From: an uncultured bacterium
GTDB taxonomy: Bacteria > Verrucomicrobiota > Kiritimatiellia > CAIKKV01 > CAITUY01
Direction of reading: 5' to 3'
Assembly: GCA_903895695.1 (NCBI GenBank)
Contig: CAITUY010000001.1
Location: 1-64,000, forward strand
Length of the DNA: 64,000 bases
In this document: positions 1 to 64,000 of the stretch, piece after piece
Layout: every line of letters starts with the position of its first letter
How positions within the stretch are numbered: the first letter of the stretch is position 1
Program-made: the position numbers and the translations under genes
Notes under the pieces: model-generated
Told to the model about the DNA's origin: nothing
The model's database searches: none
The model's input: only the letters and a program-made list of their open reading frames with translations

Positions 1-539
1 TCAGTTTCGTGATCATGATGTTCAACGTCCCCATTCCGGGGGGATCAACGGGGCATGCCGTGGGCGGCGTGCTGGTGGCGATCTTGCTCGGGCCCTGGGC
101 GGCCATGATTGCCATCACCGTCGCGCTGGCTATTCAGGCGCTGCTCTTTGGCGACGGCGGCATCACAGCGATCGGGGCCAACTGCTTTAACATGGCAACG
201 GTTATTCCGTTCGTCGGCTACTACACGTACCGGTTGATCGCGGGACCCGGTCAGGCGGCGTCAAACCGCCGCACGATGGCCGCCTTCATCGCCGGGTACG
301 TCGGCATCAACGTGGCCGCCCTGTGCGCCGGCGTGGAGTTCGGCCTGCAACCACACCTTTGCCACACGGCGACCGGCCAGGCGCTCTATTGCCCGTATGG
401 TCTCAGAGTCGCCGTGCCGGCGATGACCGCCGGTCACTTGCTGGTGTTCGGCTGGGTGGAGGCCCTGGTGACCGCACTGGTGGTCAAGTATCTTCAGAAA
501 CAAGCGCCGGAGATGCTGGGCCGGGAGGGCCGCTCATGA
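1..539 (+). CDS. cbiM: CbiM-type substrate-binding membrane component of an ECF cobalt/nickel importer (5' truncated)
   Basis: The reading frame is open from the first bases of the window, so the N-terminus lies outside it; the frame reads S-F-V-I-M-M into the conserved NVPIPGGSTGHAVGG segment of CbiM/NikM. The visible 179 residues are hydrophobic, with four or five membrane segments. CbiM binds Co(II) or Ni(II) in the membrane and works with CbiQ and the CbiO ATPase. The stop codon overlaps the next start as ATGA. The metal-binding N-terminal Met/His region is not visible, so cobalt and nickel cannot be separated here; the nickel enzyme LarA later in the window makes nickel plausible. Family assignment is secure. 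Confidence 0.93.
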   Translation, partial: SFVIMMFNVPIPGGSTGHAVGGVLVAILLGPWAAMIAITVALAIQALLFGDGGITAIGANCFNMATVIPFVGYYTYRLIAGPGQAASNRRTMAAFIAGYVGINVAALCAGVEFGLQPHLCHTATGQALYCPYGLRVAVPAMTAGHLLVFGWVEALVTALVVKYLQKQAPEMLGREGRS

Positions 540-871
540 AGCTGACGACGAAGTTGTGGGTCGCTCTCGGTGTCTTCATCCTGCTTTCCCCGCTCGGTCT
601 TATTCTGCCCGACCATTTCAAGGCCGGCAGCGCCTGGGGCGAGTGGGGATCGGATGAAATCCAGAAGATGGTTGGCTATGTTCCCCAAGGATTGGGGCGA
701 CTCGGCGAACTCTGGAAAGCCCCGATGCCGGACTATGCCTTCAAAGGCTGGGGAGAGAAAGGGTTGACGCACCTGAGCTTTGCGTACGTCGTCTCCGCCA
801 TTCTTGGCGTTGCGGCGATCACCCTTGTGGCGTGGGCGATCGGCAAGTGCCTGGCAAAGAAAGGCGAGTGA
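536..871 (+). CDS. PDGLE-domain membrane protein, CbiN-like accessory of the Co/Ni importer
   Basis: This 111-residue protein has two membrane segments, roughly residues 6-24 and 84-104, separated by an exported loop of about 60 residues. The segment SPLGLILPDHFKAGSAWGEW resembles the PDGLE/CbiN accessory domain, which assists metal loading of CbiM. The ATG at 536 overlaps the stop of cbiM, so the two are translationally coupled. It sits between cbiM and cbiQ as in the cbiMNQO or nikMNQO order. A role as a small accessory subunit is inferred from family and position. Confidence 0.8.
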   Translation: MKLTTKLWVALGVFILLSPLGLILPDHFKAGSAWGEWGSDEIQKMVGYVPQGLGRLGELWKAPMPDYAFKGWGEKGLTHLSFAYVVSAILGVAAITLVAWAIGKCLAKKGE

Positions 872-876
872 GGTCG

Positions 877-1707
877 ATGGCGGGGAAGGATTTCGCAGAG
901 CGCTCCATCCGGGGCGCTCTGACTTTTTTCAGGGAGGCGATTTTTGCCGACGAGACGGCCGGGCTGCCGGGCGTTTTGCAGTCTCTAGATCCAAGGGTCA
1001 AGATCGTCATGGTCCTGCTTGGGCTCCTCCTCGTGCTGTTCACGCGGAGTCTCGCGGTTTTGGGCGTTCTTTATCTGCTGTCCGTCTTGCTGGCAGCGGT
1101 CTCACGGATCAAGTTGGGCTCTTTTCTGAAGAGGACCTGGATCTTCATCCCCCTGTTTTCCCTTTTGATCGCCATCCCGGCGATGTTCAGCTTCGTCTCC
1201 CCGGGGGAATCGATCCTGTCGGCTGGCGCCTTTCACATTACACGGCAGGGCGTGATGTCGGCCGGCTTCTTCGTGGGGCGAGTCCTGGCGTCGGTATCGC
1301 TCGTGGTGCTGTTGAGCATGACAACGCGACACTTCGACTTGCTCAAGGCCTTGCGCTGCTTCGGTATTCCGCACCTGTTCGTGATGGTTCTCGGGATGTG
1401 TTACCGCTACCTTTATCTTTTCGTCGAGATGGTGGAGAACACGCACCGCGCTATCAAGAGTCGGGTCGGTTCGCGGATCCATTATCGAAAGGGGCAACGG
1501 GTTGTGGCCTGGAACATCGCGCATCTCTGGATGCGCTCGTATGCAATGAACGAACAGGTGTATCATGCCATGGTTTCGCGCGGATTCCGGGGCGAACCCG
1601 TGGCGTTGGATCGTTTTCGAACCCGGCCGCGTGACTGGTGCTGGTTGCTCGCCGCCGTTGCCGTGATGCTGTTATTGGGATATGTGGAGCACAGGACCCG
1701 GGCATGA
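877..1707 (+). CDS. cbiQ: CbiQ-type transmembrane (T) component of the ECF Co/Ni importer
   Basis: The 276-residue product carries the CbiQ/EcfT pattern: an N-terminal amphipathic stretch, four to five membrane helices, and the cytoplasmic coupling motifs SRVGSRIHYRKGQ and AMVSRGFRGE, which contact the ATPase. ATG at 877 was chosen over an in-frame GTG 45 bases upstream because it follows the previous stop by five bases. The last codon overlaps the ATG of cbiO (ATGA). It transmits ATP hydrolysis by CbiO to CbiM. Confidence 0.92.
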   Translation: MAGKDFAERSIRGALTFFREAIFADETAGLPGVLQSLDPRVKIVMVLLGLLLVLFTRSLAVLGVLYLLSVLLAAVSRIKLGSFLKRTWIFIPLFSLLIAIPAMFSFVSPGESILSAGAFHITRQGVMSAGFFVGRVLASVSLVVLLSMTTRHFDLLKALRCFGIPHLFVMVLGMCYRYLYLFVEMVENTHRAIKSRVGSRIHYRKGQRVVAWNIAHLWMRSYAMNEQVYHAMVSRGFRGEPVALDRFRTRPRDWCWLLAAVAVMLLLGYVEHRTRA

Positions 1708-2516
1708 AGCCGCTCGGAATAACAGGCGGGCCGCTGTTCGAGTGCCGTGACGTCCACTACGCTTACCAGGGCAGGATACCCGCTCTCCGCGGGATTGACA
1801 TGACGCTTTCGCGCGGTGAAAGAATCGCCTTTCTGGGGGCGAACGGGTCGGGCAAATCGACGCTCCTGAGCCTGCTGGACGGTCTCATCTTTCCCGACAT
1901 GGGAACCATCCTGTACGCAGGCCGGGTCCTGACGGAAGCGGCCTTCCTTGACGAAGCGTTCACCCTCGAGTTCCGGAAGAATGTCGGGCTGGTGTTTCAG
2001 AACCCAGACGTCCAACTCTTCTGCCCCACGGTCCGCGAGGACATCGCGTTCGGGCCGCTCCAGTTGGGCATGGATGAAACAACGGTCAAGACCCGGCTGG
2101 AAGCGCTGGTGGAAACGTTCGGCATCTCCCCGCTCCTGGACCGCTCGCCGCATCAGTTGAGCGTGGGCGAAAAACGCAAGGTGGCGTTTGCCACGGTGCT
2201 GGCCATCGATCCGCACGTGCTTTTGCTGGACGAACCCACGGCGGGGCTGGATCCCCTCACCAGCACACACCTGATCGAGATGCTGGCGACCGCTGCCGGT
2301 ACCGGCAAGACCATCGTTACGGCCACCCATGATCTGCACATTCTCGAGGATATTGCCGACAAGGTCTATGTCTTCGGGCAGGACCGGCGAATGGCGGCCT
2401 GTGGCACTCCGGCTGAGATCCTGGCGGATACGGCGCTGCTGCAGGCCAACAACCTCATCCACCGGCATTCGCACCATGCGCGGGATCACCGGCTGATGAG
2501 AACCCCCCAGGTCTGA
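1704..2516 (+). CDS. cbiO: CbiO-type ATPase of the ECF Co/Ni importer
   Basis: This 270-residue ABC ATPase has Walker A GANGSGKST at residues 45-53, a Q-loop in LVFQNPDVQLF, the signature LSVGEKRK, Walker B LLLDEPTAGLD and the switch histidine in TATHD. The FQNPDVQLF segment is typical of ECF-type ATPases. It starts inside the stop of cbiQ (ATGA) and ends the four-gene operon. It energises metal uptake through CbiM/CbiQ. No terminator is evident in the 73-base gap that follows, but a short palindrome lies there. Confidence 0.94.
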   Translation: MKPLGITGGPLFECRDVHYAYQGRIPALRGIDMTLSRGERIAFLGANGSGKSTLLSLLDGLIFPDMGTILYAGRVLTEAAFLDEAFTLEFRKNVGLVFQNPDVQLFCPTVREDIAFGPLQLGMDETTVKTRLEALVETFGISPLLDRSPHQLSVGEKRKVAFATVLAIDPHVLLLDEPTAGLDPLTSTHLIEMLATAAGTGKTIVTATHDLHILEDIADKVYVFGQDRRMAACGTPAEILADTALLQANNLIHRHSHHARDHRLMRTPQV

Positions 2517-2541
2517 CACTGCGCGTCCCTTGTGGACGGAT

Positions 2542-2559
2542 TTGGCATCGCCATGCCAA
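2542..2559. promoter_or_regulatory. Perfect 7-bp inverted repeat between cbiO and the next gene
   Basis: The sequence TTGGCAT-CGCC-ATGCCAA is a perfect palindrome with a 4-base centre. It lies 26 bases after the cbiO stop and 31 bases before the ATG of the secreted protein. There is no T-run, so it looks more like an operator or RNA hairpin than an intrinsic terminator. No known regulator is assigned. Confidence 0.4.
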
Positions 2560-2589
2560 CCCCCAATGTGCTAGCTTTAGTGTTAGCTT

Positions 2590-5500
2590 ATGCGCACGGG
2601 CCAACAGATGGGCGGATGGAAGCTTGGGGTCGGGCGAGCTTTGCTCCTGGCTGTCCTGTGTATCATCCCGGCGACCCTTCGTGCCGATGTCCCCTACGCG
2701 CCGGTAATGATCTATTACGATCAGACGAACGCAGTCGATAATGGCGGCAAAATCGGGGTTAATGCCCTGCGTAATCTGCTGGGCCACTTCAAGACCACGG
2801 TCGAGTTTACGAATGTTGCCTCCTACACGACGGGGCAACTCAAACGTTACATGGCGGTGTTCTACATCGGCTCCGCGTTTGACCCGACGAATATTCCGGG
2901 CGCGTTTCTGAACGATGTCATGGCGTCGACCACCACGGTCGTGTGGTTGCACTACAATCTCTGGCAATTGCCCAACGTCACCTCGGGCGCCAACCGCTTG
3001 GGCATCCACTACACCGATGGTAACGTTGCGAATGGCTACAGCGCCGTTTACTATAAGAGCAACGGCCTCGCCAAGATTGATGACTTGGTGCAGATCTCGG
3101 TGTCCAATTTCGTCCTGAAACTGGCTATCGCAACCAACACGGCCAAGCATTTGACCTCGCCATATGCCGTGCGGGCGTCGAACTTCTGGTACATCGCCGA
3201 CGATCCGCTCACAACCCAGCAGTTGGGCGACCGCAGTCTCGTGCTCGCCGATCTGCTGCACGACATACTGGGGTCGGGAACGAATTTCAGCCATCGCGGT
3301 CTGGCCCGCATCGAGGATATCGCGCCGGCCTTGACCGACACGAGTGCCGTGGCGGCCGTCAGCACGGCTTTGCGCGGTCTGGGCATAAACGCGACGTTTG
3401 GCATCATTCCGCGCTACCGGGATCCGCAAGGAACATACACGAACCAAGGCTATCCGGCCGACCTGAGCATGTCGGATAATCGTGGGTTCCTGCGGGTCCT
3501 GTGCGGCGTCCAGCGCGACGGCGGCGAGTTCACGGACCACGGCTACACGCACGAGAGCGGCGATGCCGAGAGCGGCAGCGGCTACGAGTTTTGGTGTACG
3601 AACACGGCCTCACCACTCGCCTACGACTCCTGGGACTGGTGTGCCGGACGGGTGACGAATGGCCTGTCGGAACTGTTGAGGTCAGCCTTTCCGGTCACCT
3701 GCTGGGAGACGGTCCACTACGAGGCGGCGTTGGACGACTACCCCGCTTTTTCCGAGACGTATCGTTACTCGCACGAACGGGCGCGCGTGTTTGCGGCTTT
3801 CGCGGACGGCGTGAGCAAGTCCAATTTGAGCGCCGTGTCGGCGACCAACCCGAGCTACAGCGACCAGTGGTTTCCCTACGTCATCCAAAAGAGTTGTTAC
3901 GGCAATACCTTCCTGCCGGAGAATATCGACCGCTTTTCCACATCCGGTACGGACGGCAACGGCATGGCTCTGTCCGTCTCCAATAAGATTCTCTATGCCA
4001 AGCGGCTGAGTGTCGTGCGTGACGCGGTGGTTGGATTCTACTTTCATCCCCAGTATGGCGTGGCGAATCTCACGAACATCGTGCGGCAAGTCGCGAGCGT
4101 GGGTTACACCTTCGTCTCCGACCTCGCGCTCTCCCGGGACGAACCGGTGGCCCTCTACACGAATGCCGCCTGGGCGGCCAGCAATACGAATCGTATCTTC
4201 AAGACGGCCACGAATCTCACCGCTGATCTAGTCGTGGGCGACGCCGGCGGCAGCAACCGGGTGACGATAACGAACGGGATTGCGGTCGCGAACGAGGAGG
4301 CACTGCTGGGCCTGCAAACGGCCTCGCGCTCCAACCTCGTCACTGTGGCCAACCCGGGCTCGGCGTGGACGAGCCGGCGCATCCTCTCCGTGGGCCGGCA
4401 CGGGCCGGCGAACGCCGTCACGGTGCGGAATGGCGGCAGCGTTCGGGCGTTGGAGACCGTTCTGGGCTTCTATCCCGACTCGTCCGGCAATACCGCGACC
4501 GTCAGCGATGCCACCTCGGTGTGGAGTAATCGCTATGGGTTCACGATCGGATACGGGTCCGCCTCGAACAGGCTGACTGTGTCGGCGGGCGCCCGCGTCT
4601 CGGGCGAATACGGCGAGCTCGGCGCCACGACCAATGCGAACAGCAATGTCGTCACGATCACGGACTCCGGTTCGGTCTGGAGCAACAGCCAGTACGTGGT
4701 CGTCGGCAATGCGGGCGCCGCGAATACTTTGACGATCCAGTCGTCCGGGCTGGTCAGCAGCGCGTTCGGCCTGATCGGCGCGCGCTCGACGGCCGCCTCA
4801 AATGCCGTTCAGGTGACCGGACTTGGCGCGTGCTGGACGAACACCGCCGGACTCTTCGTCGGCATCGACGCTGGCCACAACAGCCTGGTGGTTTCGAACG
4901 GTGGTACGGTCGCGTGCGGGAGTGCCGTGGTGGGCGATTTCGACAAAGGGGTCGGGAACCGGATCGACGTTCAGGGCGGGAACGCGACTTTCCGGGTACA
5001 GCAAGACTTGACGATCGGGGGCGACGGTTCGAGTAACGTCGTGCATGTCGGCCAGGGTGGCGTTGCGCAGTGCGGCTCGATCACCGTGGGCCGGGACGCG
5101 CCGGGGCCGGGCAACGAACTCATCGTCGACGGGGGGAGCGTCACGGCGACCGGCGCCGTCCAAGTGTTCGTCGGTCGCCTCACCCTGACCAACGGCTCTC
5201 TGCAAGTCGATACGGTCGTCCTGGCGTCGGGCAGCACACTGAGCCTGGCCCCAGGATTCGACTGGCGGGCCGGCGCCCTGACGCTGCCCGGCAACTTCAG
5301 TTATTCCGGTACCAATGCCGGCCCCGGTCTCTTGCATGCGACGTTATCTTTCGCCACCGGTGGAGTGCATCGGCTGGAGTTGGATGCCCAGGACCGCGGC
5401 GCCAGTTTGGCCGGGTTTTCCGACAACCGCGCGCTGGGAGCCCTGGACGTCGAAAGCGCGGCGACGGTCACCAACGTCTGCTATGTCTGGGCGTTGTCCG

Positions 5501-5853
5501 GCGCGGGCGTGCTGACGATCAGCCCCGGCGCCCGCGTTTACTATGTGAGCACGAATGCCTGGCACGGTGCGGTCGTCCTGCAGGGGAGCGGCGCTTTCGT
5601 GCAGGTCCCCGTGCGACTCGACGCCCTGACGCGGCCGACGGCGTCGACCGTCCAGTTGGCGTGGCCGTCGGCGTCGGGGCTGACCTTCAATGTGGAGTGG
5701 GCCGCCCGGCTGTTCCCGGCGTCGCCGTTCCTAAACGCCACCAGTCTCCTCAGCGGATCCACCACGCAGACTTGGACCGACTTCGGCGACACGAACCGGC
5801 CGCCGCCCAGTAGCGTCACACAGCGGTTTTACCGCATCAACGCCGCTCCGTGA
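2590..5853 (+). CDS. Large secreted DUF2334/polysaccharide-deacetylase-like protein with autotransporter-passenger-like repeats
   Basis: The 1087-residue protein opens with a signal peptide (hydrophobic LLLAVLCIIPATLRA, near residues 18-32). The first ~540 residues include HRGLARIEDIAPALTD and a TDHGYTHESGD segment, resembling DUF2334-like deacetylase folds. From about residue 555 to 900 there are tandem modules of ~50 residues with the pattern 'GxxGxxNxLTIxxGGxV', as in beta-helical passenger domains. The end has VQLAWPSASGLTFNVEW and RFYRI, a module common in Verrucomicrobia-type exported proteins. No membrane beta-barrel follows, so it is not a classical autotransporter. ATG 2590 lacks a clear ribosome site; M7 at 2608 is an alternative. 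Substrate unknown; probably acts at the cell surface. It overlaps the convergent gene by 17 bases. Confidence 0.75.
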   Translation: MRTGQQMGGWKLGVGRALLLAVLCIIPATLRADVPYAPVMIYYDQTNAVDNGGKIGVNALRNLLGHFKTTVEFTNVASYTTGQLKRYMAVFYIGSAFDPTNIPGAFLNDVMASTTTVVWLHYNLWQLPNVTSGANRLGIHYTDGNVANGYSAVYYKSNGLAKIDDLVQISVSNFVLKLAIATNTAKHLTSPYAVRASNFWYIADDPLTTQQLGDRSLVLADLLHDILGSGTNFSHRGLARIEDIAPALTDTSAVAAVSTALRGLGINATFGIIPRYRDPQGTYTNQGYPADLSMSDNRGFLRVLCGVQRDGGEFTDHGYTHESGDAESGSGYEFWCTNTASPLAYDSWDWCAGRVTNGLSELLRSAFPVTCWETVHYEAALDDYPAFSETYRYSHERARVFAAFADGVSKSNLSAVSATNPSYSDQWFPYVIQKSCYGNTFLPENIDRFSTSGTDGNGMALSVSNKILYAKRLSVVRDAVVGFYFHPQYGVANLTNIVRQVASVGYTFVSDLALSRDEPVALYTNAAWAASNTNRIFKTATNLTADLVVGDAGGSNRVTITNGIAVANEEALLGLQTASRSNLVTVANPGSAWTSRRILSVGRHGPANAVTVRNGGSVRALETVLGFYPDSSGNTATVSDATSVWSNRYGFTIGYGSASNRLTVSAGARVSGEYGELGATTNANSNVVTITDSGSVWSNSQYVVVGNAGAANTLTIQSSGLVSSAFGLIGARSTAASNAVQVTGLGACWTNTAGLFVGIDAGHNSLVVSNGGTVACGSAVVGDFDKGVGNRIDVQGGNATFRVQQDLTIGGDGSSNVVHVGQGGVAQCGSITVGRDAPGPGNELIVDGGSVTATGAVQVFVGRLTLTNGSLQVDTVVLASGSTLSLAPGFDWRAGALTLPGNFSYSGTNAGPGLLHATLSFATGGVHRLELDAQDRGASLAGFSDNRALGALDVESAATVTNVCYVWALSGAGVLTISPGARVYYVSTNAWHGAVVLQGSGAFVQVPVRLDALTRPTASTVQLAWPSASGLTFNVEWAARLFPASPFLNATSLLSGSTTQTWTDFGDTNRPPPSSVTQRFYRINAAP

Positions 5854-8800
5854 GGCCTTCCTCCGCCTTCAATACGAGGGTGCGCCATTGCTTTCGGGAG
5901 AGCGCCTCATCGAGTTCCAGCAACTCCCTGTAACGCGCTGCCGGCACGATGGCCGGCCCCCTCAGTGCGTGGGCCTCCACGACCACGGTGCGGCCCTCCT
6001 TGCGCTCTTCGACACGCGCCTGAGCGCTCAGGTCGAGTCCGGCCCCGGCTGCATCTTGCACGCGGGTGTCCGCCGGCAGGTATTCCACCCGATAGCCTGC
6101 GGGAATGGCGATTTCCAGCGTGAGCTTCTTTTCGTATCGGTTGTAAAGCAACAGCGGATTCGCGCGGGTGTCGGCCTTTACGTCGAGCACGGTATCGAGA
6201 AACTCCGGGAAGGTGCCGTACAGATAGCCTGCGTCAGCCACCGCATAACGCGGCAGGCGCACGGCAAACTCGATCACCCCGGGATAAACGGCGAAGTCCG
6301 TCGTCAAGGCGCCGTTTGTTTCCGCACCTTGCGATAGCAAGGCGATCAACTCCTGGTGATAGCGACGCCGCTCCTCGGGAGTCATCTCGGCGAAACGTTT
6401 GTGTTCCGTCCCGAAGGCGGTTCCGTACAGGCATTGCCGTTTCTTGAGCAGCACATCGCCGCTGGGCTCGATCGTAAGCCAATAGCGGGCTTCGGCGACG
6501 TCCGGCCTGGCTGGAACTACTTCCGCGATGGCGCCCGAGGGCAGGAACAGACCCAAGGCGCCGGCATGAGGCGTGGCGCCGAGGGCCGCGTATTGATCGG
6601 TGTCGTTCAAGTAGATCCAGCGCTCCGTTTTGTCTGACGCGGCGTGGTCGCGCACTCGCACGAGCACCTGGCCGAACACACCCGCGGAGGGCAGGGCGCC
6701 CACGCGCGCGGCCAGTTCGGCGATCGCCGGCGTGGACGAGGCCAGAACGAATTCGGGGTCGAACCCGGCGGCATCGAGCATGGCGTAGAACAGGACCGCG
6801 CGGTCGGTCGTGTTGCCATAGCCGTCGCGGAGCGTCTGATCCGCAGGCGTGATCCGGTCCTGCGGCATGTCCGCAAGGCCCGGTTCGGTCTCGCGTACGC
6901 GCAGGGCGATGAAATCGCGGATCGCCGTCAGTTTGGCCGGATCGCTCTTCTCTGCGGCCGTGAGGCGCCGGGCCTCGCGGGCGGCCGTGCGCCCCTGCGC
7001 CGCCGCCGTCTTGAAGGCCTTCGTCAGCCTCCCGGCATACATCTTCCAGTCGCCGGCCGAGGCGAAGACGGTCGGATTGAAACTCCACCAGGGCGGCAGC
7101 ATATCTTCGCGTTTGGCCGGCGCCACGTCCTCGGCGGTCCATTCGACCTGAACGCGTTGCTTCACCGAGTTGGTGACGCACGTCAGGCGCAGACCGTCGC
7201 AGTTGCCGGTTGCCAGTCGCATGAGGCCCACCGGCGCCGTAATGCGGACGGTTTTGCGTTTCACCGGGTCCAGGGAGCGGAACGACTCATAGGCGGAAAA
7301 GAACGGGCGGTTCGTGCATGCCCGGGTATAGCGGTATTCGATCGTGCACCCGTTATCCACAGCCGGCAGGCTGGCCACCAGGATTTTGCCGGCGGGATAG
7401 CGACCCGCCGTGCCAACCCAGGGGGCATCCATGAGGTTGGTCTCCTTGGCGCTGATCTCCCGGCGCTTGCCGTCGGCCGACGTAACAACCGCCTGTTCCA
7501 ACCGGACCTCCTCCCATCCGGCATTGAAGCCAATCTTGAGCTCGGAGTTTTGCTTTTTGCCGGCATAGGTGAGGATTTTTTTCCGGACGGAACGCGTCTC
7601 GGTCCAGCGATGGGCATCGGCCACGTCATACGCGACCGTTTCGTCGAGCACCTGCACGTCGACGGGGTTCGCCTCGGCGGCCGCGGCGGGCAGTGCGAAA
7701 ATTGGAATTTCCCGCGCGGTGTGCTCCATTTTGGTCAGTGTGTCTTTGAGATTCCGGTACTCGGTCGGCGCGAATTCCACGGCCTTCAGCCGGAAATCCA
7801 GCGACGCCTCCAACAGGGTGTTGGTTTGGCGCAATTCGGAGCGCCAGAGGATGGAGGCATCCTCGAACGGCTCAGGCCGGGGCAGGGAAACGGCCGGCCC
7901 CACGCTATCGTCGAGATCCAAGGCGATGTGTTCCTGAACGCCGCAGGCCGTCTCGGTTTGGAGCGGATATTTGCGTTCCTGCAATCCCGTCTGGCCGACG
8001 ATGTGGTTGACGAGCCCGAGCCGGGTACCGAGGACCGGCAGGGGAAGCATGAGCGAGCGGCCATCGTCGATGAACACGTTGTCTGCCTCGTAAGCGATGC
8101 GCACGGTCAGCGTCGTGGAGACATCGGTCATGTCTGTCGGGCTGAACGCGACCTCGGTCACATGCGCGCCGGGCACGGCGCGTTCCGCGACCGTTTCGAC
8201 AAAACGCCGTCGGTCTTCCGGCTTGATCCGCACGAACCAGTCGCGATAGGTGTTGTCGTTAATGCCCTCGAAGCGCAGCACTGTCACGGCTTCCAGCCTT
8301 CGATCCGCGTTGACTCGGCCGCGTGTGTCGATGCGCATGAGGTTGGACTCAGCCGGGTCGACCGGCGAGGTCCGGAGCGGGTCGCCTTCGGGCGTGGCCA
8401 CCAGGTAACTCTTGTCGTCCAGATAGGCGGGCAGCAGTTGGGTGGTGTTCTCGTCGGTCGGATCCATGAGCGTGTAGGTTCCGGCCGCTTCCCGGACGGC
8501 CACGATGGCATGGTTGAAATACGGCTGCGCCACTTCGGGATCCTTCTTGGCGCCCGTGTCGATCAGTGTCGGGAACGCCTCGAATCCGGCCACGCACAGC
8601 ATGGCCACCAGCAGGGCGGCTTTGTCGCGGCACACGCCGTGTTGGGCGTCGAAGGTGTCCTTGGCGTCGTGCGGCTCATAGCCGGGCGCTTCCGCTTCCA
8701 CCGTAATGCCCATGTAGCGGATGTGCTGCGACACGAAAGCGAACAGCGCTTCGATCTTCCGGCGGCGGTCGTCAAGGCCCTGGGTGAGCGCTTCGACTTT

Positions 8801-9679
8801 GGCCTTCAGGGCGGGCGAGGGGACATAGTGCGGCTCGGACAAGCGCCAGTACCACCGCGAAACGCTCTGCCAATCGGGCTCGGTGCTGACCAGCAGCCGC
8901 TGGACGCACGTGTAGACGGGCGGCATGTTCGGCTCGGGGAACATGCGCGGGACGTCCCGGGCTTCCCAGCGATAGAGGAGGCGCCCATCCTTCTCGGTCA
9001 CCGAATGCGTGACTCGCCCCTTGATCTCGTCCTTCAGGGCGATACCGCGCAGCGGGCGGTTGGTCGGGGCGGTGATTTCGATCGCGCTGCGGACGATCGG
9101 TTGGGGACCTTCCAACTCCAGCCAGTCGCACCACGAGTCTTTCATTCGTGGGTGAACGATCCGGTCGAACATGACGACGTGCAGAACGTCGCCTAGTTCC
9201 AGATCCGCCACGTTGACTTGGATCAGTTTCTCGTTGGGGTTGTAGATGTTCATCGCCATGGCGCTGGAATCGATGACGATACGGCTTTGCGCCTTAACAT
9301 CCACGGACACCGTACGCCCGCCCGGCTTGATGATCTCCAGCAGAGGAATCTGGCAGTCCTCCGGTCCGCGTTGATACGGGATCGTGAACTGGCTGGTGAC
9401 GGAGAGGTGGTTGCGGCGTCCCTGCTCCGTCAGGATTTTGATATACTCCTCCTCCCACTGCGTATAGGTGCCGTCCGCGGCGTACCGGATGCGGTTCATG
9501 CCGCCGACCAGCACGTCTTCGGCGTCCGGATATTTTTCAGTCGTCACACCTTGGGCCGTTTCAAGCACGGTCGCCCGGTCGAGCATGCCGTGGGAGAAAT
9601 CCTCCCCGGCCTCGCCCGCCGCGCTCCGCAACGCGAGGCTGACGGGCATCATCATCCACAAGGCTAATCTCAGGCGCAT
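5837..9679 (-). CDS. Exported double DUF3857/transglutaminase-like protein; second catalytic copy lacks Cys and His
   Basis: The 1280-residue protein has a signal peptide and two successive DUF3857 plus transglutaminase-like units. In the first unit the catalytic Cys is visible at residue 350 in HGVCRDKAALL, with His in YFNHAIVAV and Asp in LMDPTDEN. In the second unit the aligned segment is GYGNTTDRAVLF, so Thr957 replaces Cys, and Gln replaces the His; only the Asp-region (LNDTD) remains. The second unit is therefore probably non-catalytic. GGAG lies upstream of ATG 9679. Proteins of this class are exported and often linked to polysaccharide or glycan loci, but the substrate is unknown. It converges on and overlaps the preceding gene by 17 bases. 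Confidence 0.85.
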   Translation of the reverse strand: MRLRLALWMMMPVSLALRSAAGEAGEDFSHGMLDRATVLETAQGVTTEKYPDAEDVLVGGMNRIRYAADGTYTQWEEEYIKILTEQGRRNHLSVTSQFTIPYQRGPEDCQIPLLEIIKPGGRTVSVDVKAQSRIVIDSSAMAMNIYNPNEKLIQVNVADLELGDVLHVVMFDRIVHPRMKDSWCDWLELEGPQPIVRSAIEITAPTNRPLRGIALKDEIKGRVTHSVTEKDGRLLYRWEARDVPRMFPEPNMPPVYTCVQRLLVSTEPDWQSVSRWYWRLSEPHYVPSPALKAKVEALTQGLDDRRRKIEALFAFVSQHIRYMGITVEAEAPGYEPHDAKDTFDAQHGVCRDKAALLVAMLCVAGFEAFPTLIDTGAKKDPEVAQPYFNHAIVAVREAAGTYTLMDPTDENTTQLLPAYLDDKSYLVATPEGDPLRTSPVDPAESNLMRIDTRGRVNADRRLEAVTVLRFEGINDNTYRDWFVRIKPEDRRRFVETVAERAVPGAHVTEVAFSPTDMTDVSTTLTVRIAYEADNVFIDDGRSLMLPLPVLGTRLGLVNHIVGQTGLQERKYPLQTETACGVQEHIALDLDDSVGPAVSLPRPEPFEDASILWRSELRQTNTLLEASLDFRLKAVEFAPTEYRNLKDTLTKMEHTAREIPIFALPAAAAEANPVDVQVLDETVAYDVADAHRWTETRSVRKKILTYAGKKQNSELKIGFNAGWEEVRLEQAVVTSADGKRREISAKETNLMDAPWVGTAGRYPAGKILVASLPAVDNGCTIEYRYTRACTNRPFFSAYESFRSLDPVKRKTVRITAPVGLMRLATGNCDGLRLTCVTNSVKQRVQVEWTAEDVAPAKREDMLPPWWSFNPTVFASAGDWKMYAGRLTKAFKTAAAQGRTAAREARRLTAAEKSDPAKLTAIRDFIALRVRETEPGLADMPQDRITPADQTLRDGYGNTTDRAVLFYAMLDAAGFDPEFVLASSTPAIAELAARVGALPSAGVFGQVLVRVRDHAASDKTERWIYLNDTDQYAALGATPHAGALGLFLPSGAIAEVVPARPDVAEARYWLTIEPSGDVLLKKRQCLYGTAFGTEHKRFAEMTPEERRRYHQELIALLSQGAETNGALTTDFAVYPGVIEFAVRLPRYAVADAGYLYGTFPEFLDTVLDVKADTRANPLLLYNRYEKKLTLEIAIPAGYRVEYLPADTRVQDAAGAGLDLSAQARVEERKEGRTVVVEAHALRGPAIVPAARYRELLELDEALSRKQWRTLVLKAEEGLTERR

Positions 9680-9711
9680 GGTTTCACGGCTCCATTTCTG
9701 CTGTTAGGCCC

Positions 9712-10794
9712 TCAGTTGCCGGGCCGGGCGAGGATCTCAAGATCGGCGATGAGCGGGCGATGGGGCGAGCCGACGTCGGGACCGACCCAGCAGCGGCGAC
9801 AACGCCAGGCGGAGCCGGCCAGGATCTGATCAATGCGCGTCGACACCCACGGCGTGTGGTAGGTATGGCCGAAACCGCAGCCAGCCGTCGAAAAGGCATT
9901 GGCGAACCGCGACCAGCATTGACGGAGGATGACGCTACCCTGGGGGGTATTGAAGTCGCCGGCCAGCATCGTCAGGCGCCCAAGATCCTCCGCGTACCGG
10001 CCAATGATCCGGGACTGCTGGAGCCGCAGCAAACTATTGTCCTGGAGTTCCGCCGGCGCCGTCGGCGAATGCCAGCGGAGATCTTCGAGTTGCGGATGGG
10101 GTGAGGCCAGGCGAAGATTGATGAACGGCACTCGGCCGCCGGGCGTCTCCAGTTCATAGCGCACGGCCTCCCCGGGTTCTGGCCAGTGCTGCACCGCAAG
10201 ATTGTCCACCTTGAGGATGGGGAAGCGGCTGGCCAGCAGCAGTTCGCCAACCACGGAACAGTGCCAGTCACCGCGTCCGAAGGCGGGCAGGGGTTGCAGC
10301 CCCGACCATTCCTGGATCGCCACGACATCGGGCTGTGTCGCCGCAACGACCGCGGCCAATGCGCCGGCGTCCTGCCGGTGAAGGTTGCACGTCAGGACGC
10401 GAATGCGCTGGCCCGACTGAGAGTGGGGGATCGCGAGACGCCACGGAACTTGCAGGCCCAGCACCGGGAACAGGACGATCCAGGCGGCTGCCAGTAGAAC
10501 CCAAAGCGCCTGGCGGCGGACCCACGCGGCGGCGACCGCCAGGGGGAGCAAGGGCAGACTCCAAAGCCAGCAGGGACCGAACAGGAAGACCGTCGCCGGC
10601 CACCAGCGGTCGGCGGTCTCGCGTACGATCAGCCACAGCACCGCGCTGGCGATGCCGTACAGCCAGCAGGCGACGTCGACGAACCGGCGCAAACGCTGCG
10701 GGGTCTTGCAGGCAACGCGCACGCCGTAAATCATCAGGAAGAGCAGGAGCAGGACCGCCACTGCACCGATCCTTTTCAGGTTCATCGCGGACAT
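9712..10794 (-). CDS. Membrane-anchored endonuclease/exonuclease/phosphatase (EEP) family protein
   Basis: The 360-residue product begins with three or more membrane helices (about residues 8-110) followed by an EEP domain. The motifs RVLTCNLHRQD (metal-binding Asn), VVAIQEW (catalytic Glu), LAGDFNTPQGS and a C-terminal GPDVGSPHRPLIADL (Asp/His) match the family. The closest layout is membrane EEP proteins of unknown phosphodiesterase substrate. ATG 10794 is preferred to GTG-type starts inside the hairpin upstream; ATG 10785 is also possible. It lies 32 bases upstream of the transglutaminase gene on the same strand, so co-transcription is likely. Confidence 0.82.
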   Translation of the reverse strand: MSAMNLKRIGAVAVLLLLFLMIYGVRVACKTPQRLRRFVDVACWLYGIASAVLWLIVRETADRWWPATVFLFGPCWLWSLPLLPLAVAAAWVRRQALWVLLAAAWIVLFPVLGLQVPWRLAIPHSQSGQRIRVLTCNLHRQDAGALAAVVAATQPDVVAIQEWSGLQPLPAFGRGDWHCSVVGELLLASRFPILKVDNLAVQHWPEPGEAVRYELETPGGRVPFINLRLASPHPQLEDLRWHSPTAPAELQDNSLLRLQQSRIIGRYAEDLGRLTMLAGDFNTPQGSVILRQCWSRFANAFSTAGCGFGHTYHTPWVSTRIDQILAGSAWRCRRCWVGPDVGSPHRPLIADLEILARPGN

Positions 10795-10798
10795 GGTG

Positions 10799-10822
10799 CT
10801 TGACCGCGGGCGCGCGGTCAAG
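10799..10822. promoter_or_regulatory. Perfect 10-bp hairpin just upstream of the EEP gene start
   Basis: CTTGACCGCG and CGCGGTCAAG are perfect inverted arms around a GGCG loop. The hairpin ends four bases upstream of the chosen ATG on the minus strand, in the 5' leader. It could occlude translation initiation or be an operator. No T-run follows on either strand. Confidence 0.5.
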
Positions 10823-11166
10823 GGCGAGCATGGATTGGATGGGCAGCGTCCCCGCGACCTCGTGTCGCGGGACGCCGAAATGGGAACACCCTATGGCACA
10901 AGACCGGGTGCACAGAATCGGAGAGGCGCCCCATGGGTCCCAGAAAAAGCAGCGGGTGGGTGAACCTTTTTCGGCGGTTGAGCGTTAGTAAGCAATAAGC
11001 ACCTGTCTGGAAGGCTATCTGCCCCTCGGGGAGCGGCGCGGCTTCCCGCGCCGGCCTGCCCTGAGTGCCATCGAAGGGCCGGAGCCGGAAGCGGCTCCGC
11101 TCCAGGCGGCAAAGGGTTCTTCGGATTGGCGCTGAGTAACGTAGAGGCAGAACCCGAGGGGGGAAC
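10823..11166. other. Divergent intergenic region of about 340 bases with a dispersed hairpin
   Basis: No coding region is supported here. It holds the palindrome at 10846-10875, a 23-base GC-rich hairpin at 11033-11055 that recurs with 21 of 23 identical bases at 27782-27804, and presumably the promoter of the gene at 11167. No -10/-35 pair was identified with confidence. AGGGGGG precedes the ATG at 11167 as a ribosome site. Confidence 0.5.
10846..10875. repeat. Dispersed 30-base hairpin repeat, copy 1
   Basis: The segment reads GCGTCCCCGCGAC-CTCGT-GTCGCGGGACGC, an inverted repeat with one extra C in the left arm. Its reverse complement recurs at 62707-62736 within the ccoN tail. Between copies, a C-G pair in one stem is replaced by G-C in the other, so both hairpins stay paired. 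This indicates selection on, or mobility of, the folded structure. Confidence 0.75.
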
Positions 11167-12078
11167 ATGAAAGTCAGAAGATGGGCGGCGGTGGTCGGAA
11201 TGAACATGTGCGCGGCAGCCGGTCTGTACGCGGCTGAGGTCAGCCAGGCGACGACCAACACCTTGCCGGAGATTGTCGTGCGCAAGGCCGTTTCAGTCGC
11301 ACCCGATACGGTTTTGCAGGAAGAACAGGCCGTGGGACCTTACCGGCAGCCCGAATGGACGACGGAACGCCGGTTCCCGACGACGCGGGTCTATCTCCAG
11401 GAGTCGCCTTATGAAATGGGCGTGGAGCAGTGGGATCGCATTCGCGAATTCAAGGATGGGTCCGTTGAACACCGGTTTTCCGAGGAATTCGAGTTGGGTC
11501 TGCCCCATCGATTCCAACTGGACATCTATGAGACCTGGAAAGCCGGGCCGGATGATGTCCACCAAGATGAAGAATCAATCGAGTTTCGCTATGCATTTGC
11601 GGATTGGGGCCGTCTGCCGTTGAATCCAACACTCTATCTGGAATACACATTTGGAACACACGGCGACCCGGATGCCCTGGAGGGCAAACTCCTGCTGGGG
11701 GACGAAATCGGGCAGGGCTGGCACTATGGCGTGAATCTGATCTGTGAACAAGGTCTCTGGGGTGAGCGTTCCACGGAGTTGGCCGGGGCCGCCGCCATCG
11801 GACGAACCGTGATTGATCGAAAACTGAGTCTGGGCATTGAAAGTGAATACGCGAATGAGACGGCGGAGGGATCACGGGGTGCCCCGGAGGTCAGTTTCCT
11901 GCTGGGTCCCAGCGTCCAATGGCGCATCACACCCAAGACGCACCTCGATCTCGCGCCTTTATTCGGACTTACGCATGATTCTCCGCGCGTTGAATCCTGG
12001 ATCGTACTCGGGTACGATTTTGGTCCCGGCACCAGTGACCAAGCGGCTGCGGCGCCGGTTTCCACGAAAGGCCGGTAA
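11167..12078 (+). CDS. Exported beta-rich protein, probable outer-membrane-associated, unknown function
   Basis: The 303-residue product has a signal peptide (VVGMNMCAAAGLYAA, cleavage near residue 22). The remainder is rich in alternating aromatic and charged strands such as RFQLDIYETWKAG and PTLYLEYTFGTHG, and ends in a strand-like ESWIVLGYDFG. This pattern fits a small outer-membrane barrel or a barrel-like domain. A purine-rich ribosome site (GAGGGGGGAAC) precedes the ATG. The next gene starts 23 bases after its stop, so the two probably form an operon. I do not recognise a named family. Confidence 0.6.
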   Translation: MKVRRWAAVVGMNMCAAAGLYAAEVSQATTNTLPEIVVRKAVSVAPDTVLQEEQAVGPYRQPEWTTERRFPTTRVYLQESPYEMGVEQWDRIREFKDGSVEHRFSEEFELGLPHRFQLDIYETWKAGPDDVHQDEESIEFRYAFADWGRLPLNPTLYLEYTFGTHGDPDALEGKLLLGDEIGQGWHYGVNLICEQGLWGERSTELAGAAAIGRTVIDRKLSLGIESEYANETAEGSRGAPEVSFLLGPSVQWRITPKTHLDLAPLFGLTHDSPRVESWIVLGYDFGPGTSDQAAAAPVSTKGR

Positions 12079-12101
12079 TCCGAATCGAAAAGGGAATCGA
12101 A

Positions 12102-12593
12102 ATGAAAAAAGTATTGAGCATCGGAGTTGTGTTTCTGTCTCTCGCCGCCTGCGTGTGGGCGCAGGATCGCCTGGTTACTATCTCGGCCGGCAAAACGCCT
12201 GCGCTGGAGCTTGCCGTGCCGGCGGCGGCCAAGGTGACGCAGGAGAAGGATAAGACCGTGATCCAGACGACCAACATGTTCCTGTACGTGTGGGCGGTGG
12301 CGGACGCGAAGAACGTTGACGACGCACAGGTGCGGCTGGCCGATACAATCAAGGGCGACGTCCTGAAGTTTGCGGCCTCCACGACCAACGCGATCACAGT
12401 AGCCGGCGCGTTGGCCCGGCATCTGATCGGAAAATGCGTCGAAGCCGACGACGGCGATCCCGCCACGGCCGATATCGTGCTCTTTGTCGCCGGTCCTCAT
12501 GTCTTCGTCGCCTGCGTGCACGGGGAGGGGAACGATGCCTCGCGGGAGCGCGAACCGATGCTGAAGGTCCTGCGGACCGCAAAGAGCCCGTAA
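12102..12593 (+). CDS. Small exported protein, unknown function
   Basis: The 163-residue product has a clear signal peptide (MKKVLSIGVVFLSLAACVWA, cleavage after ~20). The mature part is soluble, with a central ADTIKGDVLKFAAS segment and a strand-rich DIVLFVAGPHVFVACVHGEG near the C-terminus. The phrase LAAC could be read as a lipobox, but the residues after Cys and the following VWAQ favour ordinary cleavage. It follows the beta-rich exported protein by 23 bases. No family is recognised, so only export is supported. Confidence 0.6.
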   Translation: MKKVLSIGVVFLSLAACVWAQDRLVTISAGKTPALELAVPAAAKVTQEKDKTVIQTTNMFLYVWAVADAKNVDDAQVRLADTIKGDVLKFAASTTNAITVAGALARHLIGKCVEADDGDPATADIVLFVAGPHVFVACVHGEGNDASREREPMLKVLRTAKSP

Positions 12594-12623
12594 AACCAGC
12601 GCGCGGGCAAGTGACGCGCAAGG

Positions 12624-12646
12624 GCACTGCTCGTTAAGGGCAGTGC
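12624..12646. terminator. Weak hairpin between convergent genes
   Basis: GCACTGC and GCAGTGC form a 7-bp stem with a 9-base loop between two converging genes. No T-run follows on either strand, so it is only a possible bidirectional or Rho-assisted stop. Confidence 0.35.
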
Positions 12647-12670
12647 TTGGTGTGACGAACGCCTGCTTTT

Positions 12671-13774
12671 CTAGTCGAAGCGCTGTACGACGGCGTTGGT
12701 TCGGATGGATGCGTAGATTTCCGCTTCCTTGCGGTTCAGATACTCCGTCCGCAGGATATCCACGACGTTCGCTTCCGTCAGGCGCTGGCATCGGATCACG
12801 TGGAAGCCCCAGGGCGACTCGACCGGCGGCGTGGCGTCGCCGAGCTTTGCGGCCTCGCAGGCGTTTTGAACGTCCCTCCCGAACGTGTCTTTGGGGATAC
12901 ATCCCAGGCTGCCGCCTTTCGATCGGGTCGTGAAGTCCTCCGAAGTATTCTCGGCCAGTTTCGCGAAATCATCGCCCTTTTGCAGCCGTTGCCAGACGTC
13001 CATGGCTTTTCCCTTGGCTTTTTCTCGGACCGCATCGGGATACTCCGCGAAGTCGGGCTGCTGCGCTGTCTTGAAGAAAATGTGCGACATCTTTGTGTAA
13101 GTTTGCTCGACACGCGAACGTTCATTGGCCGCCAGTTTGCCGCGTTCCGCTCCCGGGGGAAATTCGGCGTTCCATAGCGCGTCCACGTGTTTGGTCATGC
13201 CAAGGTCGTTCCGCACGATGTTTCGCAGATCGCTGAGGCACATTGAATTGGCGGCCATGAATCCGTCGAGCGACTTGTAGGTGCAACAGGGGCACCCGCC
13301 CGACGAAGGAGGGTTCTTGCGCAAATCCGCGACCTTCTGATCAACGGCGGTATCGGTCACGCTGACGCCTTGTTTCGCCAGATACTGACGGACCGCAAGT
13401 GACGAGATCAAGTGATCCAGCCGCGTCTGGCGGACATCCTCAAGCATGGAGCCGATCAGATCCCGACCGATCCCGGCGTCGACATCCTCGCGGGAGATGG
13501 TTTCCCCGTTAACCGTCGCGGCCGCGCCGTGCCGCGGTCGCGACTCCACGGGCTTCGGCTTGGGTGCCGGGGCCTGCGGAACGACAGATACCTGTGCCGG
13601 CGTGCCGGTAGTTATGGGCGTGAAGCTGGCCGGCGTCCAGGCCACAGGTGAGGTGGCGGCGCCCGACTGCCCGGCTTGCTCGGGCCGCAGCCAGCCTGTC
13701 CACCAGATAAACCCCCACACCACCAGAGGCGCGCCAACAATGATGGCGAGAAACCTGAGAAGATCTTTGATCAT
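12671..13774 (-). CDS. Membrane-anchored parvulin-type peptidyl-prolyl isomerase (SurA/PrsA-like)
   Basis: The 367-residue protein has an N-terminal membrane anchor (residues 8-28), a Pro-rich linker, a SurA-like N-domain beginning VNGETISREDVD, and a parvulin domain starting at YTKMSHIFFK (about residue 226), with SKGGSLGCIPKD and SPWGFHVIRCQ. A CPCC cluster at residues 161-164 and other Cys are unusual for a parvulin and suggest thiol or metal contact. It assists folding of exported proteins. It starts inside the stop of the upstream DUF3299-like gene (4-base overlap) and is the last gene of the long zinc-type operon. Confidence 0.88.
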   Translation of the reverse strand: MIKDLLRFLAIIVGAPLVVWGFIWWTGWLRPEQAGQSGAATSPVAWTPASFTPITTGTPAQVSVVPQAPAPKPKPVESRPRHGAAATVNGETISREDVDAGIGRDLIGSMLEDVRQTRLDHLISSLAVRQYLAKQGVSVTDTAVDQKVADLRKNPPSSGGCPCCTYKSLDGFMAANSMCLSDLRNIVRNDLGMTKHVDALWNAEFPPGAERGKLAANERSRVEQTYTKMSHIFFKTAQQPDFAEYPDAVREKAKGKAMDVWQRLQKGDDFAKLAENTSEDFTTRSKGGSLGCIPKDTFGRDVQNACEAAKLGDATPPVESPWGFHVIRCQRLTEANVVDILRTEYLNRKEAEIYASIRTNAVVQRFD

Positions 13775-14922
13775 TCGGCCACTCCTCGTTCTGCCGAATC
13801 CGGGCGCCGATCGATCCCGGCGCCACGCATCATCGACCGAAAGCCGACGACGAGGACCGTCGCGAGAATTAGGGCTTCCAAGGGTATCGGAAGCAACGGC
13901 CCTGAATCGACAGCGAGGCTGTTCCTGCCCATGCCGGTTTCCGCCCGGACGGCATCGTGCAGGCTGACGATCCCTTCGCTGGTCCGCAAGGCAGCATCAC
14001 GGGCAATGCGCAACGTGCCGATGAACACGCCTCTCTGCATCCAGGCGGGCGGGATGTTTCCCGTGTCCCGCAGGAAGACGGTGGCCGCCGAATAGAGCGT
14101 GGGTGGCGTGCCTTGGGTTTTGCCATCCCACCAGTCCTTGCTCAGAATGAGTCGCGGGACAGGCGCCTCCCGCCGATCCAACACGAATCCCTCCATCACC
14201 ACGGCTTTTCCGTCCATGGCCTGCAGAGCGGCGGGGATCGCCGCCGTCGCGCCGCCCTTTTGCAGTTCGGTCAACGTGGCGAAATCAAACAGCGGTAGCC
14301 CGGCGCGGCGCGCCGTCTGCGTGGCATCGGCCTCCGGCACGTCTTCTGCGGCCGACGCCACGGAGGTGCCTTCCATGCGATAGATGAATCCCTGCTCGGG
14401 CTGCGGATCGACGAAGAACTTGCCGTTCACGGTGACCGGCGCGAACCGCTCAAATTTCACGGGCGTCTTCATTTCCACGAGCAGGTACTGGTTGTATTGG
14501 GGCCGCGGGCCATAGCAGCAGGTTTGCGTGGTGCGCAGCAGGCAGAACTCGCGGAGTTTTGTGCCGGCCTCCAGGGGATACATGAAGCCCGTGCACGAGG
14601 ACTCGCGACCGCTCAGCGCTCGAACCACGGCCGGGCAGTCCGAGGTAGTTTGGCGGTCGAATGCCCACTGCCCCAACTCCGCGAACGTGAGTCGCTGCGG
14701 CCCGCCGCCCGGCACGGGGGAGGATTCGTCGATGCCGATTTGGTTATGCCCGGTGAGACTGGTCTCCGCGCGCACGACCAGCGCGCCGCGCGCGGCGGCG
14801 GCCTTGAGCCGATTCTGCCGGTGGTGGTACTCCGCATGGTTGGCGGCGAAGATGAACAAGAGGAATAATACCGCGGTCAGGAAACCGCGCCGGCTGAAAC
14901 GTATCTGTGCACTCGTACCCAT
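13771..14922 (-). CDS. DUF3299-like exported membrane protein of the zinc-type operon
   Basis: The 383-residue product starts at ATG 14922, preceded by AGGAGGT at good spacing; an open frame further upstream is ignored for that reason. It has N- and C-terminal membrane segments (FLTAVLFLLFIFAA and ALILATVLVVGFRS). The region SCTGFMYPLE followed by CCYGPRPQYNQYLLVEM resembles DUF3299, and VVMEGFVLDR a second similar fold. DUF3299 proteins accompany Mac-type ABC exporters in zinc-responsive loci such as PA4063-PA4066 of Pseudomonas aeruginosa, as I recall. The role is inferred as periplasmic metal handling or assembly. Confidence 0.65.
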   Translation of the reverse strand: MGTSAQIRFSRRGFLTAVLFLLFIFAANHAEYHHRQNRLKAAAARGALVVRAETSLTGHNQIGIDESSPVPGGGPQRLTFAELGQWAFDRQTTSDCPAVVRALSGRESSCTGFMYPLEAGTKLREFCLLRTTQTCCYGPRPQYNQYLLVEMKTPVKFERFAPVTVNGKFFVDPQPEQGFIYRMEGTSVASAAEDVPEADATQTARRAGLPLFDFATLTELQKGGATAAIPAALQAMDGKAVVMEGFVLDRREAPVPRLILSKDWWDGKTQGTPPTLYSAATVFLRDTGNIPPAWMQRGVFIGTLRIARDAALRTSEGIVSLHDAVRAETGMGRNSLAVDSGPLLPIPLEALILATVLVVGFRSMMRGAGIDRRPDSAERGVAE

Positions 14923-14938
14923 CGCAATCGTCGACCTC

Positions 14939-15448
14939 CTACTGTTTCGCTCCGGCTCCGGCTTCGTCATCGTCCGGATCGTAGCCGGCGGGGTACTCGA
15001 TCCGGATGGCCTGCTTCCTGCCTTTGAAGGTGACCGTGCCCGTCGCGGTAAACTTCTTCGCCCCATTTAGCCAGTCCGCGGCTCCCTCGAAGTGGGAGCA
15101 GTCGCCTTCCTTTTCCTCAGCCAGTTCATTCGGCGCCGCCTTCAGAAGGAGCGGTTTTGCCGCTGGGGCGCCGGCAAGCGTCACAGAGAGCGCGATCTCT
15201 TTGTCCGGCACGCGCACCGCCTTCTCCGTGTCCGTTCCGCCGCCCACGAACCACAGCTTCAGTCTCCCGCCTTCCAGTTTCACTTCCGCGTGACCGTTCT
15301 CGCACGCGCCAAGCGCATTGAGGCATCCGCCGTGCGCGGCCTTGTGCTCGCCCTTCTCTTCCGGGTGTGCCGGGGCCTCGCCCGCGCGGGCCAGAGGAAG
15401 AACAAGCAGGAAAGCCGCTGCCAAACCAATTCTTGTAATGCCATTCAT
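14939..15448 (-). CDS. His/Cys-containing exported protein, probable periplasmic zinc-binding chaperone
   Basis: The 169-residue product starts at ATG 15448 with GAGG upstream and has a signal peptide (LAAAFLLVLPLARA). The mature N-terminus HPEEKGEHKAAHGG is His-rich, followed by Cys in GGCLNALGACENGH and a KLEGGRLKLWFVGGG strand pair. The C-terminus is acidic (DPDDDEAG). The HGGCLN...CENGH pattern is typical of metal-carrier domains also found near metal efflux proteins. It lies 35 bases after an ABC permease and 16 bases before the DUF3299-like gene, so it probably hands zinc or a related metal to these partners. Confidence 0.65.
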   Translation of the reverse strand: MNGITRIGLAAAFLLVLPLARAGEAPAHPEEKGEHKAAHGGCLNALGACENGHAEVKLEGGRLKLWFVGGGTDTEKAVRVPDKEIALSVTLAGAPAAKPLLLKAAPNELAEEKEGDCSHFEGAADWLNGAKKFTATGTVTFKGRKQAIRIEYPAGYDPDDDEAGAGAKQ

Positions 15449-15483
15449 CAGGACCGAATCCTCTATCTCATTTTCATACCCAC

Positions 15484-16731
15484 TCACGATACCGGCGCCA
15501 AGTTTTTGAGGACCCCCAGGCGATACGCCTGGATGGCCGGCAACAGCCCCGCCAGCAGGCCCAGGAGCGCCACGGCGGGCACGATAAGAAGCTCTATGCG
15601 AGCGATATACAGCGCGGAGAACCTTAGTCCGGTTTCCACGCGGATAAACGGGCAGCCGGCGGCCACGATGCAGTGGCCAAAGAGAAGTCCGAGGGTGGCA
15701 CCCAATAATGCGATGGCTGCCGATTCGATCAGTATCAGCCCGAAGACCGTGCGTCGCGTGGCGCCCAGACAACGCAGGAGCGCCAGGTCGCGCCGGCGCT
15801 CGCGCAGGGCGGACACCAGGGCGACGAACAGGAAGAGCAGGGCCAGGGCGGTTACCAGCGCGGCGATTCCCATGAGCACCTGGTCAACCCAGCCGATAAT
15901 GTCGAAGAGGCGCGGCAGCACTTCACTGGGGATAACCAACTGGGCCTGCGATGACTGGTTGATGTTGTACTGTAGATCCTGGATACCCGGATGGATGGCG
16001 CCACCCCGGATGCGTTTGATTTTCAGGTACGCGCCACTGATCTCACGGTGCTCCTCGTTTACCGCCATCTCCTGTGTTTCCGCGCCGTGCCCGCTCAGGG
16101 TGTAGAAGGTAGCGAGGGGAATGTAGATCGCGCGGTCGTGCGGCGTTCCGGTCGGGGCCAGTATCCCGACGAAACGAAGCCGGTCGTTGTGGACCGGATC
16201 GCCGGGATTCACGCCGCAGGTTGGGTTGAACGTGCTGTCCAACTCCAGCCGCAAAGCCCGGGCGGCCTGCGAGCCCGCGACCGCTTCGTCCCGGCTTTGG
16301 AATGGGCGCCCCTCGCCGCCGTCTTCGGGGCGGAACGAAAAGTGCCGGCCCGGCAGATACTCGAAGTCCGTGAAGAACCGCGCGTCGATCGCATTCACGC
16401 GGAATCCGGCGTAGGAATGGCCGGTCGCGAAGGCAATGCCGTCCGTCACGATGTCGCTCTTGAGGACCTTCTGGTAGTACGTCCACGGAATCTTGCCTGG
16501 CATCTCCTCCAGGTGGTAGAGCGCGTTGAGTACGATCTGCAGCGGCGATCCCTTGGGGCCGAGCACCGCGTCGACGCCCAGCCCTTCCTGCGTGAAGTTG
16601 CGATGCGTCTGTTCCCGCAGCGAGGAAACCGCGACGAGCAACGCTACGCCGAGGGCGATGCTGACGACGGCCAGGCCCGTGGACAGCCAGTGCTGACGGA
16701 GACTCTTGAGCACGATGCGCCAGAAGCTCAT
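15484..16731 (-). CDS. MacB/FtsX-type ABC transporter permease of the zinc-type operon
   Basis: The 415-residue product has one N-terminal helix (residues 17-37), a large exported domain and three C-terminal helices, which is the MacB/LolE topology. The segment ALRERRRDLALLRCLGATRRTV is the characteristic coupling region. The exported domain contains GHSYAGFRVNAID and FNPTCGVNPGDPV. Its ATG overlaps the stop of the ATPase gene (ATGA), making a two-part transporter. Mac-type machines act as mechanotransmitters rather than importers, so it may drive release or exchange of a metal or lipoprotein in the envelope. Substrate is inferred. Confidence 0.82.
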   Translation of the reverse strand: MSFWRIVLKSLRQHWLSTGLAVVSIALGVALLVAVSSLREQTHRNFTQEGLGVDAVLGPKGSPLQIVLNALYHLEEMPGKIPWTYYQKVLKSDIVTDGIAFATGHSYAGFRVNAIDARFFTDFEYLPGRHFSFRPEDGGEGRPFQSRDEAVAGSQAARALRLELDSTFNPTCGVNPGDPVHNDRLRFVGILAPTGTPHDRAIYIPLATFYTLSGHGAETQEMAVNEEHREISGAYLKIKRIRGGAIHPGIQDLQYNINQSSQAQLVIPSEVLPRLFDIIGWVDQVLMGIAALVTALALLFLFVALVSALRERRRDLALLRCLGATRRTVFGLILIESAAIALLGATLGLLFGHCIVAAGCPFIRVETGLRFSALYIARIELLIVPAVALLGLLAGLLPAIQAYRLGVLKNLAPVS

Positions 16732-17429
16732 CCGGTTGCTCCCTGGCTCGCGAAGGCGCGGTTCACGGTGAGAAAAGCGTCGCGCCGTTCGAACGCGCCC
16801 ACCACCGTCGGCTCGTGACTGACCACCACCAGCGAGCAGCGTTCGTCACGGCACACGTCCCGGAGCAACTGCACGATCTCGCGTGTGTGCCCTGGATCAA
16901 GGGACCCCGTCGGCTCGTCGGCCAGGATGATCTCGGGCCGTTTGGCGAGGGCGCGGGCGATCGCTACGCGCTGCTGCTCGCCGATGGACAGGTGCGCCGG
17001 ACGGTGGTGCAGGCGATGACCGAGGCCGACCCGCTCCAGAAGCGCCCGAATGTGCGGGTGGTCCACGGCTTGGTGCGAGAACGTCGCGCCGAGCAGTACG
17101 TTCTCCAGAGCCGAGTAGCCCTGCAGCAGGTTGAAGGTCTGGAAGATGTAGCCGATGTGCCTGGCCCGAAAGCGGTCCCGTTGCGCTTCTCCCAGGCGCG
17201 TCAGGTCCTGGCCGCAGACCGAGACTTGGCCGCTTTGCGGAATGAGCAATCCGGCCAGGACATTGAGAAAGGTGGATTTTCCCGAGCCGGACGGTCCGGA
17301 AACGGCCACCTGCTCGTTCGGCTGAAGCTCCCAGCGCGGCACGCTCAGGATCGGCAAGGACTCCGAAACGTTGCCGTACTGCAGGACCAAGTCGTTGATC
17401 TCGACGATCATGGGAACCGTCAAGGTCAT
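16728..17429 (-). CDS. LolD/MacB-type ABC ATPase of the zinc-type operon
   Basis: The 233-residue ATPase has Walker [12 protein letters not shown]-loop YIFQTFNLL, signature [15 protein letters not shown], Walker [13 protein letters not shown] and the switch histidine in VVSHEP. The family is that of LolD, FtsE and MacB ATPases. The ATG at 17429 overlaps the stop of the lipoprotein gene (ATGA) and its own stop overlaps the permease start, so the three genes are translationally coupled. Methionine 7 is an alternative start. Confidence 0.88.
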
Positions 17430-17800
17430 GGCTTGGGCCCATGCCCTTCGCCATAGGTCACCAGCAAGTAATCGTGAAGATCATTGAGGAATTTCTCGTA
17501 CTGCTCGTCCGTCAAAACCTTACCCGCGGCTGGGAAGTCCAGCACGTGCAAGCAGTCTGGCGGCAGGCGCGTGACGAGTCCGGGCGTCAACGTCACGGAC
17601 ACGGCATTGCTTGCCGCGATGACGATCACATCCGCGTTCGTCTCGGCGCCGATCCGGATGCCATGTTCTTTGCCAATATGCTCGATCATCTCGGAATTGC
17701 CGTCTTGAATCATGTGCTTGCCCTCCTTGCCCGACGGCCGACACCCCGAAATCGCCACGAGGGCCATCACTGTTGTCACGAATACTATGACATTCTTCAT
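17426..17800 (-). CDS. Small predicted lipoprotein of the zinc-type operon
   Basis: The 124-residue product starts at ATG 17800 with GGAGG upstream; the longer open frame is not supported. MKNVIVFVTTVMALVAISGC is a lipoprotein signal with the lipidated Cys at residue 20. The mature part contains EHIGKEHGIRIG and a C-terminal DEQYEKFLNDLHDYLLVTY helix. It lies 17 bases after the metal permease gene and overlaps the Mac-type ATPase. No family is recognised. A membrane-anchored adaptor between the importer and the Mac-type machine is a reasonable guess from position only. Confidence 0.55.
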   Translation of the reverse strand: MKNVIVFVTTVMALVAISGCRPSGKEGKHMIQDGNSEMIEHIGKEHGIRIGAETNADVIVIAASNAVSVTLTPGLVTRLPPDCLHVLDFPAAGKVLTDEQYEKFLNDLHDYLLVTYGEGHGPKP

Positions 17801-17817
17801 ATCCGATTGCCTCCATC

Positions 17818-18744
17818 TCAGCCGTTGTGTTTCGCATTTTCCGATATCGCCCGAGCCGGCGGTTTCTTGGTCCCCGCCAAAGCCCGGAACAGCCATTGCC
17901 CGCCCCACGCCAGTCCGTAGACCAGCCCTAACAGGACCACGTCAGTCGGCCCGATCGGCCAGTCCAGCCGGTACGCGATCCCGAAGCCGACGAACGCCAC
18001 GCCGCCGCCCAGTAATGAAGCCATGATTGTGAATTGCCTCATATTCCGCGCGAACAGATGCGCCGTCAGCGGCGGGATTAGCAGAAAGCCGAAGGATATC
18101 AGCGGTCCGACGCTCAGGACGGACATGGAGACGGTGAGCCCGATCAGAATATACAATAACACGTCCCAGAAGACGACGTTCTTGCCGAGCGTGACCGCCA
18201 TCGCAGGGTCAAACGATACGAAGAGCAACTCTTTGTAGAACAATCCCAACACAGCCAGCACGACGGTGAGCGTCGTCGCCGTTATGGCGAGATCGGCGTT
18301 ATCGACGACGATGATCTCCCCCTTCATCAGATCGAGCCAGCCGACTTCCGCGTACCGGTTTTGCGAGAGCAGGAGAATGCTTAACGCGGCGGCCACCACA
18401 TAGGCGGTGCCAAGATTACCCTCCGGCCGACCGCGTCCGCGCCGTTCCAGTAGAGCCAAGACAAGGATGGCCCCCAGCGAAAAGGCCGTTGAACCGGCGA
18501 AAGCCAGCAAGTGTTCGGTGTGCGGACCGTGCGCGCCCGGTTTCGCGCCGAGCCAGAACGGGATTGACAAGGCTACCGCGACGCCGGTCGATGAAATCTG
18601 CGGCAGAGCCACGCCCATGAAAACGAGCCGCCTTAGCACGAGAAATACGCCGACCAGCGGACAGGCAAACCCGATCAACACGCTTGTATAAACCGAATTA
18701 CAGAGCAGAAAGTCAGGCGAGAGAATTTGGAGCAAGGTTTCCAT
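17818..18744 (-). CDS. znuB: ZnuB-type metal ABC transporter permease
   Basis: The 308-residue product is a polytopic ABC-3 family permease with about eight helices. The segments PLVGVFLVLRRLVFMGVALP and GPLISFGFLLIPPLTAHLFA match ZnuB/TroC proteins. ATG 18744 was chosen because it follows the ATPase stop by one base; a longer start at 18765 would overlap that gene. It is the membrane channel for zinc or manganese import with the adjacent ATPase and binding protein. A Gly-Pro-His rich loop (GAKPGAHGPHTEH) may touch the metal. ZnuABC identity is likely; metal specificity is inferred from the neighbours. Confidence 0.88.
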   Translation of the reverse strand: METLLQILSPDFLLCNSVYTSVLIGFACPLVGVFLVLRRLVFMGVALPQISSTGVAVALSIPFWLGAKPGAHGPHTEHLLAFAGSTAFSLGAILVLALLERRGRGRPEGNLGTAYVVAAALSILLLSQNRYAEVGWLDLMKGEIIVVDNADLAITATTLTVVLAVLGLFYKELLFVSFDPAMAVTLGKNVVFWDVLLYILIGLTVSMSVLSVGPLISFGFLLIPPLTAHLFARNMRQFTIMASLLGGGVAFVGFGIAYRLDWPIGPTDVVLLGLVYGLAWGGQWLFRALAGTKKPPARAISENAKHNG

Positions 18745-18745
18745 T

Positions 18746-19462
18746 TTAGCCGATCTCCAATTCAAACAGCGCTGCCATACGTTCCGGCGAAAGCAAGTCT
18801 GCCACCGCCCCCGTCACGATCAGGCCCTCGTGCAGCCAGATGACCTGATGCGCATGTTTGCGCACGAGAGGCAGGTCGTGGGTGACGAGTAGAATCGTCA
18901 GCTTCCGTTCTTCATGCAGTTGCGAGATGAACTCCAGCAACGCGTGTGTGGCCGCGGCATCCACGCCGGCCGTGGGTTCGTCCAGGACGAGCACGTCCGG
19001 CCGCGTCGCCAGTGCCCGGGCGATCAGCACCCGTTGCTTCTGCCCGCCGGAGAGTTCGGCGAAGCGCTGATGCGCGAAGCCTTCCGCCCCGGCGGCTTGC
19101 AGACATTCGCGCACGAAAGCGCGTTCACCTTGCGGGATCCGGCGTCCCGGACCGATGCGACGGTAGACGCCCATGAGCGCAACGTGGAAGCCGCTCAGCA
19201 AATAGAGTGGCTCCAACTGGAGAGTCTGGGGCACGTACCCGAACGCCACCGGTGCGCCCGTGGGCGTTTCGATGCGGATCTGCCCGGCGATCGGCGGCTG
19301 CAGGCCGAGCAACGTTTTGAGCAAGGTGGATTTGCCGGACCCGTTGGCGCCGAGGATGGCGGTAAAACTCCCGTGCAAAACCGAGAGCGAAATGCCCGAC
19401 ATCACCGGCTGGTTGTTGTAGCCGATGGCCAGGTCTTCGATCGTGATGAAGGGTTCGTTCAT
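18746..19462 (-). CDS. znuC: ZnuC-type metal ABC transporter ATPase
   Basis: The 238-residue ATPase has Walker A GANGSGKST, Q-loop FGYVPQTLQ, signature LSGGQKQRVLIARAL, Walker B VLVLDEPTAGVD and the switch region LLVTHDLPLV. This is the pattern of metal-type ABC ATPases that pair with ABC-3 permeases. Methionine at 19462 (MNEPFITIED) was preferred to one 27 bases upstream because the domain begins at once after it. It sits between the permease and the binding protein in an operon order A-C-B. Confidence 0.9.
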   Translation of the reverse strand: MNEPFITIEDLAIGYNNQPVMSGISLSVLHGSFTAILGANGSGKSTLLKTLLGLQPPIAGQIRIETPTGAPVAFGYVPQTLQLEPLYLLSGFHVALMGVYRRIGPGRRIPQGERAFVRECLQAAGAEGFAHQRFAELSGGQKQRVLIARALATRPDVLVLDEPTAGVDAAATHALLEFISQLHEERKLTILLVTHDLPLVRKHAHQVIWLHEGLIVTGAVADLLSPERMAALFELEIG

Positions 19463-19518
19463 GTGCGGATTAGGCGGGCCTGCCACCATCGTGTCGGCAG
19501 GCCCGATCGGTCATTTCA

Positions 19519-20445
19519 TCATTTGGATACAGCCGCGATCATGGCGTGGACGATGAAATCCATCATCTCGATGTACGTGCCTGTATTCGGCACGCCGCCA
19601 GGCATGATCGGCAGTTTGACCAGCGTCGCGCCGGTGTCTTTGGCGATGAGCGCCGGGACCTTTTCCGGGAACTGCGGTTCGCGCACGACGATGGGGACGT
19701 GATCCGCCTTAATCTCTGCAATCAACTCCTCAATGTGCCGGGGCGTCGGATCGATGCCCGGCTTCAACTCGATCGTGCCGACGTAATTCAGGCCGAAGCG
19801 CGCCGCGAAATACGGCCAATGCTCGTGATACGAGACGAACTTAACACCCTTGAGTACCACGGCCAGGCGCTGCCACTCGGCAATCTTCGCGTCAAGCTTC
19901 GCGAGATAGGCGTCGCGGTTGCGCGTGAAATCCGCTTCATACTGCGGTGCGGTGGCAACGAACGCGGCGTAAATGTTCTTCACCGTCGTCTTCGCCAGCA
20001 CCGGGTCGAGCATATAGTGCGGATTACCGTAGGGATGCACGTCACCTTCCGAATGGTCGGTGGATTTCGGCACATCCATCGGCAGGATGCCTTGCGAACA
20101 GTCCACGTAGCCCGGCTTACCCAGTTGGATGCGCGGATTCTTGCTCGCTTCAAGCAGCGCAGGCAGAAAGGCGTGCTCGCAGTCAAACCCGACGAGCAGG
20201 ACCAAGTCGGCGCGGTTCATTCTGGGAACGAAACTCGGCTTCATCGGAACGCCGTGCGTGTCCTCAATGCCGGTCGCCAGGCTGAACACGTCGACATGGT
20301 CGCCGCCGACGTTGCGCGCGAGGTCGGCCAGGTCCGTGAGCGTGGCTACCACATGGACGGTCGCCGCGTTGGCGGATGACGTTACTACGAAGAGGGCGGC
20401 CGCAAACAGGACCGCCGACAAGAGGCGAAATAGATTTGATTTCAT
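19519..20445 (-). CDS. znuA: ZnuA/TroA-type periplasmic metal-binding protein
   Basis: The 308-residue product has a signal peptide (LLSAVLFAAALFVVTSSANA) and an ABC cluster A-1 binding fold. Likely metal ligands are His in IEDTHGVPMKP, the HPYGNPHYMLDP region, YHEHWPYFAARF and REPQFPEK. The His-rich loop typical of enterobacterial ZnuA is absent. ATG 20445 has AAAGGA upstream. It delivers zinc (or manganese) to the ZnuBC pair encoded immediately downstream. It follows the porin gene by 20 bases. Confidence 0.88.
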   Translation of the reverse strand: MKSNLFRLLSAVLFAAALFVVTSSANAATVHVVATLTDLADLARNVGGDHVDVFSLATGIEDTHGVPMKPSFVPRMNRADLVLLVGFDCEHAFLPALLEASKNPRIQLGKPGYVDCSQGILPMDVPKSTDHSEGDVHPYGNPHYMLDPVLAKTTVKNIYAAFVATAPQYEADFTRNRDAYLAKLDAKIAEWQRLAVVLKGVKFVSYHEHWPYFAARFGLNYVGTIELKPGIDPTPRHIEELIAEIKADHVPIVVREPQFPEKVPALIAKDTGATLVKLPIMPGGVPNTGTYIEMMDFIVHAMIAAVSK

Positions 20446-20465
20446 GATGATTGTTCCTTTCAGGT

Positions 20466-21797
20466 TCAGCGTTGCTGCCAACCGTGCGAGTGTGCGCCGA
20501 TGATCCAGGCCCATTGCAGGTAGATGGCATCGTCGGGTTTCAAGTCGGACTCGGCATTGTGGTCGGTGTGCGTGTATTGCAGCCGCAGTTGGTTCCAGTG
20601 ACTCAAGGCAAATGTCGTGAACGGCGAATACGCGGTCGTTTGATCGCTGTGATTTTGGGCGCTCTGGACCCAGTCGAATAGGAAGCCCGCGCTCCACTGC
20701 CGGCTCCATTTGTAGCTCATGTAGGAGTACAAACCGAACGAACCGACATTCTCGTCGAACTCGTCGCCGTTCTTGGACAGTCCATCGGGGTCGACGAGAT
20801 AGCGGTTGTCGCTGTGCAGCACCTCCGTGCCCCACGTGAAGCTTCGGAACTGATTGTCCTGGAGTGGAACGTAGTTCAACTTCACGTCGATGCCTTCCAG
20901 TCGGCGTTCTTTCTCGGTCAGCGTGCTAACGCCGTCGGGTTGTACCAGCGCGCCGCCGCGGTCTTCGGTTTTGGGATTGGCGAGCCCCGAGACGCCCGTT
21001 TCGAGCTGCCAGTTGGGCGTCAAGTCGAAATAGGTCGAGAGCCTTCCCCAGAAGTTCAACCCGTCGAAGCCACGGTAGGTGCCGGGGTTGTTCGGGTTGG
21101 GGCTGTCGCCACCGAAGGAATCGCCGACACCGACCGTCAGGCTGACGTAATGGTCAACCGGCGCCAGCCAGTTGGCCTGGATGCCATCGCTTCGTGACTC
21201 GCCGCCGATATATTGATCCAATACCAGCGGGCGATTGACGAACGGCAACTCGTGGTCGTGGATGTATCCCAGCCGCCCGAACTCGCCGAAGAACCTACCC
21301 GCGGTCAGCGACAGGTTTCCCGCCAGTGAAGTCGTCTGCAAGGCCGCTTCTTCGATCCCCAGGTTCGCCTCGCCGGTAGCGCTATCGGCGGAAGCATTAA
21401 TCACGGCCCACCCCTTGGCGAACGGGTCCACCGCCGCGGCGACATTCATTTCCACCGAGCGTTGGAACACGTCGAACCCGCCGGGTCGGTCGCTGCCGGT
21501 CTCGTCCGACCCTTTGCTGCGATAGGAGAAGAGCGTTTCTCCGACCAGACCGATGGACGGGTTGAACTCACTGGGCAGAACCTTTCTCTGCGCCTCGGCG
21601 AGTCGATCGACTTTGTCGTTTAAGCGCTCCAACTGGCCCTGCGTCACCGCACCAGTTGACTCGGACGTTGTTGGGGGCGCGACCTGCGATTGGGTGAGCG
21701 CTTTCACCGTGTTGGTTGGCGTGCTCTCCGCAGCCGCGAGGCTGATGAGAGGTGTCAAGATGGCGGTAGCCACTAGCAAACGGAATGATCTTTTCAC
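20466..21797 (-). CDS. Outer-membrane porin-like protein of the zinc-type operon
   Basis: The 443-residue product has a signal peptide and a short coiled coil (QGQLERLNDKVDRLAEAQRK) before a beta-barrel region with many aromatic strands, for example SFTWGTEVLHSDNRYL and FALSHWNQLRLQYTHTDHN. The last strand ends AIYLQWAWIIGAHSHGWQQR. A His/Asp-rich SDQTT and THTDHN region could contact metal. The coiled coil plus barrel architecture resembles OprO/OprP or OprB-type porins of PVC bacteria. Its place upstream of znuA suggests a route for metal across the outer membrane. That specificity is inferred. Confidence 0.75.
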   Translation of the reverse strand: MKRSFRLLVATAILTPLISLAAAESTPTNTVKALTQSQVAPPTTSESTGAVTQGQLERLNDKVDRLAEAQRKVLPSEFNPSIGLVGETLFSYRSKGSDETGSDRPGGFDVFQRSVEMNVAAAVDPFAKGWAVINASADSATGEANLGIEEAALQTTSLAGNLSLTAGRFFGEFGRLGYIHDHELPFVNRPLVLDQYIGGESRSDGIQANWLAPVDHYVSLTVGVGDSFGGDSPNPNNPGTYRGFDGLNFWGRLSTYFDLTPNWQLETGVSGLANPKTEDRGGALVQPDGVSTLTEKERRLEGIDVKLNYVPLQDNQFRSFTWGTEVLHSDNRYLVDPDGLSKNGDEFDENVGSFGLYSYMSYKWSRQWSAGFLFDWVQSAQNHSDQTTAYSPFTTFALSHWNQLRLQYTHTDHNAESDLKPDDAIYLQWAWIIGAHSHGWQQR

Positions 21798-21883
21798 GTA
21801 TCCTCCTGAGTTAGGAGTGTTGGTTAGGAAATGGCGACGCAGGCGGACAAGCCGGTGTCGTTCGATGTCTGAAGAAAGATGGG

Positions 21884-22165
21884 TCAGGCGGCAGGAGGTC
21901 CGCGCGCCTGGGCCGTGCAGATCGTTGGAGCACAGAAGATCAACGGCTCAGGAATGCAGAGGGGGACGGAAACGAGGACTTGCGGCACCGGCTCGATGTG
22001 AGGAACCGCCACGTCGGCCGGCATGACGGCGAGCTGGCAGATCGGACACTCTTCGGCATCGTGGTGATCGTGGCACGCGGCAGAATGTGCCTGATGCAGC
22101 GTCGGGATGAGCAGCACTCCGACCACGAACACCAGACCTAGAAAAGTGGCAACACGTCGTTTCAT
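21884..22165 (-). CDS. Small His/Cys-rich exported protein, first gene of the zinc-type operon
   Basis: The 93-residue product has a hydrophobic N-terminal segment (FLGLVFVVGVLLIPTLHQAHS), either signal peptide or anchor. The next stretch CHDHHDAEECPICQLA has a dense cluster of His and Cys, as in small DUF2946-like metal-related proteins. The tail is Pro-rich with two more Cys. It leads the minus-strand operon, with 86 bases before the porin gene. It may sense or buffer zinc or copper in the periplasm. Function is inferred. Confidence 0.6.
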   Translation of the reverse strand: MKRRVATFLGLVFVVGVLLIPTLHQAHSAACHDHHDAEECPICQLAVMPADVAVPHIEPVPQVLVSVPLCIPEPLIFCAPTICTAQARGPPAA

Positions 22166-22319
22166 TCTCAGGGCGATCCGAAAAACGAACTGACGCTACT
22201 CCTCGTCTTGGCCGGTGTCAACCGGCGGATGTTGCGGCTCACAAGTGCAGTGTAGCGCGCAGTGTAGCCGCGGTTGATTAATTGAGTGTCGTGCCCTAGT
22301 ATCTTGGCGAGGTGACATT
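22166..22319. promoter_or_regulatory. Divergent promoter region with a 10-bp direct repeat and small hairpin
   Basis: This 154-base spacer separates the minus-strand zinc-type operon from the plus-strand toxin pair. It contains two exact copies of GCAGTGTAGC at 22247-22256 and 22259-22268, period 12, and the hairpin GCCGGT-GTCA-ACCGGC at 22211-22226. A Zur box of the usual A/T-rich palindromic form was not found. The direct repeat could be a regulator site. Confidence 0.4.
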
Positions 22320-22523
22320 ATGTTGACATCCGTGGAAGCGACAATAGGCACCAACGGCGAGGTGCATCTGAGTAAGCCTGTTCATGTGGCGCACGCGTGC
22401 CGTGCCATCGTGACTATCATCGAAGAGTCTGAGGTACCGGAGACGGCCTTACTCAGCCAACAGGCGCTCGCGCGCGACTGGGAACGTCCCGAGGAGGATG
22501 CGGCATGGTCATTCCTTCAATAG
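22320..22523 (+). CDS. Antitoxin partner of a MazF/PemK-type toxin
   Basis: The 67-residue product (MLTSVEATIGTNGEVHLSKP) has a small N-terminal beta fold and an acidic C-terminal tail ending EEDAAWSFLQ, as in antitoxins that mask a MazF-type toxin. It has GAGGTGAC upstream of ATG 22320, and its end overlaps the toxin start by 19 bases, showing translational coupling. It does not closely match classical MazE. Antitoxin identity rests mainly on the overlap and size. Confidence 0.68.
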   Translation: MLTSVEATIGTNGEVHLSKPVHVAHACRAIVTIIEESEVPETALLSQQALARDWERPEEDAAWSFLQ

Positions 22524-22843
22524 GAAGTGTTGTCCTCGTCCGGTTCCCCTTCTCCGATCTTTCCGCCAGCAAACTGCGACCCGCCGTCGTGCTTGCCGGG
22601 GTGGATCGAGACGATTGGATTCTCTGCCAGGTGACGAGTAACCCTTACTCCGACCCTCTCGCCGTGCCGATTATCGATCCGGATTTCGCATCGGGTTCCC
22701 TTCTGCGAACAAGTTACGCCCGTCCGGGGAAATTGTTCTCGGCCAACACTTCGCTTATCGAGCGGATCGTCGGCGAACTGAGACAACCCAAACTCAATGC
22801 CGTTATCGATGCCGTCATTGCGGTTCTGCGACCGGCGGCATGA
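22505..22843 (+). CDS. MazF/PemK-family endoribonuclease toxin
   Basis: The 112-residue product starts IPSIGSVVLVRFPFSDLSASKLRPAVVL, the hallmark N-terminus of PemK/MazF proteins with Arg in the RPAVVL segment. LFSANTSLIERIVGEL near the C-terminus matches the family. MazF toxins cleave single-stranded RNA and stop translation. It overlaps the antitoxin gene. The pair lies upstream of a restriction-like gene, so this is a small defence or stability segment. Confidence 0.88.
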   Translation: MVIPSIGSVVLVRFPFSDLSASKLRPAVVLAGVDRDDWILCQVTSNPYSDPLAVPIIDPDFASGSLLRTSYARPGKLFSANTSLIERIVGELRQPKLNAVIDAVIAVLRPAA

Positions 22844-23154
22844 AGCGCAGGCATAAGGGACGGAGGGGAACGACTCTCCATCCACGCGAAAACCCGTTGA
22901 CGCTGTCGCCCGCCTCCAGTACGTTCCGGTCCAGGTGCCGCAGCCGCCTGCCACGGTCCTGAAATGGCCGCCGATAGAAGGCGGGTGGGGTGTGGCTGCG
23001 GGTGGGCGAGGAGCGTGATGGCGGTCGGGCACTCGTGATTGTTGGGCGCCGGCCGCAGGCGCAAGAGTGCCGCAGAAGGCGAATGAAGGGAAACATTTAC
23101 CATTTGAGGGTGGCCCCAATCGGGTCCTAGAGAAGACAATTAGGAGGCACTGGA
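22844..23154. other. Intergenic region of about 310 bases without a supported gene
   Basis: Open frames exist on the minus strand here but have no recognisable domain or ribosome site. GC-rich runs and an abrupt border with the next gene suggest remnants of a mobile or repeat sequence, but nothing can be identified. AGGAGG at 23142-23147 is the ribosome site of the following gene. Confidence 0.5.
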
Positions 23155-24132
23155 ATGAGCTACTCGTTCCTTGACTTGGCGTACGATGTCCTGAAGCCGG
23201 CGACGCAACCCATGATCTACCAGGAGATCTGGCAGGTCGCCCACGAAGAGGGACTGACCGCCAAACTGGGCACCACCGGAAAGACGCCGTGGCAGAGCCT
23301 CGGCGCGCGTCTCTACGTGGAAGTCCGCGACAACCAGGACGGCAGGTTCATCAAGGTCGGCTCTCGCCCCACTCGGTTCTTCCTCAAGGAGAGAGCATCC
23401 GAACTGCCGGCGGACGCAATCAGCAAACTGGAGAAGGAAGCAGGAAGGAAGACGGAGAAGAGGACGGAGTACCACGAGCGCGACCTTCACCCCTTGCTCA
23501 CGTACTACGCCAACTCAAATCCTTCCTTCAACCGTGGCCGATCCATCTACACGAAGACCATCATGCACGAGAAATCTACGAAGGGTGGATACAACGAATG
23601 GATTCACCCGGACATGGTGGGTTTCTACCTGCCGATTGATGACTGGCGACCGAATGTAATCGAGTTCAATCGTTTGTCGGACAACAACTCCCTGCGGCTG
23701 TTTTCATTTGAGATCAAGAAGGGACTGACAAAGGCCAACTACAGAGAAGCGTACTTCCAGGCCGTCTCTAATTCATCTTGGGCGCACGAGGGCTACCTCG
23801 TGACGGTGGATATTTTGCAGGACGATGAATTTCTAGCCGAATTGGAGAGGCTTGCATCATCCTTCGGAATCGGAATCATCCAGCTCGACCCGGCAGACAT
23901 CGACGGCTCCCGCATCCTTTACCCTGCACGCGGTCGGGCTTCACTCGACTGGGAAACGATCAACAAACTGTGCGAGCAGAACCGGGACTTCGACAAATTC
24001 CTACAAGACGTGAGGATTGACTATGAATCCAAGCGGATTCACCGGGCCGAGTTTGACGAGGTCTCCAAAGACATTGGCAAGTACATCAAGGACAAGATGA
24101 AGATCGAACAAGGGGGCGGAGCGTACCGTTGA
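23155..24132 (+). CDS. HARE-HTH domain protein, HrgA/COG2958-like, possible restriction-type factor
   Basis: The 325-residue product begins with a HARE-HTH domain (SFLDLAYDVLKPATQPMIYQEI ... to about residue 80), which ends RPTRFFLKE. A charged linker follows, then a C-terminal region with EFNRLSDNNSLRLFSFEIKKGL that looks like a PD-(D/E)xK-type core (E...EIK). HrgA-type proteins are found near type II restriction or DNA-modification genes, but no methyltransferase accompanies it here. Codon use is more A-rich than neighbours, suggesting transfer. AGGAGG precedes ATG. Function inferred: orphan DNA-binding or nuclease defence protein. Confidence 0.75.
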   Translation: MSYSFLDLAYDVLKPATQPMIYQEIWQVAHEEGLTAKLGTTGKTPWQSLGARLYVEVRDNQDGRFIKVGSRPTRFFLKERASELPADAISKLEKEAGRKTEKRTEYHERDLHPLLTYYANSNPSFNRGRSIYTKTIMHEKSTKGGYNEWIHPDMVGFYLPIDDWRPNVIEFNRLSDNNSLRLFSFEIKKGLTKANYREAYFQAVSNSSWAHEGYLVTVDILQDDEFLAELERLASSFGIGIIQLDPADIDGSRILYPARGRASLDWETINKLCEQNRDFDKFLQDVRIDYESKRIHRAEFDEVSKDIGKYIKDKMKIEQGGGAYR

Positions 24133-24180
24133 CCCGCGGCGGGTCAACGTCTGCTCACCCAAGGCATTGGCATTAGACGC

Positions 24181-24849
24181 TCAAATCAGTTTCCACGTTA
24201 GCCAAGTCCCGAGAGCGATCAGCCCCCAGCCGCTCAGCATCGCCCCGGCAGTAGCAAAGCGCCGCACCGCTGCGAAACGTGTGCCGGCTGCCAGGCAGGC
24301 GGTGACGGCCAGAAGCGGCAGACCGAACCCCAGGGCATAGGCCAACGCATACAGAATTGGATGTCCGTGCGTGGTAGCCAAGGGGATCAGCACCCCGAAG
24401 AACAGGCCTGCTGTTGCCGGGCAGAACGACAGGGCGAGCAGCAGGCCGAGGCCGAACAGGCGAGGGGCGGATTGGGCGCCCGACTTCAACCACCCCTCGG
24501 CCGCGCTGCCGGTGCGAGTGCCGCGGGACGCCGCAAACACCCCGGTCTGAAGGATGCCTGCCACGATGAGCAAGGGCGGCAAGAACGGGCGCAGCAGATC
24601 CGGCAGGACAGTGGAGAAAAGCCGTGCCTGCATCAGGCTGCCGCCGATCAGCGTTGCCGCGATCACGAGCGCCACAACCATGCCCGCAAGGAGCGCGCCG
24701 GCCCGCCACAGCGACCGGCCCGAATCGGGCGCCAGCACCAGCAGCAAGGCTCCGGCCAGGGTGGAGAGGGGGCACGGGTGCAAGGCGGCCACGATTCCTA
24801 GGCTGAAGGCTCCGCATATACCCCAATCAGTCATGACGATTGCGCTCAT
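24181..24849 (-). CDS. ArsG/CcdA-like membrane permease with paired Cys
   Basis: The 222-residue product has six membrane helices and two conserved Cys, C26 in HPCPLST and C143 in SFCPATAG, matching the CcdA/DsbD family. The HPCPL motif is close to ArsG-type arsenical efflux permeases, which have a PCPLAT segment. Its upstream neighbour carries an ArsF-like domain, supporting that branch. Thiol transfer across the membrane is the alternative. Start 24849 was chosen near the first helix; 24834 is possible. A palindromic repeat lies between it and the upstream gene. Confidence 0.72.
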   Translation of the reverse strand: MSAIVMTDWGICGAFSLGIVAALHPCPLSTLAGALLLVLAPDSGRSLWRAGALLAGMVVALVIAATLIGGSLMQARLFSTVLPDLLRPFLPPLLIVAGILQTGVFAASRGTRTGSAAEGWLKSGAQSAPRLFGLGLLLALSFCPATAGLFFGVLIPLATTHGHPILYALAYALGFGLPLLAVTACLAAGTRFAAVRRFATAGAMLSGWGLIALGTWLTWKLI

Positions 24850-24898
24850 CTTGAAATTGATCGCTGCGTGTAGACGTGTCCACGAGTATGTCCTCGGC

Positions 24899-24950
24899 GT
24901 GGCACGGGCGTCCCGCCCGTAGCCGGCAACGGGCAAGATGCCCGTGCCAC
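24899..24950. repeat. Dispersed palindromic repeat with 22-base arms
   Basis: The arms begin GTGGCACGGGC and end GCCCGTGCCAC, with 19 of 22 positions paired around an 8-base loop. The element lies between the 551-residue ArsF-fusion gene and the ArsG-like gene. Such GTGGCACGGGC palindromes are frequently dispersed in PVC-type genomes, to my knowledge. Confidence 0.7.
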
Positions 24951-24951
24951 G

Positions 24952-26607
24952 TTAGAGGGTCTCCTGTAACATGCCGCGGATGTTGTCGCGCAGCATGCCG
25001 ACAAAGGCCGCGTCATCCGCCCATAAACTCCACACTTTCTGCGTCAACATGCGGATGTCGTGCGGTCGGCCGCGGTCGTATCGCACCAACCCGATAGTGC
25101 TGGAATAGAGCCCGAGCCGATCCTTGATCTCGCGATTGGCGGGCGCGGCAAAAGCAATCTGGCGATACGCCAGCAGGCCCGTGCGTTGTTGCGCGGTGAA
25201 GTCGGATTCGATCGTCTGGCGGCAAAGCCTGCCCATGGCCTCGCAGGCATCGCAGGTTTCCTGCGCGTGGAAGAGACAGACGAACAATCGACAGTCGTCG
25301 TTGGTCACATTCAAGGACTTGGCCAACGCCACCTCGAAGCCTGTGGGCGCGGGACCGAAAACAGGCAGGACGCGCCTTACCGCAACCAGCAGGCTGGCGG
25401 CGGCCAGAAGAAGCAGCGCCGTCTTCAGCACCGTCCGGCCGATCCAGTTCCCCCGCGCCGTCTTGTCGAGCACCTCCGCCGCCTGGCGGCGGGCGACCGC
25501 GTTAACCGAGAACTCCGGCTTTTCGTCGAGCATCAGGATCTCGCCGACGAACGCGTACAGGGTCGTTGTGCAGGCATCGGCCGGGGCTGGCGTCCGATGG
25601 CAGGCGAGGAGTCCGGCCTCGACCAGGCGATTGGCCTCGCCAACCTGCGGACTGGCGCAACAGCCCCCCGCGTCCCGCGGATCGCTGCCGGTCAGAATGA
25701 AGTACGGCTCCTGACCTGTGACGAGTCGGCGGAGCCGCTGCCGGGTTTCCGCGGAACTCGTCCGGAGCGCAGTCAACGCTTCTTTCGGAAGCGGGGCGTC
25801 GCGGTCAACAGTAGCTGCGGCATCCCGACTCGCCTTCGCGAGCTGCGACTCGTCCAGCAGGCACCCGGCACCCAGCGTCCGGTAGGCGGAGGGGTAGTTG
25901 ACCGGACGTTTCGTTTCCGCCACCACCGTCGACGGTACCGGTAGAAGGCGATCCTTCTGTTCCAGGTCCTTTACAAGTTGCTTCGGAATCGTTGTGCAGA
26001 TTCCGCGGCGCAGGATCGAACCGTCTGACAACACCAGGAGACTGAATGGTCCGGGGTAGAACACTACGTTCAGCGGCTCGCCGGGCAGCATGGGGCCAAA
26101 GGTGTGTGCGGCGAGGCGATCGGCATCCTGCTCGAACGTGTTGCAGTTAAACGGGAGCGGATCGGTCTCCAGGCGGCGTATCAACTCTTCATCGCCCGCG
26201 GTCACGGTCAGCAGCCCCTGGTAAGGCGGCAAGGTATGAAGGCCGCCGGTTTTCTCGCACACCCGCATGGTGCCGACGATCAGGTGATGATCGTCATCCA
26301 TGACGGCCAGGGCAGCGCCGACATAAGTTGTGCTGCGGCCGGTCTCGAAGCAGGCGCCGACCTTGCCCTTGAGCGCGGTAATCAGCACTTCCTGGAAGTC
26401 GGTCGTCGGGCGGAGGCAGATGGCAAACGCGCCCGACTCCGCGAGGACTCCCTGCATCGCCAGCCGGCGCTCCCACCGGCAACGCACGTTGATGCACCCC
26501 CGCTTGGGCAGGCGCGCAAAGGCGTCGCGAACGCCGGCTTCGTCCGGGTGGTCCATGGTCAGGCAATGCGTCATGAACTGTTCCGGGTCGAGTGAGCCTG
26601 CAGTCAT
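24952..26607 (-). CDS. ArsF-like thiol-domain protein fused to a novel Cys-rich N-terminal region
   Basis: The 551-residue protein has three parts. Residues 1-240 are soluble and unrecognised, with scattered Cys (residues 15, 38, 43, 64, 86, 117, 155). Residues ~300-350 hold a Cys-rich segment GSDPRDAGGCCASPQVGEA. A membrane helix (~394-416) precedes a C-terminal thioredoxin-like domain with LFHAQETCDACEAMGRLC (C452/C455), the hallmark of ArsF-type proteins that accompany ArsG. ArsEFG handle aromatic arsenicals in Shewanella, as I recall. It lies three bases after the desulfurase gene and upstream of the ArsG-like permease. The N-terminal function is unknown. Confidence 0.75.
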   Translation of the reverse strand: MTAGSLDPEQFMTHCLTMDHPDEAGVRDAFARLPKRGCINVRCRWERRLAMQGVLAESGAFAICLRPTTDFQEVLITALKGKVGACFETGRSTTYVGAALAVMDDDHHLIVGTMRVCEKTGGLHTLPPYQGLLTVTAGDEELIRRLETDPLPFNCNTFEQDADRLAAHTFGPMLPGEPLNVVFYPGPFSLLVLSDGSILRRGICTTIPKQLVKDLEQKDRLLPVPSTVVAETKRPVNYPSAYRTLGAGCLLDESQLAKASRDAAATVDRDAPLPKEALTALRTSSAETRQRLRRLVTGQEPYFILTGSDPRDAGGCCASPQVGEANRLVEAGLLACHRTPAPADACTTTLYAFVGEILMLDEKPEFSVNAVARRQAAEVLDKTARGNWIGRTVLKTALLLLAAASLLVAVRRVLPVFGPAPTGFEVALAKSLNVTNDDCRLFVCLFHAQETCDACEAMGRLCRQTIESDFTAQQRTGLLAYRQIAFAAPANREIKDRLGLYSSTIGLVRYDRGRPHDIRMLTQKVWSLWADDAAFVGMLRDNIRGMLQETL

Positions 26608-26610
26608 GTG

Positions 26611-27753
26611 TTATCCCCTGTAGCCCGCCTGGCGTCGGACCGTTTCCACCAGCACCCTCGCGAATGCGGCTACGGCTTCCGGGCGGCTTGTCCTGCCGAA
26701 CGAAATGCGCACGGTGCCCAGCGCTTCGTTGGGCGACCGGCCCAGGGCGAGGATCGCCCGGGACGGCTCCGGGCGGTCTTCGCTGCAGGCCGATCCGGTG
26801 GCAACCGCGAAGCCCTGCACCGCAAGGTCAGCCACGAGCGCGTGGCCGTCCAGGCCGGGGAAACTCAAGGACAGGAATCCCGGGGCGCTTCTTGCCGGCT
26901 CGCCGTTGACCAGAAAGCGCACTCCCGAACGTTCGAGTTCACCCCGCACGACGCTGCTTAGTTCGCGCAAGCGTTTGGTCTCGGTCGCCATGGATGCCAG
27001 CGCTTGTTCAAGGGCGGCCACGGTCCCGGCAATTCCGGGCAGATTCTCCGTGCCCGATCGCAGTCCGCCTTCTTGCGCTCCTCCGTCCAGCAGCGGGTCC
27101 ACCGTGGGGAACCGCGTGAAGACGCCGCCGCAACCGCGGGGCCCGCCGAATTTGTGAGCGGAGAACGTGTAGAAATCGCAAGCGATCGTGGCGAGGTTCA
27201 CGGGGATGTGCCCAAGCGCCTGGGCGCCATCGATGTGAAGCAGGACACCCCGGCGCTCGCAGACCGCCGCGATCGCGCCAACATCCTGAACGATTCCGGT
27301 CTCGCTCGCCACATGCGAACAACACACCAGGCGGGTAGCGGGCTTGATGGCGGCGGCGAGCGCGGGCAGGCCGATCCGTCCGCTGGAATCCAGAGGCAGG
27401 ACGTCCATGCGGTCGGCATAGCGGCGGCAGGCATTCCAGGCGGAGGCGTGAACGTCCGCGGCAACCAGCACGCGGCCCGTGGCCGCCGCGCGCATCACGC
27501 CATGCACGACCCAGTTGTTCGCTTCCGTGGCCCCTGACGTGAAGACCAAGCGTCCCCCCGTGAAGCCGCAGCGCGCGGCGAACGCGCCGCGGAGCCGCTC
27601 CAGTTCGGCCCGGGCACCGGCGCCGGGCCTGTGTGCCGACGATGGATTGCCGAACCATGTGCGCGCTGCCTCAAGTTGGGCGGACAGCGCCTCTTCGAAA
27701 GGCGGAGCCGCGGCGGCGTAGTCGAAGTAGCGATCAAGGCAGTCAGAGTTCAT
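26611..27753 (-). CDS. Cysteine desulfurase (NifS/IscS family, aminotransferase class V)
   Basis: The 380-residue PLP enzyme has the Schiff-base Lys201 in SAHKFGGPRG, the PLP-binding His/Asp segments SGATEANNW and LLHIDGAQALG, and the active-site Cys323 in ATGSACSEDRPEPS. The short loop and VASETG in place of VNNEIG separate it from housekeeping IscS. It frees sulfur (or selenium) from cysteine as a persulfide. No IscU, SufU or Fe-S genes adjoin it. It overlaps the regulator gene by 11 bases and precedes the ArsF-fusion gene by three, so it probably serves this local operon. Confidence 0.92.
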   Translation of the reverse strand: MNSDCLDRYFDYAAAAPPFEEALSAQLEAARTWFGNPSSAHRPGAGARAELERLRGAFAARCGFTGGRLVFTSGATEANNWVVHGVMRAAATGRVLVAADVHASAWNACRRYADRMDVLPLDSSGRIGLPALAAAIKPATRLVCCSHVASETGIVQDVGAIAAVCERRGVLLHIDGAQALGHIPVNLATIACDFYTFSAHKFGGPRGCGGVFTRFPTVDPLLDGGAQEGGLRSGTENLPGIAGTVAALEQALASMATETKRLRELSSVVRGELERSGVRFLVNGEPARSAPGFLSLSFPGLDGHALVADLAVQGFAVATGSACSEDRPEPSRAILALGRSPNEALGTVRISFGRTSRPEAVAAFARVLVETVRRQAGYRG

Positions 27754-28198
27754 CAGAAAGCCCTGCCTGCTTGCCCGGGGCGCGGCGCGATTTCCCGCGC
27801 CGGCTGGAGAGGCGGGGGGTGGATGGGCGCCTGGCCACTGTGCGGGAGGCGGCGATTCCCAGCAGGTCGTCCACCGCGTCCCGATAGAGGCGCAGGGTCG
27901 CGATCCAGCGGGCCATGCAGGTCTTCCCGCCCGGCGTCAAGGCGTAGCGTCGTTTGGCAGGCCCGCTGGCGGCCAATTCCCAGGTTGAGGTGACGAACCC
28001 TTTCTTCTCCATGCTCTTCAGAAGACGGTAGACGCCGGTGATGTCCGGCCCGTGGTCGCGGAACATCGTCATCGCCGCCAGTCGCTGCACGATGACGTAA
28101 CCGTGGAGCGGCTCGTCCGCCAGCACCGTCATCACGGCCGGCTGGATCAGCCGCGCCAGCGTCTTTCCCGAGCAGGGGCATTCGTTCAGGTTCGTCAT
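27743..28198 (-). CDS. PadR-family transcriptional regulator with an N-terminal CPC motif
   Basis: The 151-residue product starts at ATG 28198 behind AAGGAGA. It carries a PadR winged-helix domain with LADEPLHGYVIVQRLAAM, ITGVYRLLKSMEKKGFV and a GPAKRRYALTPGG wing. The N-terminal NECPCSGKTL places two Cys (C7 and C9) before the domain, which could sense a thiophilic metal or metalloid or oxidation. The C-terminal ~40 residues are basic and low in complexity and may come from a repeat. It overlaps the desulfurase gene, and is the likely regulator of this operon via the inverted repeat at 29120-29144. Confidence 0.85.
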   Translation of the reverse strand: MTNLNECPCSGKTLARLIQPAVMTVLADEPLHGYVIVQRLAAMTMFRDHGPDITGVYRLLKSMEKKGFVTSTWELAASGPAKRRYALTPGGKTCMARWIATLRLYRDAVDDLLGIAASRTVARRPSTPRLSSRRGKSRRAPGKQAGLSDEL

Positions 28199-28218
28199 GG
28201 GAGTCTCCTTGGACGGCA

Positions 28219-29043
28219 TCAGGGTGGTTCAACTTCGCAGTTACAGCCGCCGGCCGGGGCCTTCATGAGCGGCTCCATCACGCGCACGAAGAACAGCGAG
28301 GCGGCCGCGCCGCCGAGCAGGGGGGCCAGAACGTATACGTGCAGGAAGCCGCCGACACGATCGGGAAAGGCGGCGTCGCCCCACCCGGCGGCCCACGCGA
28401 CCAGGCGGGGACCCAGATCGCGCGCGGGATTCAGTCCGGCCTGAGTCAGCGGGGCGATGAGGCAGATGATCGAGGCCACGGTAAGTCCGACGAAGACCGG
28501 CGCCAGTGTGCCATCCGGCCGGCCGACATTACAGCCTTCGGTCAGCGCGAAGACCATCAGGACCAGCAGGAAGGCGCCGAAACCCTCGGCGCCCATGGCC
28601 AGGGGAAGCGAAACCACCGCTGGGGTTCCCGGGCTCGGATAGTATTCGCCGAACATCATGCCGGTTTGCACGGAGGCCGGCGTGCCGCGTACGATGCCGT
28701 GGGCGCTTTCGTAGGCCGCGATGGATGGCGCGAAGAGCGCATACACGACCAACCCCGCCAGGGCAGCCCCGGCCAACTGGGCGGCGAAATAGACCGGCAT
28801 CTTCCGAGCGGACATGCGCCCGCTCAGCGTCATGGCCAGGGTGACCGCGGGGTTGAGATGCGCGCAGGACAGATGCCGTGTCGCGTAGATGGCCAGCGTC
28901 ACGCCGATACCCCATGTCAAGGCCACCTGGAATAGGCCGTGGTGCGCGCCGAACAGCACGGATACCGCGACCGAACCGCAGCCGAACAACACGAGCATGA
29001 ACGTCCCCAACGCCTCGCCGACCAGTTCTCGTCTCCAAGTCAT
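28219..29043 (-). CDS. Aquaglyceroporin (MIP family) with a C-terminal Cys-x-Cys tail
   Basis: The 274-residue channel has both NPA boxes, HLNPAVTLA (residues 63-71) and GLNPARDLGPR (204-212), with Asp209 after the Arg as in glycerol-type channels. Six helices are apparent. The C-terminus GGCNCEVEPP adds C267 and C269, an unusual CxC that may bind a metalloid. Aquaglyceroporins pass arsenite as As(OH)3, and AqpS sits in an arsenic operon in Sinorhizobium. ATG 29043 was preferred to a longer start upstream. It is the first gene of the minus-strand operon. Confidence 0.9.
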   Translation of the reverse strand: MTWRRELVGEALGTFMLVLFGCGSVAVSVLFGAHHGLFQVALTWGIGVTLAIYATRHLSCAHLNPAVTLAMTLSGRMSARKMPVYFAAQLAGAALAGLVVYALFAPSIAAYESAHGIVRGTPASVQTGMMFGEYYPSPGTPAVVSLPLAMGAEGFGAFLLVLMVFALTEGCNVGRPDGTLAPVFVGLTVASIICLIAPLTQAGLNPARDLGPRLVAWAAGWGDAAFPDRVGGFLHVYVLAPLLGGAAASLFFVRVMEPLMKAPAGGCNCEVEPP

Positions 29044-29119
29044 CTGTTGCCCCTGTTCGCGAGCGGCGCGCACGGTCCGCGCGGCCCGCACGGGGCGGCG
29101 AGGAATAGGCGAAACGCCA

Positions 29120-29144
29120 CTATAAGACTATCTCCTATAGACTA
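29120..29144. promoter_or_regulatory. Operator-like inverted repeat and promoter region between aquaporin and URO-D genes
   Basis: The sequence CTATAAGACTA and CTATAGACTA forms a near-direct repeat 15 bases apart, and TATAAGA with TCCTATA forms an inverted repeat around 5 bases. AT-rich sequence is rare in this GC-rich region. The spot lies 77 bases upstream of the aquaporin start and 131 bases upstream of the divergent URO-D gene. It is a plausible PadR binding site and/or -10 element. Confidence 0.55.
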
Positions 29145-29274
29145 GCCGGGCGACCGAGTGCCGTCAAGGGGCGACGCGCCGCGATAGCGGCAGTCGCCCG
29201 TTGACACGCTGCGTCATTCGAAGTAGGTTCGCCCCACGATTGTTCGTCGATCTCATCCCGCTGAGTGCTGTTCC

Positions 29275-30411
29275 ATGACTAACAAACAACGTGTTCACGC
29301 GGCGCTTGAAGGCCGGCCGGTCGACCGCTTCCCGGTCACCTCGCTGTACAATCAGCTCTACCAGGATGATCACTTCAGCGAACTCACCGGCCTGCCGGAC
29401 TGGCGCCGGCAGGAATGGGCGGCGATGTCGCCTGAGCGGCATGTGGCGCTTTTCCGCCGCATGCACGAAGCCGCGCCGTTCGAACTACTTCAGCCGCACG
29501 GCGCGCCTTCACGGACCTGGCGCGAACGCCAGGAATTCGTGGAGCAGGACGGCCATGGCTACCGGCACGACAGAGAGACTCATGAACGGATTCAACTGGA
29601 TGTGGCGACCGCGAGCGGCCATGCCTCCGACTATCATGCCAATGAGACACGCTACGTGTTCACGCGCGAGGACATCGATCGGCAGCTTCCCCGGCCGCAG
29701 CCGGGCCATGCGCAGGACCGCGGGGGGCTCGAATACATTGATGCCGTCGTGCGCGAGTTTGGGCGTGAGGAGTTCATCATCTCCGGCGGGGTTGTCGGCA
29801 CGCTGTACCTGTGCGGCCACCACGTGGGTCAGACGAACCTTTTCGCGATGCTCATCGAGGAGCCGGAACTGGTCGAGGCGCTCTGCGAGCGGATCACGGA
29901 ATGCAATCTTGCCGAAATCCGCCGCCTCGCCACTGCCGGCGGTGACGCCGGCTACATTGACGATGCCACCGCTACCAGCGATATGATCTCGCCGGCCATG
30001 TACGAGCGTTTCAGCCTGCCGTACATGCAAGCCATGGTCGCCGAGATCCATCGGCTCGGGCACAAGGCGATCGTGATCTATTTCGGAGGCGTCATGGACC
30101 GGCTGGAGCTCATCGCCGCCACTGGGGCCGACGGCTTTTCGTACGAGGCCAGCATGAAGGGTTTCGTCAACGACACGGCCGAAATCGCCCGTCGCATCGG
30201 CGGCCGCACGACGTTCTTCAGCAACATCGATCCCGTGGCCGTGCTGCAGAACGGAACGGACGCAGGACTGGCGGCGGAGATCCGGCGCCAGGTCGAGGCC
30301 GGCCGCCGTGCCCGCGGTTTCATCCTCAGCACCGCCAGCCCGATCACGCCCGGCACCCCGCTGGCGCGGGTGCGGAAGTTCCTGGAACTCGGGCGTATCC
30401 CGGTTCTCTAG
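29275..30411 (+). CDS. URO-D family methyltransferase-like protein
   Basis: The 378-residue product matches the uroporphyrinogen decarboxylase (URO-D)/MtaA/CmuA superfamily. The start MTNKQRVHAALEGRPVDRFPV, the GVVGTLYL region, AIVIYFGG and TFFSNIDPVAVLQNGT fit the corrinoid-methyltransferase branch better than haem-pathway HemE, whose N-terminal residues differ. It has no corrinoid protein beside it. It is transcribed divergently from the aquaglyceroporin operon over the operator-like repeat, so it may move methyl groups to or from a thiol, corrinoid or metalloid. Substrate unknown. Confidence 0.8.
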   Translation: MTNKQRVHAALEGRPVDRFPVTSLYNQLYQDDHFSELTGLPDWRRQEWAAMSPERHVALFRRMHEAAPFELLQPHGAPSRTWRERQEFVEQDGHGYRHDRETHERIQLDVATASGHASDYHANETRYVFTREDIDRQLPRPQPGHAQDRGGLEYIDAVVREFGREEFIISGGVVGTLYLCGHHVGQTNLFAMLIEEPELVEALCERITECNLAEIRRLATAGGDAGYIDDATATSDMISPAMYERFSLPYMQAMVAEIHRLGHKAIVIYFGGVMDRLELIAATGADGFSYEASMKGFVNDTAEIARRIGGRTTFFSNIDPVAVLQNGTDAGLAAEIRRQVEAGRRARGFILSTASPITPGTPLARVRKFLELGRIPVL

Positions 30412-30449
30412 CCGCCCGTCGACTTAGGGCCCATGGGCACGCACAATCA

Positions 30450-30520
30450 CTACCGGCCGAGGACGGCCGGCTCCAAGACGAGCCAAAGACGACATGGAGC
30501 CGGCGATCCCTCGCCGGTAG
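30450..30520. repeat. Dispersed palindromic element with 25-base arms
   Basis: The arms begin CTACCGGCCGAGGA and end TCGCCGGTAG; most positions pair with a few mismatches. It lies in the 224-base spacer after the URO-D gene. No gene is supported in this spacer; a G-rich unstructured stretch follows up to the next start. Confidence 0.6.
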
Positions 30521-30635
30521 AGACCGTTTGGGACCCTGCGGAGACGTAAGTCCGGCAGGTTGCTAGGGGCCTCTGCTATCTTGCGGCAAGCGTCGATGAT
30601 TGCAGGCGGGCGCCAGCCATCGTAGACTACGCCTC

Positions 30636-31847
30636 ATGCCATCACTTTCAGCCAGAGACCGGTTTGTCGAGTACGTGAGCAAAGCCATTGATGCGAAACG
30701 CCTGATCAAATTGACGCTGGGCGGCCCCACTGGCAAGCAGGAGCACCTCCAGAACGTGTTTGTCCGTCCCGTGGCCCTCCAGGAAGGCCCGCGACTGAAG
30801 TTCGTCTATCGTTCCGCCACCCAGGATGTGACCAAGAACGTCACCTCCGAGGAAGGCGTGGCGCGGGTGGCCGCCCTGCTGGAAACCGATTTTCGGAACG
30901 GGCACCTGTTCGCGACTGACGAGAACATAACGCTCGAACAGCGTGAGACTCGCTCGCCGTTGCTTAAGGTCGAGCGGGCCACCGTTGTCCGGCCACCCCC
31001 CGTCGCCCCTGCCCATGACCGCGTCAAGCACCGGCCGATCGAGCCAAAGGCCGCGCCCTGGCTGCACAGCCTGGGCGTGACCGACGCGCAAGGCGCGGTG
31101 TGCAAGGGCATGGAAGCGAAGTTCCGGCAGATCAACAAGTTTGTCGAGATCCTGCAGGGCCTCGTCGCGGATGCCGGCCTTGCCGTGCCCGGTGCCGATG
31201 GGCGTGCACGCGCCTTGCGATTGGTGGATATGGGGTGCGGCAAGGGCTACCTGACGTTCGCCGCCTACGACTGGCTGCGCGGCCACGGCTGGCCGGCGGC
31301 GGACGTGTTGGGCCTGGAAGCACGGCCGGATTTGGTAGTGCTGACTGCGCGCGTGGCGGCCGAGCACGGTCTCGCCGGCCTGCGGTTCCGGCATGGCACG
31401 ATCGCTGACACCGACGTGGGTACGCCGGATGTACTGGTGGCCCTGCACGCGTGCGACACCGCAACCGATGACGCCATTGCCCGCGGTGTGAAGGCCGGCG
31501 CGGCGTTGATCGTCGTGGCGCCTTGCTGTCACAAGGAACTGCGCGCGCAGTTGAAGTCCCCGCCCGGCATGGCGGGCGCGCTCAAGCACGGCATCCTGCG
31601 CGAACGCTATGCTGAGTTCGTGACCGACGCCCTGCGGGCGGCCTTGCTCGAATGGGCGGGCTACGAGTCTCGCGTCTTCGAATTCGTGTCCGCCGAGCAC
31701 ACGGCCCGTAATTTGATGATCGCGGCCGTCAAACGGCGTCCGCCCGGCGATGCCGCGGCCGGTGAACGGGTTCGCGAACTGGCGTCCCTGCATGGGATCA
31801 AACACCAGCGTTTGGTCGAGGCGCTGGGATTCGAGCTCCCGGGGTGA
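30636..31847 (+). CDS. SAM-dependent methyltransferase (Methyltransf_32-like)
   Basis: The 403-residue product starts at ATG 30636. The SAM motif is RLVDMGCGKGYLTFA near residue 200, with VLGLEARPDLV following. The segment VALHACDTATDDAI and the Cys pair in VAPCCHKEL match Methyltransf_32/METTL25-type enzymes thought to modify RNA or protein. The N-terminal ~150 residues are a separate domain (RLIKLTLGGPTGKQE) found in bacterial members. Target unknown. Confidence 0.82.
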   Translation: MPSLSARDRFVEYVSKAIDAKRLIKLTLGGPTGKQEHLQNVFVRPVALQEGPRLKFVYRSATQDVTKNVTSEEGVARVAALLETDFRNGHLFATDENITLEQRETRSPLLKVERATVVRPPPVAPAHDRVKHRPIEPKAAPWLHSLGVTDAQGAVCKGMEAKFRQINKFVEILQGLVADAGLAVPGADGRARALRLVDMGCGKGYLTFAAYDWLRGHGWPAADVLGLEARPDLVVLTARVAAEHGLAGLRFRHGTIADTDVGTPDVLVALHACDTATDDAIARGVKAGAALIVVAPCCHKELRAQLKSPPGMAGALKHGILRERYAEFVTDALRAALLEWAGYESRVFEFVSAEHTARNLMIAAVKRRPPGDAAAGERVRELASLHGIKHQRLVEALGFELPG

Positions 31848-31881
31848 CAGGTGGATGGTTGAGGGTGGGGGGTGGAAGCAA

Positions 31882-31967
31882 AACGTTCAACGCCCAACGC
31901 GTAACGCTCAACTCTTAATGCGGCAGTGCGGAATATCCCAACTTGAGCGTTGGGTGTTGGACGTTCG
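31882..31967. repeat. Imperfect inverted repeat of the CAACGTTCAACG type
   Basis: The left arm starts AACGTTCAACGCCCAACG and the right arm is TTGAGCGTTGGGTGTTGGACG. The arms pair only partly. This is a low-complexity dispersed repeat between the methyltransferase and cstA genes and may hold the cstA promoter. Confidence 0.5.
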
Positions 31968-31992
31968 CTTTAATGTCGACGACAGGCGACCT

Positions 31993-34038
31993 ATGAGAAA
32001 ATGGCTGGCCATTCTTTTCTGGCTCGGGCTTTCGGTCCTGGGCGCGGCCTCGGTGGGCGTAATTGCCTTCGGCCGCGGGGAGCACTTGAGCGCGCTGTGG
32101 TTTGTCACGGCCACGGTGTGCTTCTTCATGATCAGCTACCGCTTCTACAGCAAGTGGCTGGCGGCCAAGGTGCTGGTCCTGGACGAACGCCGCGCCACGC
32201 CGGCGATCGTCAGGGAGGACGGCAAGGATTACGTCCCCACCAATCGTTGGATAGCGTTCGGCCATCACTTCGCCGCCATTGCCGGGCCCGGTCCGTTGGT
32301 GGGCCCTGTGCTGGCGGCACAGTTCGGCTACCTGCCGGGTACCCTGTGGATCCTGATCGGCGGCACGCTGGGCGGCGGAGTCCACGACGCGGTCGCGCTG
32401 TTCTGTTCCATGCGGCGCGGCGGCAAGTCGCTCGGTCAGATGGTGAAGGAGGAAGTCGGGCCGTTCGCCGGCCTGACGGCTCTCTTCAGCATCCTCTGCA
32501 TTCTGGTGATTTTGATCGCCGTGCTCGGGCTGGTGGTGGTCAAGGCATTGGCGCAGAGCCCCTGGGGCCTGTTCACGGTGGGCATGACCATCCCGATCGC
32601 GCTGTTCATGGGCTGCTACCTGCGCTTTCTGCGACCCGGCCGCGTGGGCGAGGTGTCGGCGGTGGGCGTGGTCCTGCTGCTGCTCGCCGTGTGGGGCGGC
32701 CAGTTCGTGCACCTGTCTGCGGCGTGGTCGGTTTACTTCACGCGGTCCGAGACCTGGCTCGCCTGGGCGGTCATCGCCTACGGCGTGCTGGCGTCGGTCC
32801 TTCCTGTATGGCTGCTGCTGGCGCCGCGGGACTACCTGAGTTCATTCATGAAGATCGGCACGGTGCTCGTGCTGATGCTGGCCGTGGTCTGGGTGGCGCC
32901 GGCGATTCACATGCCCAAACTGACCGCGTTCATCCACGGCAACGGGCTGGTGGTGCCGGGGCGCCTGTTCCCGTTCGTGTTCATTACGGTGGCGTGCGGG
33001 GCGATTTCCGGATTCCATGCGCTGATCTCGACGGGCACGACGCCCAAGCTCGTGACGCGCGAGTCGGCGGTTCGCTCCGTGGCCTACCTGGCCATGATCG
33101 TGGAAATGGGCGTGGGCATCATGGCGCTGGTGGCGGCCTGCGCCATGGAGCCCGGCCAGTACTTTGCCATCAACATGAAAGGCGAGCCGGCCCAGATCGT
33201 GCAGAAGGTGACGGCCACCGGGTTCCCGGTGACGGAATCGAACATGGTCGCCCTGGCGGCCAGCGTGGGCGAGAAGACGATGTTCGGCCGCACGGGCGGG
33301 GCCCCAACGTTCGCCGTGGGCATGGCGCGCATGTTTGCCGAGGCGCTCGGGAGCCGGAGCGTGATGGGGCTGTGGTATCACTTCGCGATCATGTTTGAGG
33401 CGCTGTTCATCCTGACCACCATTGATGCCGGCACGCGGGTGGGCCGGTTCCTGTTGCAGGATTTGCTCGGGCACGTCTGGAAGCCGCTGGGCGCGACCGG
33501 GTTCTACCCGGCCAACGTGGTGGCGAGCGTGGCATTCGTGGGGGCGTGGGGCTGGTTTCTATACCAGGGCGTCCAGGACCCGCTGGGCGGCATCAACAGC
33601 CTGTGGCCGATCTTCGGCATCGCCAACCAGTTGCTCGCGGTCATCGCCCTGTCGCTGGGCACCACGATCCTGATCAAGATGGACAAGGCTCGCTACGCGT
33701 GGGTGACGCTGCTACCCATGCTGTTCCTGCTGGTGGTGACCATGACCGCCGGCTGGCAGAAGATCTTCCTGGACGATGCCGGCGGCTTCGTGCCGGCCAT
33801 CCGGGGCTTCCAGGCCCACCTCGTCGGGGCCGCGCCGGCCGAGGCCGCGCGGCTGCGGACATTGATTCTCAACAACCGCGTGGACATCGCGGCCACCGCC
33901 GCGTTCATGGCGCTCGTGTGCGTCATCGTGCTTGCCAACGTTCGTTTGTGGTTTGGGCTGCTAGCGGGCCGCGCCGAGCGAAGGTTGTGCGAAGACCCGC
34001 CAACGCCGCTGACCGAGGAGCAGTGGCTGGATACCTGA
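31993..34038 (+). CDS. cstA: Carbon starvation protein A-type peptide/pyruvate transporter
   Basis: The 681-residue product has about 16 membrane segments and CstA family motifs: FYSKWLAAKVL, RWIAFGHHFAAIAGPGPLVGP, DAVALFCSMRRGGKSLG and TTIDAGTRVGRFLLQD. ATG 31993 was preferred to the longer open frame because it begins directly at the first helix. CstA proteins take up peptides or pyruvate on carbon limitation. The C-terminal ~100 residues carry an extra helix-rich region. No regulator adjoins. Confidence 0.9.
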   Translation: MRKWLAILFWLGLSVLGAASVGVIAFGRGEHLSALWFVTATVCFFMISYRFYSKWLAAKVLVLDERRATPAIVREDGKDYVPTNRWIAFGHHFAAIAGPGPLVGPVLAAQFGYLPGTLWILIGGTLGGGVHDAVALFCSMRRGGKSLGQMVKEEVGPFAGLTALFSILCILVILIAVLGLVVVKALAQSPWGLFTVGMTIPIALFMGCYLRFLRPGRVGEVSAVGVVLLLLAVWGGQFVHLSAAWSVYFTRSETWLAWAVIAYGVLASVLPVWLLLAPRDYLSSFMKIGTVLVLMLAVVWVAPAIHMPKLTAFIHGNGLVVPGRLFPFVFITVACGAISGFHALISTGTTPKLVTRESAVRSVAYLAMIVEMGVGIMALVAACAMEPGQYFAINMKGEPAQIVQKVTATGFPVTESNMVALAASVGEKTMFGRTGGAPTFAVGMARMFAEALGSRSVMGLWYHFAIMFEALFILTTIDAGTRVGRFLLQDLLGHVWKPLGATGFYPANVVASVAFVGAWGWFLYQGVQDPLGGINSLWPIFGIANQLLAVIALSLGTTILIKMDKARYAWVTLLPMLFLLVVTMTAGWQKIFLDDAGGFVPAIRGFQAHLVGAAPAEAARLRTLILNNRVDIAATAAFMALVCVIVLANVRLWFGLLAGRAERRLCEDPPTPLTEEQWLDT

Positions 34039-34130
34039 TTGGCCTCACCGTGCGGCGCTTGGCGAGGCAAGTCGAAGACGGTACCAACGCGCGAGGCGCC
34101 AGCGTCAGCCTTGACCCCTCCGCCGCTAGT

Positions 34131-34153
34131 TCTGTATAGTGACACTATACAGA
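34131..34153. promoter_or_regulatory. Perfect 23-base operator palindrome of a VapBC-type pair
   Basis: TCTGTATAGTG and CACTATACAGA are perfect 11-base inverted arms around one A. The site ends where the AGGAGG ribosome site of the antitoxin gene begins. Antitoxin-toxin complexes usually bind such palindromes to repress their own operon. Confidence 0.85.
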
Positions 34154-34164
34154 AAGGAGGATGT

Positions 34165-34401
34165 ATGGAAGCGACGGTTGTTGATTTGCGGTATCACATG
34201 AACGATGTCTTGAAGGCCTTGGAACGGAACGAGAGTGTCAGCGTCCTGTACCGTGGCAAGGTAAAAGGTGTCATTCGGCCGGCGGTCAGAGTGAGTGGCC
34301 CGAAGGTGCGCGACCACGCGTTCTTCGGGTCCCGGTCATCGCGGGAATCTGTCGAGAAGTCCATGGAGCACCTTCGCGGAGGGCGCTATCATGATCTTTG
34401 A
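34165..34401 (+). CDS. Phd/YefM-type antitoxin (VapB-like)
   Basis: The 78-residue product has the Phd-like N-terminal fold: MEATVVDLRYHMNDVLKALE followed by VSVLYRGKVKGVIRP. The C-terminus is basic-to-acidic (SRSSRESVEKSMEHL), as for toxin-masking tails. AAAGGAGG lies four bases upstream of ATG 34165. The stop overlaps the toxin start by 11 bases. The operator palindrome upstream supports autoregulation. Confidence 0.85.
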   Translation: MEATVVDLRYHMNDVLKALERNESVSVLYRGKVKGVIRPAVRVSGPKVRDHAFFGSRSSRESVEKSMEHLRGGRYHDL

Positions 34402-34768
34402 TACGGACATCTTCATTTGGGTTCAACGGGGGAACCCCAAGGCGGCACAGATGATTGAAGGCGAGGATGAGCGGTTCATCTCCGTGCAGTCCTACATGGA
34501 ACTACTCCAGGGGGCGGAGAACCGAAGGCAACACGAACAGACGAAATCGTTCCTGCGGGAGTTCGGCTTTTCCACGCTGCCGCTGAGCGAGAATATCGGG
34601 CATCGAGCAGCCGTCTACATTGAGGAGTACGCTTTGTCGCACGGGCTGAGGGCCGGAGACGCGATTGTCGCAGCCACGGCTGCAGAGTGCGGCCTGATTC
34701 TGTGCACGGGCAACGCAAAGCACTTTAGCCCGATCAGGGATTTGAAGACGAGGATCTTCAAGCCCTGA
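34391..34768 (+). CDS. VapC-type PIN-domain ribonuclease toxin
   Basis: The 125-residue product is a PIN domain: MIFDTDIFIW (Asp4), SYMELLQGA (Glu37), LRAGDAIVAATA (Asp90) and CTGNAKHF where an Asp is often found but His is present. VapC toxins cleave tRNA or rRNA sites. It overlaps its antitoxin. The ATG at 34391 was chosen because the PIN fold begins there. Confidence 0.9.
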   Translation: MIFDTDIFIWVQRGNPKAAQMIEGEDERFISVQSYMELLQGAENRRQHEQTKSFLREFGFSTLPLSENIGHRAAVYIEEYALSHGLRAGDAIVAATAAECGLILCTGNAKHFSPIRDLKTRIFKP

Positions 34769-34866
34769 AGACCGGCGAACGCCTCGCATGTCACGGCTCG
34801 TTTCTCGCCGAAAGCGAAGGCGACCGTTGGGCTGGAGTGGATATGAAGACCGATCAGGAGAGTGAC

Positions 34867-36579
34867 ATGTCGACAGCCGTCACAGTTCGATGTGAAGCGG
34901 AGGCGACGCCGCTGGTTCTCAAGACCGTGGACATCCTGGCCCGGACACTCCGGGAACGGGGCGGGCTCGAAACCACGAACGTAACGGCGGGCGGCAAGGG
35001 AGCCGGCCGGGCGGACGTGGTGCTCGCCATTGAGCCGGGCATCGGGACGGAAGGGTTCCGCATAGAGAGCCAGGAGACCCCGGGCGGCTGGCGCATCACG
35101 GGCAACGACGAGCGCGGACTGCTCTACGGGGTCGGTCGCTTCCTGCGCGGCTGCGATCTCGGTAGCCTATCACCCTTGCGCGACGCAGGCCTCGCCTACA
35201 GCGGGCGGCTGGGCCCGGCCGTGCCGCGCCTGCCCGTGCGCGGCATGTACTTCGCGACGCACTTCCATAACTTTTACCACGACGCGCCCGTCGAGGAGGT
35301 CGAGCGTTATGTCGAGGAACTTGCCCTGTGGGGCTGCAACGCGCTGAGCGTCTGGTTCGACATGCACCACTACGCGGGCATCGACGACCCTGCCGCCCAG
35401 GTCATGGTCGCGCGTCTGCACGCCATCCTCAAAGCCGCCCAAGGCGTCGGCATGGTGGTGGGGCTGACCACGCTCGCCAACGAGGCCTATCACACAAGCC
35501 CGGTCGCCCTGCGCGCCGAGCCCTTCCCGCATCACTACCACGTTGAGATCTGTCCGACCCGTCCCGGCGGCCTGGACCTCATCCTCAAGTGGCGGCGCGA
35601 GATGCTCGAGGCCTTTGCCGACCTCGACATCGGCTATGTCTGGATCTGGCCCTACGATCAGGGTGGCTGCAAGTGCCCCGACTGCAAGCCGTGGGGCGGC
35701 AACGGATTCGTCCGCAACTCCGAGGCCGTGGCGCGGCTGGTCCGCGCCGTGCTGCCGCGCGCGAAGACCGTGATCTCCACGTGGGAATTCGGCTACTGGG
35801 AGGGTGACCCGGAGTGGGACTTGTTCTATGCCGCCATGGCGCGCCATCCGGACTGGGTTGACTACATCATGGCCGAGGGGCACGGCGACTTCCCGCCCTA
35901 CGTCCGCAAGCACGGCCCGCCGGCAGGCTATACTTTGCTCAACTTCCCGGAAATCAGCATGAACGGCATGTGGCCCTGGGGCGGCTTCGGCGTCAACCTG
36001 CAGCCGGCGCGTCTTCAGAAGGTCTGGAACACCTGCCGCCACTGGTTGGCAGGTGGCTTCCCCTACTCGGAGGGGATCTATGAGGACCTCAACAAGGCGG
36101 TGTGCCTCCAGCTCTGCTGGGATCCGGACCGCGCCGTCGAGGACATCGTGCGCGAGTATGCGGCAGGCGAATTCGCGGCGGCCGCGGCTGAGGACGTGGT
36201 CAACGCCGTCTACCGGCTCGAATCCAACATGCAGCACTCGGTTAGTGGCGCGGATGCCTTCGCCAAGCAACTGCACTCCGGGGGCGGCGGTGAATCGGTC
36301 GGCGCCTTGTACGGACTGCCCGCCGTCAAGGAACCCGAGCGTCCGCTCGCGTTGCTCGACGGGGCGGCCGCACGCATGTCGCCGCGCGCCCGCCAGGCGT
36401 GGCGCTGGCGGCTGCTATGGCTGCGCGCCGCCCTGGATGTTGAGTTGAGCCGATCCGGCGGCCAGGCAACCGACCGGGCGGACGCGTATTTCGAGGAGGT
36501 GAACGGCATCTCACACGCCGATGGCGCCGAATGGGCCGTCTGCGCCCCCAGCCGACGCACGCTCAAGCGGCTGCTTTAG
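34867..36579 (+). CDS. Glycosidase-like protein with a GH20/GH67-type N-terminal domain
   Basis: The 570-residue protein starts with TVRCEAEATPLVLKTVDIL and GFRIESQETPGGWRITGNDERG, typical of the GH20b/GH67N domain seen in hexosaminidases and alpha-glucuronidases, followed by a barrel-like region. WIWPYDQGGCKCPDCKPWGG holds a CxCxxC-like cluster that may bind a metal. No signal peptide is present, so it acts in the cytoplasm. ATG 34867 has AGGAG at ideal spacing; ATG 34843 is an alternative. The catalytic acid is not assignable. Substrate is probably a hexosaminide or uronide. Confidence 0.72.
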   Translation: MSTAVTVRCEAEATPLVLKTVDILARTLRERGGLETTNVTAGGKGAGRADVVLAIEPGIGTEGFRIESQETPGGWRITGNDERGLLYGVGRFLRGCDLGSLSPLRDAGLAYSGRLGPAVPRLPVRGMYFATHFHNFYHDAPVEEVERYVEELALWGCNALSVWFDMHHYAGIDDPAAQVMVARLHAILKAAQGVGMVVGLTTLANEAYHTSPVALRAEPFPHHYHVEICPTRPGGLDLILKWRREMLEAFADLDIGYVWIWPYDQGGCKCPDCKPWGGNGFVRNSEAVARLVRAVLPRAKTVISTWEFGYWEGDPEWDLFYAAMARHPDWVDYIMAEGHGDFPPYVRKHGPPAGYTLLNFPEISMNGMWPWGGFGVNLQPARLQKVWNTCRHWLAGGFPYSEGIYEDLNKAVCLQLCWDPDRAVEDIVREYAAGEFAAAAAEDVVNAVYRLESNMQHSVSGADAFAKQLHSGGGGESVGALYGLPAVKEPERPLALLDGAAARMSPRARQAWRWRLLWLRAALDVELSRSGGQATDRADAYFEEVNGISHADGAEWAVCAPSRRTLKRLL

Positions 36580-36645
36580 TCGATTGACACGGCGCCCGCA
36601 ATCCGGTATATATATTGCCCTTTTGTGAGCGAGAAAGGTACGGCT

Positions 36646-36858
36646 ATGAAGAAGGACATCCATCCCGATTACCATGAGACGACGATCGTGTGCGCCTGCG
36701 GCACGACCGTGAAGGTTATGTCGACCGGCAAGGAGATGCACATCAATACGTGCTCCGTTTGCCACCCGTTCTATACGGGCCGTACGGCCATGGTCGATGC
36801 GAAGGGCCGCGTCGAGCAATTCCGCAAGCGTTACGGCACCACCGCCACCAAGAAGTAG
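36646..36858 (+). CDS. rpmE: 50S ribosomal protein L31, zinc-ribbon (C+) form
   Basis: The 70-residue product matches L31: MKKDIHPDYHETT, then HINTCSVCHPFYTG and GRVEQFRKRYG. Four Cys (16, 18, 36, 39) make the zinc ribbon. GAGAAAGG lies upstream of ATG 36646. In many bacteria a Cys-free L31 replaces this form in low zinc; none is seen in this window. A strong terminator follows. Confidence 0.96.
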   Translation: MKKDIHPDYHETTIVCACGTTVKVMSTGKEMHINTCSVCHPFYTGRTAMVDAKGRVEQFRKRYGTTATKK

Positions 36859-36873
36859 CCACCGGGTTTGGAC

Positions 36874-36911
36874 AAGGGCCAGGGCCCCGCACGGGGAGCT
36901 GGCCCTTTTTC
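36874..36911 (+). terminator. Rho-independent terminator of rpmE
   Basis: AAGGGCCAG and CTGGCCCTT form a 9-bp stem with a GC-rich internal part, followed by a T-run of five. It lies 15 bases after the rpmE stop. Confidence 0.9.
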
Positions 36912-36945
36912 TATCCATCGCACGCCATCCTTTCGAACGGTCCGC

Positions 36946-38040
36946 ATGATCGATCCCGCCTATTTCGAGAAGATTGCGGCGCGGCTGCATCGGCTGGAGG
37001 ACGAGATTGCCGACCCGGCCACGGCGGTGAACCAACGCCGGTTCCGCGACGTGGTCAAGGAGCACTCCCGCCTGCGCCGCGTTCTGGACAAGTCCGATGC
37101 CTATTTCCGGCTCAAACGCGATGTCGACGAACAGCGCGCGCTCGTCGCGGCGGAGGATGCCGACCCCGACCTGAAGGCCCTGGCCCTGGAGGAACTGGCC
37201 AGCCACGAGAAGGCGCTCCCCGGGGTCGAGAAAGACCTGCTCGCGGCCATGCTGCCGCCGGACCCGAACGACGAGCGCAACGTGATCATGGAAATCCGCG
37301 CCGGTACGGGCGGCGAGGAAGCCGCCCTGTTCGCGGCCGACCTCTTCCGCATGTACTCGCGTTATTGCGAGGGACTGGGCTGGAAGATCGGCGTGATCGA
37401 CGCGAGCGCCTCCGATATCGGCGGTTTCAAGGAAATCGTTTTTTCCGTCGAGGGCACGGCGGTCTACCGCACGCTCAAATACGAATCCGGCTGCCACCGT
37501 GTGCAGCGCGTGCCGGCCACCGAGGGCTCAGGCCGCATCCACACGTCGGCGGCCACCGTTTTCGTACTGCCCGAGGTCGACGACGTGGACGATATCGACA
37601 TCCCGGCCGCCGACGTGCGCGTCGATATTTTCTGTTCGTCAGGCCCAGGCGGGCAGGGGGTCAACACGACTTACTCGGCCATCCGCGTCACGCACCTGCC
37701 GACCGGCCTGGTCGCCCAGAGCCAGGACGAACGGTCGCAGCACCGGAACAAGGAGAAGGCGCTGAGCGTGCTCAAGGCGCGCCTGCTCGATTTCAACCGG
37801 CGCCAGGAAGAGGAAAAGGCCGGCAGCATGCGTCGCACGCAGATCGGCACGGGCGACCGCAGCGAGAAGATTCGAACCTACAATTTCCCGCAAAATCGGC
37901 TGACCGACCATCGGATCAATTTCACCATCTACACGCTCAACCGCGTGGTGGAAGGGAACCTGGCCGAGTTGATCCAGGCGCTGCAGGACCACGACCTCGA
38001 ACTGCGCGTCCAGAAGGAAACCGCGACGGTGTCGCCGTGA
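36946..38040 (+). CDS. prfA: Peptide chain release factor 1
   Basis: The 364-residue product has the GGQ catalytic motif at residues 235-237 in SSGPGGQGVNTT and the RF1-type tripeptide in RVPATEGSGRIHTSA, which reads UAA/UAG. ATG 36946 is the start; an open frame upstream reaches the terminator and is ignored. The stop overlaps the prmC GTG start by four bases, as in the common prfA-prmC pair. Confidence 0.97.
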   Translation: MIDPAYFEKIAARLHRLEDEIADPATAVNQRRFRDVVKEHSRLRRVLDKSDAYFRLKRDVDEQRALVAAEDADPDLKALALEELASHEKALPGVEKDLLAAMLPPDPNDERNVIMEIRAGTGGEEAALFAADLFRMYSRYCEGLGWKIGVIDASASDIGGFKEIVFSVEGTAVYRTLKYESGCHRVQRVPATEGSGRIHTSAATVFVLPEVDDVDDIDIPAADVRVDIFCSSGPGGQGVNTTYSAIRVTHLPTGLVAQSQDERSQHRNKEKALSVLKARLLDFNRRQEEEKAGSMRRTQIGTGDRSEKIRTYNFPQNRLTDHRINFTIYTLNRVVEGNLAELIQALQDHDLELRVQKETATVSP

Positions 38041-38891
38041 AACGCCTGCTCGAGATACTCCAGGCGGCGACCGAGTACCTCGCGGCTCGCGGAGTTGAGA
38101 ACGCGCGCCTCGTCACCGAGCAGTTGATGAGCCACGTGCTGGAGTGCCCGCGCCTGCAACTGTACGTTCGCTTCGAGTCGCTTCTAACCGAGCCGCAACT
38201 GGAGGCCATGCGCCGCGGCATGAAGCGCCTGGCCGCGGGGGAACCGCTTCAATACGTGGTGGGCGACACGGCGTTCATGGGGCACCTCTTCAAGACCGAC
38301 CGGCGGGCGCTCATCCCGCGGCCGGATACCGAGCCGTTGGTCGAGGCGGTGCTCGCCTGCGAGCCGCTCTGGGCGCGAGCCCAGCCGGCCATCGTGGAGG
38401 TCGGGACCGGCAGCGGCTGCATCGCGATCAGCCTGGCCTTGGCCCGGCCGGCGGCCTACACCGCGATCGACGTGAGCCCCGAAGCCCTAGCCCTGGCCCG
38501 CGAGAACGCCGATCGCCTGCAGGTCGCCGACCGCCTGGCCTTCCAGGAGGGCGATTTGCTCGCGGGACTGGGCGCGGCTAGCGTCGACGCCGTGGTCGCC
38601 AACCTGCCCTATATCCGGACTGCCGACCTCGCCGCGCTGCCCCGCCACATTCGCGATTTCGAGCCGGCACTGGCGCTCGACGGCGGTGTGGACGGGCTGG
38701 ACTGCATCCGGCGCCTGGCCGGCCAGGCGCCGGATGCGTTGCGCGCGGACGGCTGGCTGTTCCTGGAGATCGGGTTCGATCAGGGCGCCGCCGTGCGCGA
38801 CTGCCTGGGCGAACTCGGTTATGCCGGCGTGACCGTGCGCCTCGACGCGGGGGGGCGCGATCGCGTCGTGTCCGCCCGCAGGCCCGCGTAG
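38037..38891 (+). CDS. prmC: Release factor glutamine methyltransferase
   Basis: The 284-residue protein begins at GTG 38037 inside the prfA stop. It has the N-terminal helical domain and the SAM motif VEVGTGSGCIAISLAL, with VANLPYI at the catalytic motif (NLPY rather than the usual NPPY). PrmC methylates the GGQ glutamine of release factors. The substitution of Pro by Leu occurs in some PVC sequences, I believe; activity is likely kept because N and PY are retained. Confidence 0.93.
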   Translation: MKRLLEILQAATEYLAARGVENARLVTEQLMSHVLECPRLQLYVRFESLLTEPQLEAMRRGMKRLAAGEPLQYVVGDTAFMGHLFKTDRRALIPRPDTEPLVEAVLACEPLWARAQPAIVEVGTGSGCIAISLALARPAAYTAIDVSPEALALARENADRLQVADRLAFQEGDLLAGLGAASVDAVVANLPYIRTADLAALPRHIRDFEPALALDGGVDGLDCIRRLAGQAPDALRADGWLFLEIGFDQGAAVRDCLGELGYAGVTVRLDAGGRDRVVSARRPA

Positions 38892-38970
38892 CCGGAGTGC
38901 GCGCCACGCCGCTTGAGTGCGGCAGCCGGCAGGTGTATGCTGTTCTTGGAACAAGGAAGCGGAGGCGAAC

Positions 38971-39480
38971 ATGATTTTCCTCGATCTAGTGAAAGAGCGC
39001 TCCAGCATCCGGGCGTACGAGACCAGACCGGTACCCGAAGCCACGCTGATGCAGGTGCTTGAAGCCGCACGGTGGGCGCCGTCGGCCGCCAATCGACAGC
39101 CGTGGCATCTTGTTTTGGTGCAGGATGCGGCGCAACGTCGGTCGCTGGCCGAAGCCTATCCGCGCGAATGGTTCTGGCAGGCGCCGGCCATCATCGTGGT
39201 GTGCGTCGAATCGGCGCGGGCCTGGACCCGCTCCGATGGAAAGAATTATGCCGACGTGGATGGCGCGATCGCCATGGACCACCTGACGCTGTGCGCCACC
39301 GACCTCGGTCTCGCGACCTGTTGGGTCGCGGCGTTTGACGCGGCGAAGGTGCGCGGCGTGCTGGCGCTGCCGACCGGCGTGGACCCCCTGGCGATGACGC
39401 CGATCGGTTACCCCGCCGGGGCGGGCCGCGAGAAGACGCGCAAACCCATGGCCGACGTGTTACGGCGCGAACGTTGGTGA
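38971..39480 (+). CDS. Nitroreductase-family FMN oxidoreductase
   Basis: The 169-residue product matches the nitroreductase fold: LDLVKERSSIRAYETRPV at the start (Arg for FMN), AARWAPSAANRQPWHLVLV, and LATCWVAAFDAAKVRGVLALP near the C-terminus. GGAGG precedes ATG 38971. It probably reduces quinones or nitro compounds with NAD(P)H. No operon partner is close. Confidence 0.9.
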   Translation: MIFLDLVKERSSIRAYETRPVPEATLMQVLEAARWAPSAANRQPWHLVLVQDAAQRRSLAEAYPREWFWQAPAIIVVCVESARAWTRSDGKNYADVDGAIAMDHLTLCATDLGLATCWVAAFDAAKVRGVLALPTGVDPLAMTPIGYPAGAGREKTRKPMADVLRRERW

Positions 39481-39550
39481 CAGCCGCCAGTCCTCGACAC
39501 ACTCCCCGGGGTTGTGGTATTCAAGGCACACTTAGGAGTTGTGCGCAGGT

Positions 39551-41191
39551 ATGAAACTGGAAATTGTCAGCGGGGAGAAGGCGGGGCAGACGTTCGATTT
39601 CGCCCCGGACTGCGAAGTGACGATCGGGCGCGAGGACTCCTGCGCCATCTGCCTCGTCGATCGGAAAGTTTCACGTCGCCATGCGCGGTTGATGACGACC
39701 GCGGGGGGCGTGAGCCTGGAAGATCTGGGCAGCGCCAACGGCTTGCGCGTCAATGGCCAGCGGGGCTACCGCTTCATCCTTCGCGACGGCGATGTCATCA
39801 CGGTCGGCGATACCCCGATTCGCGTTGGCGGGTTGTCTCCGGTCCCGGCCAGCGGGATATCGGCGCCGCGCGTCAGGATCGACGACAGCACGCGGACCGT
39901 AGTGCTCTACAGCATGCCATCCGATGAGGCCAATCTCCTGGGATCGCGTGTGCCCCCCGAGGTCGCCGAGGAAGTGCGGGCCGAGAACCGTTACCTGCGG
40001 ACCATCGGCGAAATCAGCCGCGTGTTGGCCGCGCCCCACGCGGCCCAGCAGACCTTGGAGGCTGTGCTGGCCGTGTTGCGCGAGGCCTTGAAGGCCGACA
40101 CCGCTTGCGTGCTCTCGGGGGATGCCAAGGGCGGCGACTGGGACGTGCGCGCCATGGCCGCCAGCGCGGGGTCCGGTGCCCCGGTCCAGGTGAGCCGCAC
40201 GATCGTGCAGCAGGCCCTGGACGAAGGCGTTGCGATCATCGCCCGCGATCCCCTCACCGATGGCCGCTTCCAAGGCAGCCAGAGCATCATCGTCGAAGGC
40301 GTGTCCTCGGCGCTGTGCTCGCCGATCCGTGTAGGCGAAACCTTGAGGGCCGTCCTGCTGCTCGATCGCCGCCGCCGCAGCGACGTCTTCATGGAACGTG
40401 ACCTGCGGCTCACGGCGACGGTGGCCAATCTGCTGGGACTGCTGCTCGAGAAGGAACAGGCCGAATCCGAGGCCCGCGAGCGCGAGCGGTTGGCGGTGAT
40501 CGGGGAGGTCGTCGCCAACCTGGCACACCACGCCAAGAATATCATCGCCAGCCTCCGCTTCGGACTGGCCACGCTGAAGCTGTCGGTCAGCCGTGGGCAG
40601 ACCGAAAAACTGCCGCAGTATGTCGCCATGCTGGACACGCAGCAGGCCCGCCTGTCGGATCTCGTGCTCAACATGCTGAGCTATTCCAAGGACCGCACCC
40701 CGATGCGGCAACAGGTCCGGCTGGCCGACCTGATCGAGGATGTGGTGGCGCCATTCAAGTCCCGCCTGGCCGAGACCGGGGTGACGATCGCGAACACCTG
40801 CGAGCCGGCCGATCTGCAAGTCTGGGCCGAGGAAGCGGCGCTGCATCGCGTGTTCCTCAACCTCGTCGTCAACGCCCTCGACGCCCTGCAGGCTAACACT
40901 GGACGCGAAAAGTCGCTTCGCGTGACGGCCTGTCGCGAGGACCAGCACCGGGTCGCTATTCGCTTCCGAGATACCGGCTGCGGGATTCCCCGCGACGAGA
41001 TCACGCGCATTTTCGAGGTGTTCTATTCCACAAAAGGGGCCAAGGGCACAGGCCTGGGCCTGGCCGTGGTTAAGAAAGTGGTCGCCGAGCACGGGGGGAC
41101 GGTCAGCGTGGACTCGGAGGTCGGCGCCTGGACGGAATTTACGATCCTGCTGCCCGAGCACGCCCCGGATGCCGCGGGAGCCGCCACATGA
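39551..41191 (+). CDS. FHA-GAF sensor histidine kinase
   Basis: The 546-residue cytoplasmic protein has an FHA domain (residues ~1-95: VTIGREDSCAICLVDRKVSRRHARL), a GAF domain (~150-310), an H-box around NLAHHAKNIIASL and an ATPase with VVNALDALQ, DTGCGIPRDE and GTGLGLAVVKKVVAEHGG. FHA domains bind phosphothreonine, so it links Ser/Thr kinase signals with His kinase output. No response regulator adjoins. Four bases overlap the next gene. Confidence 0.92.
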   Translation: MKLEIVSGEKAGQTFDFAPDCEVTIGREDSCAICLVDRKVSRRHARLMTTAGGVSLEDLGSANGLRVNGQRGYRFILRDGDVITVGDTPIRVGGLSPVPASGISAPRVRIDDSTRTVVLYSMPSDEANLLGSRVPPEVAEEVRAENRYLRTIGEISRVLAAPHAAQQTLEAVLAVLREALKADTACVLSGDAKGGDWDVRAMAASAGSGAPVQVSRTIVQQALDEGVAIIARDPLTDGRFQGSQSIIVEGVSSALCSPIRVGETLRAVLLLDRRRRSDVFMERDLRLTATVANLLGLLLEKEQAESEARERERLAVIGEVVANLAHHAKNIIASLRFGLATLKLSVSRGQTEKLPQYVAMLDTQQARLSDLVLNMLSYSKDRTPMRQQVRLADLIEDVVAPFKSRLAETGVTIANTCEPADLQVWAEEAALHRVFLNLVVNALDALQANTGREKSLRVTACREDQHRVAIRFRDTGCGIPRDEITRIFEVFYSTKGAKGTGLGLAVVKKVVAEHGGTVSVDSEVGAWTEFTILLPEHAPDAAGAAT

Positions 41192-42507
41192 GGTCCGGTA
41201 GGGCCACGGTGGCTCTGGTAACGGCCGGCATGGTGTTTCTCGGCGTGGCCGCCTGCCTGCGACGCGGCGCCGCCGCGCAGACCGGGGCACCGGAGTTGGC
41301 CACCGCCTCGCCCGGCGTGCGCTTCATCTCGGTGGCGCTGGGAGGATTCCGCGGGTTGCTGGCCGATGCCCTGTGGGTGCGCGCGGCCGGCCTGCAGGAC
41401 GAAGGGCGGTTTTACGAACTGGTCCAGTTGGCGGATTGGATCACCGAACTCGAGCCCCGACACCCGGAAGTGTGGGCCTACCATGCCTGGAACCTGGCCT
41501 ACAACATCAGCGCTCTCTTCCCGGATCCCGCCGACCGGTGGCGCTGGGTCAGCCACGGGGTGCGGTTGCTGCGGGACCAGGGCATCCCGGCCAACCCGCA
41601 CGACGACCAACTGCACTGGGAACTCGGCTGGCTCTACGCGGATAAGATCGCCGGGCCATGGGACGAGGCCGGGGCCTACTATCGCGTGCAGTTTGCGTTG
41701 GAATACAGTGCCTTGTTCCCGCAGGGCACCGCGGACTACGCCGCCCTGCCCGCGCCAGGCCCTGCCGCCGCGCTGGCCTCCGCCAAGCTTCAACCCGACG
41801 TGATGCGCACCCTCGACCGGGTCTACGGTCCCTTCGATTGGCGCCTGCCGGCGCCCCATGCGTTGTACTGGGGTTATACGGGTCGTCAGGCCCGCCGCGG
41901 CCGTTCGGCCTGGTGTACGCGCCTGGTTTACGAGGGGTTGCTGGAGACCGTCAAGGGCGGGACGCTGCGCTTCGACCCCGCCCGGCGGCTCTACGTCACG
42001 GGGCCCCGGCTGGATGTGGCCGCGCGGGCCGGGCGGATCGTTGATGCGGATCCAGACGCGCTGGCGCAGCAGCTCTCCCTTGGGCCGGTGGAGAACCTGC
42101 TGCGCGAATCCATGATCTTCCTGTACGCGTTCGGACGGGAGGCCGAAGCGCGCGAGGCGCTCGACGCGCTGCAGCGCATTCCCGGCGTGGCGCGGGTCGC
42201 CTCGCCGGAGGCGGGGGTTCGCGACGAACTGCGTTTGCGCATGGCGGATTTGGGGCCGGTCGCTCAGGAGCGCGTCGTCGGCGACCTCCTGACGCGCCAC
42301 TGGGTCTGGCAGGCCTTGGGCGATCGCGCCGCGTCGGATGGCCTCGACCGCCTGGCACACCTGCATTGGGAGGCCATCCAGTCCGCCGCCGCGCCGACCT
42401 CGACGGTCCGGCAGGCCGGCGCCTGGGACCGCCTCGACGCCCGCGCCCAAGACGCCGCGCGGGGGGAATTGCCGGAAGAACTGCGCGCCGCGGTGGGCGC
42501 GCCATGA
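41188..42507 (+). CDS. Exported TPR-like protein of unknown function
   Basis: The 439-residue product has an N-terminal hydrophobic segment (VTAGMVFLGVAACL), either anchor or lipobox. Most of it is helical with TPR-like spacing (RFYELVQLADWITELEPRHPEVWAYHAWNLAYN). It overlaps the FHA kinase gene and ends 28 bases before apbE. Similar proteins with VRFISVALGGFRGLLADALW occur in PVC genomes, I believe. Role unknown. Confidence 0.6.
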   Translation: MRSGRATVALVTAGMVFLGVAACLRRGAAAQTGAPELATASPGVRFISVALGGFRGLLADALWVRAAGLQDEGRFYELVQLADWITELEPRHPEVWAYHAWNLAYNISALFPDPADRWRWVSHGVRLLRDQGIPANPHDDQLHWELGWLYADKIAGPWDEAGAYYRVQFALEYSALFPQGTADYAALPAPGPAAALASAKLQPDVMRTLDRVYGPFDWRLPAPHALYWGYTGRQARRGRSAWCTRLVYEGLLETVKGGTLRFDPARRLYVTGPRLDVAARAGRIVDADPDALAQQLSLGPVENLLRESMIFLYAFGREAEAREALDALQRIPGVARVASPEAGVRDELRLRMADLGPVAQERVVGDLLTRHWVWQALGDRAASDGLDRLAHLHWEAIQSAAAPTSTVRQAGAWDRLDARAQDAARGELPEELRAAVGAP

Positions 42508-42535
42508 AGGATTCACGTTTTCAAAGGGGTGTCCT

Positions 42536-43606
42536 ATGAGCGAGACGCGTCGATGGCTATGCTGGTTCTCGGCCTGGATCGCCGTGCTGCTGGCGGCCGG
42601 TTGCTTGGTGCCGCAGTCGGCGCCGCGCGAGTTGCGTTTCAATGTCATGGGCACCTATGCCTCGGTGATTGCCGCCGGGCACGAAACCGGGCGGGCCGAG
42701 GAGTACTGTAAGGCGACCGAAACCGTGATGCGCGGGATCGAGTCCGAGCTGACTATCTACCGGACCAACAGCCTGCTGTCGCAACTCAACGCGCTGGCGG
42801 GCAAGGGAAGCGTCGAGGCGGATGCGACGCTCCGGGCTAATATCGAACTGGCCTGGAAATACGGTGATCTCAGCCACGGCACGTTCGATGTCACGGTCGG
42901 CCCGCTGGTGCGGCTGTGGGGCTTCAGCGGGGGCAAGGTGCCGGCGGCCGCCGTGCCCGAGGACCGGATCCAGGCGGCACGGGCACTCGTCGGCTACAAG
43001 CATCTGCATCTCGACGGCACGCGCGCCTCCCTTGATCAGCCCGGCATGGTCGTCGACCTGGGCGGCATTGCCAAGGGCTATGCCGTGGACGTTTGCTGCG
43101 ACCTCCTCCGGTCGCGCGGGGCGCGCGATTTCACCGTCAACCTGAGCGGCAATATGCGCTGTTTCGGCCGGCCGGCACCGGAGCGGCCGTGGCGCATCGG
43201 CGTGCGCGATCCATTCGACGCCAACGGCATGCTGGGGTTTCTCGACCTCGAGAACGGCATGGCGGTCTCCACGTCGGGAAACTACGAGCGTTTCGTGATG
43301 ATCGACGGGCATCGCTATATCCATATCATCGACCCCCGCACGGGCCGGCCCGTCGAGGGCATGGCGGGCGTGACGGTGATCTCCCCTTCGGCCGCCGATG
43401 CCGACGGGCTCTCCACGGCCTTGTTCGTGCTTGGCGTGGAGGAGGGGAGCAAGGTGATATACGGCCTGCCTGGGACCGAGGCGCTTTTTGTGCCCGACCG
43501 CCAGCCGCTGGAGATTGACGTCACGCGCGGCATGACCCGCTTCTTTCACGTCCGTCCCGACCTGGCGGGGAGCGTTCATGTGATCGGGGATCACCCGCAG
43601 CATTGA
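42536..43606 (+). CDS. apbE: FAD:protein FMN transferase, lipoprotein
   Basis: The 356-residue protein starts at ATG 42536 with AAAGGGG upstream and has a lipoprotein signal ending LLAAGC. The FMN-transferase core includes FNVMGTYASV, DLGGIAKGYAVD, NLSGNMRCFG, VSTSGNYERF and HIIDPRTGRPV with DADGLSTALFVLG. It attaches FMN to flavoproteins such as Rnf or Nqr subunits in the periplasm. No such genes are in the window. Confidence 0.93.
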   Translation: MSETRRWLCWFSAWIAVLLAAGCLVPQSAPRELRFNVMGTYASVIAAGHETGRAEEYCKATETVMRGIESELTIYRTNSLLSQLNALAGKGSVEADATLRANIELAWKYGDLSHGTFDVTVGPLVRLWGFSGGKVPAAAVPEDRIQAARALVGYKHLHLDGTRASLDQPGMVVDLGGIAKGYAVDVCCDLLRSRGARDFTVNLSGNMRCFGRPAPERPWRIGVRDPFDANGMLGFLDLENGMAVSTSGNYERFVMIDGHRYIHIIDPRTGRPVEGMAGVTVISPSAADADGLSTALFVLGVEEGSKVIYGLPGTEALFVPDRQPLEIDVTRGMTRFFHVRPDLAGSVHVIGDHPQH

Positions 43607-43682
43607 CCCGCGGCCGGAAATCGCTATCATCAGGACATTTACGGCGGGGGTAGCGGGCAGGAGCCCGCGTAAGGGACGGAGC

Positions 43683-45671
43683 ATGAGCGGAGGAAGCGAA
43701 CTGAGATTGCCGGCCCTCTTCGGCGACCACATGGTGCTGCAGCGGGAGGCGCCTATTCCGGTCTGGGGGTGGGCCGCGCCCGAGGCGTCCGTGGAAGTGG
43801 CTCTGGGGGAGACCACGGTCGTGGGCAAGGCCGGCAAAGACGGGCAGTGGCGCGTTGCGCTGGCCGCACAGCCTGCCGGGGGACCGTTCGAACTGCGGGT
43901 GACGTCCGGGCGGCACGCGGTTGCCTTGCGGGATGTCCTGGTCGGCGAGGTGTGGCTCTGCAGCGGGCAGTCCAACATGGAATGGCCCCTGCGCCAGGCC
44001 CGCGATGCCGAGATTGAGGCTGCCTCGGCCGCGGATTGCCCGCGCCTGCGGTTCTTCACCGTCGAACGCGTCACGGCCCGGACGCCCCAGGAGGATTGCC
44101 GCGGCCAGTGGGAAGTGGGCAACCCTGAGTCGGCGATGGCTTTCTCGGCCGTGGCTTTTTTCTTCGGACGTAAACTCCTCCAGGAGTTGGACGTGCCCGT
44201 CGGCCTCATCAACAGTTCGTGGGGCGGGACCGTGGCCCAGGCCTGGACGCCGCTTTCGCACCTGGCCGCCAACCCGGCGCTCAAGCACTATGCGGATTAT
44301 GTCATCCGCCTGCAGCGTCCCGACGCCCTGGCCCAGTATCGCGAGGAACTGGCCGCCTGGGAGGCCGGCATCTTTCACAAGGATGAGGGCATTGCGCCCG
44401 AGGCGCGCGGCTGGTCGAAGCCCGACCTGCCGGCCAAGGGCTGGGGTCCCGTGGCTGTGCCCGGCGTCTGGGAGCAGACGCTCAAGCTGAATATCGATGG
44501 CGCCGTCTGGTTCCGCTACGAACTGGACATTCCGGTCGGCTGGAACGGGCATAGCCTGGACTTGCACCTGGGACCGATCGACGACTTCGACCAGGCCTTC
44601 TTCAACGGGCATGCGGTTGGCAGCACGGGTGAGGAGACGCCCAACGCCCACCTCGTGCCGCGGCGCTATGCCATCCCGGCCGGGCTGGTGCGGCCGGGCC
44701 GTGCCGTGCTTGCCGTCAGGGTCTTTGATCGTTACGGCGCCGGCGGATTCACCGCCGCCAGTGCCAGCGAGATGGCCCTGGTGGCGCCCGACGGCGTGCT
44801 CCCGGAACGCCTGCCGATTGCCGGCACGTGGCGCTACCGCGTGGAGCGGGCCCTTGCTCCGAAGACGCCGACCACCGCCGCGCCGGTCGGGCCGGAAAAC
44901 CAGAATTTCCCCTCCTCGCTTTACAATGGCATGATCGCGCCACTCGTGCCGTTCGGGCTTCGCGGCGCCATCTGGTACCAGGGTGAATCGAACGCCAACC
45001 CATCCCAGGCTCAGGAGTACAACGTGCTCTTCCCGGCCCTGATCGCGGCCTGGCGCGACGCTTGGGCCCGCGGTTCCGGTACGCCCGGCGCACTGGAGAT
45101 GCCGTTCTATTACGTTCAGTTGGCCAACTACATGGCGCGCCAGCCCCAGCCCGGTGAGAGCACCTGGGCTGTGTTGCGCGAAGCCCAACTCAGGGCGCTG
45201 GTCGTGCGGCACACCGGCATGGCGGTGACGATCGACATTGGCGAGGCCGCCGACGTCCACCCCAGGAACAAGCAGGACGTGGGCCTGCGCCTGGCGCTCA
45301 CCGCCTTGGCAAAGACGTACGGAAAGTTTGTGCCGTACTCCGGCCCGATGTTTCGGCGCCTCACGATTCGCGGCAAGCAGGCTGTGCTGGAATTTTCGCA
45401 CACGGGCGGAGGCCTGGTGGCGGGCGGCGGAGTGGTGCGCGGGTTCGCCGTGGCGGGTGAAGACCGCCGGTTCGTGTGGGCGGACGCCAAGATCGACTCG
45501 ACGCGCGGCAAGGGACACACATCCGACACCGTCGTCGTGTCGAGCCGGCGGGTTCCCAAGCCCGTGGCTGTCCGCTACGGCTGGGCCGACAACCCCGACT
45601 GCACGCTATTCAACGACGCGGGCCTGCCGGCCAGCCCATTCCGCACGGACCGATGGCCCGTGCCCGCGTGA
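43683..45671 (+). CDS. Sialate O-acetylesterase-family SGNH hydrolase
   Basis: The 662-residue protein has the GDHMVLQR N-terminal region, the catalytic Ser block VWLCSGQSNMEWPL, the IWYQGESNA block and DIGEAADVHPRNKQDVGLRL with Asp/His. A beta-sandwich insertion with NIDGAVWFRYELDIP follows. No clear signal peptide is visible. It removes O-acetyl groups from sialic acid or other sugars. A hairpin GCGGGC-AGGA-GCCCGC lies at 43653-43668 before the gene. It ends 11 bases before a NahK-like kinase gene. Confidence 0.92.
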   Translation: MSGGSELRLPALFGDHMVLQREAPIPVWGWAAPEASVEVALGETTVVGKAGKDGQWRVALAAQPAGGPFELRVTSGRHAVALRDVLVGEVWLCSGQSNMEWPLRQARDAEIEAASAADCPRLRFFTVERVTARTPQEDCRGQWEVGNPESAMAFSAVAFFFGRKLLQELDVPVGLINSSWGGTVAQAWTPLSHLAANPALKHYADYVIRLQRPDALAQYREELAAWEAGIFHKDEGIAPEARGWSKPDLPAKGWGPVAVPGVWEQTLKLNIDGAVWFRYELDIPVGWNGHSLDLHLGPIDDFDQAFFNGHAVGSTGEETPNAHLVPRRYAIPAGLVRPGRAVLAVRVFDRYGAGGFTAASASEMALVAPDGVLPERLPIAGTWRYRVERALAPKTPTTAAPVGPENQNFPSSLYNGMIAPLVPFGLRGAIWYQGESNANPSQAQEYNVLFPALIAAWRDAWARGSGTPGALEMPFYYVQLANYMARQPQPGESTWAVLREAQLRALVVRHTGMAVTIDIGEAADVHPRNKQDVGLRLALTALAKTYGKFVPYSGPMFRRLTIRGKQAVLEFSHTGGGLVAGGGVVRGFAVAGEDRRFVWADAKIDSTRGKGHTSDTVVVSSRRVPKPVAVRYGWADNPDCTLFNDAGLPASPFRTDRWPVPA

Positions 45672-45682
45672 GCCCGCTTCCC

Positions 45683-46834
45683 ATGCACCACAAGCCTGCC
45701 GAAATCGCCGCCCAGTTTGATGTCCCGGCCCGCTTTGTCGATGCCGTGCCCTACGGGAGCGGCCACATCAACGATACCTATCTTTCGCGGTGGGACCGCC
45801 ATGGCCTCTGCGTCCGCTACATCATCCAGCGCATCAACCACCAGGTGTTCAAGGAGCCGGAGCGGCTCATGGAGAACATCGATCGCGTGACGCGGCATAT
45901 CCGCGGCAAGTTGGATTTGACTCCCGGCGCGAACCCGGACCGCGAGTGCCTATCCATCCTGCGCACCCGCGACGGCACGTTGGTGCACGTCGATGACCAG
46001 GGCGACTACTGGCGCCTGTATAATTTCATCGACGGCGCGCGCAGTTACGACGTCTGCACGGCGCCGCACCAGGCCTACGAGGCCGCCAAGGCGTTCGGCC
46101 GGTTCCAGCGGCTCGTGGCCGACCTGCCCGGCGCCCGTCTTCACGACACCATCCCGTTCTTCCACCACACCCCGCGCCGGCTGCAGGCCCTGGAACAAGC
46201 GGTCCGCGCGGATAGCCACGGCCGGTGCGCCGAGGCCAGGGAGGCTATCGACTTCGTGTTCGCGAGGGCCGAATTCACGTCGATCGTCACCGCGCTTCTC
46301 GATCGCGGCGTGCTGCCGGAACGGATCACCCACAACGACACCAAGCTCAACAACGTGCTGATCGATGAACAGACCCAGCGGGCCGTTTGCGTCATCGATC
46401 TCGACACGGTGATGAACGGGTCGGCGCTGTACGATTTCGGCGACATGGTCCGGACCTGCGGGCGCACCTCGGAGGAAGACGAGCGCGACCTGGCCAAGGT
46501 GCAAGTCAACCTCGATGCGTTCGAGGCGCTGGCCAGGGGCTACCTGGAAGGCGCGGCGGGATTCCTCGCGCCGGCGGAAGTGGAGTTGCTGGTGGCCTCC
46601 GGGCGCCTGATCACCCTGACCATCGGCATCCGGTTTCTTACCGATTTTCTGGCCGGTGACGTCTACTTCAAAATACACCGGCCGGGGCACAATCTCGACC
46701 GCGCGCGGGTTCACTTCAGGCTCATCGCGGAGATGGAGAAAATCGAGGCCCGCATGCAGGCCATCGTCGACCGGGCCGCGGCCTGGTCTTCCGCGCATTC
46801 GCCATCCCATGAGCACCGACCGCATTCCTGCTGA
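45683..46834 (+). CDS. APH-fold sugar kinase, N-acetylhexosamine 1-kinase (NahK)-like
   Basis: The 383-residue product has the APH kinase motifs THNDTKLNNVLID (catalytic Asp, metal Asn) and VIDLDTVMNGSALYDFGDM (DxD). The N-terminal GSGHINDTYLSR matches NahK-type kinases that phosphorylate N-acetylhexosamines. ATG 45683 was chosen; GTG 45668 is possible. It follows a sialate esterase, and together they point to host or mucin glycan use. It overlaps the next gene by 26 bases. Confidence 0.82.
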   Translation: MHHKPAEIAAQFDVPARFVDAVPYGSGHINDTYLSRWDRHGLCVRYIIQRINHQVFKEPERLMENIDRVTRHIRGKLDLTPGANPDRECLSILRTRDGTLVHVDDQGDYWRLYNFIDGARSYDVCTAPHQAYEAAKAFGRFQRLVADLPGARLHDTIPFFHHTPRRLQALEQAVRADSHGRCAEAREAIDFVFARAEFTSIVTALLDRGVLPERITHNDTKLNNVLIDEQTQRAVCVIDLDTVMNGSALYDFGDMVRTCGRTSEEDERDLAKVQVNLDAFEALARGYLEGAAGFLAPAEVELLVASGRLITLTIGIRFLTDFLAGDVYFKIHRPGHNLDRARVHFRLIAEMEKIEARMQAIVDRAAAWSSAHSPSHEHRPHSC

Positions 46835-48437
46835 TTCCCTGTTGGGCGCCGCGGAAGAGAAGGCACTGGATGCCTTCTGCGCCGCGAACGCCGGGCCTGG
46901 CGCCGTGCCGGCCCTCGCGGCCTTTCTCGGAGAGCGGTTCGGGGTGGCGCTCGAGTGCGATCCTGACATTGTTGCGGGCTTTGTGGTCGACAGTTCCAAT
47001 CTTCCGGGTTCGGCCCAGGCGCTCGGCCGGCCGGCGTCGCCCCGCGAGTGCGCCGTGCTATTGCGGGCGTGCTCCCAGGCGCACATCCCGGTGACGTTTT
47101 CGGGAGGCAGGTCCAATCTCACCGGCAGCGCCACGCCCGAAGGCGGCGTCGTATTGTCGCTGGCGCGGCTGATCGACGCGGGGTCCGGTGGAGCGGACGT
47201 ATCCGTCGACGCCGTGGCGCGTACGGCCCGCGGCCCGGTGGGGATGATCCTGGAGGACTTCCGCCGCGAAGTGCGGCGTCTGACCGCGGGCGCCCTGTAC
47301 TACCCCGTGGATCCGACCAGTCGGGGCGATGCCACCATCGGCGGCACGGTGGCCTGTAATGCTTCCGGTTTCACCCCCGGCCCGACCGGCGCCACGCGGG
47401 ATTGGGTGCGGGCCGTGGATCTCGTGCTGCCCGACTGCACCTTCATACACGCAACGCGGGGACAGTACGTTTCGCGCGGCGGGCGGTTCGTGCTGGACGG
47501 CCGTGCCGGGCAGCGCGACTGGCCGGTGCCGCGCTACCCGCGGCCCGCCATCAAGAATGCCGGTGGCCCGTTTTCGGCGCCCGACGGCGTCATGGATGTC
47601 GTCGATCTCGTGGTCGGCAGCGAGGGCCTGTTCGGCGTTGTGACCGGTTGCACGTTGGGGCTGCACGAAAGTCCCGATGCCGTCCTGGACCTGTTCTTCT
47701 CGCTGCCCGACGAAGCGGCCGCGCTGGCTTTCTACCGTCAGGTCTGCATCCATCTCGGGGACGATCTGAGCAGCCTCGGCGCGCTGGAGTATTTCGGGGT
47801 GAACTGTCTCCGCCACATGGACCATCGCGAGATGCTTTTCAAAGGTGGCGACCAAGTGGGTGTGTACGTGCAGGTGCCGCTCTACGGTCATTCGCCTGAC
47901 GGGGCCGCAGAGGAGTGGCTCGGCGTGATTGCCGCGAGCGGGTGCGGGGTAGCCGATGATGCCGTCATGCTGCTCGATTCCGAGAAGAACCGGACCCTTT
48001 TCATGGAGGCGCGGCACTCGCTGCCGGCCCGGTCCCTGGAAGTGGCCAAACAACGCGGGGCGTTTACCATCATGACCGACACGGTCGTCCCGCCCGGCCG
48101 GTTCGCCGAGTTCCTGGCGTTCACCCACGCCTTGCTCCGGGAGGCCGGCATGGAATACGTGTCATTCGGCCATCTCGGCGATTGCCATCTGCATTTCACG
48201 CTGTTGCCGCAGCGCGACCAGGTGGCGCGCGGCGTGGAACTGTACGACGCCATCGTGGCGAAGTCGGCCGACCTGGGCGGCGTCTACTCCGGCGAGCACG
48301 GCACGGGCAAACGCAAACGCCAGGACTTCCTGCGCTGCTACGGCCCCACCGCCGTCGAGGACGTGCGGCGGTGCAAGGCCGCAGTCGATCCGGCCTTTGT
48401 ACTAAACCGCGGGAATGTGATACCATATCTCAAATAG
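46809..48437 (+). CDS. FAD-binding oxidoreductase (D-lactate/glycolate dehydrogenase, GlcD-type)
   Basis: The 542-residue protein has the PCMH-type FAD-binding region (VTFSGGRSNLTGSATPEGGVV, DPTSRGDATIGGTVACNASG, DLVVGSEGLFGVVTG) and a C-terminal FAD-oxidase_C domain with FGHLGDCHLHFTLLP and YSGEHGTGKRKR. No Fe-S domain is fused. ATG 46809 overlaps the kinase gene. Its neighbour LarA interconverts lactate isomers, which fits a D-lactate dehydrogenase role; glycolate is the alternative. Confidence 0.85.
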   Translation: MSTDRIPADSLLGAAEEKALDAFCAANAGPGAVPALAAFLGERFGVALECDPDIVAGFVVDSSNLPGSAQALGRPASPRECAVLLRACSQAHIPVTFSGGRSNLTGSATPEGGVVLSLARLIDAGSGGADVSVDAVARTARGPVGMILEDFRREVRRLTAGALYYPVDPTSRGDATIGGTVACNASGFTPGPTGATRDWVRAVDLVLPDCTFIHATRGQYVSRGGRFVLDGRAGQRDWPVPRYPRPAIKNAGGPFSAPDGVMDVVDLVVGSEGLFGVVTGCTLGLHESPDAVLDLFFSLPDEAAALAFYRQVCIHLGDDLSSLGALEYFGVNCLRHMDHREMLFKGGDQVGVYVQVPLYGHSPDGAAEEWLGVIAASGCGVADDAVMLLDSEKNRTLFMEARHSLPARSLEVAKQRGAFTIMTDTVVPPGRFAEFLAFTHALLREAGMEYVSFGHLGDCHLHFTLLPQRDQVARGVELYDAIVAKSADLGGVYSGEHGTGKRKRQDFLRCYGPTAVEDVRRCKAAVDPAFVLNRGNVIPYLK

Positions 48438-48469
48438 ACTACGGCGAGTCTACGCCGTTATCCAATTGG

Positions 48470-48575
48470 GTAGGGCGAGGGCCTCCGGCCCCGCCGCGAC
48501 AGTGACGCGACAGGAGCGCAACAGGGACGGCGCGGCGAGGACCCGCCACGGGCGGGCAGGCAACCGTCGCCCCAC
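48470..48575. repeat. Dispersed GTAGGGCG-flanked palindromic element, copy A
   Basis: The ~106-base element starts GTAGGGCG and ends CGCCCCAC. Its core CCCCGCCGCGACAG and CGGCGCGGCGAGGA matches copy B at 60187-60300 with few differences. Arms can fold back on each other. It lies 33 bases after the oxidoreductase stop and ends before the larA start. Confidence 0.88.
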
Positions 48576-48586
48576 CTAGGATACAG

Positions 48587-49978
48587 ATGAGTACGACCCG
48601 GCATCTCGATCTCGAATTCGGCGGCAGCGCGTTGCGCGTCTCGCTCCCGGGCAATGCCGATATTCTGCGCCTCCCGGCCGTGCCGGCGCTGAGGGATCCG
48701 GCCGGCGCCATTCGGGCGGCCTTGGCCCAGCCGCTGGGGGCCCCGCCGTTGGCCGAAATCGCCGCCGGCAAGGTGCGAGCAAAGGGCGGTGCCTCGGCGG
48801 TGATCGTCGTCAGCGACCAGACGCGGCCCGTGCCGTACTGCGGCCCCGACGGCATCCTGGAACCTGTCATCGCGATCCTGAGTGCGGCTGGCGTGCGGCA
48901 AATCACGATCCTGGTGGCCACCGGCACCCACCGCGCGATGGAGGCCGACGAATTGCGGCGCATGTTGCCGGAGTCCGTGTTCCGGGCCGGCATCGCCGTC
49001 GTCAACCACGACTGCCGCGACGCGGCGGCGTTGCGCCGCATCGGCACCACGCGGCGCGGCACGGAGATCTGGCTGAACCGGCGCTATCTTGAGGCCGACT
49101 TGCGGATCCTGACGGGCCTGGTCGAACCGCACTTCATGGCCGGCGTGAGCGGCGGACCCAAGTCCGTCTGCCCCGGCCTGGTCGGCGAGAAAGCCACCTA
49201 CGTGTTCCATGGCGCCCGCATGATGGCCGACCCGCGGTCGGCCAGTTTGCGGCTGGAGGATAATCCCTGCCAGGAGGAGGCGCTGGAGGTCGCGACCCTG
49301 GCCGGGGTGGATTTCATCGTGAACGCGACCATCAACCGCGAGCGGCGCCTTACCGGCGTCTTTGCCGGGGCGTTGGTGACCGCGCACCGGGCCGCCGCGG
49401 CCTGCGTGATGGACGAGTCGGTGATTCCGATCGCCCGAGAATACGACGTGGTCGTGACGCATGCGGGGTTCGTGGGGATCAACCATTACCAGGCGGCCAA
49501 GGCGGCGGTCGAGGGCGCGCGGGCCGTGCGGGCAGGCGGCACGCTCATCTTGGCGGCGAACCACACGGACCGCGAACCCGTCGGCGGCGCCGACTACCGG
49601 CGGCTGCTGCCACTGCTATCCGAACTCGGGATCGACGCGCTCGAGCGGCGCATGCTGGAGCCCGACTGGACCTTCGTGCCCGAACAGTGGGAGTTGCAGA
49701 TGTGGGGCCGGGCCTTGCGGAAACTGGGACGCCCTGAAGGACTCATCTATTGCTCGCCCCAGTTGACCGGCGCGACGTTCAAGGGCCTGCCGGGTCGCGA
49801 TGGCGGCACGGGTCTCGCTGGTCTCGTGGGCCGAGACCTGGCCGAGGCCATGGTGCAACGCGCCTTGGACGAAACCCTGGCCGCGAACCCGGGCGCGAGC
49901 GTGGGTGTGCTGGCTGACGGACCGTATGGTGTGCCGCGGGTAGCGACGCCCGCTACACCCCCACCACGAATCCCTTGA
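48587..49978 (+). CDS. larA: Nickel-dependent lactate racemase-family protein
   Basis: The 463-residue protein has LarA residues in order: Arg80 in SDQTRPVP, His115 in ATGTHRAM, His182 and Lys192 in EPHFMAGVSGGPKSVCP, and His208 in VFHGARMM. In Lactiplantibacillus plantarum the matching residues bind the nickel-pincer cofactor. No larB, larC or larE for cofactor synthesis is in the window. A GlcD-type gene lies upstream, and an ECF Co/Ni importer is 46 kb away. The last ~13 residues read through a small hairpin (GTAGCG...CGCTAC, 49940-49956). It overlaps the convergent rlmI gene by 26 bases. Other LarA homologues use different hydroxyacids. Confidence 0.9.
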   Translation: MSTTRHLDLEFGGSALRVSLPGNADILRLPAVPALRDPAGAIRAALAQPLGAPPLAEIAAGKVRAKGGASAVIVVSDQTRPVPYCGPDGILEPVIAILSAAGVRQITILVATGTHRAMEADELRRMLPESVFRAGIAVVNHDCRDAAALRRIGTTRRGTEIWLNRRYLEADLRILTGLVEPHFMAGVSGGPKSVCPGLVGEKATYVFHGARMMADPRSASLRLEDNPCQEEALEVATLAGVDFIVNATINRERRLTGVFAGALVTAHRAAAACVMDESVIPIAREYDVVVTHAGFVGINHYQAAKAAVEGARAVRAGGTLILAANHTDREPVGGADYRRLLPLLSELGIDALERRMLEPDWTFVPEQWELQMWGRALRKLGRPEGLIYCSPQLTGATFKGLPGRDGGTGLAGLVGRDLAEAMVQRALDETLAANPGASVGVLADGPYGVPRVATPATPPPRIP

Positions 49979-51143
49979 GATACTCCGACTCCGCGAAACC
50001 GGGCTTGCGCGGGTGATCGGGCGGTTGGCCGAGAGACTCGAGGATGCAGGCGGGGCGGCGGGCGTCGCGGGCGGCGCCTTCGATGACCTTGGCGAAGAGT
50101 TCGCGATCGACCAGGCCACTGCACGAGAAGGTGACCAGCACGCCGCCGGGCACGAGCAACTGCAGGGCGAGCAGGTTGATGTCCTTGTAGGCGCGCAGGC
50201 CGGAGTGCAGACGCTGACGGCCGTTCACCAGGCGCGGAGGATCGAGCACGATCAGGTCGAACGTTTCGCCGCGGGCCCGCAGGTCGCGCAGCACCTCGAA
50301 GGCGTCGCCGAGACGGTAGTCGTGCTTTGCCGGGTCGGCCAGGCCGTTGAGCGCGTGCTGCTGCAGGGCCAGTTCGCGGGCGGCGCTGGACGAATCCAGG
50401 GCGAGCACCGAGGCTGCGCCGGCCTTGAGCGCCACGATGCCGAACGAATCGGTGTAGGCAAACGCGTTCAGCACGCGCGGCGCGCCGAGGCGGGTGACCC
50501 AACTCGTCAGGCGTCGCCGGTTCTCCCGCTGGTCGAGGTAGAATCCGGTCTTGTGGCCATTTTCGATATCGGCCAGGAACGTCAGGCCGGCGTCGCGGAA
50601 CGGCACGGGGAAGGCGGGCGGTGTTCCGACGAGAAGCCCCTTGTGGGGATCCAGCCCTTCGTGCCGGCGCGCATCCACGTCCGACCGGTCCCAGATGGCC
50701 TGGGGGCTGTACAGCTCCTGCAGAAGGCGCACGATAACATCGCGGCGCCGTTCCATGGGCGCGGTCAGCACTTGCGTGACGAGCACGGCGCCGTAGCGAT
50801 CCACGATCAATCCGGGCAGCCCGTCGCTTTCCGAGAAGACCAGGCGGAGGGTCTCAGCGCCGGGCATCCACCGCTGCCGGCGGTCGCGCGCGAGTGTCAG
50901 CCGCGCGCGCAGGCCGGTCTCGTCGAGGCGCTCGCCGCCCCCCGTCCCGAAAAGCCGGGCCCGGATTTCGGACGAGGGATGGACCGTGGCGCGGCCCAGG
51001 AAGGCGCCGTCGGCGGCGAGCACATCGGCCTCATCCGCATCGGCGTCACCGCCCAGGTCGGCGATGGCCCCGGACATGATCCAGGGATGCCCCCGGAGGA
51101 TGGGGATTTCACGGCCTTTACGGAGTTTGATGCGACATGTCAT
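49953..51143 (-). CDS. rlmI: RlmI-type 23S rRNA cytosine methyltransferase
   Basis: The 396-residue product has an N-terminal PUA domain (IKLRKGREIPILRGHPWIMSGAI) and the RlmI SAM domain: NGHKTGFYLDQRENR, VLNAFAYTDSFGI, LIVLDPPRLV and FSCSGLVD with the Cys. ATG 51143 was chosen over a longer frame. It makes m5C in 23S rRNA. Its last 26 bases overlap the convergent larA gene. Confidence 0.9.
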   Translation of the reverse strand: MTCRIKLRKGREIPILRGHPWIMSGAIADLGGDADADEADVLAADGAFLGRATVHPSSEIRARLFGTGGGERLDETGLRARLTLARDRRQRWMPGAETLRLVFSESDGLPGLIVDRYGAVLVTQVLTAPMERRRDVIVRLLQELYSPQAIWDRSDVDARRHEGLDPHKGLLVGTPPAFPVPFRDAGLTFLADIENGHKTGFYLDQRENRRRLTSWVTRLGAPRVLNAFAYTDSFGIVALKAGAASVLALDSSSAARELALQQHALNGLADPAKHDYRLGDAFEVLRDLRARGETFDLIVLDPPRLVNGRQRLHSGLRAYKDINLLALQLLVPGGVLVTFSCSGLVDRELFAKVIEGAARDARRPACILESLGQPPDHPRKPGFAESEYLKGFVVGV

Positions 51144-51256
51144 GGCGATGCCTTCGTGGGTGGCGGTGACTGAACCACAACCGCGGGGCCGCGTCAAACC
51201 CAACGGCAACGCCGGCATTGCCGGAATGCACGCGGTGTGGGACCATGGGCCCACGT

Positions 51257-52084
51257 ATGATCAAAGTCGGCTTGGCATTGGGCGGCGGGGGGGCGCGGGG
51301 CTTGGCCCATATCCCCATGCTCGAAGTGATGGACGACCTCGGCGTGCGCCCGCACTGCATCGCCGGTACCAGTATCGGGGCCGTCGTGGGAGCGGTCTAC
51401 GCATCCGGGGTGCCCGGCAAGCAGATTCGCGCGCACGTGGAACGCCTGCTGGATTGGCGGAGCAAATCGTGGCGCGAACTGTTCAGGCGCCACAAGGTTC
51501 CGCAGTGGATGAAGATGCTTGACGTGGAGCACGGTCGCGGCGGCCTCCTGAAGGGCGATCGTTTCATCCAATCCCTCTGCGGGGCCATGGGGGTGACGGC
51601 CTTCGAGCAACTGCCGATACCGCTGAAGGTCGTGGCCACGGATTTCTGGAAGTCTGAACAGGTGGTCTTTGATTCGGGCGACTTGCTGCCGGCCGTAAAG
51701 GCCAGCATGGGTCTGCCCGGCGTGTTCACGCCGGTCTCCCTGGACGGCCGGGTCCTTATCGACGGGGGCGGCGTCAACCCGGTTCCACATGACCTGCTTG
51801 TCGATTGCGACGTGGTCGTGGCCGTGGACGTGATGGGCCGCATGATCGAGGACCCGGACCGGGCGCCAAACCTCTTCCGCGTCGTGTTGGGCATGTTCGA
51901 GATCATGCAGCGGTCGATCATTGCCGGGAAGAACCTGCGCCTGCCGCCGACGCTTTATATCCGGCCGGACATTCACGGCGTCGATATTCTGGAGTTCAAC
52001 AAAGCCGACACGGTCTACGCGCAGGCCGAACCCGAATGCCAGCGGCTGCGCCAGGCGCTGGCCGTGTTGCTCGACAAATCGTGA
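51257..52084 (+). CDS. Patatin-like phospholipase
   Basis: The 275-residue protein has LALGGGGARGLAHIPML (oxyanion hole), GTSIGAVVG with catalytic Ser, and LIDGGGVNPVP with catalytic Asp, the Ser-Asp dyad of bacterial patatins. No signal peptide is seen; RssA-type. ATG 51257 was chosen; 51245 is possible. It hydrolyses acyl esters, target unknown. Confidence 0.92.
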   Translation: MIKVGLALGGGGARGLAHIPMLEVMDDLGVRPHCIAGTSIGAVVGAVYASGVPGKQIRAHVERLLDWRSKSWRELFRRHKVPQWMKMLDVEHGRGGLLKGDRFIQSLCGAMGVTAFEQLPIPLKVVATDFWKSEQVVFDSGDLLPAVKASMGLPGVFTPVSLDGRVLIDGGGVNPVPHDLLVDCDVVVAVDVMGRMIEDPDRAPNLFRVVLGMFEIMQRSIIAGKNLRLPPTLYIRPDIHGVDILEFNKADTVYAQAEPECQRLRQALAVLLDKS

Positions 52085-52120
52085 GGATTCGCCGCACTGG
52101 CCACGCACCAGGAGAGATCC

Positions 52121-52816
52121 ATGCCCCAGACCCCGCACGCCGAGCATCACTTCACCGCCAGCGCCGTTGTACGGGATATTGTCATCGGGATGTCGGATGG
52201 GTTGACGGTACCCTTCGCGCTGGCCGCCGGCCTTTCCGGGGCGGCGGTGGGCACGCGCGTCGTTGTCACCGCGGGCTTCGCGGAAATAGCGGCCGGCGCC
52301 ATCGCCATGGGGCTGGGGGGATTTCTCGCGGCCCGGAGCGATGCCGAGCACTACGCCAGCGAGCGGCGGCGCGAGGAGGAGGAGACACGCGTCGTGCCCG
52401 AGGTTGAAGCCCGGGAGGTGGCTGAGGTGTTCGAGACTTACGGAATCCGCGCCGAGGAGAGCGCCCCTGTGGTGGCGGCGCTGCGCCGCAACCCGAAGGC
52501 CTGGGTGGACTTCATGATGCGGTTCGAACTGGGCCTGGAGGAACCGGAACCCGCGCGAGCGCGCAACAGCGCCCTGACGATCGGCGGCGCCTACGTGGCA
52601 GGCGGGCTGATTCCGTTAGTGCCGTACATGCTGGCCGGGACGCTCTCGGGCGGGTTGCGCGGTTCGGTGACGGTGACCGTGCTGGCGCTGGCCGTGTTCG
52701 GCTTCGTGAAGGGCCACTTCACGGGCACCGTGCCGTGGCGGAGCGCGCTTCAGACGACCCTGATCGGCGGCGTGGCCGCCGCCGCCGCCTTCATGATTGC
52801 CCGCGCCATCACATAG
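52121..52816 (+). CDS. VIT1/CCC1-family iron/manganese transporter
   Basis: The 231-residue protein has the VIT pattern: VVRDIVIGMSDGLTVPFALAAGL in helix 1, GAIAMGLGGFLAARSDAEHY in helix 2, and three more helices. A cytoplasmic metal-binding region is rich in Glu (RREEEETRVV and EEPEPARA). It moves Fe(II) or Mn(II) out of the cytoplasm. AGGAGAG lies upstream of ATG 52121. Confidence 0.92.
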   Translation: MPQTPHAEHHFTASAVVRDIVIGMSDGLTVPFALAAGLSGAAVGTRVVVTAGFAEIAAGAIAMGLGGFLAARSDAEHYASERRREEEETRVVPEVEAREVAEVFETYGIRAEESAPVVAALRRNPKAWVDFMMRFELGLEEPEPARARNSALTIGGAYVAGGLIPLVPYMLAGTLSGGLRGSVTVTVLALAVFGFVKGHFTGTVPWRSALQTTLIGGVAAAAAFMIARAIT

Positions 52817-52976
52817 ACGGCTTGACCCGGGCTCCCGGAACGTGTATCATTTGCACCCTAATTGCACGTCCGTTCCGTTGCGCTGAGCGCGTTCGGGGCG
52901 ATCCGCGCCGATTCTGCGACGACCGCAGGCCATTCTCCTCCACGTATCCGGCGGGCAGAGAACTGAAGCCACCCGG

Positions 52977-54467
<1,491 letters not shown>

Positions 54468-54472
54468 AGCGT

Positions 54473-55480
54473 GTGAATACCGTGTCCCATCAGGATAGTT
54501 CGAGCCGGGAGTCCGTGCCGGTCTTTAGCGCGTTGACCCCGGACACGGTGATCAACGCGGTCGAAGGGGCGCTGGGCGCCCGGTGCACGAATCTATGCCG
54601 GCCGCTGAATAGCTATATCAACCGCGTCTATGAGGTGGGGCTGGACGCGGGCGGCTACGCCATCGTGAAATTCTACCGGCCCGGCCGCTGGAGCCGCGCC
54701 GCGTTGCAGGACGAACTCGATTTCCTGCGGGAATTGCACGAGGCGGAGGTGCCGGTGGTGCCCCCGTTGGCCGGGCCTGACGGCAGCTTGCTGCACGCGC
54801 TCGAGGGAATATGGTTCGCCGTGTTCCCCAAGCGGGGCGGGCGGCCCCTGGACGAGCCCGCCATGACCGAGTGGCCCCAGCTCGGGCGCCTCCTGGCCCG
54901 TCTGCATGCCGTCGGCGCCCTGCATGCGCCGAAGGACCGCATTCGGCTTCACCCGCGGCATTCAACCCAGGGGCATCTTGACTACATTCTGCGTTCCGGC
55001 GCTCTGATGCCGCCTTTCCGCGACGCCTACGAGACGATCGTCACGGAATTGCTCGAGCTTATCGACCCGCTGTTCGCCGACGTAGAGGAGTTGCGCATCC
55101 ATGGGGACTGCCACCGCGGCAACATCCTGCACCGCCCCGGCGAAGGCTATCACCTGTTGGATTTCGACGACATGGCCATGGGGCCGGCCGTGCAGGACCT
55201 GTGGCTGATCCTGCCCGACCGTCTACCCCGGGCGCGCACGGAGGCCGACTTGCTGCTCGAAGGCTACGAGACTTTTCTGCCGTTTCCCTACGAGACACTT
55301 CGTCTGGTTGAACCTCTGCGGGCAATGAGGTTCATCCACTTTACGGCTTGGTGCGCCCGGCAGAAAGCTGACGGCGGTTTCGCCCGGTTGGCGCCGGATT
55401 GGGGTGCGCCGGCATTCTGGCGGCAGGAAGTGGCTGACTTGGAGACGCAGCGCCGCGAAATTCTTGATGCGCTGGAGTGA
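54473..55480 (+). CDS. srkA: SrkA/RdoA-type stress response protein kinase
   Basis: The 335-residue APH-fold kinase has NRVYEVGLDAGGYAIVKFYRP, PRRGGRPL-like PKRGGRPLDEP, LRIHGDCHRGNILH (catalytic Asp and Asn) and LLDFDDMAMGP (DFD). This series is typical of SrkA. It begins at GTG 54473, five bases after the helicase stop, and ends at a terminator. SrkA protects from stress by kinase action on unknown targets. Confidence 0.9.
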   Translation: MNTVSHQDSSSRESVPVFSALTPDTVINAVEGALGARCTNLCRPLNSYINRVYEVGLDAGGYAIVKFYRPGRWSRAALQDELDFLRELHEAEVPVVPPLAGPDGSLLHALEGIWFAVFPKRGGRPLDEPAMTEWPQLGRLLARLHAVGALHAPKDRIRLHPRHSTQGHLDYILRSGALMPPFRDAYETIVTELLELIDPLFADVEELRIHGDCHRGNILHRPGEGYHLLDFDDMAMGPAVQDLWLILPDRLPRARTEADLLLEGYETFLPFPYETLRLVEPLRAMRFIHFTAWCARQKADGGFARLAPDWGAPAFWRQEVADLETQRREILDALE

Positions 55481-55495
55481 GGTTGCCCCAAAAAG

Positions 55496-55520
55496 TAACC
55501 GCGGCATTGAGCCGCGGTTA
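55496..55520 (+). terminator. Terminator hairpin after srkA
   Basis: TAACCGCGG and CCGCGGTTA form a perfect 9-bp stem with a 7-base loop, followed by TTTCGG. It is 16 bases after the srkA stop. Confidence 0.75.
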
Positions 55521-55785
55521 TTTCGGTCAGGTATTGCCACCCGCCGGGCACCCCAGTCGGCCAGTGGACCGGGAACTGAATGACACACTAGGCGTCCGTC
55601 CCATCATTCCACCAACCTCAGGTCGTCTTATTATATAAGCATGGCGCGTGCCGCTGCAAAGGCGGGTGCCGCACTTCACATCATCTTTGCATTAAATTGG
55701 CTACGTCGCGACAAACGATGAAGCTCAGCACTCAGGCAACCTTGATTTGGCGTTTAACCGGCCGCCTTTCGCAGTGCCTCGTGTC
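55521..55785. other. Intergenic region between srkA and maf, no supported gene
   Basis: The stretch is more AT-rich than average (TTATTATATAAG near 55627) and could hold promoters. No open frame or RNA gene could be supported. Confidence 0.4.
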
Positions 55786-56379
55786 TCAGACTTGAAACAA
55801 CGATGATGCACCACGATGCAATTTTGTCATAGGCAGACCGATCACCGTGGCCAGGTCCCCGCGGATTCGGGCCACGATGGCGCAGGAAACCGGGTCCTGC
55901 ACGGCATAGGCCCCTGCCCAGTGCACGGGTGTCGTAAGCGCGACATGAGCGCGGATACGGGGTGCGGGCCAGTCCCGCAAGGTGACCCAGGCCGTATCCA
56001 CGGTGGTGTGAAAGGCCCGCCGACCGTTTCGGTCGCACGGCCCCGCCAGGCAGGCTGCGCTGCAGATACGATGCGTACGACCCGCCAGCGCCATGAGCAT
56101 GGCCGTGGCGGAGCGCAGGTCGGCCGGTTTGCCGATGATGCGGCCTTCGAGGATCAACGCCGTGTCCGCGCCAAGCACCCAGGCGGCTGGAAACCGTTCG
56201 GCCACGGTCTCGGCCTTGAGCCGGGCGAGGCGTCGAACGTAGCGCGTCAGGGACTCCCCGGGCGCGGGCGGCGGTTCGGGGCAGTCCGCCACCACCTGCT
56301 CGAATGTGTAGCCCGCGCCGCACAGCAGGGCGGCGCGCGCGGGTGAACGCGACGCGAGGATCAGTGGCGCAGACCTCAT
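55786..56379 (-). CDS. maf: Maf-like nucleoside triphosphate pyrophosphatase
   Basis: The 197-residue product has ILASRSPARAALL (phosphate-binding S/R), VLGADTALILEGRIIGKP (catalytic Asp) and TKLHRGASS near the end. The core YAVQDPVSCAIVARIRGD replaces the common Gly after Gln with Asp, suggesting a diverged member. It hydrolyses dTTP/UTP or modified NTPs. ATG 56379 was chosen over a longer frame. Confidence 0.85.
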   Translation of the reverse strand: MRSAPLILASRSPARAALLCGAGYTFEQVVADCPEPPPAPGESLTRYVRRLARLKAETVAERFPAAWVLGADTALILEGRIIGKPADLRSATAMLMALAGRTHRICSAACLAGPCDRNGRRAFHTTVDTAWVTLRDWPAPRIRAHVALTTPVHWAGAYAVQDPVSCAIVARIRGDLATVIGLPMTKLHRGASSLFQV

Positions 56380-56698
56380 GCCCACAGTCTTGTCACGGCC
56401 AGCCCGCAAGGCAAGCGAATTGGGGATCCGCATTTCCGCAGGCAAGGTTTATCGAATCCCAAACTCATACTTTGGTGGATGGACGTTCCTCCGGGTGCGC
56501 AGTAGGTTGTCGGTGATTTTCAAAGGCGTTTTCCAACGCCGGCGCCATCAGGTTGCCCCCCAACTTGATGGCGTTTCCTTTCCGGGCCCGCGCAGAAATC
56601 CGTGCGGGTCCCCGCAGCCAGGGTGGCCAACTGCGGGCTTGAGCGTTTGGCGAGCTGGGGCTACATTGGAACTGTGGTGAGAACAGAGGAGGATCCCG
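56380..56698. other. Intergenic region of about 320 bases before an exported protein gene
   Basis: No gene is supported. It separates divergent genes and ends with GAGGAGG as the ribosome site of the gene at 56699. No clear palindrome of the dispersed types was seen. Confidence 0.4.
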
Positions 56699-57322
56699 AT
56701 GAAGAAGCCTCTTGCCGTTGCAATCCTGGCGGCTGCCGTTACGGGTGGACTGGCGATCAGCGTCGCCCATGCCCAGTCCAAGGAGGTCACCGTGAGTTAC
56801 CTGCAGGCCGCCGTCAGCTCGCTCCCCGAGCAGGCTGAGGTGACCCTGACGGCCGTGTTCCCGGGCGTCTCCAATCTCAGGGATTGCCACGGACATTATT
56901 TGCGCAATGACGGCTACAGCCGTTTTAGCGTGAAGGACCCGCAGTCCAAGACGACGTTCGACTCCATGTACGTGCTGCAAACTTCGAAGGTCTTTCCCGT
57001 GCTGCTCAACGCCAGCGGCGCGCGCCGGATCCGTTTCCACGGCTACAGGGAATATGGCGAGGACCGCGACGACGCCATCTTCGTTACGAGTGCCGAGGAT
57101 CTGGGGCCGGCAGCGCCCGCCGCGGCAGCGACACCGGGAACCGCCGTGGTGTCGGCGGTCACGGGAGTCGAGGTGCTGGGTGGACCGGGGCCGGCGCCCC
57201 GCACCTATCGGGTTACCCTTGTCGATGGTGCCACCAGCAACCGGACCGTGATCATCAACATCCAGACCAACCGTCCCTATACCGTGAACGGGACAACCGT
57301 GCTGGTCGAACAAGAGCCGTAG
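56699..57322 (+). CDS. Exported protein of unknown function
   Basis: The 207-residue product has a signal peptide (MKKPLAVAILAAAVTGGLAI...AHAQS). The mature part has KEVTVSYLQAAVSSLPE, a VLQTSKVFPVLLNASG segment and an Ala/Pro-rich linker before a C-terminal strand-rich TYRVTLVDGATSNRTV. AGGAGG precedes the ATG. No family is recognised. It lies 49 bases upstream of a SafE-type gene, perhaps coincidentally. Confidence 0.6.
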   Translation: MKKPLAVAILAAAVTGGLAISVAHAQSKEVTVSYLQAAVSSLPEQAEVTLTAVFPGVSNLRDCHGHYLRNDGYSRFSVKDPQSKTTFDSMYVLQTSKVFPVLLNASGARRIRFHGYREYGEDRDDAIFVTSAEDLGPAAPAAAATPGTAVVSAVTGVEVLGGPGPAPRTYRVTLVDGATSNRTVIINIQTNRPYTVNGTTVLVEQEP

Positions 57323-57371
57323 GGCGTGCCGGCGGGTTCCGGCTCATAGGCCTTCTGATCAGGTCAGGGGG

Positions 57372-58139
57372 ATGTCCATGAACGAAGCGCTACTGTGGAG
57401 CCATTTCGCGGTGGGGCTGGCGGGCGGGGCGTTGGCTTTTGTTCACTGTTCGGGGATGTGCGGCGGATTCGCCCTGCACCTGGCCCGCGGCGGCGCCTTC
57501 GCGCAGACGCTGGGACGGCAACTTCTCTGGCATGTCGGCAAGACCTGCACCTACGTCTTCCTGGGCGCCCTGGCTGGCTTTGGCGGCAGCCGGCTGAATG
57601 TGGTCCTCGGCGTGACCTGGGCGGCCCGACTGCTGGCCGTCGGGGCCGGTGCGGCCCTGGTGCTGGCGGGACTCACTTTGCTGGGCATGGTGCCGCGCCG
57701 CCGCCCCGCTGCCGGTTCGGGTCCCGGGTGGTGGGCGACCCTGTACGCAGGCCTGTTCGAGCGGCCCACGCCGGCCGCGGCCTTGGGATTGGGCGTAGCC
57801 ACCGGTTTTCTCCCGTGTCCGATCGTGCTGGCATTTCTCGCCTACGCGGCGCGGACCGCCTCGGTCCCGGCGGGCATGGCAACCCTGGCCGGCGTCGGGG
57901 TGGGGACACTGTGGGCGCTGCTCCTGGTCGGGCTCACGGGCCACGCGCTCGGGAACCGCCTGCGAGGACCGGGCGCTGTCGCGGGGGGGGTGTTGCTGGT
58001 CGCGCTGGGCGTGGTAACGGCCCTGCGCGGCACCGAGGTGCTCCACCGCGTGATGGGCTGCCCGGCCCAGGCGGCACATGCCGGCGCGGCCTGCTGCGGG
58101 GGCGATGCGAAGGCGGATTTGCCAGCGGTGGAGCGCTGA
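57372..58139 (+). CDS. SafE-type sulfite exporter/cytochrome oxidase maturation membrane protein
   Basis: The 255-residue protein has the HCSGMCGGF motif (residues 25-32) in its first helix and six or more helices, with FLPCPIVLAF in helix 4. TauE/SafE (DsbD_2-like) proteins beside CcoI are needed for cbb3 oxidase copper handling. The C-terminus is Cys/His-rich (GCPAQAAHAGAACCGGDA), suggesting metal contact. It ends two bases before the P-type ATPase gene, so they form an operon. Confidence 0.85.
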   Translation: MSMNEALLWSHFAVGLAGGALAFVHCSGMCGGFALHLARGGAFAQTLGRQLLWHVGKTCTYVFLGALAGFGGSRLNVVLGVTWAARLLAVGAGAALVLAGLTLLGMVPRRRPAAGSGPGWWATLYAGLFERPTPAAALGLGVATGFLPCPIVLAFLAYAARTASVPAGMATLAGVGVGTLWALLLVGLTGHALGNRLRGPGAVAGGVLLVALGVVTALRGTEVLHRVMGCPAQAAHAGAACCGGDAKADLPAVER

Positions 58140-58141
58140 CC

Positions 58142-60190
58142 ATGGGACGGATTGCCTGTGCCCACTGCGGTCTGCCGGTTGTCACGCCCCGGGAGTACGG
58201 CGGCAGCGTATTCTGCTGCACGGGATGCCTGCTGGTAAGCCGCATCGTGGGTGCCCAGGATCAACACGGGGCGCGGGCCTGGAGCGTGCTCCGGCTGAGC
58301 ATCGGCGCGCTGCTCGCCATGAACGTCATGACCATCGCGCTGCTGCTCTATACGAACGGCATCGAAGGCGCGGCGATCCGAACATTTCGCTGGCTGATGC
58401 TGGCCCTGGCGACGCCCGCGATGGTGATCCTGGGTTACCCCTTCGTTTGCGGCGCCGCCGCGGAACTCGCGCGGCGGCGGATCAGCCTGGACACGCTCGT
58501 GGCGCTGGGTTCAGTGACTGCGTTCGGCGTCAGCGCGGTCAACACCGTGCGCGGTGCGGGTCCCGTCTATTTCGACACCGCCACGATGCTGCCGACCCTG
58601 ATGACATTCGGGCGACTGATCGAGGGCACGGCCAAGGCGGGCACGCGCCATCTGCTCCGCGCCCTGCAATCGTTCCTCCCGCGAACCGCCCTGCGTGTCG
58701 AGGACGGCCAGGCCCGCGAAACGGAACTCGGCCTGCTGCGCGCCGGTGACGTGATCCGGGTCCGGCCCGGCGGGCGCATTCCCGTCGATGGCCGCCTGGC
58801 CGAAGGCGAGACCACGATCGGTGAGGCGGATTTCACGGGGGAGTCCGAGCCGCGGGTGTGCCGGCCCGGTGATCCGGTCATCGCCGGAACCTTGAATGGC
58901 GCCCAGGCCATCGTGCTGGTTGCCGAGCGGACCGGAGCCGACTTGCTGCTGAGGCGGATCATCGACATGGTCGAACAGGCCCGGGAAACCGCGGCGCCCT
59001 GGGAGCGCCTGGCCGCGCGGATGGCCGGTTGGTTCGTGCCGGCGGTGCTCGTCCTGGCGGCGGGTGCGGCGATCTTCTGGCTGACGGTCGCGGGGCCTGA
59101 ACGCGCCGGGTCCGTGGCTCTGGCCGTGCTGGTGGTGGCCTGCCCCTGCGCCCTGGGCATCGCCACCCCGCTGGCCGCCGCGCTGGCCATCGGCCGAGCC
59201 GCGCGGGCCGGCGTGCTGGTGCGGGGCGGGGACGTGATGGAACGTCTGGCAGGCGTAGGCACGGTGTGTTTCGACAAAACCGGGACGGTCACGACCGGCC
59301 TGCCCGCGTTGCAGCGGGTGGAGGTGCTGGATTCGACCATCGGCGAGGACGAGTTGATCGGGTGCCTGGCGACGCTCGAGTCGGCAAGCGAGCATCCGGT
59401 GGCCGTTGCCACGGTAGCGGCGGCCCGGGGACGAGGGATCGAACTCGGGCAGGTTACGCAGGTCCGCATTGAAGCGGGCAAGGGCCTGCGCGGCCGGGTG
59501 ACATGGCGCGGAGAGGCGCGCGAAGTGGTGGCCGGCACGGCGGACTTCGTGACCGGCTGCGGGGATCCCGTCCCGGATGAATGCACCGTCATCCACGTAG
59601 CGTGGGAGGGACGCATCCGGGGCCGGCTGTTCTTCAGCGATGCCATTCGGCCGGAGAGCCGCGCCGTCGTGGCCGAATTGCGGCAGGCGGGCATTGGCGC
59701 GAGCCTGCTATCAGGGGATCGGCTGGCCACGGCCCGGTTCGTGGCGGCGCGGATCGGGGTAACTGACGTGCATGCTCCGTGCGGTCCCGGCGAAAAAGTT
59801 GCGATCGTGCGCGCCGCGGCCCGGCCAGGCCGCCCCGTGGCCATGGTCGGCGACGGCGTGAACGACGCGCCGGCCCTGGCCGCGGCGGACATCGGCATCG
59901 CCCTGGGCGGCGGCACCGATCTGGCCCGCCAGGCCAGCCACGTCGTGCTGCTCTCCGACGATCTTGGTCGTCTGCCATGGCTGATCGAACTCAGCCGCGC
60001 GACGCGCCGGACCATGATCCAGAACCTGGCGTGGGCGGCCGGTTACAATACCGTTGCACTCGGCGCGGCGGCGGCAGGCTGGCTGCATCCGCTCGTGGCC
60101 GCCGTGGCCATGGTGGGCTCCAGCCTGACGGTGATCGCGAACTCGATGCGGTTAAACGGGTTCCCCGACCCGTGCGGCAGCTCCAGGTAG
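58142..60190 (+). CDS. CcoI/FixI-like copper P-type ATPase
   Basis: The 682-residue protein has an N-terminal zinc-ribbon-like Cys domain (CAHCGLP and FCCTGC, residues 6-29) common in CcoI, then TGES in the actuator, CPC in the membrane (VVACPCALGIATPL), DKTGT, SEHPVA (HP) and GDGVNDAP. Such ATPases export copper for cbb3 oxidase assembly. The stop TAG is inside the border of repeat B, so the last residues may have been shaped by its insertion. It converges on the cbb3 operon. Confidence 0.93.
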   Translation: MGRIACAHCGLPVVTPREYGGSVFCCTGCLLVSRIVGAQDQHGARAWSVLRLSIGALLAMNVMTIALLLYTNGIEGAAIRTFRWLMLALATPAMVILGYPFVCGAAAELARRRISLDTLVALGSVTAFGVSAVNTVRGAGPVYFDTATMLPTLMTFGRLIEGTAKAGTRHLLRALQSFLPRTALRVEDGQARETELGLLRAGDVIRVRPGGRIPVDGRLAEGETTIGEADFTGESEPRVCRPGDPVIAGTLNGAQAIVLVAERTGADLLLRRIIDMVEQARETAAPWERLAARMAGWFVPAVLVLAAGAAIFWLTVAGPERAGSVALAVLVVACPCALGIATPLAAALAIGRAARAGVLVRGGDVMERLAGVGTVCFDKTGTVTTGLPALQRVEVLDSTIGEDELIGCLATLESASEHPVAVATVAAARGRGIELGQVTQVRIEAGKGLRGRVTWRGEAREVVAGTADFVTGCGDPVPDECTVIHVAWEGRIRGRLFFSDAIRPESRAVVAELRQAGIGASLLSGDRLATARFVAARIGVTDVHAPCGPGEKVAIVRAAARPGRPVAMVGDGVNDAPALAAADIGIALGGGTDLARQASHVVLLSDDLGRLPWLIELSRATRRTMIQNLAWAAGYNTVALGAAAAGWLHPLVAAVAMVGSSLTVIANSMRLNGFPDPCGSSR

Positions 60191-60300
60191 GGCGTGGGCG
60201 TCCCCGCCCCGCCGCGACAGAAACGAGACAGGATCGCAACAGTTGCGGCGCGGCGAGGATTCATCCTGAAGGTTCATCCTGAAGGACGCCGTCGCCCTAC
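60187..60300. repeat. Dispersed GTAGGGCG-flanked palindromic element, copy B
   Basis: The ~114-base element starts GTAGGGCG and ends CGCCCTAC. The core CCCCGCCGCGACAG ... CGGCGCGGCGAGGA matches copy A at 48470. It carries an extra tandem TTCATCCTGAAGG twice. Its first bases provide the TAG stop of the P-type ATPase gene. It lies between two converging operons. Confidence 0.88.
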
Positions 60301-60329
60301 CCAAGTCACGGGCAAAGCGTTCGCCACGA

Positions 60330-60839
60330 TCAAGGAGGCGTCCGTTCGGCGACCGGCAAGGCGCGCAGGTAACGCACCAGGTACCAGCGGTGCGCCGCGG
60401 GCACGATGTTGGGCAGCGCCGGTTCGTGGCCCACGCCCGTCAGCATCCGGCGCAGGAGGTCGCCGTCGGTCGGGATGGCGGGCACGGCCGTGCGGAGATC
60501 GGCAGGCGCCGGGACGTAGCTGCGACCGACCGGGCCGGCTCCGCCGGCGGCCTCGCCATGGCAGGCCAGACAGTAGTACTCGTAGTAGACCCGGCCGCGC
60601 CGACGGTTCTCGGGGGTGTCGGCCACGGCGTTCGTAAGGGCGGTCGCTTCGGCCGCCGACGGGGCCGGCGCGCGGGTGCGTTCGAGCGGCACGCTGTCCG
60701 GCGGCGGCAAAGGCATGGCGGCATCGAACGAGCGGATATTCGGCTGGACCCTCAGATGGGGACCGGCGGCGAAAATGTAGATGAAGAGGGCCGTGACGGC
60801 GGAAATCCCGGCGAGGAAGAGCCACAGGATCGTCTTCAC
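60330..60839 (-). CDS. Monohaem cytochrome c of the cbb3 operon
   Basis: The 169-residue protein starts at GTG 60839 inside the stop of the previous gene. An N-terminal anchor helix (ILWLFLAGISAVTALFIYIF) precedes a linker and a cytochrome c domain with CLACHG (haem) and an axial Met candidate in RRMLTGVGHE. It donates electrons to or acts as a subunit of the cbb3 oxidase. It is the last gene of the operon. Confidence 0.88.
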   Translation of the reverse strand: MKTILWLFLAGISAVTALFIYIFAAGPHLRVQPNIRSFDAAMPLPPPDSVPLERTRAPAPSAAEATALTNAVADTPENRRRGRVYYEYYCLACHGEAAGGAGPVGRSYVPAPADLRTAVPAIPTDGDLLRRMLTGVGHEPALPNIVPAAHRWYLVRYLRALPVAERTPP

Positions 60840-61123
60840 GGCTGCGCCTCCCGCGGGACCGACGTGGGGCGTGTATCCGCTTCCGGCAGGACGGGTGTCT
60901 GGCGTGACACATTCCGTGCCGGGGGCGGGCGGACAGTCGAGTAGACCGACTCGCCCGGCGCGTCTGGGAAGACCCCGAAATCCCAGGCGCGCGGTCGATC
61001 GCCAACCAGCCGATAGTTGAGCAGGCCCCACAGGACGATGGCGCCGCACACGACCGCCACCAGGGCCCACCCTTGCCAGCGGCCCCGCACGATACGACTG
61101 TTATCCTGGGTTGATAGTTCCAT
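60836..61123 (-). CDS. Small membrane protein of the cbb3 operon
   Basis: The 95-residue product starts at ATG 61123 with GAGGTGAG upstream. It has one helix (ALVAVVCGAIVLWGLLNY) and a Pro-rich exported tail (VRPPPARNVSRQ). It overlaps the cytochrome gene. No family recognised; its place suggests an oxidase accessory or electron-transfer anchor. Confidence 0.65.
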   Translation of the reverse strand: MELSTQDNSRIVRGRWQGWALVAVVCGAIVLWGLLNYRLVGDRPRAWDFGVFPDAPGESVYSTVRPPPARNVSRQTPVLPEADTRPTSVPREAQP

Positions 61124-61130
61124 GCTCACC

Positions 61131-61379
61131 TCACCAATTCGGCGGCGCCAGGGCGCGCATCGCCACGTAGATCAAGGCGAAGACGGCCGTTGCGGCGTAA
61201 ATGAGAATCATGAACCACGGCATGCGCCGTGTTTCCGGCGCGGGCTGGGCGGGAGCCGCGGTGCGGTTCCCGGCGCCCCAGGTTTCAACGCAGACCAGGA
61301 CGATGGCCAGCACAAGCACGACACCGCCGGCCAGTGCCAGGGCGAGCCATTGGTTCTGGAAGATATCAAGGCGCATCAT
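61131..61379 (-). CDS. Small two-helix membrane protein of the cbb3 operon
   Basis: The 82-residue product starts at ATG 61379 with GGAG upstream. Two helices (WLALALAGGVVLVLAIVLVC and FMILIYAATAVFALIYVAM) are joined by an Ala/Pro-rich loop. It resembles CcoQ-like small subunits in size only. Its start overlaps the end of ccoS because an inverted repeat extended that gene. Confidence 0.65.
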   Translation of the reverse strand: MMRLDIFQNQWLALALAGGVVLVLAIVLVCVETWGAGNRTAAPAQPAPETRRMPWFMILIYAATAVFALIYVAMRALAPPNW

Positions 61380-61671
61380 GATGGACTCCGCGTGGCTTTC
61401 CACCACGAAGAACACGAAGGGCACGAACGTGCAGCGGAGCTTGGCGGCTCTTCGTGTTCTTCGTGGTGGATATCCCGATCGATGGAGGGCGCCGCTCCGT
61501 CGGCGCCGTGTCCGGCACGCCGCTGACCAGGGGCAGGCCGCGCGCCCGCTCCTGCTCGGAGAACTGGCCGGACCGAACGGCCCAGACCAGGATCGCCGAG
61601 ATGCCGATCACGGCCAGCACAGCGAAGGCGATCCACAGGTACAGCAGTTGCACGGACTCGGTCGGGTTCAT
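61366..61671 (-). CDS. ccoS: CcoS-type cbb3 oxidase maturation protein with a repeat-derived tail
   Basis: The 101-residue product starts at ATG 61671, overlapping the ccoO/P stop. WIAFAVLAVIGISAILVW is the single helix and AVRSGQFSE matches CcoS, which inserts copper and haem cofactors into the oxidase. CcoS proteins are usually ~50-70 residues. Residues ~68-91 are encoded by a 20-bp inverted repeat (STTKNTKSR and RALRVLRG), so the C-terminus is probably insertion-derived. Confidence 0.8.
   Translation of the reverse strand: MNPTESVQLLYLWIAFAVLAVIGISAILVWAVRSGQFSEQERARGLPLVSGVPDTAPTERRPPSIGISTTKNTKSRQAPLHVRALRVLRGGKPRGVHHDAP
61400..61469. repeat. Dispersed palindromic element with perfect 20-bp arms inside ccoS
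   Basis: CCACCACGAAGAACACGAAG and its exact reverse complement flank a 30-base loop. It lies in the 3' coding part of ccoS and supplies its last codons. Similar 'CACGAAGAACACGAAG' repeats are known to me from PVC genomes. Confidence 0.88.
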
Positions 61672-62660
61672 GGACGGACTCCTTTCGGCGCCAGGGACTG
61701 GAACGCGTTCGACCACGCCGGCTCGTAAGCCGCCTCGATCCCGCGCGGCGCCGTGCCGGCATCGGTGTAACCCAGGAAGCGGACCGCCATGAAGTTGGAT
61801 ACGTCCCAGATCTTTTCCGACTCCAGTTCATGTTTGAAGTAGGGCATGGCGGTGCCGGTGATGCCGTTCATGATCTGGTAGTAGAAGAGGCCTCCGACGT
61901 ACCGGCCCTGGGCAAGGTGGCGCTTGAGCGTCGTGAAATTGAGGGGCGGGGGCGAGAGGTATTTCTCCGCGACGCCTTGGCCATCGCCCACGGGCCCGTG
62001 GCAGTTCAGGCAGAAGCCCTCATAGATCTTCTGGCCCCGCTGCAAGGCGGCTTCCGTGGCGGGGTAGGGGTTGGGCATGGCCAGCCAGCCCGCCGGGACC
62101 TGGGCATGCAGCCAGTCAACGTTGACGTCCGGTCCGCCGGCATAGGCGCGGACGGCGGGTGCCTTCCAGCGTTGCTGGCGGGCCACACGGTAATCGGCAT
62201 CGCGGCTGCCCAGCGATTGCACGTAGGCGGTCAAGTTGGAAACGGCGGGCCAACCCAGGAATTCCCAGGATGGCATGAGCGAGAGCGGCCGCGTATAGCG
62301 CGGGTTGGTGAAGTGCGCCCAGTGCCAGTCGTCCGGGTGCTCGCCACCATCCTGCGACAGATCCGGTCCGGTCCGCTCGGTCCCCAGGATGGCGGGATTT
62401 TGTCCCGCGTAATCGCCTCGTTCGGCGATGCGGTCCGCGCCGAGGTCCCAGTCGGAGACGCGGACGTAGAGCGAGTGACAGTAACTGCAACCGTTCTTCA
62501 CGTACAGGTCGTGCCCGGCGGTTTCGGCAGACGTCCACGGACGCCAGGCGGTCGAGGGCGTTTCGGTCATCGTGATCGCCGGGAGGATGATGGCGACCAA
62601 GACAGAGGCCCAGAAGACGAGCAGGCTGCCGACCATGGCGAGGGCGGGGGTCATTTTCAT
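61668..62660 (-). CDS. ccoO: cbb3 oxidase cytochrome c subunit, CcoO with a CcoP-like second haem domain
   Basis: The 330-residue protein starts at ATG 62660 with AGGAGG upstream, overlapping the ccoN stop. An N-terminal helix (LVFWASVLVAIILPAI) precedes CSYCH (C58-H62) in NGCSYCHSLYVR, the CcoO/FixO haem motif, and a second CLNCH (C217-H221) as in CcoP. Axial Met candidates are LMPSWEFLG and AMPYFKHE. It receives electrons and passes them to CcoN. The fused or two-haem form replaces separate CcoO and CcoP. Confidence 0.9.
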   Translation of the reverse strand: MKMTPALAMVGSLLVFWASVLVAIILPAITMTETPSTAWRPWTSAETAGHDLYVKNGCSYCHSLYVRVSDWDLGADRIAERGDYAGQNPAILGTERTGPDLSQDGGEHPDDWHWAHFTNPRYTRPLSLMPSWEFLGWPAVSNLTAYVQSLGSRDADYRVARQQRWKAPAVRAYAGGPDVNVDWLHAQVPAGWLAMPNPYPATEAALQRGQKIYEGFCLNCHGPVGDGQGVAEKYLSPPPLNFTTLKRHLAQGRYVGGLFYYQIMNGITGTAMPYFKHELESEKIWDVSNFMAVRFLGYTDAGTAPRGIEAAYEPAWSNAFQSLAPKGVRP

Positions 62661-64000
62661 GGGGCGGCCTCCTGGTCCGGGACCGTCGCCGTGCACGACG
62701 ATTTTGGCGTCCCGCCACACGAGGTGGCGGGGACGCTGTTTGGCGCCGGGTGCAGTGAGGTCCCACACGAGGTGGCGGGGACGCTGCCTGGCGCCGGGCG
62801 TAGCGACATGATCGCAACGTAGAGGCCGATCGCGGAGGCGGCGAGGATGGACACCCCGAACATCGCGCGGAGCGCCATGTAGACGGCAATTTCGGGCAGC
62901 ACGCGGTAGACGGTCTCGCCGTTGTGCCAGGCTTCGCCCTGGATGAGCCCGGCCGCGGTCAGCACGGCGAAGAATCCCGCCAACCCGAAGGTCAGCAGCG
63001 CGAACTGCAGGTTCACGAGACGAGGCGAGTGCAGCGGGCGGCCGGTCACCAGGGGGAGGATGTGCCACAGGCCGCCGAGCGCGATCATCCCGGAGAACCC
63101 GAGCACCGCGATGTGGGCGTGGCCGATGGTCCAGTTCGTGAAGTGCGTGACCTTCTGGATACTCGGCAACGATTGGAGCGGCCCCTGAATGCACGTCACC
63201 AGGTACCAGGCCGTACCGGCCATGATGAAGCGGGCGGCCGGGTCACGCCAGAGGCGGGCGCCATGGCCCCGCGCGGTCAGCCACACGTTGACCAGCACGG
63301 TGAACACGGGCACGATCATGGCCACCGAGTCCACAACGGAAATCGTCTTCAGCCAGTTCGGGATGGGAGCTTGAAGGATGTGGTGGCCGCCAATGTGGGC
63401 GTACATCGAGACGAGCGTCCAGAATCCGATCAGCGAGAGCGTATGCGAATAGAGCGGCGTCCGGGCCACGCGCGGGACGACGTAATACACGACTGCGATG
63501 GAGAGGGGCGTGAGAAGCATGCCCACCAGATTGTGCCCGTAGAACCAGAGGAACACCGAGTCCAGCAGGCCAGGCAGCGCACCCGTCAGGGGATGCCACA
63601 TGACGTTGCCGATCGGGTAGTTGGCGGCCGACCACAGGCAGGCCCCAAGCGCGTACCACACCGACACGTAAAGGACGTTCTCGATGCGGGTGGCCACGGT
63701 CATCGTGAAGTTAACGATCATGGCCAGCATGGCCACCACGAGCGAGACGTCAAAGATCCACAGGTATTCGGCATATTCGCGGCCCTGGGTGAACCCGAAC
63801 GGGAACGTGAAGAAGCCGCTGAGAACGGTCAGGTTCCAGGAGAACCACGACACCCACCCGAGGCGCTCGGACCACAAGGGAGTGCGCAGCAAGGCCGGGA
63901 CGTAGTAATACGCGCACCCGATCAACGTGCTGGCTGTGAAGCCGAAGATGACCGTGTTGACGTGCACGGGCCGCGTCCGGCCGAACACCAGGAAAGGGAC
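62657..64000 (-). CDS. ccoN: cbb3 cytochrome c oxidase catalytic subunit CcoN (N-terminus beyond window)
   Basis: The frame is open to the end of the window, so the N-terminus is missing. Visible parts include YGHNLVGMLLTPLSIAVVYY, MYAHIGGHHILQAP (CuB His pair), and THFTNWTIGHAHIAVLGF (haem His ligands), all hallmarks of CcoN. It reduces O2 at a high-affinity haem b3-CuB site. The C-terminal ~35 residues (GSVPATSCG twice) come from tandem copies of a dispersed hairpin, so the tail is probably insertion-derived. Confidence 0.93.
   Translation of the reverse strand, partial: VPFLVFGRTRPVHVNTVIFGFTASTLIGCAYYYVPALLRTPLWSERLGWVSWFSWNLTVLSGFFTFPFGFTQGREYAEYLWIFDVSLVVAMLAMIVNFTMTVATRIENVLYVSVWYALGACLWSAANYPIGNVMWHPLTGALPGLLDSVFLWFYGHNLVGMLLTPLSIAVVYYVVPRVARTPLYSHTLSLIGFWTLVSMYAHIGGHHILQAPIPNWLKTISVVDSVAMIVPVFTVLVNVWLTARGHGARLWRDPAARFIMAGTAWYLVTCIQGPLQSLPSIQKVTHFTNWTIGHAHIAVLGFSGMIALGGLWHILPLVTGRPLHSPRLVNLQFALLTFGLAGFFAVLTAAGLIQGEAWHNGETVYRVLPEIAVYMALRAMFGVSILAASAIGLYVAIMSLRPAPGSVPATSCGTSLHPAPNSVPATSCGGTPKSSCTATVPDQEAAP
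62707..62812. repeat. Tandem copies of the dispersed 30-base hairpin in the ccoN 3' end
   Basis: The first copy, 62707-62736, is the reverse complement of 10846-10875 apart from a compensating base pair and an arm-length difference. A second, partial copy (ACACGAGGTGGCGGGGACGC) follows about 50 bases later with a shared flank GGCGCCGGG. Both are translated in the ccoN frame. Confidence 0.8.

Follow-up and report, generated by a model that had tools for sequence, protein, structure and literature searches.

Several kinds of mobile or repeated palindromes described in bacteria resemble the elements reported here. REPINs consist of two inverted REPs and a spacer, are dispersed and extragenic, fold as single strands, commonly carry compensatory changes and are linked in some genomes to a Y1 transposase (PMC3116915). 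REPs tagged by GTAG or CGTC are short palindromes with a conserved flank; REPs have been reported for the PVC superphylum, and a GGGGWSAS motif has been reported in the terminal inverted repeats (TIRs) of TIRYT genes (PMC3733652). The Y1/HUH enzymes TnpA-REP/RAYT and the TnpA of IS200/IS605 are associated with imperfect hairpins, of which an unpaired base and the loop are the likely recognition features (PMC8266576). For REPIN/RAYT systems in the Verrucomicrobia, PMC3733652 was the only literature that we found.

The window analyzed here, the whole stretch of 64,000 nt, harbors two copies of a hairpin, termed HP2, at distant positions. These copies, the other recognizable parts of the repeat and the adjoining genes are as follows, with the basis for each part of the repeat in parentheses:

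9712 to 10794, minus strand: endonuclease/exonuclease/phosphatase-family gene, its start 51 nt from the 10846 copy.
10846 to 10875, minus strand: HP2, the main hairpin, with 12 pairs, the 5-nt loop ACGAG and an extra G in the 3' arm (fold, covariance model).
10876 to 10886, minus strand: conserved flank or linker, with ATTTCG at the 5' foot of HP2 (alignments, with ATTT in nearly all copies of four genomes).
10887 to 10911, minus strand: degenerate HP1, the inverted partner hairpin, its loop CTTGT still recognizable (alignment with better-kept copies from the own genome and relatives).
61668 to 62660, minus strand: ccoO-like gene (FixO and cytochrome c), its start 47 nt from HP2.
62657 to 63988, minus strand: ccoN-like ORF of 443 residues, with the COX1 domain at residues 2-379; the two hairpin copies are read through by its last ~45 codons.
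62701 to 62706, plus strand: conserved ATTTTG at the 5' foot of HP2 (copy alignment).
62707 to 62736, plus strand: HP2 with the derived C-G pair (copy alignment, fold, covariance model).
62760 to 62784, plus strand: truncated second HP2, its 5' arm short by 3 nt and its derived 3' arm like that of the 62707 copy (48-bp tandem duplication; covariance model).

The 10846 copy reads GCGTCCCGCGACACGAGGTCGCGGGGACGC on the minus strand and the 62707 copy GCGTCCCGCCACACGAGGTGGCGGGGACGC on the plus strand. These 30-mers differ by exactly two mismatches, which are paired with each other within the stem (G-C to C-G), and both copies fold into one hairpin shape that leaves a single G of the 3' arm unpaired (-14.5 and -14.3 kcal/mol, z about -4.7), in agreement with the first-pass annotation, which had described two hairpins separated by a single stem-keeping swap. 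The 62707 copy carries the derived state at the swapped pair; among the 14 own-genome copies compared, its C-G pair is shared with one very divergent copy only. The similarity between the two loci spans 38 nt (92%), running past the hairpin because the flank ATTTYG is common to both. A covariance model built from 37 copies matches them with E values of 9e-13 and 4e-12, both copies belonging to its training set, and the next-best match in the window has an E of 0.39. The 62707 copy lies at the junction of the ccoN-like and ccoO-like genes, where no adjoining HP1 was recognized and where an empty-site comparison yielded no close ccoN in relatives. Between 62657 and 62794, the ccoN-like ORF is apparently extended by about 45 C-terminal codons through read-through of the hairpin copies. 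Elsewhere in the window, adjoining inverted arms at 24898-24951 (CGTGGCACGGGCGTCCCGCCCGTAGCC and GGCAACGGGCAAGATGCCCGTGCCACG) have the appearance of another REP doublet, and a 57-nt direct repeat (48485-48541 and 60203-60259, 86% identity) is made of GCGACAG-like units.

The hairpin initially described is real, but it constitutes half of a unit. In better-kept copies, HP2 is joined by an ATTT linker to another hairpin in inverted orientation, HP1, and the two form a REP doublet (REPIN). HP1 corresponds to an HP2-like REP in reverse complement, and the HP2 model matches it on the opposite strand with E values down to 1e-6. The two-locus view of the first-pass annotation hence holds for the hairpins themselves, but it missed the inverted partner, of which a degenerate form persists beside the 10846 copy, and the truncated third copy at 62760-62784. 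In S02.Bin004 (G007), a genome from the same taxonomic family as the window's organism, the doublet has the order CCCCGCCAC-CTTGC-GTGGCGGG, AACCGAACATTTTTGCGA, CCCGTGGC-ACAAG-GCCACGGGGACGC and is enclosed by TIRs (GGGTCAGTTA...TAACTGACCC). The doublet is bounded by GTAATGGGTCAGTTA...TAACTGACCCCTTAC-type inverted repeats in S02.Bin004, in a Lentisphaerae MAG and in one or more copies of genome G002; many copies that keep the doublet lack these outer repeats, and a search of the window's genome found none. For two complete units, the predicted fold is a three-way junction (z about -7). Nearly all of the aligned HP2 copies have the unpaired G in their 3' arm, and both the loop and the ATTT flank are conserved though unpaired. 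Cleavage of E. coli REPs depends on a bulge in the stem (PMC8266576), and on this basis it seems reasonable to regard the conserved extra G as a candidate recognition feature. The foot of the hairpin in the aligned copies is ATTTNN, with no GTAG tetranucleotide, and no unpaired CGTC is present at one end, the CGTC of the window copies being paired and not conserved outside their own genome; the repeat is therefore filed under neither tagged REP family.

A pattern search of the window's genome allowing up to three mismatches located 7 places (7-8 by pattern overall), with no matches for the reversed-pattern control. The genome-wide covariance-model search proposed in the first-pass annotation revealed 18 places in the same genome at E<=0.01, 11 of them below 1e-5, as well as 19 matches in G002 and 60 in S02.Bin004, the latter corresponding to 37 separate units because the model also matches the partner hairpin. 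Further copies were found in a second related genus and in a Lentisphaerae MAG. A scan of 84,980 species genomes, using a pattern in which columns 19, 21, 29 and 31 were left free, yielded 31 DNA stretches, 28 of which lie in three MAGs (Verrucomicrobia, PVC group and Lentisphaerae). The other three, from two Acidobacteriota MAGs and the Verrucomicrobia MAG UR.bin260, are devoid of the flank and the partner hairpin; the free stem pair is broken in the two Acidobacteriota matches, which were judged to be due to chance. Viral contigs presented no match to the repeat.

The 37 places in S02.Bin004 have unrelated flanks, and 11 of them hold a variant whose HP2 loop carries a 24-nt insert, implying that the changed unit itself was spread. 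At 11058-11082 of the window, the reverse complement of CTGCCCTGAGTGCCATCGAAGGGCC resembles the CCCTTCGACTTCGCTCAGGGC hairpin inserted in the HP2 loop of those 11 units. One S02.Bin004 unit, complete with its TIRs, has a PLP-enzyme gene on one side and an Rrf2-type gene on the other, and the same divergent gene pair occurs without it in the congeners G006 and G008, the flanks of which align. The pair also lacks the unit in the window's genome, which makes insertion likelier than loss. This single case demonstrates gain or loss of the unit and says nothing on the enzyme involved; by-eye inspection detected no target-site duplications. None of 20 S02.Bin004 copies falls within predicted genes, as compared with 80% of random positions (under an approximate gene prediction), and 8 of 9 copies in the window's genome lie outside genes, the exception being the 62707 copy, which overlaps the end of the ccoN ORF. 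The repeat was still moving recently in related bacteria, and the window hairpins are worn copies. The REP-type label of the first-pass annotation is well supported by this dispersal, together with the palindromic structure, the intergenic location and the covariation of the stems.

Across 31 distinct HP2 sequences, 93.3% of the stem cells pair and 30 cells present changes on both sides, as opposed to 9.9 in shuffles, and this excess is gone when the partner is slid by 1-3 columns. Since columns 19, 21, 29 and 31 were left free by the search pattern, the pairing observed there is not an artifact of the search. Within the window's genome, the inner stem displays nine double and two single changes, with 0.9 doubles expected if changes were independent (counts that ignore shared descent, so that the associated probability serves as a rough guide). 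Random stem-breaking changes are not what the copies reveal: only 2 of 112 inner-stem cells in this genome are broken. Pairing is therefore maintained across the family, and both selection and templated correction fit as its cause. The first-pass annotation had presented the swap between the 10846 and 62707 copies as direct evidence that the fold is maintained. The swap genuinely exemplifies a property of the whole family, but it is weak evidence when taken alone, because template-switch correction or different source elements could give the same result; the case is made by the dozens of related copies.

The REP-associated tyrosine transposase suggested in the first-pass annotation was sought in the same genomes. 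The window's genome encodes five Y1_Tnp genes, none of which was found to have a hairpin of the family beside it. A Y1/HUH transposase of ~310 aa, with an extra N-terminal part, is present in S02.Bin004, G002, G001 and the Lentisphaerae MAG, but it was found neither in the window nor in the remainder of its genome (94.6% complete). The homologs share 65-71% identity with the S02.Bin004 protein, the HxH motif and the Tyr are invariant in the four genomes and Y1_Tnp is matched over its cut-off. The NCBIfam RAYT model NF047646, however, gives 19-21 bits against 80 in two proteins, and we refer to the enzyme as RAYT-like because the RAYT and IS200 models both score below cut-off. All four enzyme genes adjoin hairpins with a similar loop. 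As assessed with model R1, trained without the transposase loci, the Lentisphaerae MAG has an inverted family doublet immediately ahead of the enzyme's start codon, with another hairpin further upstream (E values from 4e-7 to 4e-5), and a single weaker match lies beside the gene in G002 (E of 2e-4). In S02.Bin004 and G001, the hairpins next to the enzyme gene share the loop and the design but yield no covariance-model score, and the model finds no hairpin in G001. The enzyme-hairpin pairing suggested by these sequences is an association rather than proof of action, and a partial one, given the missing enzyme in the window's genome and the lack of a model-scoring hairpin in G001. In the window's genome, the copies are few and degraded and the search found no cognate enzyme, so that the repeat looks relict there. 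Two other Y1 transposase genes have repeats of their own: L070 (G000:C81) has repeated GAATGTGGGAGGGGCGCTCCGCGCGCCGA on its flanks, which looks like a REP system of its own, and the frame of L075 (G002:C7) contains in-frame translated repeats (KVDGASRPVSSTDTSRDGSST), seemingly REP-derived.

In our view, the window hairpins are most probably old non-autonomous copies, and now relics, of a REPIN-like family of mobile DNA in Verrucomicrobiota and Lentisphaerae that was mobilized in trans by a RAYT-like enzyme. A complete unit, with its two inverted homologous REP hairpins, its AT-containing linker and, in some genomes, TIRs, would fold from one strand into a three-way junction. A single-stranded stage, such as the lagging-strand template, would expose the hairpin to a Y1/HUH tyrosine transposase acting in trans, which may recognize it by its shape, the 5-nt loop and the unpaired G, then nick the unit and re-insert it between genes. 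If the stem were read mainly as a duplex, its bases could drift as long as pairing was kept, and swaps like that between the 10846 and 62707 copies would be tolerated for this reason; selection through recognition would then keep the pairing.

The covariation of the stems could also arise with no selection on the fold if the repeat is real but one arm was copied to the other during replication by quasi-palindrome template switching, an explanation that we consider possible but not likely. Identity-extending mutations between the arms of imperfect inverted repeats have already been attributed to this process (PMC3820800), and the nine doubles observed against 0.9 expected are predicted by templating as well as by selection. 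Efficient templating, however, should erase both the extra G seen in nearly all aligned copies and the unpaired state of columns 14 and 37 in 20 of 31 distinct rows, features whose persistence speaks against it, and it does not account for the conservation of the unpaired loop and ATTT flank. A different division of labor, in which the units are MITE-like and are moved through their TIRs (GGGTCAG...CTGACCC) by the other, TIRYT-type Y1 transposases of these genomes, with the REP hairpins as passengers, seems to us rather unlikely. It draws on the fit of GGGTCAG to the GGGGWSAS motif of TIRYT TIRs (PMC3733652), on several Y1 genes (C66, C83 and L110) with GGGTCAG/CTGACCC at both ends and on the inclusion of the TIRs in the unit gained at the empty site; yet many copies keep the doublet without the outer repeats, and it is the doublet, not the TIR, that is shared with the window's genome and that the Lentisphaerae MAG has beside its conserved Y1 gene.

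That the hairpins are RNA structures (attenuator, terminator or mRNA stabilizer) selected at each site is improbable, in spite of the strong and conserved stem and of the location of both window copies about 50 nt from a gene start, one of them at the ccoN-ccoO junction. The orientation relative to neighboring genes differs between the two copies, the flanking genes are unrelated, no T-run follows the stem, an Rfam search of the window returned zero matches and one copy is absent at orthologous sites. The RNA-structure option offered by the first-pass annotation hence finds no specific support. Chance similarity among GC-rich palindromes was refuted: although the genome is GC-rich and a chance match to the short core of the motif occurs about once every 64 kb at two mismatches, the control pattern gave no matches, the model E reaches 1e-12, the ATTT flank is common to the copies and relatives harbor many of them.

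These results place a covarying REPIN-like family, along with a candidate enzyme, in a group of bacteria on which we found little described, and in a form that does without GTAG, a tag considered necessary for single-strand REP enzymes. A natural set for following insertion, excision and stem drift is provided by S02.Bin004 and its congeners, and the window's genome represents the decaying end of the same family.

The repeat displays most of the defining features of REPINs, being a dispersed and extragenic palindrome arranged in inverted doublets, and it shares with them the single-strand fold, the compensatory changes and, in part, the link to a Y1 transposase in some genomes. It differs from the REPINs described (PMC3116915) in the TIRs present in some genomes, the conserved AT linker, the lack of GTAG, the low copy number and the PVC host. 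Like the GTAG/CGTC-tagged REPs (PMC3733652), it is a short palindrome with a conserved flank, but it has no unpaired GTAG, and the CGTC that is paired in the window copies is replaced in relatives by GCGA, GCGC, GCGG or GCAT. The GGGTCAG of its terminal inverted repeats, which fits GGGGWSAS, is reminiscent of TIRYT elements (PMC3733652), whereas the unit encloses a REP doublet instead of a transposase. With TnpA-REP/RAYT and the TnpA of IS200/IS605 (PMC8266576), the repeat has in common a Y1/HUH enzyme and an imperfect hairpin that is probably recognized by its loop and an unpaired base; the ~310-aa enzyme is set apart from theirs by its long N-terminal extension and by scores under both curated NCBIfam cut-offs. 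On a tentative and rather doubtful reading, the combination may amount to a distinct class of single-strand mobile unit, in which a REP doublet nested in TIRYT-like TIRs forms a three-way junction, is recognized without GTAG through the ATTT linker, the loop and the bulged G, and is moved by undescribed long Y1/HUH enzymes of PVC bacteria.

Follow-up and report, generated by a model that had tools for sequence, protein, structure and literature searches.

What brings an aquaglyceroporin, a PadR regulator, a cysteine desulfurase, a fusion protein ending in an ArsF-type domain, and an ArsG-like permease together on one strand of an uncultured Kiritimatiellia genome? The first-pass annotation of the 64,000-nucleotide stretch that we analyzed (the window) proposed that these five genes and a divergent URO-D gene form a new metalloid or thiol system built from parts not usually combined. 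All six open reading frames are present (Table 1; G, C, and L numbers below denote genomes, contigs, and loci). The five minus-strand genes are tightly packed: the aquaporin and PadR genes touch at position 28219, the PadR and NifS genes overlap by 11 nt, and gaps of 3 and 102 nt separate NifS from the fusion and the fusion from the permease. Searches that paired arsenic with either PadR or a cysteine desulfurase, and thioarsenate with persulfide, found the combination undescribed in the literature covered, which lay mostly outside subscription journals. The operon is better called an ArsFG variant than a wholly new system. The reading that we rank as most likely, with a probability of about 0.55, is that of a self-regulated, PadR-repressed ArsFG variant, which would handle arsenic or a related thiophilic metalloid using its own NifS-derived sulfur donor.

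Table 1. Features of the operon and its surroundings in window coordinates.
Feature	Position	Strand	Evidence or remark
ArsG-like polytopic permease, 222 aa	24181-24849	minus	NCBIfam NF040495, 1.6e-26, 93 bits
551-aa fusion (D1, D2, one TM helix, ArsF thioredoxin domain with CDAC)	24952-26607	minus	
ArsF-type thioredoxin domain of fusion, residues ~423-551	24955-25341	minus	NCBIfam NF040494, 53.5 bits
Fusion domain D2, residues ~266-383	25459-25812	minus	Invariant C316, C317, C346
Fusion domain D1, residues ~37-155	26143-26499	minus	hhalign versus ArsM C-terminal domain
Cysteine desulfurase (NifS), 380 aa	26611-27753	minus	PF00266 (Aminotran_5), 7e-56
CPC-PadR regulator, C14 and C16	27743-28219	minus	PF03551, 2e-13
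Aquaglyceroporin-like channel, 274 aa, two NPA motifs, C-terminal CNC	28219-29043	minus	PF00230 (MIP), 3.9e-42
Predicted PadR operator CTATAGGAGATAGTCTTATAG (CTATAGG-AGATAGT-CTTATAG), 21-bp palindrome	29120-29140	minus	Directly upstream of aquaporin
TTGAC upstream of predicted operator	29163-29167	minus	Same spacing in L010 and L047
URO-D gene	29275-30411	plus	URO-D family, 1e-35

The first-pass annotation had described the fusion protein as an ArsF-like Cys pair behind a long, unknown Cys-rich region and had suggested structure prediction and HMM searches of its N-terminal part. The ArsF domain was borne out, and the region in front of it could be largely identified, as these searches uncovered an ArsM C-terminal domain (D1) and a novel domain (D2). 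Using domains defined from an alignment of 6-11 orthologues, we found that D1 matched the ArsM C-terminal domain with a probability of 99% (hhalign, E = 8e-19 over 106 columns), while BLAST comparisons gave 5e-8 and 1e-9. Positions 252-311 of the 321-position NCBIfam arsenosugar ArsM model matched the fusion orthologues of L044 and L012. A phylum-wide profile search from six orthologues gave weak matches of residues 69-156 to 338-403-aa frames elsewhere; those that were read are arsenite methyltransferases (L048, L049, and L055). Five more matches from Bacteroidota also read as ArsM, and one of them (L070) scored 548 bits, far above the arsenosugar ArsM cut-off. D1 thus resembles the C-terminal ~90-residue domain of arsenosugar- and arsinothricin-type ArsM, with its pattern KGKxGPC...YxG...DDDxH...VCxKT, and its C86 and C117, which are invariant in the orthologues, are both common to ArsM. 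In contrast to ArsM, D1 is placed N-terminally in a membrane protein, and the 551-aa fusion has no methyltransferase Pfam match and no SAM-binding or catalytic domain.

The fusion as a single sequence had no match in the PDB. Because the D1 profile did not match any PDB sequence either, we used fold comparison. The whole-fusion AlphaFold model reached a pLDDT of 85, and a Foldseek search against the PDB placed the CmArsM structures 6cx6, 4fs8, 4rsr, and 5jx7 together with thioredoxins among the best matches, the single matches to ArsM being modest (E of about 0.007-0.012, probability 0.97-0.98). On these sequence and model comparisons, D1 is assigned as an ArsM C-terminal domain without its methyltransferase. 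Residues 160-258 (D1b) carry a second, weaker copy of the ArsM-type motif (E = 2e-4, probability 47%, profile versus ArsM). As D1b and D1a gave no match when compared directly, a duplication would rest on the D1b-ArsM match and a BLAST match in the same register; the second copy is likely but weak. Searches for the fusion on plasmids and in viral contigs returned no match.

For D2, we found no relative in Pfam, NCBIfam, or the PDB, and the profile comparison with ArsM gave 4.7%, with no secure relative. Its model is confident (pLDDT 91), and the fold matches are weak (best probability 0.51), many of them being winged-helix regulators; thus, D2 is perhaps a degenerate winged helix. The domain stands alone in G035 (L050); in G342 (L046), it is joined to ArsF in a protein that lacks D1 and is likewise preceded by NifS. 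A single TM helix follows at ~389-410, as judged by a hydropathy peak, and leads to the ArsF domain, whose CxxC is CDAC at residues 452-455. Residues 443-544 scored 53.5 bits against the NCBIfam ArsF model, below its curated cut-off of 60. Among the orthologues, L011 (63.5) and L012 (66) exceeded the cut-off, and L044 (57) fell below it. The domain is a membrane-anchored CxxC thioredoxin domain encoded just before ArsG, as expected of ArsF. Because no signal peptide was evident, D1 and D2 are probably cytosolic, with the ArsF domain outside. The joining of an ArsM C-terminal domain, a new CC domain, and ArsF in one protein is a previously unannotated architecture, and D1 shows that the ArsM C-terminal domain can occur independently of methylation. 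In G234 (L043, 3-2015), D1, D2, and an ArsG-type permease form one 670-aa frame without a recognizable ArsF thioredoxin domain.

The permease had been called ArsG/CcdA-like, and the NCBIfam ArsG match supports this, although its 93 bits lie below the curated cut-off of 200. Scores were higher in L011 (175) and L012 (144), and an ordinary ArsG reached 265 (L053). The paired membrane Cys motifs of ArsG, PCP and SFCP, are both present (HPCP and SFCP in the window), and both cysteines are kept in all aligned relatives and are common to ordinary ArsG. These two conserved membrane cysteines, which we take to resemble those of the CcdA class, together with the thioredoxin fold and CxxC of the ArsF domain, would also suit a thiol redox relay that involves no metalloid. 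The ArsG-like protein would then be a CcdA-like electron conduit and ArsF an outer thioredoxin, NifS and the CC domain would supply or repair persulfide thiols, and the ArsM-type domain would be a mere thiol-binding fold. Two neighborhoods are in keeping with such a relay: D2 adjoins ferredoxin and radical-SAM genes in G035, and the KSB1 copy (L011) follows genes without an evident arsenic role, one of them weakly similar to a cytochrome oxidase subunit. However, the relay does not account for the grouping of ArsF, ArsG, and an aquaglyceroporin with an ArsM-specific domain under a CPC regulator, and we consider it rather unlikely.

The closest known system is ArsEFG of Shewanella putrefaciens, which reportedly acts on roxarsone and nitarsone; nitroarsenicals are said to be reduced and their amino products exported. 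In the window, too, an ArsG-type permease is encoded after an ArsF-type thioredoxin domain. In contrast to ArsEFG, it has no separate ArsE thioredoxin, and its ArsF is not a separate protein but sits behind the ArsM C-terminal domain and D2. The Shewanella system is credited to Chen, Zhang and Rosen (2019) in PMC9144182. The window also differs from the ordinary ArsF-ArsG pairs of its relatives (L053, L054, and L051), which adjoin a thioredoxin, a SaoE/SO_0444-like permease, and an ArsR-like regulator; in their place, the window has NifS, PadR, and an aquaporin.

The desulfurase has the features that its earlier assignment as a class V aminotransferase-type cysteine desulfurase implies, namely, a catalytic Cys in ATGSACSEDRPEPSR (SACS loop) and a PLP-Lys in SAHKFGGPRG. 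It keeps these residues in common with NifS and IscS, yet it belongs to a separate clade and has no NIF or ISC genes beside it. Against the NifS model TIGR03402, the operon enzyme scored 235 bits, below the cut-off of 530.75, while the housekeeping NifS on C41 of the same genome, to which it is ~30% identical, scored 593. In a tree of 27 desulfurases, the eight operon copies and the same-contig paralogue of KSB1 formed one clade (99/97), and the housekeeping NifS of operon-bearing genomes fell outside it. In G139 (L045), the gene immediately upstream of the NifS-D1D2 pair (5009-6004) encodes a PP-loop protein of the ThiI/MnmA-like kind with an NFACT-R_2 domain, which points to possible partners in sulfur transfer. 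A KSB1 NifS of the operon clade (L142, 3-5099) follows NuoE/F- and NuoG-like genes and not a fusion gene. Both neighborhoods would fit a cassette for repairing Fe-S clusters or thio-cofactors, in which NifS rebuilds metalloid-damaged clusters on the fusion as a scaffold. Such a cassette is very unlikely, as the unit has no IscU, IscA, or SufE-like gene and neither Pfam nor NCBIfam gave a ferredoxin or scaffold match for the fusion.

We then come to the conservation of the unit. The fusion is rare: it was found in at least 6 of 388 genomes of its own phylum and, in the phylum to which L012 belongs, in at least 1 of 345 genomes. In six of the seven readable loci (the window, G009, G342, G299, G139, and L012, a Bacteroidetes MAG), NifS immediately precedes the fusion. 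The remaining one, the KSB1 MAG L011, has the fusion and permease without an adjacent NifS, and its clade NifS is 16 kb away; thus, NifS may not be obligatory. Contig ends hide the position of NifS for the second copy of G342 and for G234; in the latter, contig C162 closes with a NifS of the clade, and contig C44 opens with the fusion. An ArsG gene comes after the fusion in the window, G009, G299, L011, L012, and the second copy of G342, and in G234 the two are joined in one frame. Because NifS, the fusion, and ArsG recur together in other families and in another phylum, their association is above chance, which agrees with the proposal that the packed minus-strand genes form one unit. The aquaporin is absent from G009, and NifS is not adjacent in L011. 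Across more than one phylum, a cysteine desulfurase thus goes with arsenic-type genes.

The best solved relative of the channel is Escherichia coli GlpF (1e-42, versus 6e-13 for AqpZ), consistent with its earlier description as an aquaglyceroporin with a C-terminal CxC. Alignments to GlpF (1fx8) and its W48F/F200T mutant (1ldf) fixed the filter positions, W48 of GlpF aligning to W and F200 to A; with the position that we assume for G191 in the GlpF filter, the selectivity filter would be W-I-A-R. An NPA pair and a putatively wide filter thus mark the protein as an aquaglyceroporin. It is 84% identical to the aquaporin of L010, its nearest relative and the only one to keep the C-terminal CNC. 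Aquaporins of the AqpS/GlpF type are found in ars operons. The window channel likewise lies in a metalloid-type operon and shares the filter W of GlpF; it differs in adjoining PadR, in its W-I-A-R filter, and in belonging to an operon without an arsenate reductase. In G331 (L049), an aquaporin of the window type directly follows a full arsM gene.

The regulator belongs to the PadR family (PF03551, 50.6 bits, cut-off 27). Its winged-helix domain is that of other PadR proteins, while the N-terminal CxC and the ars-type context set it apart. The two N-terminal cysteines noted before are indeed present as CPC, and CxC occurs in all seven homologues that keep the N terminus. No CxC-PadR in an ars-type context was described in the literature searched. 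Because ars operons are usually under ArsR repressors, the protein is a candidate sensor of another kind with a defined predicted operator. The palindrome upstream of the aquaporin has counterparts in the promoters of L010 and L047, GTATAAGAGATAGTCCTATAG and GTATAGGCGTTTGTCTTATAC, each with TTGAC at equal upstream spacing; this shared TTGAC was spotted by eye, as the sigma-70 scan found no promoter over threshold. The core TATARG-N7-CYTATA has a single occurrence in the window, and 100 shuffles contained none. It was present exactly once per genome in three whole genomes (6.3, 3.0, and 3.1 Mb), always at the operon. As the pattern was drawn from the same three sites, its uniqueness is the test and not the match itself. 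The palindrome is predicted to be the operator that PadR binds. G009 lacks the aquaporin and the N-terminal portion of PadR, which makes the channel dispensable there. In this natural deletion (L047, 589-837 of G009:C74), the operator is immediately followed by what remains of PadR (residues ~75-145) and by NifS.

Among the matches listed, CxC-PadR adjoins an aquaporin in four of eight loci; homologues with such a neighbor include those of L135 and L138. Other homologues adjoin a CobW-like GTPase (L136), a DsbD-like protein (L139), and a heavy-metal P-type ATPase (L140), so that the inducer may be another thiophilic metal. Judged by these neighborhoods, the CPC-PadR subfamily is generally associated with thiophilic metals. 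The same neighbors would be expected if Sb, Se, Te, Hg, Cu, or Zn were the true substrate of the machinery. Cysteine desulfurases can act on selenocysteine, which would make it a possible substrate of the operon enzyme. However, D1, ArsF, and ArsG all indicate arsenic, and a selenium-specific NifS is not supported, as the NCBIfam selenocysteine lyase model matched weakly (46.6 bits, cut-off 525). Thus, another element is improbable as the substrate. In G022 (L138, 9171-12764), CPC-PadR and the aquaporin lie beside a cluster of ferredoxin, DUF116-polyprenyl synthetase, and prenyltransferase-like genes. G154 (L135) has CPC-PadR, an aquaporin, and the start of a similar ferredoxin/DUF116-polyprenyl synthetase cluster, and the stand-alone D2 gene of G035 (L050) is beside the same cluster as in G022, here with a radical SAM protein added, which would suggest an isoprenoid-metalloid link.

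Arsenic as the substrate is suggested by three independent homologies to arsenic families, those of the ArsM C-terminal domain, ArsF, and ArsG. It is better supported than the first-pass annotation could know because D1 was identified as an ArsM domain, the ArsF and ArsG homology holds and is stronger in the orthologues, and the aquaporin is GlpF-like. In the model that we infer for the ArsFG variant, including its substrate, sulfur transfer, and direction, binding of As(III), organic As(III), or Sb(III) to the CPC of PadR would release the operon. The aquaglyceroporin would let uncharged As(OH)3 equilibrate, and the cytosolic Cys sites of the fusion (C86/C117 and C316/C317/C346) would capture the metalloid. 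NifS might then load sulfane sulfur (persulfide) onto the fusion, by which the metalloid would be reduced, protected, or thiolated as a sulfur adduct. Last, reducing power or the adduct may cross the membrane by way of ArsG, with its CcdA-like Cys pair, and the outer CxxC of ArsF. A more specific version, which we hold doubtful, is persulfide-driven arsenic thiolation, in which NifS loads the ArsM-derived domain and a thioarsenical exits via the ArsG-type permease with redox help from ArsF. If true, enzymatic thiolation of arsenic with NifS-donated sulfur would add a new branch to arsenic biochemistry, next to methylation, reduction, and efflux. The role of the ArsM C-terminal domain and the part of enzyme-made persulfide sulfur in arsenic handling are two questions that can now be tested.

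The genome itself encodes two Acr3 arsenite pumps and no ArsM over cut-off, and no methyltransferase lies within the operon. Methylation is thus unlikely as a partner reaction, and the operon appears to add to arsenite efflux without replacing it. The divergent URO-D gene had been considered a possible means of adding or removing methyl groups in an arsenic pathway, and its position 231 nt from the aquaporin and its likeness to MtaA/CmuA (99 bits) would fit such a role. However, the family is greatly expanded to 68 genes in this genome, and no URO-D gene lies beside the unit in L010, L012, L044, or L011, the divergent neighbor in L010 being a protein kinase by sequence. We therefore rejected it as part of the system; a methyl-transfer role is already largely refuted and highly improbable.

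Two further clusters were noted in this genome. On contig C96 (L149), acr3 (38143-39135) and an ArsC-type phosphatase fused to a methyltransferase form a canonical ars cluster, which adjoins genes for a corrinoid protein resembling HgcA (motif NVWCAAGK; CdhD, 3.8e-8) and for an HgcB-like ferredoxin. An association of mercury-methylation genes with ars genes has been described (PMC7438021). In the window, a ZnuA-type zinc-binding protein (7e-52) follows a putative outer-membrane protein on the minus strand (19519-21797); these form a zinc-uptake cluster of their own, 3-4 kb away from the operon.

Follow-up and report, generated by a model that had tools for sequence, protein, structure and literature searches.

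An inverted repeat read into the end of ccoS is probably a gene-less copy of a small GxxExxY-type mobile element

How did the ccoS gene of an uncultured Kiritimatiellia bacterium come to end inside a perfect inverted repeat, and what is this repeat? The gene lies in the window, that is, the whole stretch of 64,000 nucleotides that was analysed (Table 1). On the minus strand it runs from an ATG at 61671 through both arms of the repeat to a TGA at 61366-61368, overlapping by 14 bases the next open reading frame (ORF), whose ATG is at 61379. A preliminary description had pointed out this overlap, together with a perfect 20-bp inverted repeat and about 35 residues beyond the usual CcoS end, and all three are present, the arms being perfect over 21 bp and the tail comprising 27 element-derived residues plus a further 9. 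What that description missed is the identity of the element. Taken as a whole, the repeat is probably best explained as a MITE-like copy, lacking the gene, of a small mobile element of GxxExxY type, which is apparently widespread and undescribed.

Table 1. Positions of the features at the 3' end of ccoS, numbered along the window
Feature	Position	Strand
ccoS (FixS), 101 aa including the read-through tail	61366..61671	-
Extra C-terminal CcoS tail, 27 element-derived residues plus 9 further ones	61369..61475	-
Next ORF (82 aa), by eye membrane-like, no family match above cut-off	61131..61379	-
Palindromic element without a gene, extended arms and loop	61394..61475	no strand
Left arm TCCACCACGAAGAACACGAAG, built of 9-bp words CACGAAGNN	61399..61419	+
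Loop; its left end holds an imperfect third word (GGCACGAACG)	61420..61449	no strand
Right arm, exact reverse complement of the left arm	61450..61470	-

The protein scores 28.5 bits with the Pfam FixS model (cut-off 23.1) and 16 bits with the NCBIfam ccoS model, under that model's own cut-off of 28.35. A conserved tail in distant relatives, set beforehand as the observation that would count against an insertion, was not found: among 30 loci from a search of the phylum, own locus included, a motif search scored 18 and missed 12, and the 17 other scored CcoS proteins have 19-31 residues after the GQF motif, against 61 in the window protein. The extra tail is thus not conserved among the scored proteins. 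The range of 19-31 residues is what could make the long tail pass for ordinary C-terminal variation, with an inverted repeat unrelated to any mobile element, but this reading is scarcely credible, as the tail is itself the element and a GT4 glycosyltransferase of the same genome (C42, L004:1483-3015) has a C-terminus, GSTTKVTKNTKQSGDA, that lies inside another copy, its end peptide STTKVTKNTK sharing an identical word frame with the CcoS tail ISTTKNTK. Since Pfam matched none of six other ORFs that end in palindromes in other genomes, no wider count of extended proteins is claimed.

The read-through of about 36 extra residues is possible because the words have a length of 9 bp and hardly any stops: the word CACGAAGNN is without stops in five of six frames, the sixth having one for just 4 of 16 spacers, and in the window element all six frames are open. 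With a unit of 9 bp the frame is therefore kept through the element, and there is no need to assume selection for the tail. The maturation operon had also been called essential, for which its patchy distribution gives no support, the CcoO-P protein of the cluster being unmatched in 8/8 other genomes of the same family and 8/8 of the same order; for this reason, no orthologous empty site can be read at ccoS. Elsewhere in the window, a pair of 44-nt direct repeats at 62715-62806, with 89% likeness and a spacing of 48, lies close to the 3' end of a ccoN-like reading frame (62657-64000, minus strand) and is unrelated to the CACGAAG words.

The two perfect arms contain two perfect CACGAAGNN words each, with the imperfect third one on the left side, and a perfect 20-bp pair so close together has a chance expectation of about 3e-6 (64000 x 50 spacings x 4^-20). 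Extended to 61394-61422 and 61447-61475, the arms are 29 nt long and 90% complementary. The RNA fold of the palindrome reaches -53.8 kcal/mol, against -35.4 for shuffles (z -5.3). The best match to an Rfam microRNA model, mir-6536 at 61395-61474, scores 39.6 bits with a gathering cut-off of 100; such matches, all far under their gathering cut-offs, were taken as a generic likeness to long hairpins. With terminal inverted repeats and no gene of its own, the palindrome resembles a MITE in this respect.

Counting copies in the genome had been proposed as a check on the insertion, and the element is indeed dispersed. In the own genome the 16-mer CACGAAGAACACGAAG has 8 exact copies, and CACGAAGNNCACGAAG has 15 exact matches against 0 for a reversed control, or 53 against 4 when up to one mismatch is allowed. 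By eye there are about 18 places with CACGAAGNN words, namely 6 paired copies (C1, C42, C83, C135, C190, and C248) and 12 solo arms, while 14 additional single matches with one mismatch look fortuitous; an ORF of at least 90 aa overlaps 13 of these. The arm match score is 21 in the window copy and 9-15 in the remaining five pairs. Of the preliminary reading as a recent insertion, the dispersed element and the read-through tail are borne out, but not the recency; the best-matched arms fit a young insertion and do not prove its youth.

Outside the own genome, the palindrome was found in at least 116 stretches of named genomes, the record titles among the matches listed including Deltaproteobacteria, Acidobacteria, Planctomycetota, Verrucomicrobia, Chloroflexi, Nitrospinota, Leptospiraceae, and gammaproteobacterial genera. 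The copies are mostly intergenic: ORFs contain 27 of the 121 unique palindromes, compared with 2130 of 2420 random positions. Beyond CTTCGTGG the consensus continues with a T (84%) and a weak [T/G]AA and nothing further, so that the ends read approximately TTYACC..GGTRAA; the window ends TCCACC..GGTGGA differ from TTCACC..GGTGAA by one mismatch each. In searches of phage DNA no relatives of the window element were found, and plasmid DNA gave a single weak match of 32 bp. A search of the open literature with the arm words and the read-through peptides returned no description of the element; a match to another word is a PCR primer upstream of a Bacteroides fragilis gene (PMC3090145).

Could the palindrome be a selected host element, such as an RNA hairpin, an attenuator or a protein-binding site at the junction of ccoS and the next gene? 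The stable hairpin would suit such a role, as would a plausible ribosome-binding GGAG just outside the arm (by eye) and the covariation of the arms across many genomes, where the spacer dinucleotides of the two arms covary in 42 of 121 palindromes against 16.8 expected (top of 2000 shuffles, 30). However, the copies adjoin unrelated genes, a scan found no terminator-like site on the ccoS strand, and the distribution within one genus of 17 genomes is patchy, with 56, 14, 9, 1, and 1 arms in five genomes and zero in 12, which together make a regulatory element quite improbable. In the same genus, a 0.7-kb intergenic mosaic with such words adjoins an inverted segment, and in two relatives the flanking gene blocks abut within 2 bp. 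The genome with 56 arms (G025) holds two intergenic mosaics of mixed words (CTTCGTG, AATCTGCG, and AATCAGCC) at L275:7914-8648 and 12380-13145, and between them lies a 3.7-kb gene block whose orientation is the reverse of that in two congeners, which suggests recombination between the mosaics. In another genome (G222), the word arms at four loci (L285, L293, L301, and L305) are preceded by a hairpin of their own (e.g. TTTTTCATCTCCG..CGGAGATGGAAAA), which is a further architecture of word repeats.

Dispersed palindromes need a mobiliser, and the Y1 transposase domain (Y1_Tnp) was tested first, because REP-like repeats are tied to Y1 genes (PMC3733652). According to this reading, the palindrome would be of REP or TIR type and moved by a Y1 tyrosine transposase (IS200, RAYT or TIRYT); the anatomy is similar, with short dispersed palindromes as singles and pairs, and Y1_Tnp is present in 22 of 25 element-bearing genomes. 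Nevertheless, three genomes rich in arms, G025 (56 arms), G184 (14), and G251 (19), have no Y1_Tnp match, and word pairs lie near Y1 at only 3 of 74 loci by either of two measures (L240 and L261 with 13 of 14 letters, L206 and L240 with generalised words), some of the 74 ending early at contig ends, and never flank the gene on both sides. The five Y1 loci of the own genome have no word pairs. As to the GTAG tag of the REP/RAYT system, some solo arms of the own genome read GTAG, and the family consensus at this place is T and the weak [T/G]AA. With arm-rich genomes that lack Y1 and no Y1 gene between word pairs at the 74 loci, the Y1 transposase was rejected as the mobiliser, and this explanation is highly improbable. 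One Y1-type transposase of the own genome (C81, L033:1390-2022) sits amid a different tandem word repeat, read as ILNVEDILNVGGALRAP.

Other candidates were also looked for. A search for reverse transcriptases (PF00078) in 17 genomes from the genus to which the 56-arm genome belongs found none. Among clusters of ORFs near the palindromes of named genomes, neither a transposase nor a GxxExxY cluster is prominent; the largest cluster, 12 ORFs from 8 loci, is ABC-transporter-like by eye, and the others are small and housekeeping-like. The ORFs between distant arm pairs of G222, G025, G215, and G291 are mostly host-like by eye. It was inspection between the arm pairs of arm-rich genomes that brought GxxExxY genes to notice: all 3 such genes in the loci examined lie between inverted arms, in loci that had been chosen for their arms, and the protein of one of them (L364) matches both PF13366 and TIGR04256. 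These models name only a PD-(D/E)XK superfamily protein of unknown function. In 109 aligned GxxExxY proteins, the catalytic residues D (100%) and E (95%) and K (100%) of an E-x-K arrangement are conserved, as is Q (97%); there is a weak match to Cas4 nuclease profiles, and a profile of 9 GxxExxY sequences found no solved structure at E<=1.

A PF13366 profile search of the phylum found GxxExxY in 164 of 288 sampled genomes, and 450 bp on either side of the genes were scored for ungapped inverted repeats that span the gene. The loci were a non-random sample: 30 came straight from the search, each being the one with the best E-value in its genome, 20 belonged to arm-rich genomes (two own-genome loci among them), 20 were next in rank, and the rest were further loci of 19 arm-rich genomes. 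The score is at least 15 at 83 of the 109 unique loci and at least 13 at 94, leaving 26 below 15. By comparison, with control loci under 3000 bases excluded, FixS loci reached 15 in 0/29 and 13 in none, CcoO/cytochrome loci in 0/25 and 1, so these non-mobile genes together gave 0/54 at 15 or more; letter-shuffled flanks gave 0/70 and 1, and Y1 transposases, the positive control, 11/21 at 15 or more.

The inverted repeats at the 83 loci are mostly tandem words, like the window arms. In 72 of them the best repeat period falls between 8 and 10 bp (9 in 38, 8 in 19, and 10 in 15). When the shift is held strictly constant, tandem identity reaches 60% in 37 of the 83 and in 17 of 830 random stretches; some of the repeats, for example those at L397, L403, L437, L458, and L469, cannot plainly be read as tandem words. 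The palindrome's polarity is shared by 75 of the repeats and reversed in 2, with 6 unclear. The words vary among elements, some examples being CACAGAG, CACGGAG, CACGAAG, CACGAAA, CACGAAT, CGCAGAT, CGCCAAG, CGCAAAG, and ACAGGAT. Protein identity correlates with end similarity (Mantel r 0.346, 0 of 2000 permutations), also when pairs from different families alone are compared (r 0.320, 0 of 2000), which speaks for ends that are recognised by the protein or, alternatively, for strict co-inheritance of the two sequences. No clear excess of flanking direct repeats that would mark a target-site duplication was seen around the 83 gene-bearing units, whose ends are approximate, or around the palindromes.

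How closely is the window palindrome tied to these genes? With genome size and kinship uncontrolled, GxxExxY is present in 35/35 genomes with at least three exact CACGAAG arms against 129/253 others (p 7e-10), and in 63/79 genomes with at least one arm against 101/209 others. Loci of CACGAAG type are L459 (G317), L364, L366, L184, L407, and L414. The gene at L459 is the sole GxxExxY gene of its genome and is flanked by exact arms, and genes with window-type words in the same genome were found in G317, G222, G251, and G261. Neither of the two GxxExxY genes of the 56-arm genome (L458 and L473) lies beside CACGAAG pairs. The three of the own assembly end in CACAGAG-like words (score 12), CGCCAAG/CGCAAAG (18), and CGCGGAT-like words (19), none of them in CACGAAG, and because they have these other ends, the palindrome is read as a gene-less relative that would work like a member and is not filed as a proven one. 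That it belongs to the set of word-ended elements linked to GxxExxY nevertheless has a good deal in its favour and is held with some confidence. As the assembly (94.6% complete) has no CACGAAG-ended GxxExxY gene, the source of the window copy may have been lost, may be unassembled, or may be a nuclease of broader taste.

Whole units were also found at sites that are empty in relatives. In Sphingomonas parapaucimobilis, 438 bp with GxxExxY and inverted words lie between fabD and fabG, which in Sinorhizobium meliloti are 24 bp apart with no arms; in S. paeninsulae, fabD is directly followed by fabG-like DNA (unannotated there), again with no arms. A Bacteroides finegoldii record has a 472-bp GxxExxY unit, with the ends TTCACCACAGAGG..CCTCTGTGGTGAA, between radA and the gene of a FAD-dependent protein, and the same site holds 13 bp in Parabacteroides distasonis and about 0.8 kb of other DNA in Phocaeicola massiliensis. 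The end sequences agree with those of the CACGAAG palindromes. The records of named organisms that hold such units may be chromosome fragments filed as plasmids, which leaves the comparison unaffected. Plasmid-borne GxxExxY genes of named organisms scored at least 15 in 4 of 8 cases, a protein search with one query hit 8 of 72,556 plasmid records and 0 of 50,697 phage records, and the gene-bearing unit at L459 (600 bases) had no match in plasmid DNA.

These sites bear on another explanation, in which GxxExxY is a homing nuclease gene that enters the loops of existing palindromes, themselves moved by something else. The gene does occupy the loop position, and its protein is in the PD-(D/E)XK superfamily. 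In both comparisons, however, the arms are absent along with the gene, so the unit seems to have come whole, which argues against homing into a pre-existing palindrome; the correlation of protein and ends points the same way, although homing could also yield it. Homing is accordingly regarded as unlikely. At a Gemmatirosa locus, a gene-less palindrome adjoins a GxxExxY gene, and the best inverted pair there is of reversed polarity.

For the preferred reading, a palindrome that is the gene-less copy of a GxxExxY-type element, the following mechanism can be proposed. A full element would have the order TTCAC, two or three tandem words of 8-10 bp, a GxxExxY gene, the words inverted, and GTGAA, with the two measured lengths of 438 and 472 bp. 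The predicted PD-(D/E)XK nuclease would recognise the repeated end words and move word-bearing units, with or without the gene, mostly to intergenic DNA. One gene-less copy would have landed at the 3' end of ccoS, which would then have gained about 36 residues by reading through it. Judged from sequence comparison, the balance leans slightly towards GxxExxY proteins being the movers of word-ended elements; this role, the action in trans on palindromes, and the insertion at the ccoS site are all three things that we infer.

Some resemblances to known systems can be noted. MITEs are dispersed, have terminal inverted repeats and no coding capacity, and have a gene-bearing form with the same ends. 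The palindromes share the inverted ends, the missing gene and the dispersal, and they too have a gene-bearing form whose ends are of like kind, but no target-site duplication was seen, the loops have little in common beyond the arm words, solo arms are common, and the gene does not encode a known transposase. Rickettsia palindromic elements are read in frame inside protein genes, whereas here the reading is C-terminal, the copies are mostly intergenic and spread over many phyla, and a gene-bearing form exists. In the REP/REPIN-RAYT system, short palindromes are dispersed singly or in pairs, mostly between genes, with a nuclease gene elsewhere that is flanked by the repeats, and variants flanked by terminal inverted repeats (TIRtrons) are described (PMC3733652). 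Window-type repeats are likewise dispersed, single or paired and mostly intergenic, with the same words flanking a gene of a nuclease superfamily; however, no Y1/HUH transposase is linked to them, the linked gene belongs to the PD-(D/E)XK superfamily, and the ends are two or three tandem words of 8-10 bp. The TAACTGA repeats of Beggiatoaceae, intergenic 7-bp direct repeats with a suggested post-transcriptional regulatory role (PMC4679880), share the intergenic tandem short words, but the repeats here are inverted and have words of 8-10 bp. As for the GxxExxY family, the models TIGR04256 and PF13366 stop at the superfamily, while the gene is seen here between inverted words; in the accessible text of the open literature on GxxExxY, PDDEXK_3, TIGR04256 or PF13366, nothing on mobility was found.

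GxxExxY genes may well stand at the heart of a class of very small mobile elements of the chromosome that has so far gone unrecognised, and the word palindromes would be its gene-less offspring. Such a class would be characterized by a length of about 0.45 kb, one predicted PD-(D/E)XK nuclease, ends of two or three tandem 8-10-bp words, and no target duplication, and would take in many families of short-word palindromes in environmental bacterial genomes, including the one at ccoS. With GxxExxY linked to repeat ends, a common family without a known function would gain a testable role, several dispersed families of word repeats could find a joint explanation, and the DDE, Y1, and tyrosine and serine recombinase kinds would be joined by a mini-element linked to PD-(D/E)XK. 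Stop-poor repeats are, moreover, a route to longer proteins, and if this account is true, word palindromes occasionally supply proteins with new C-termini.
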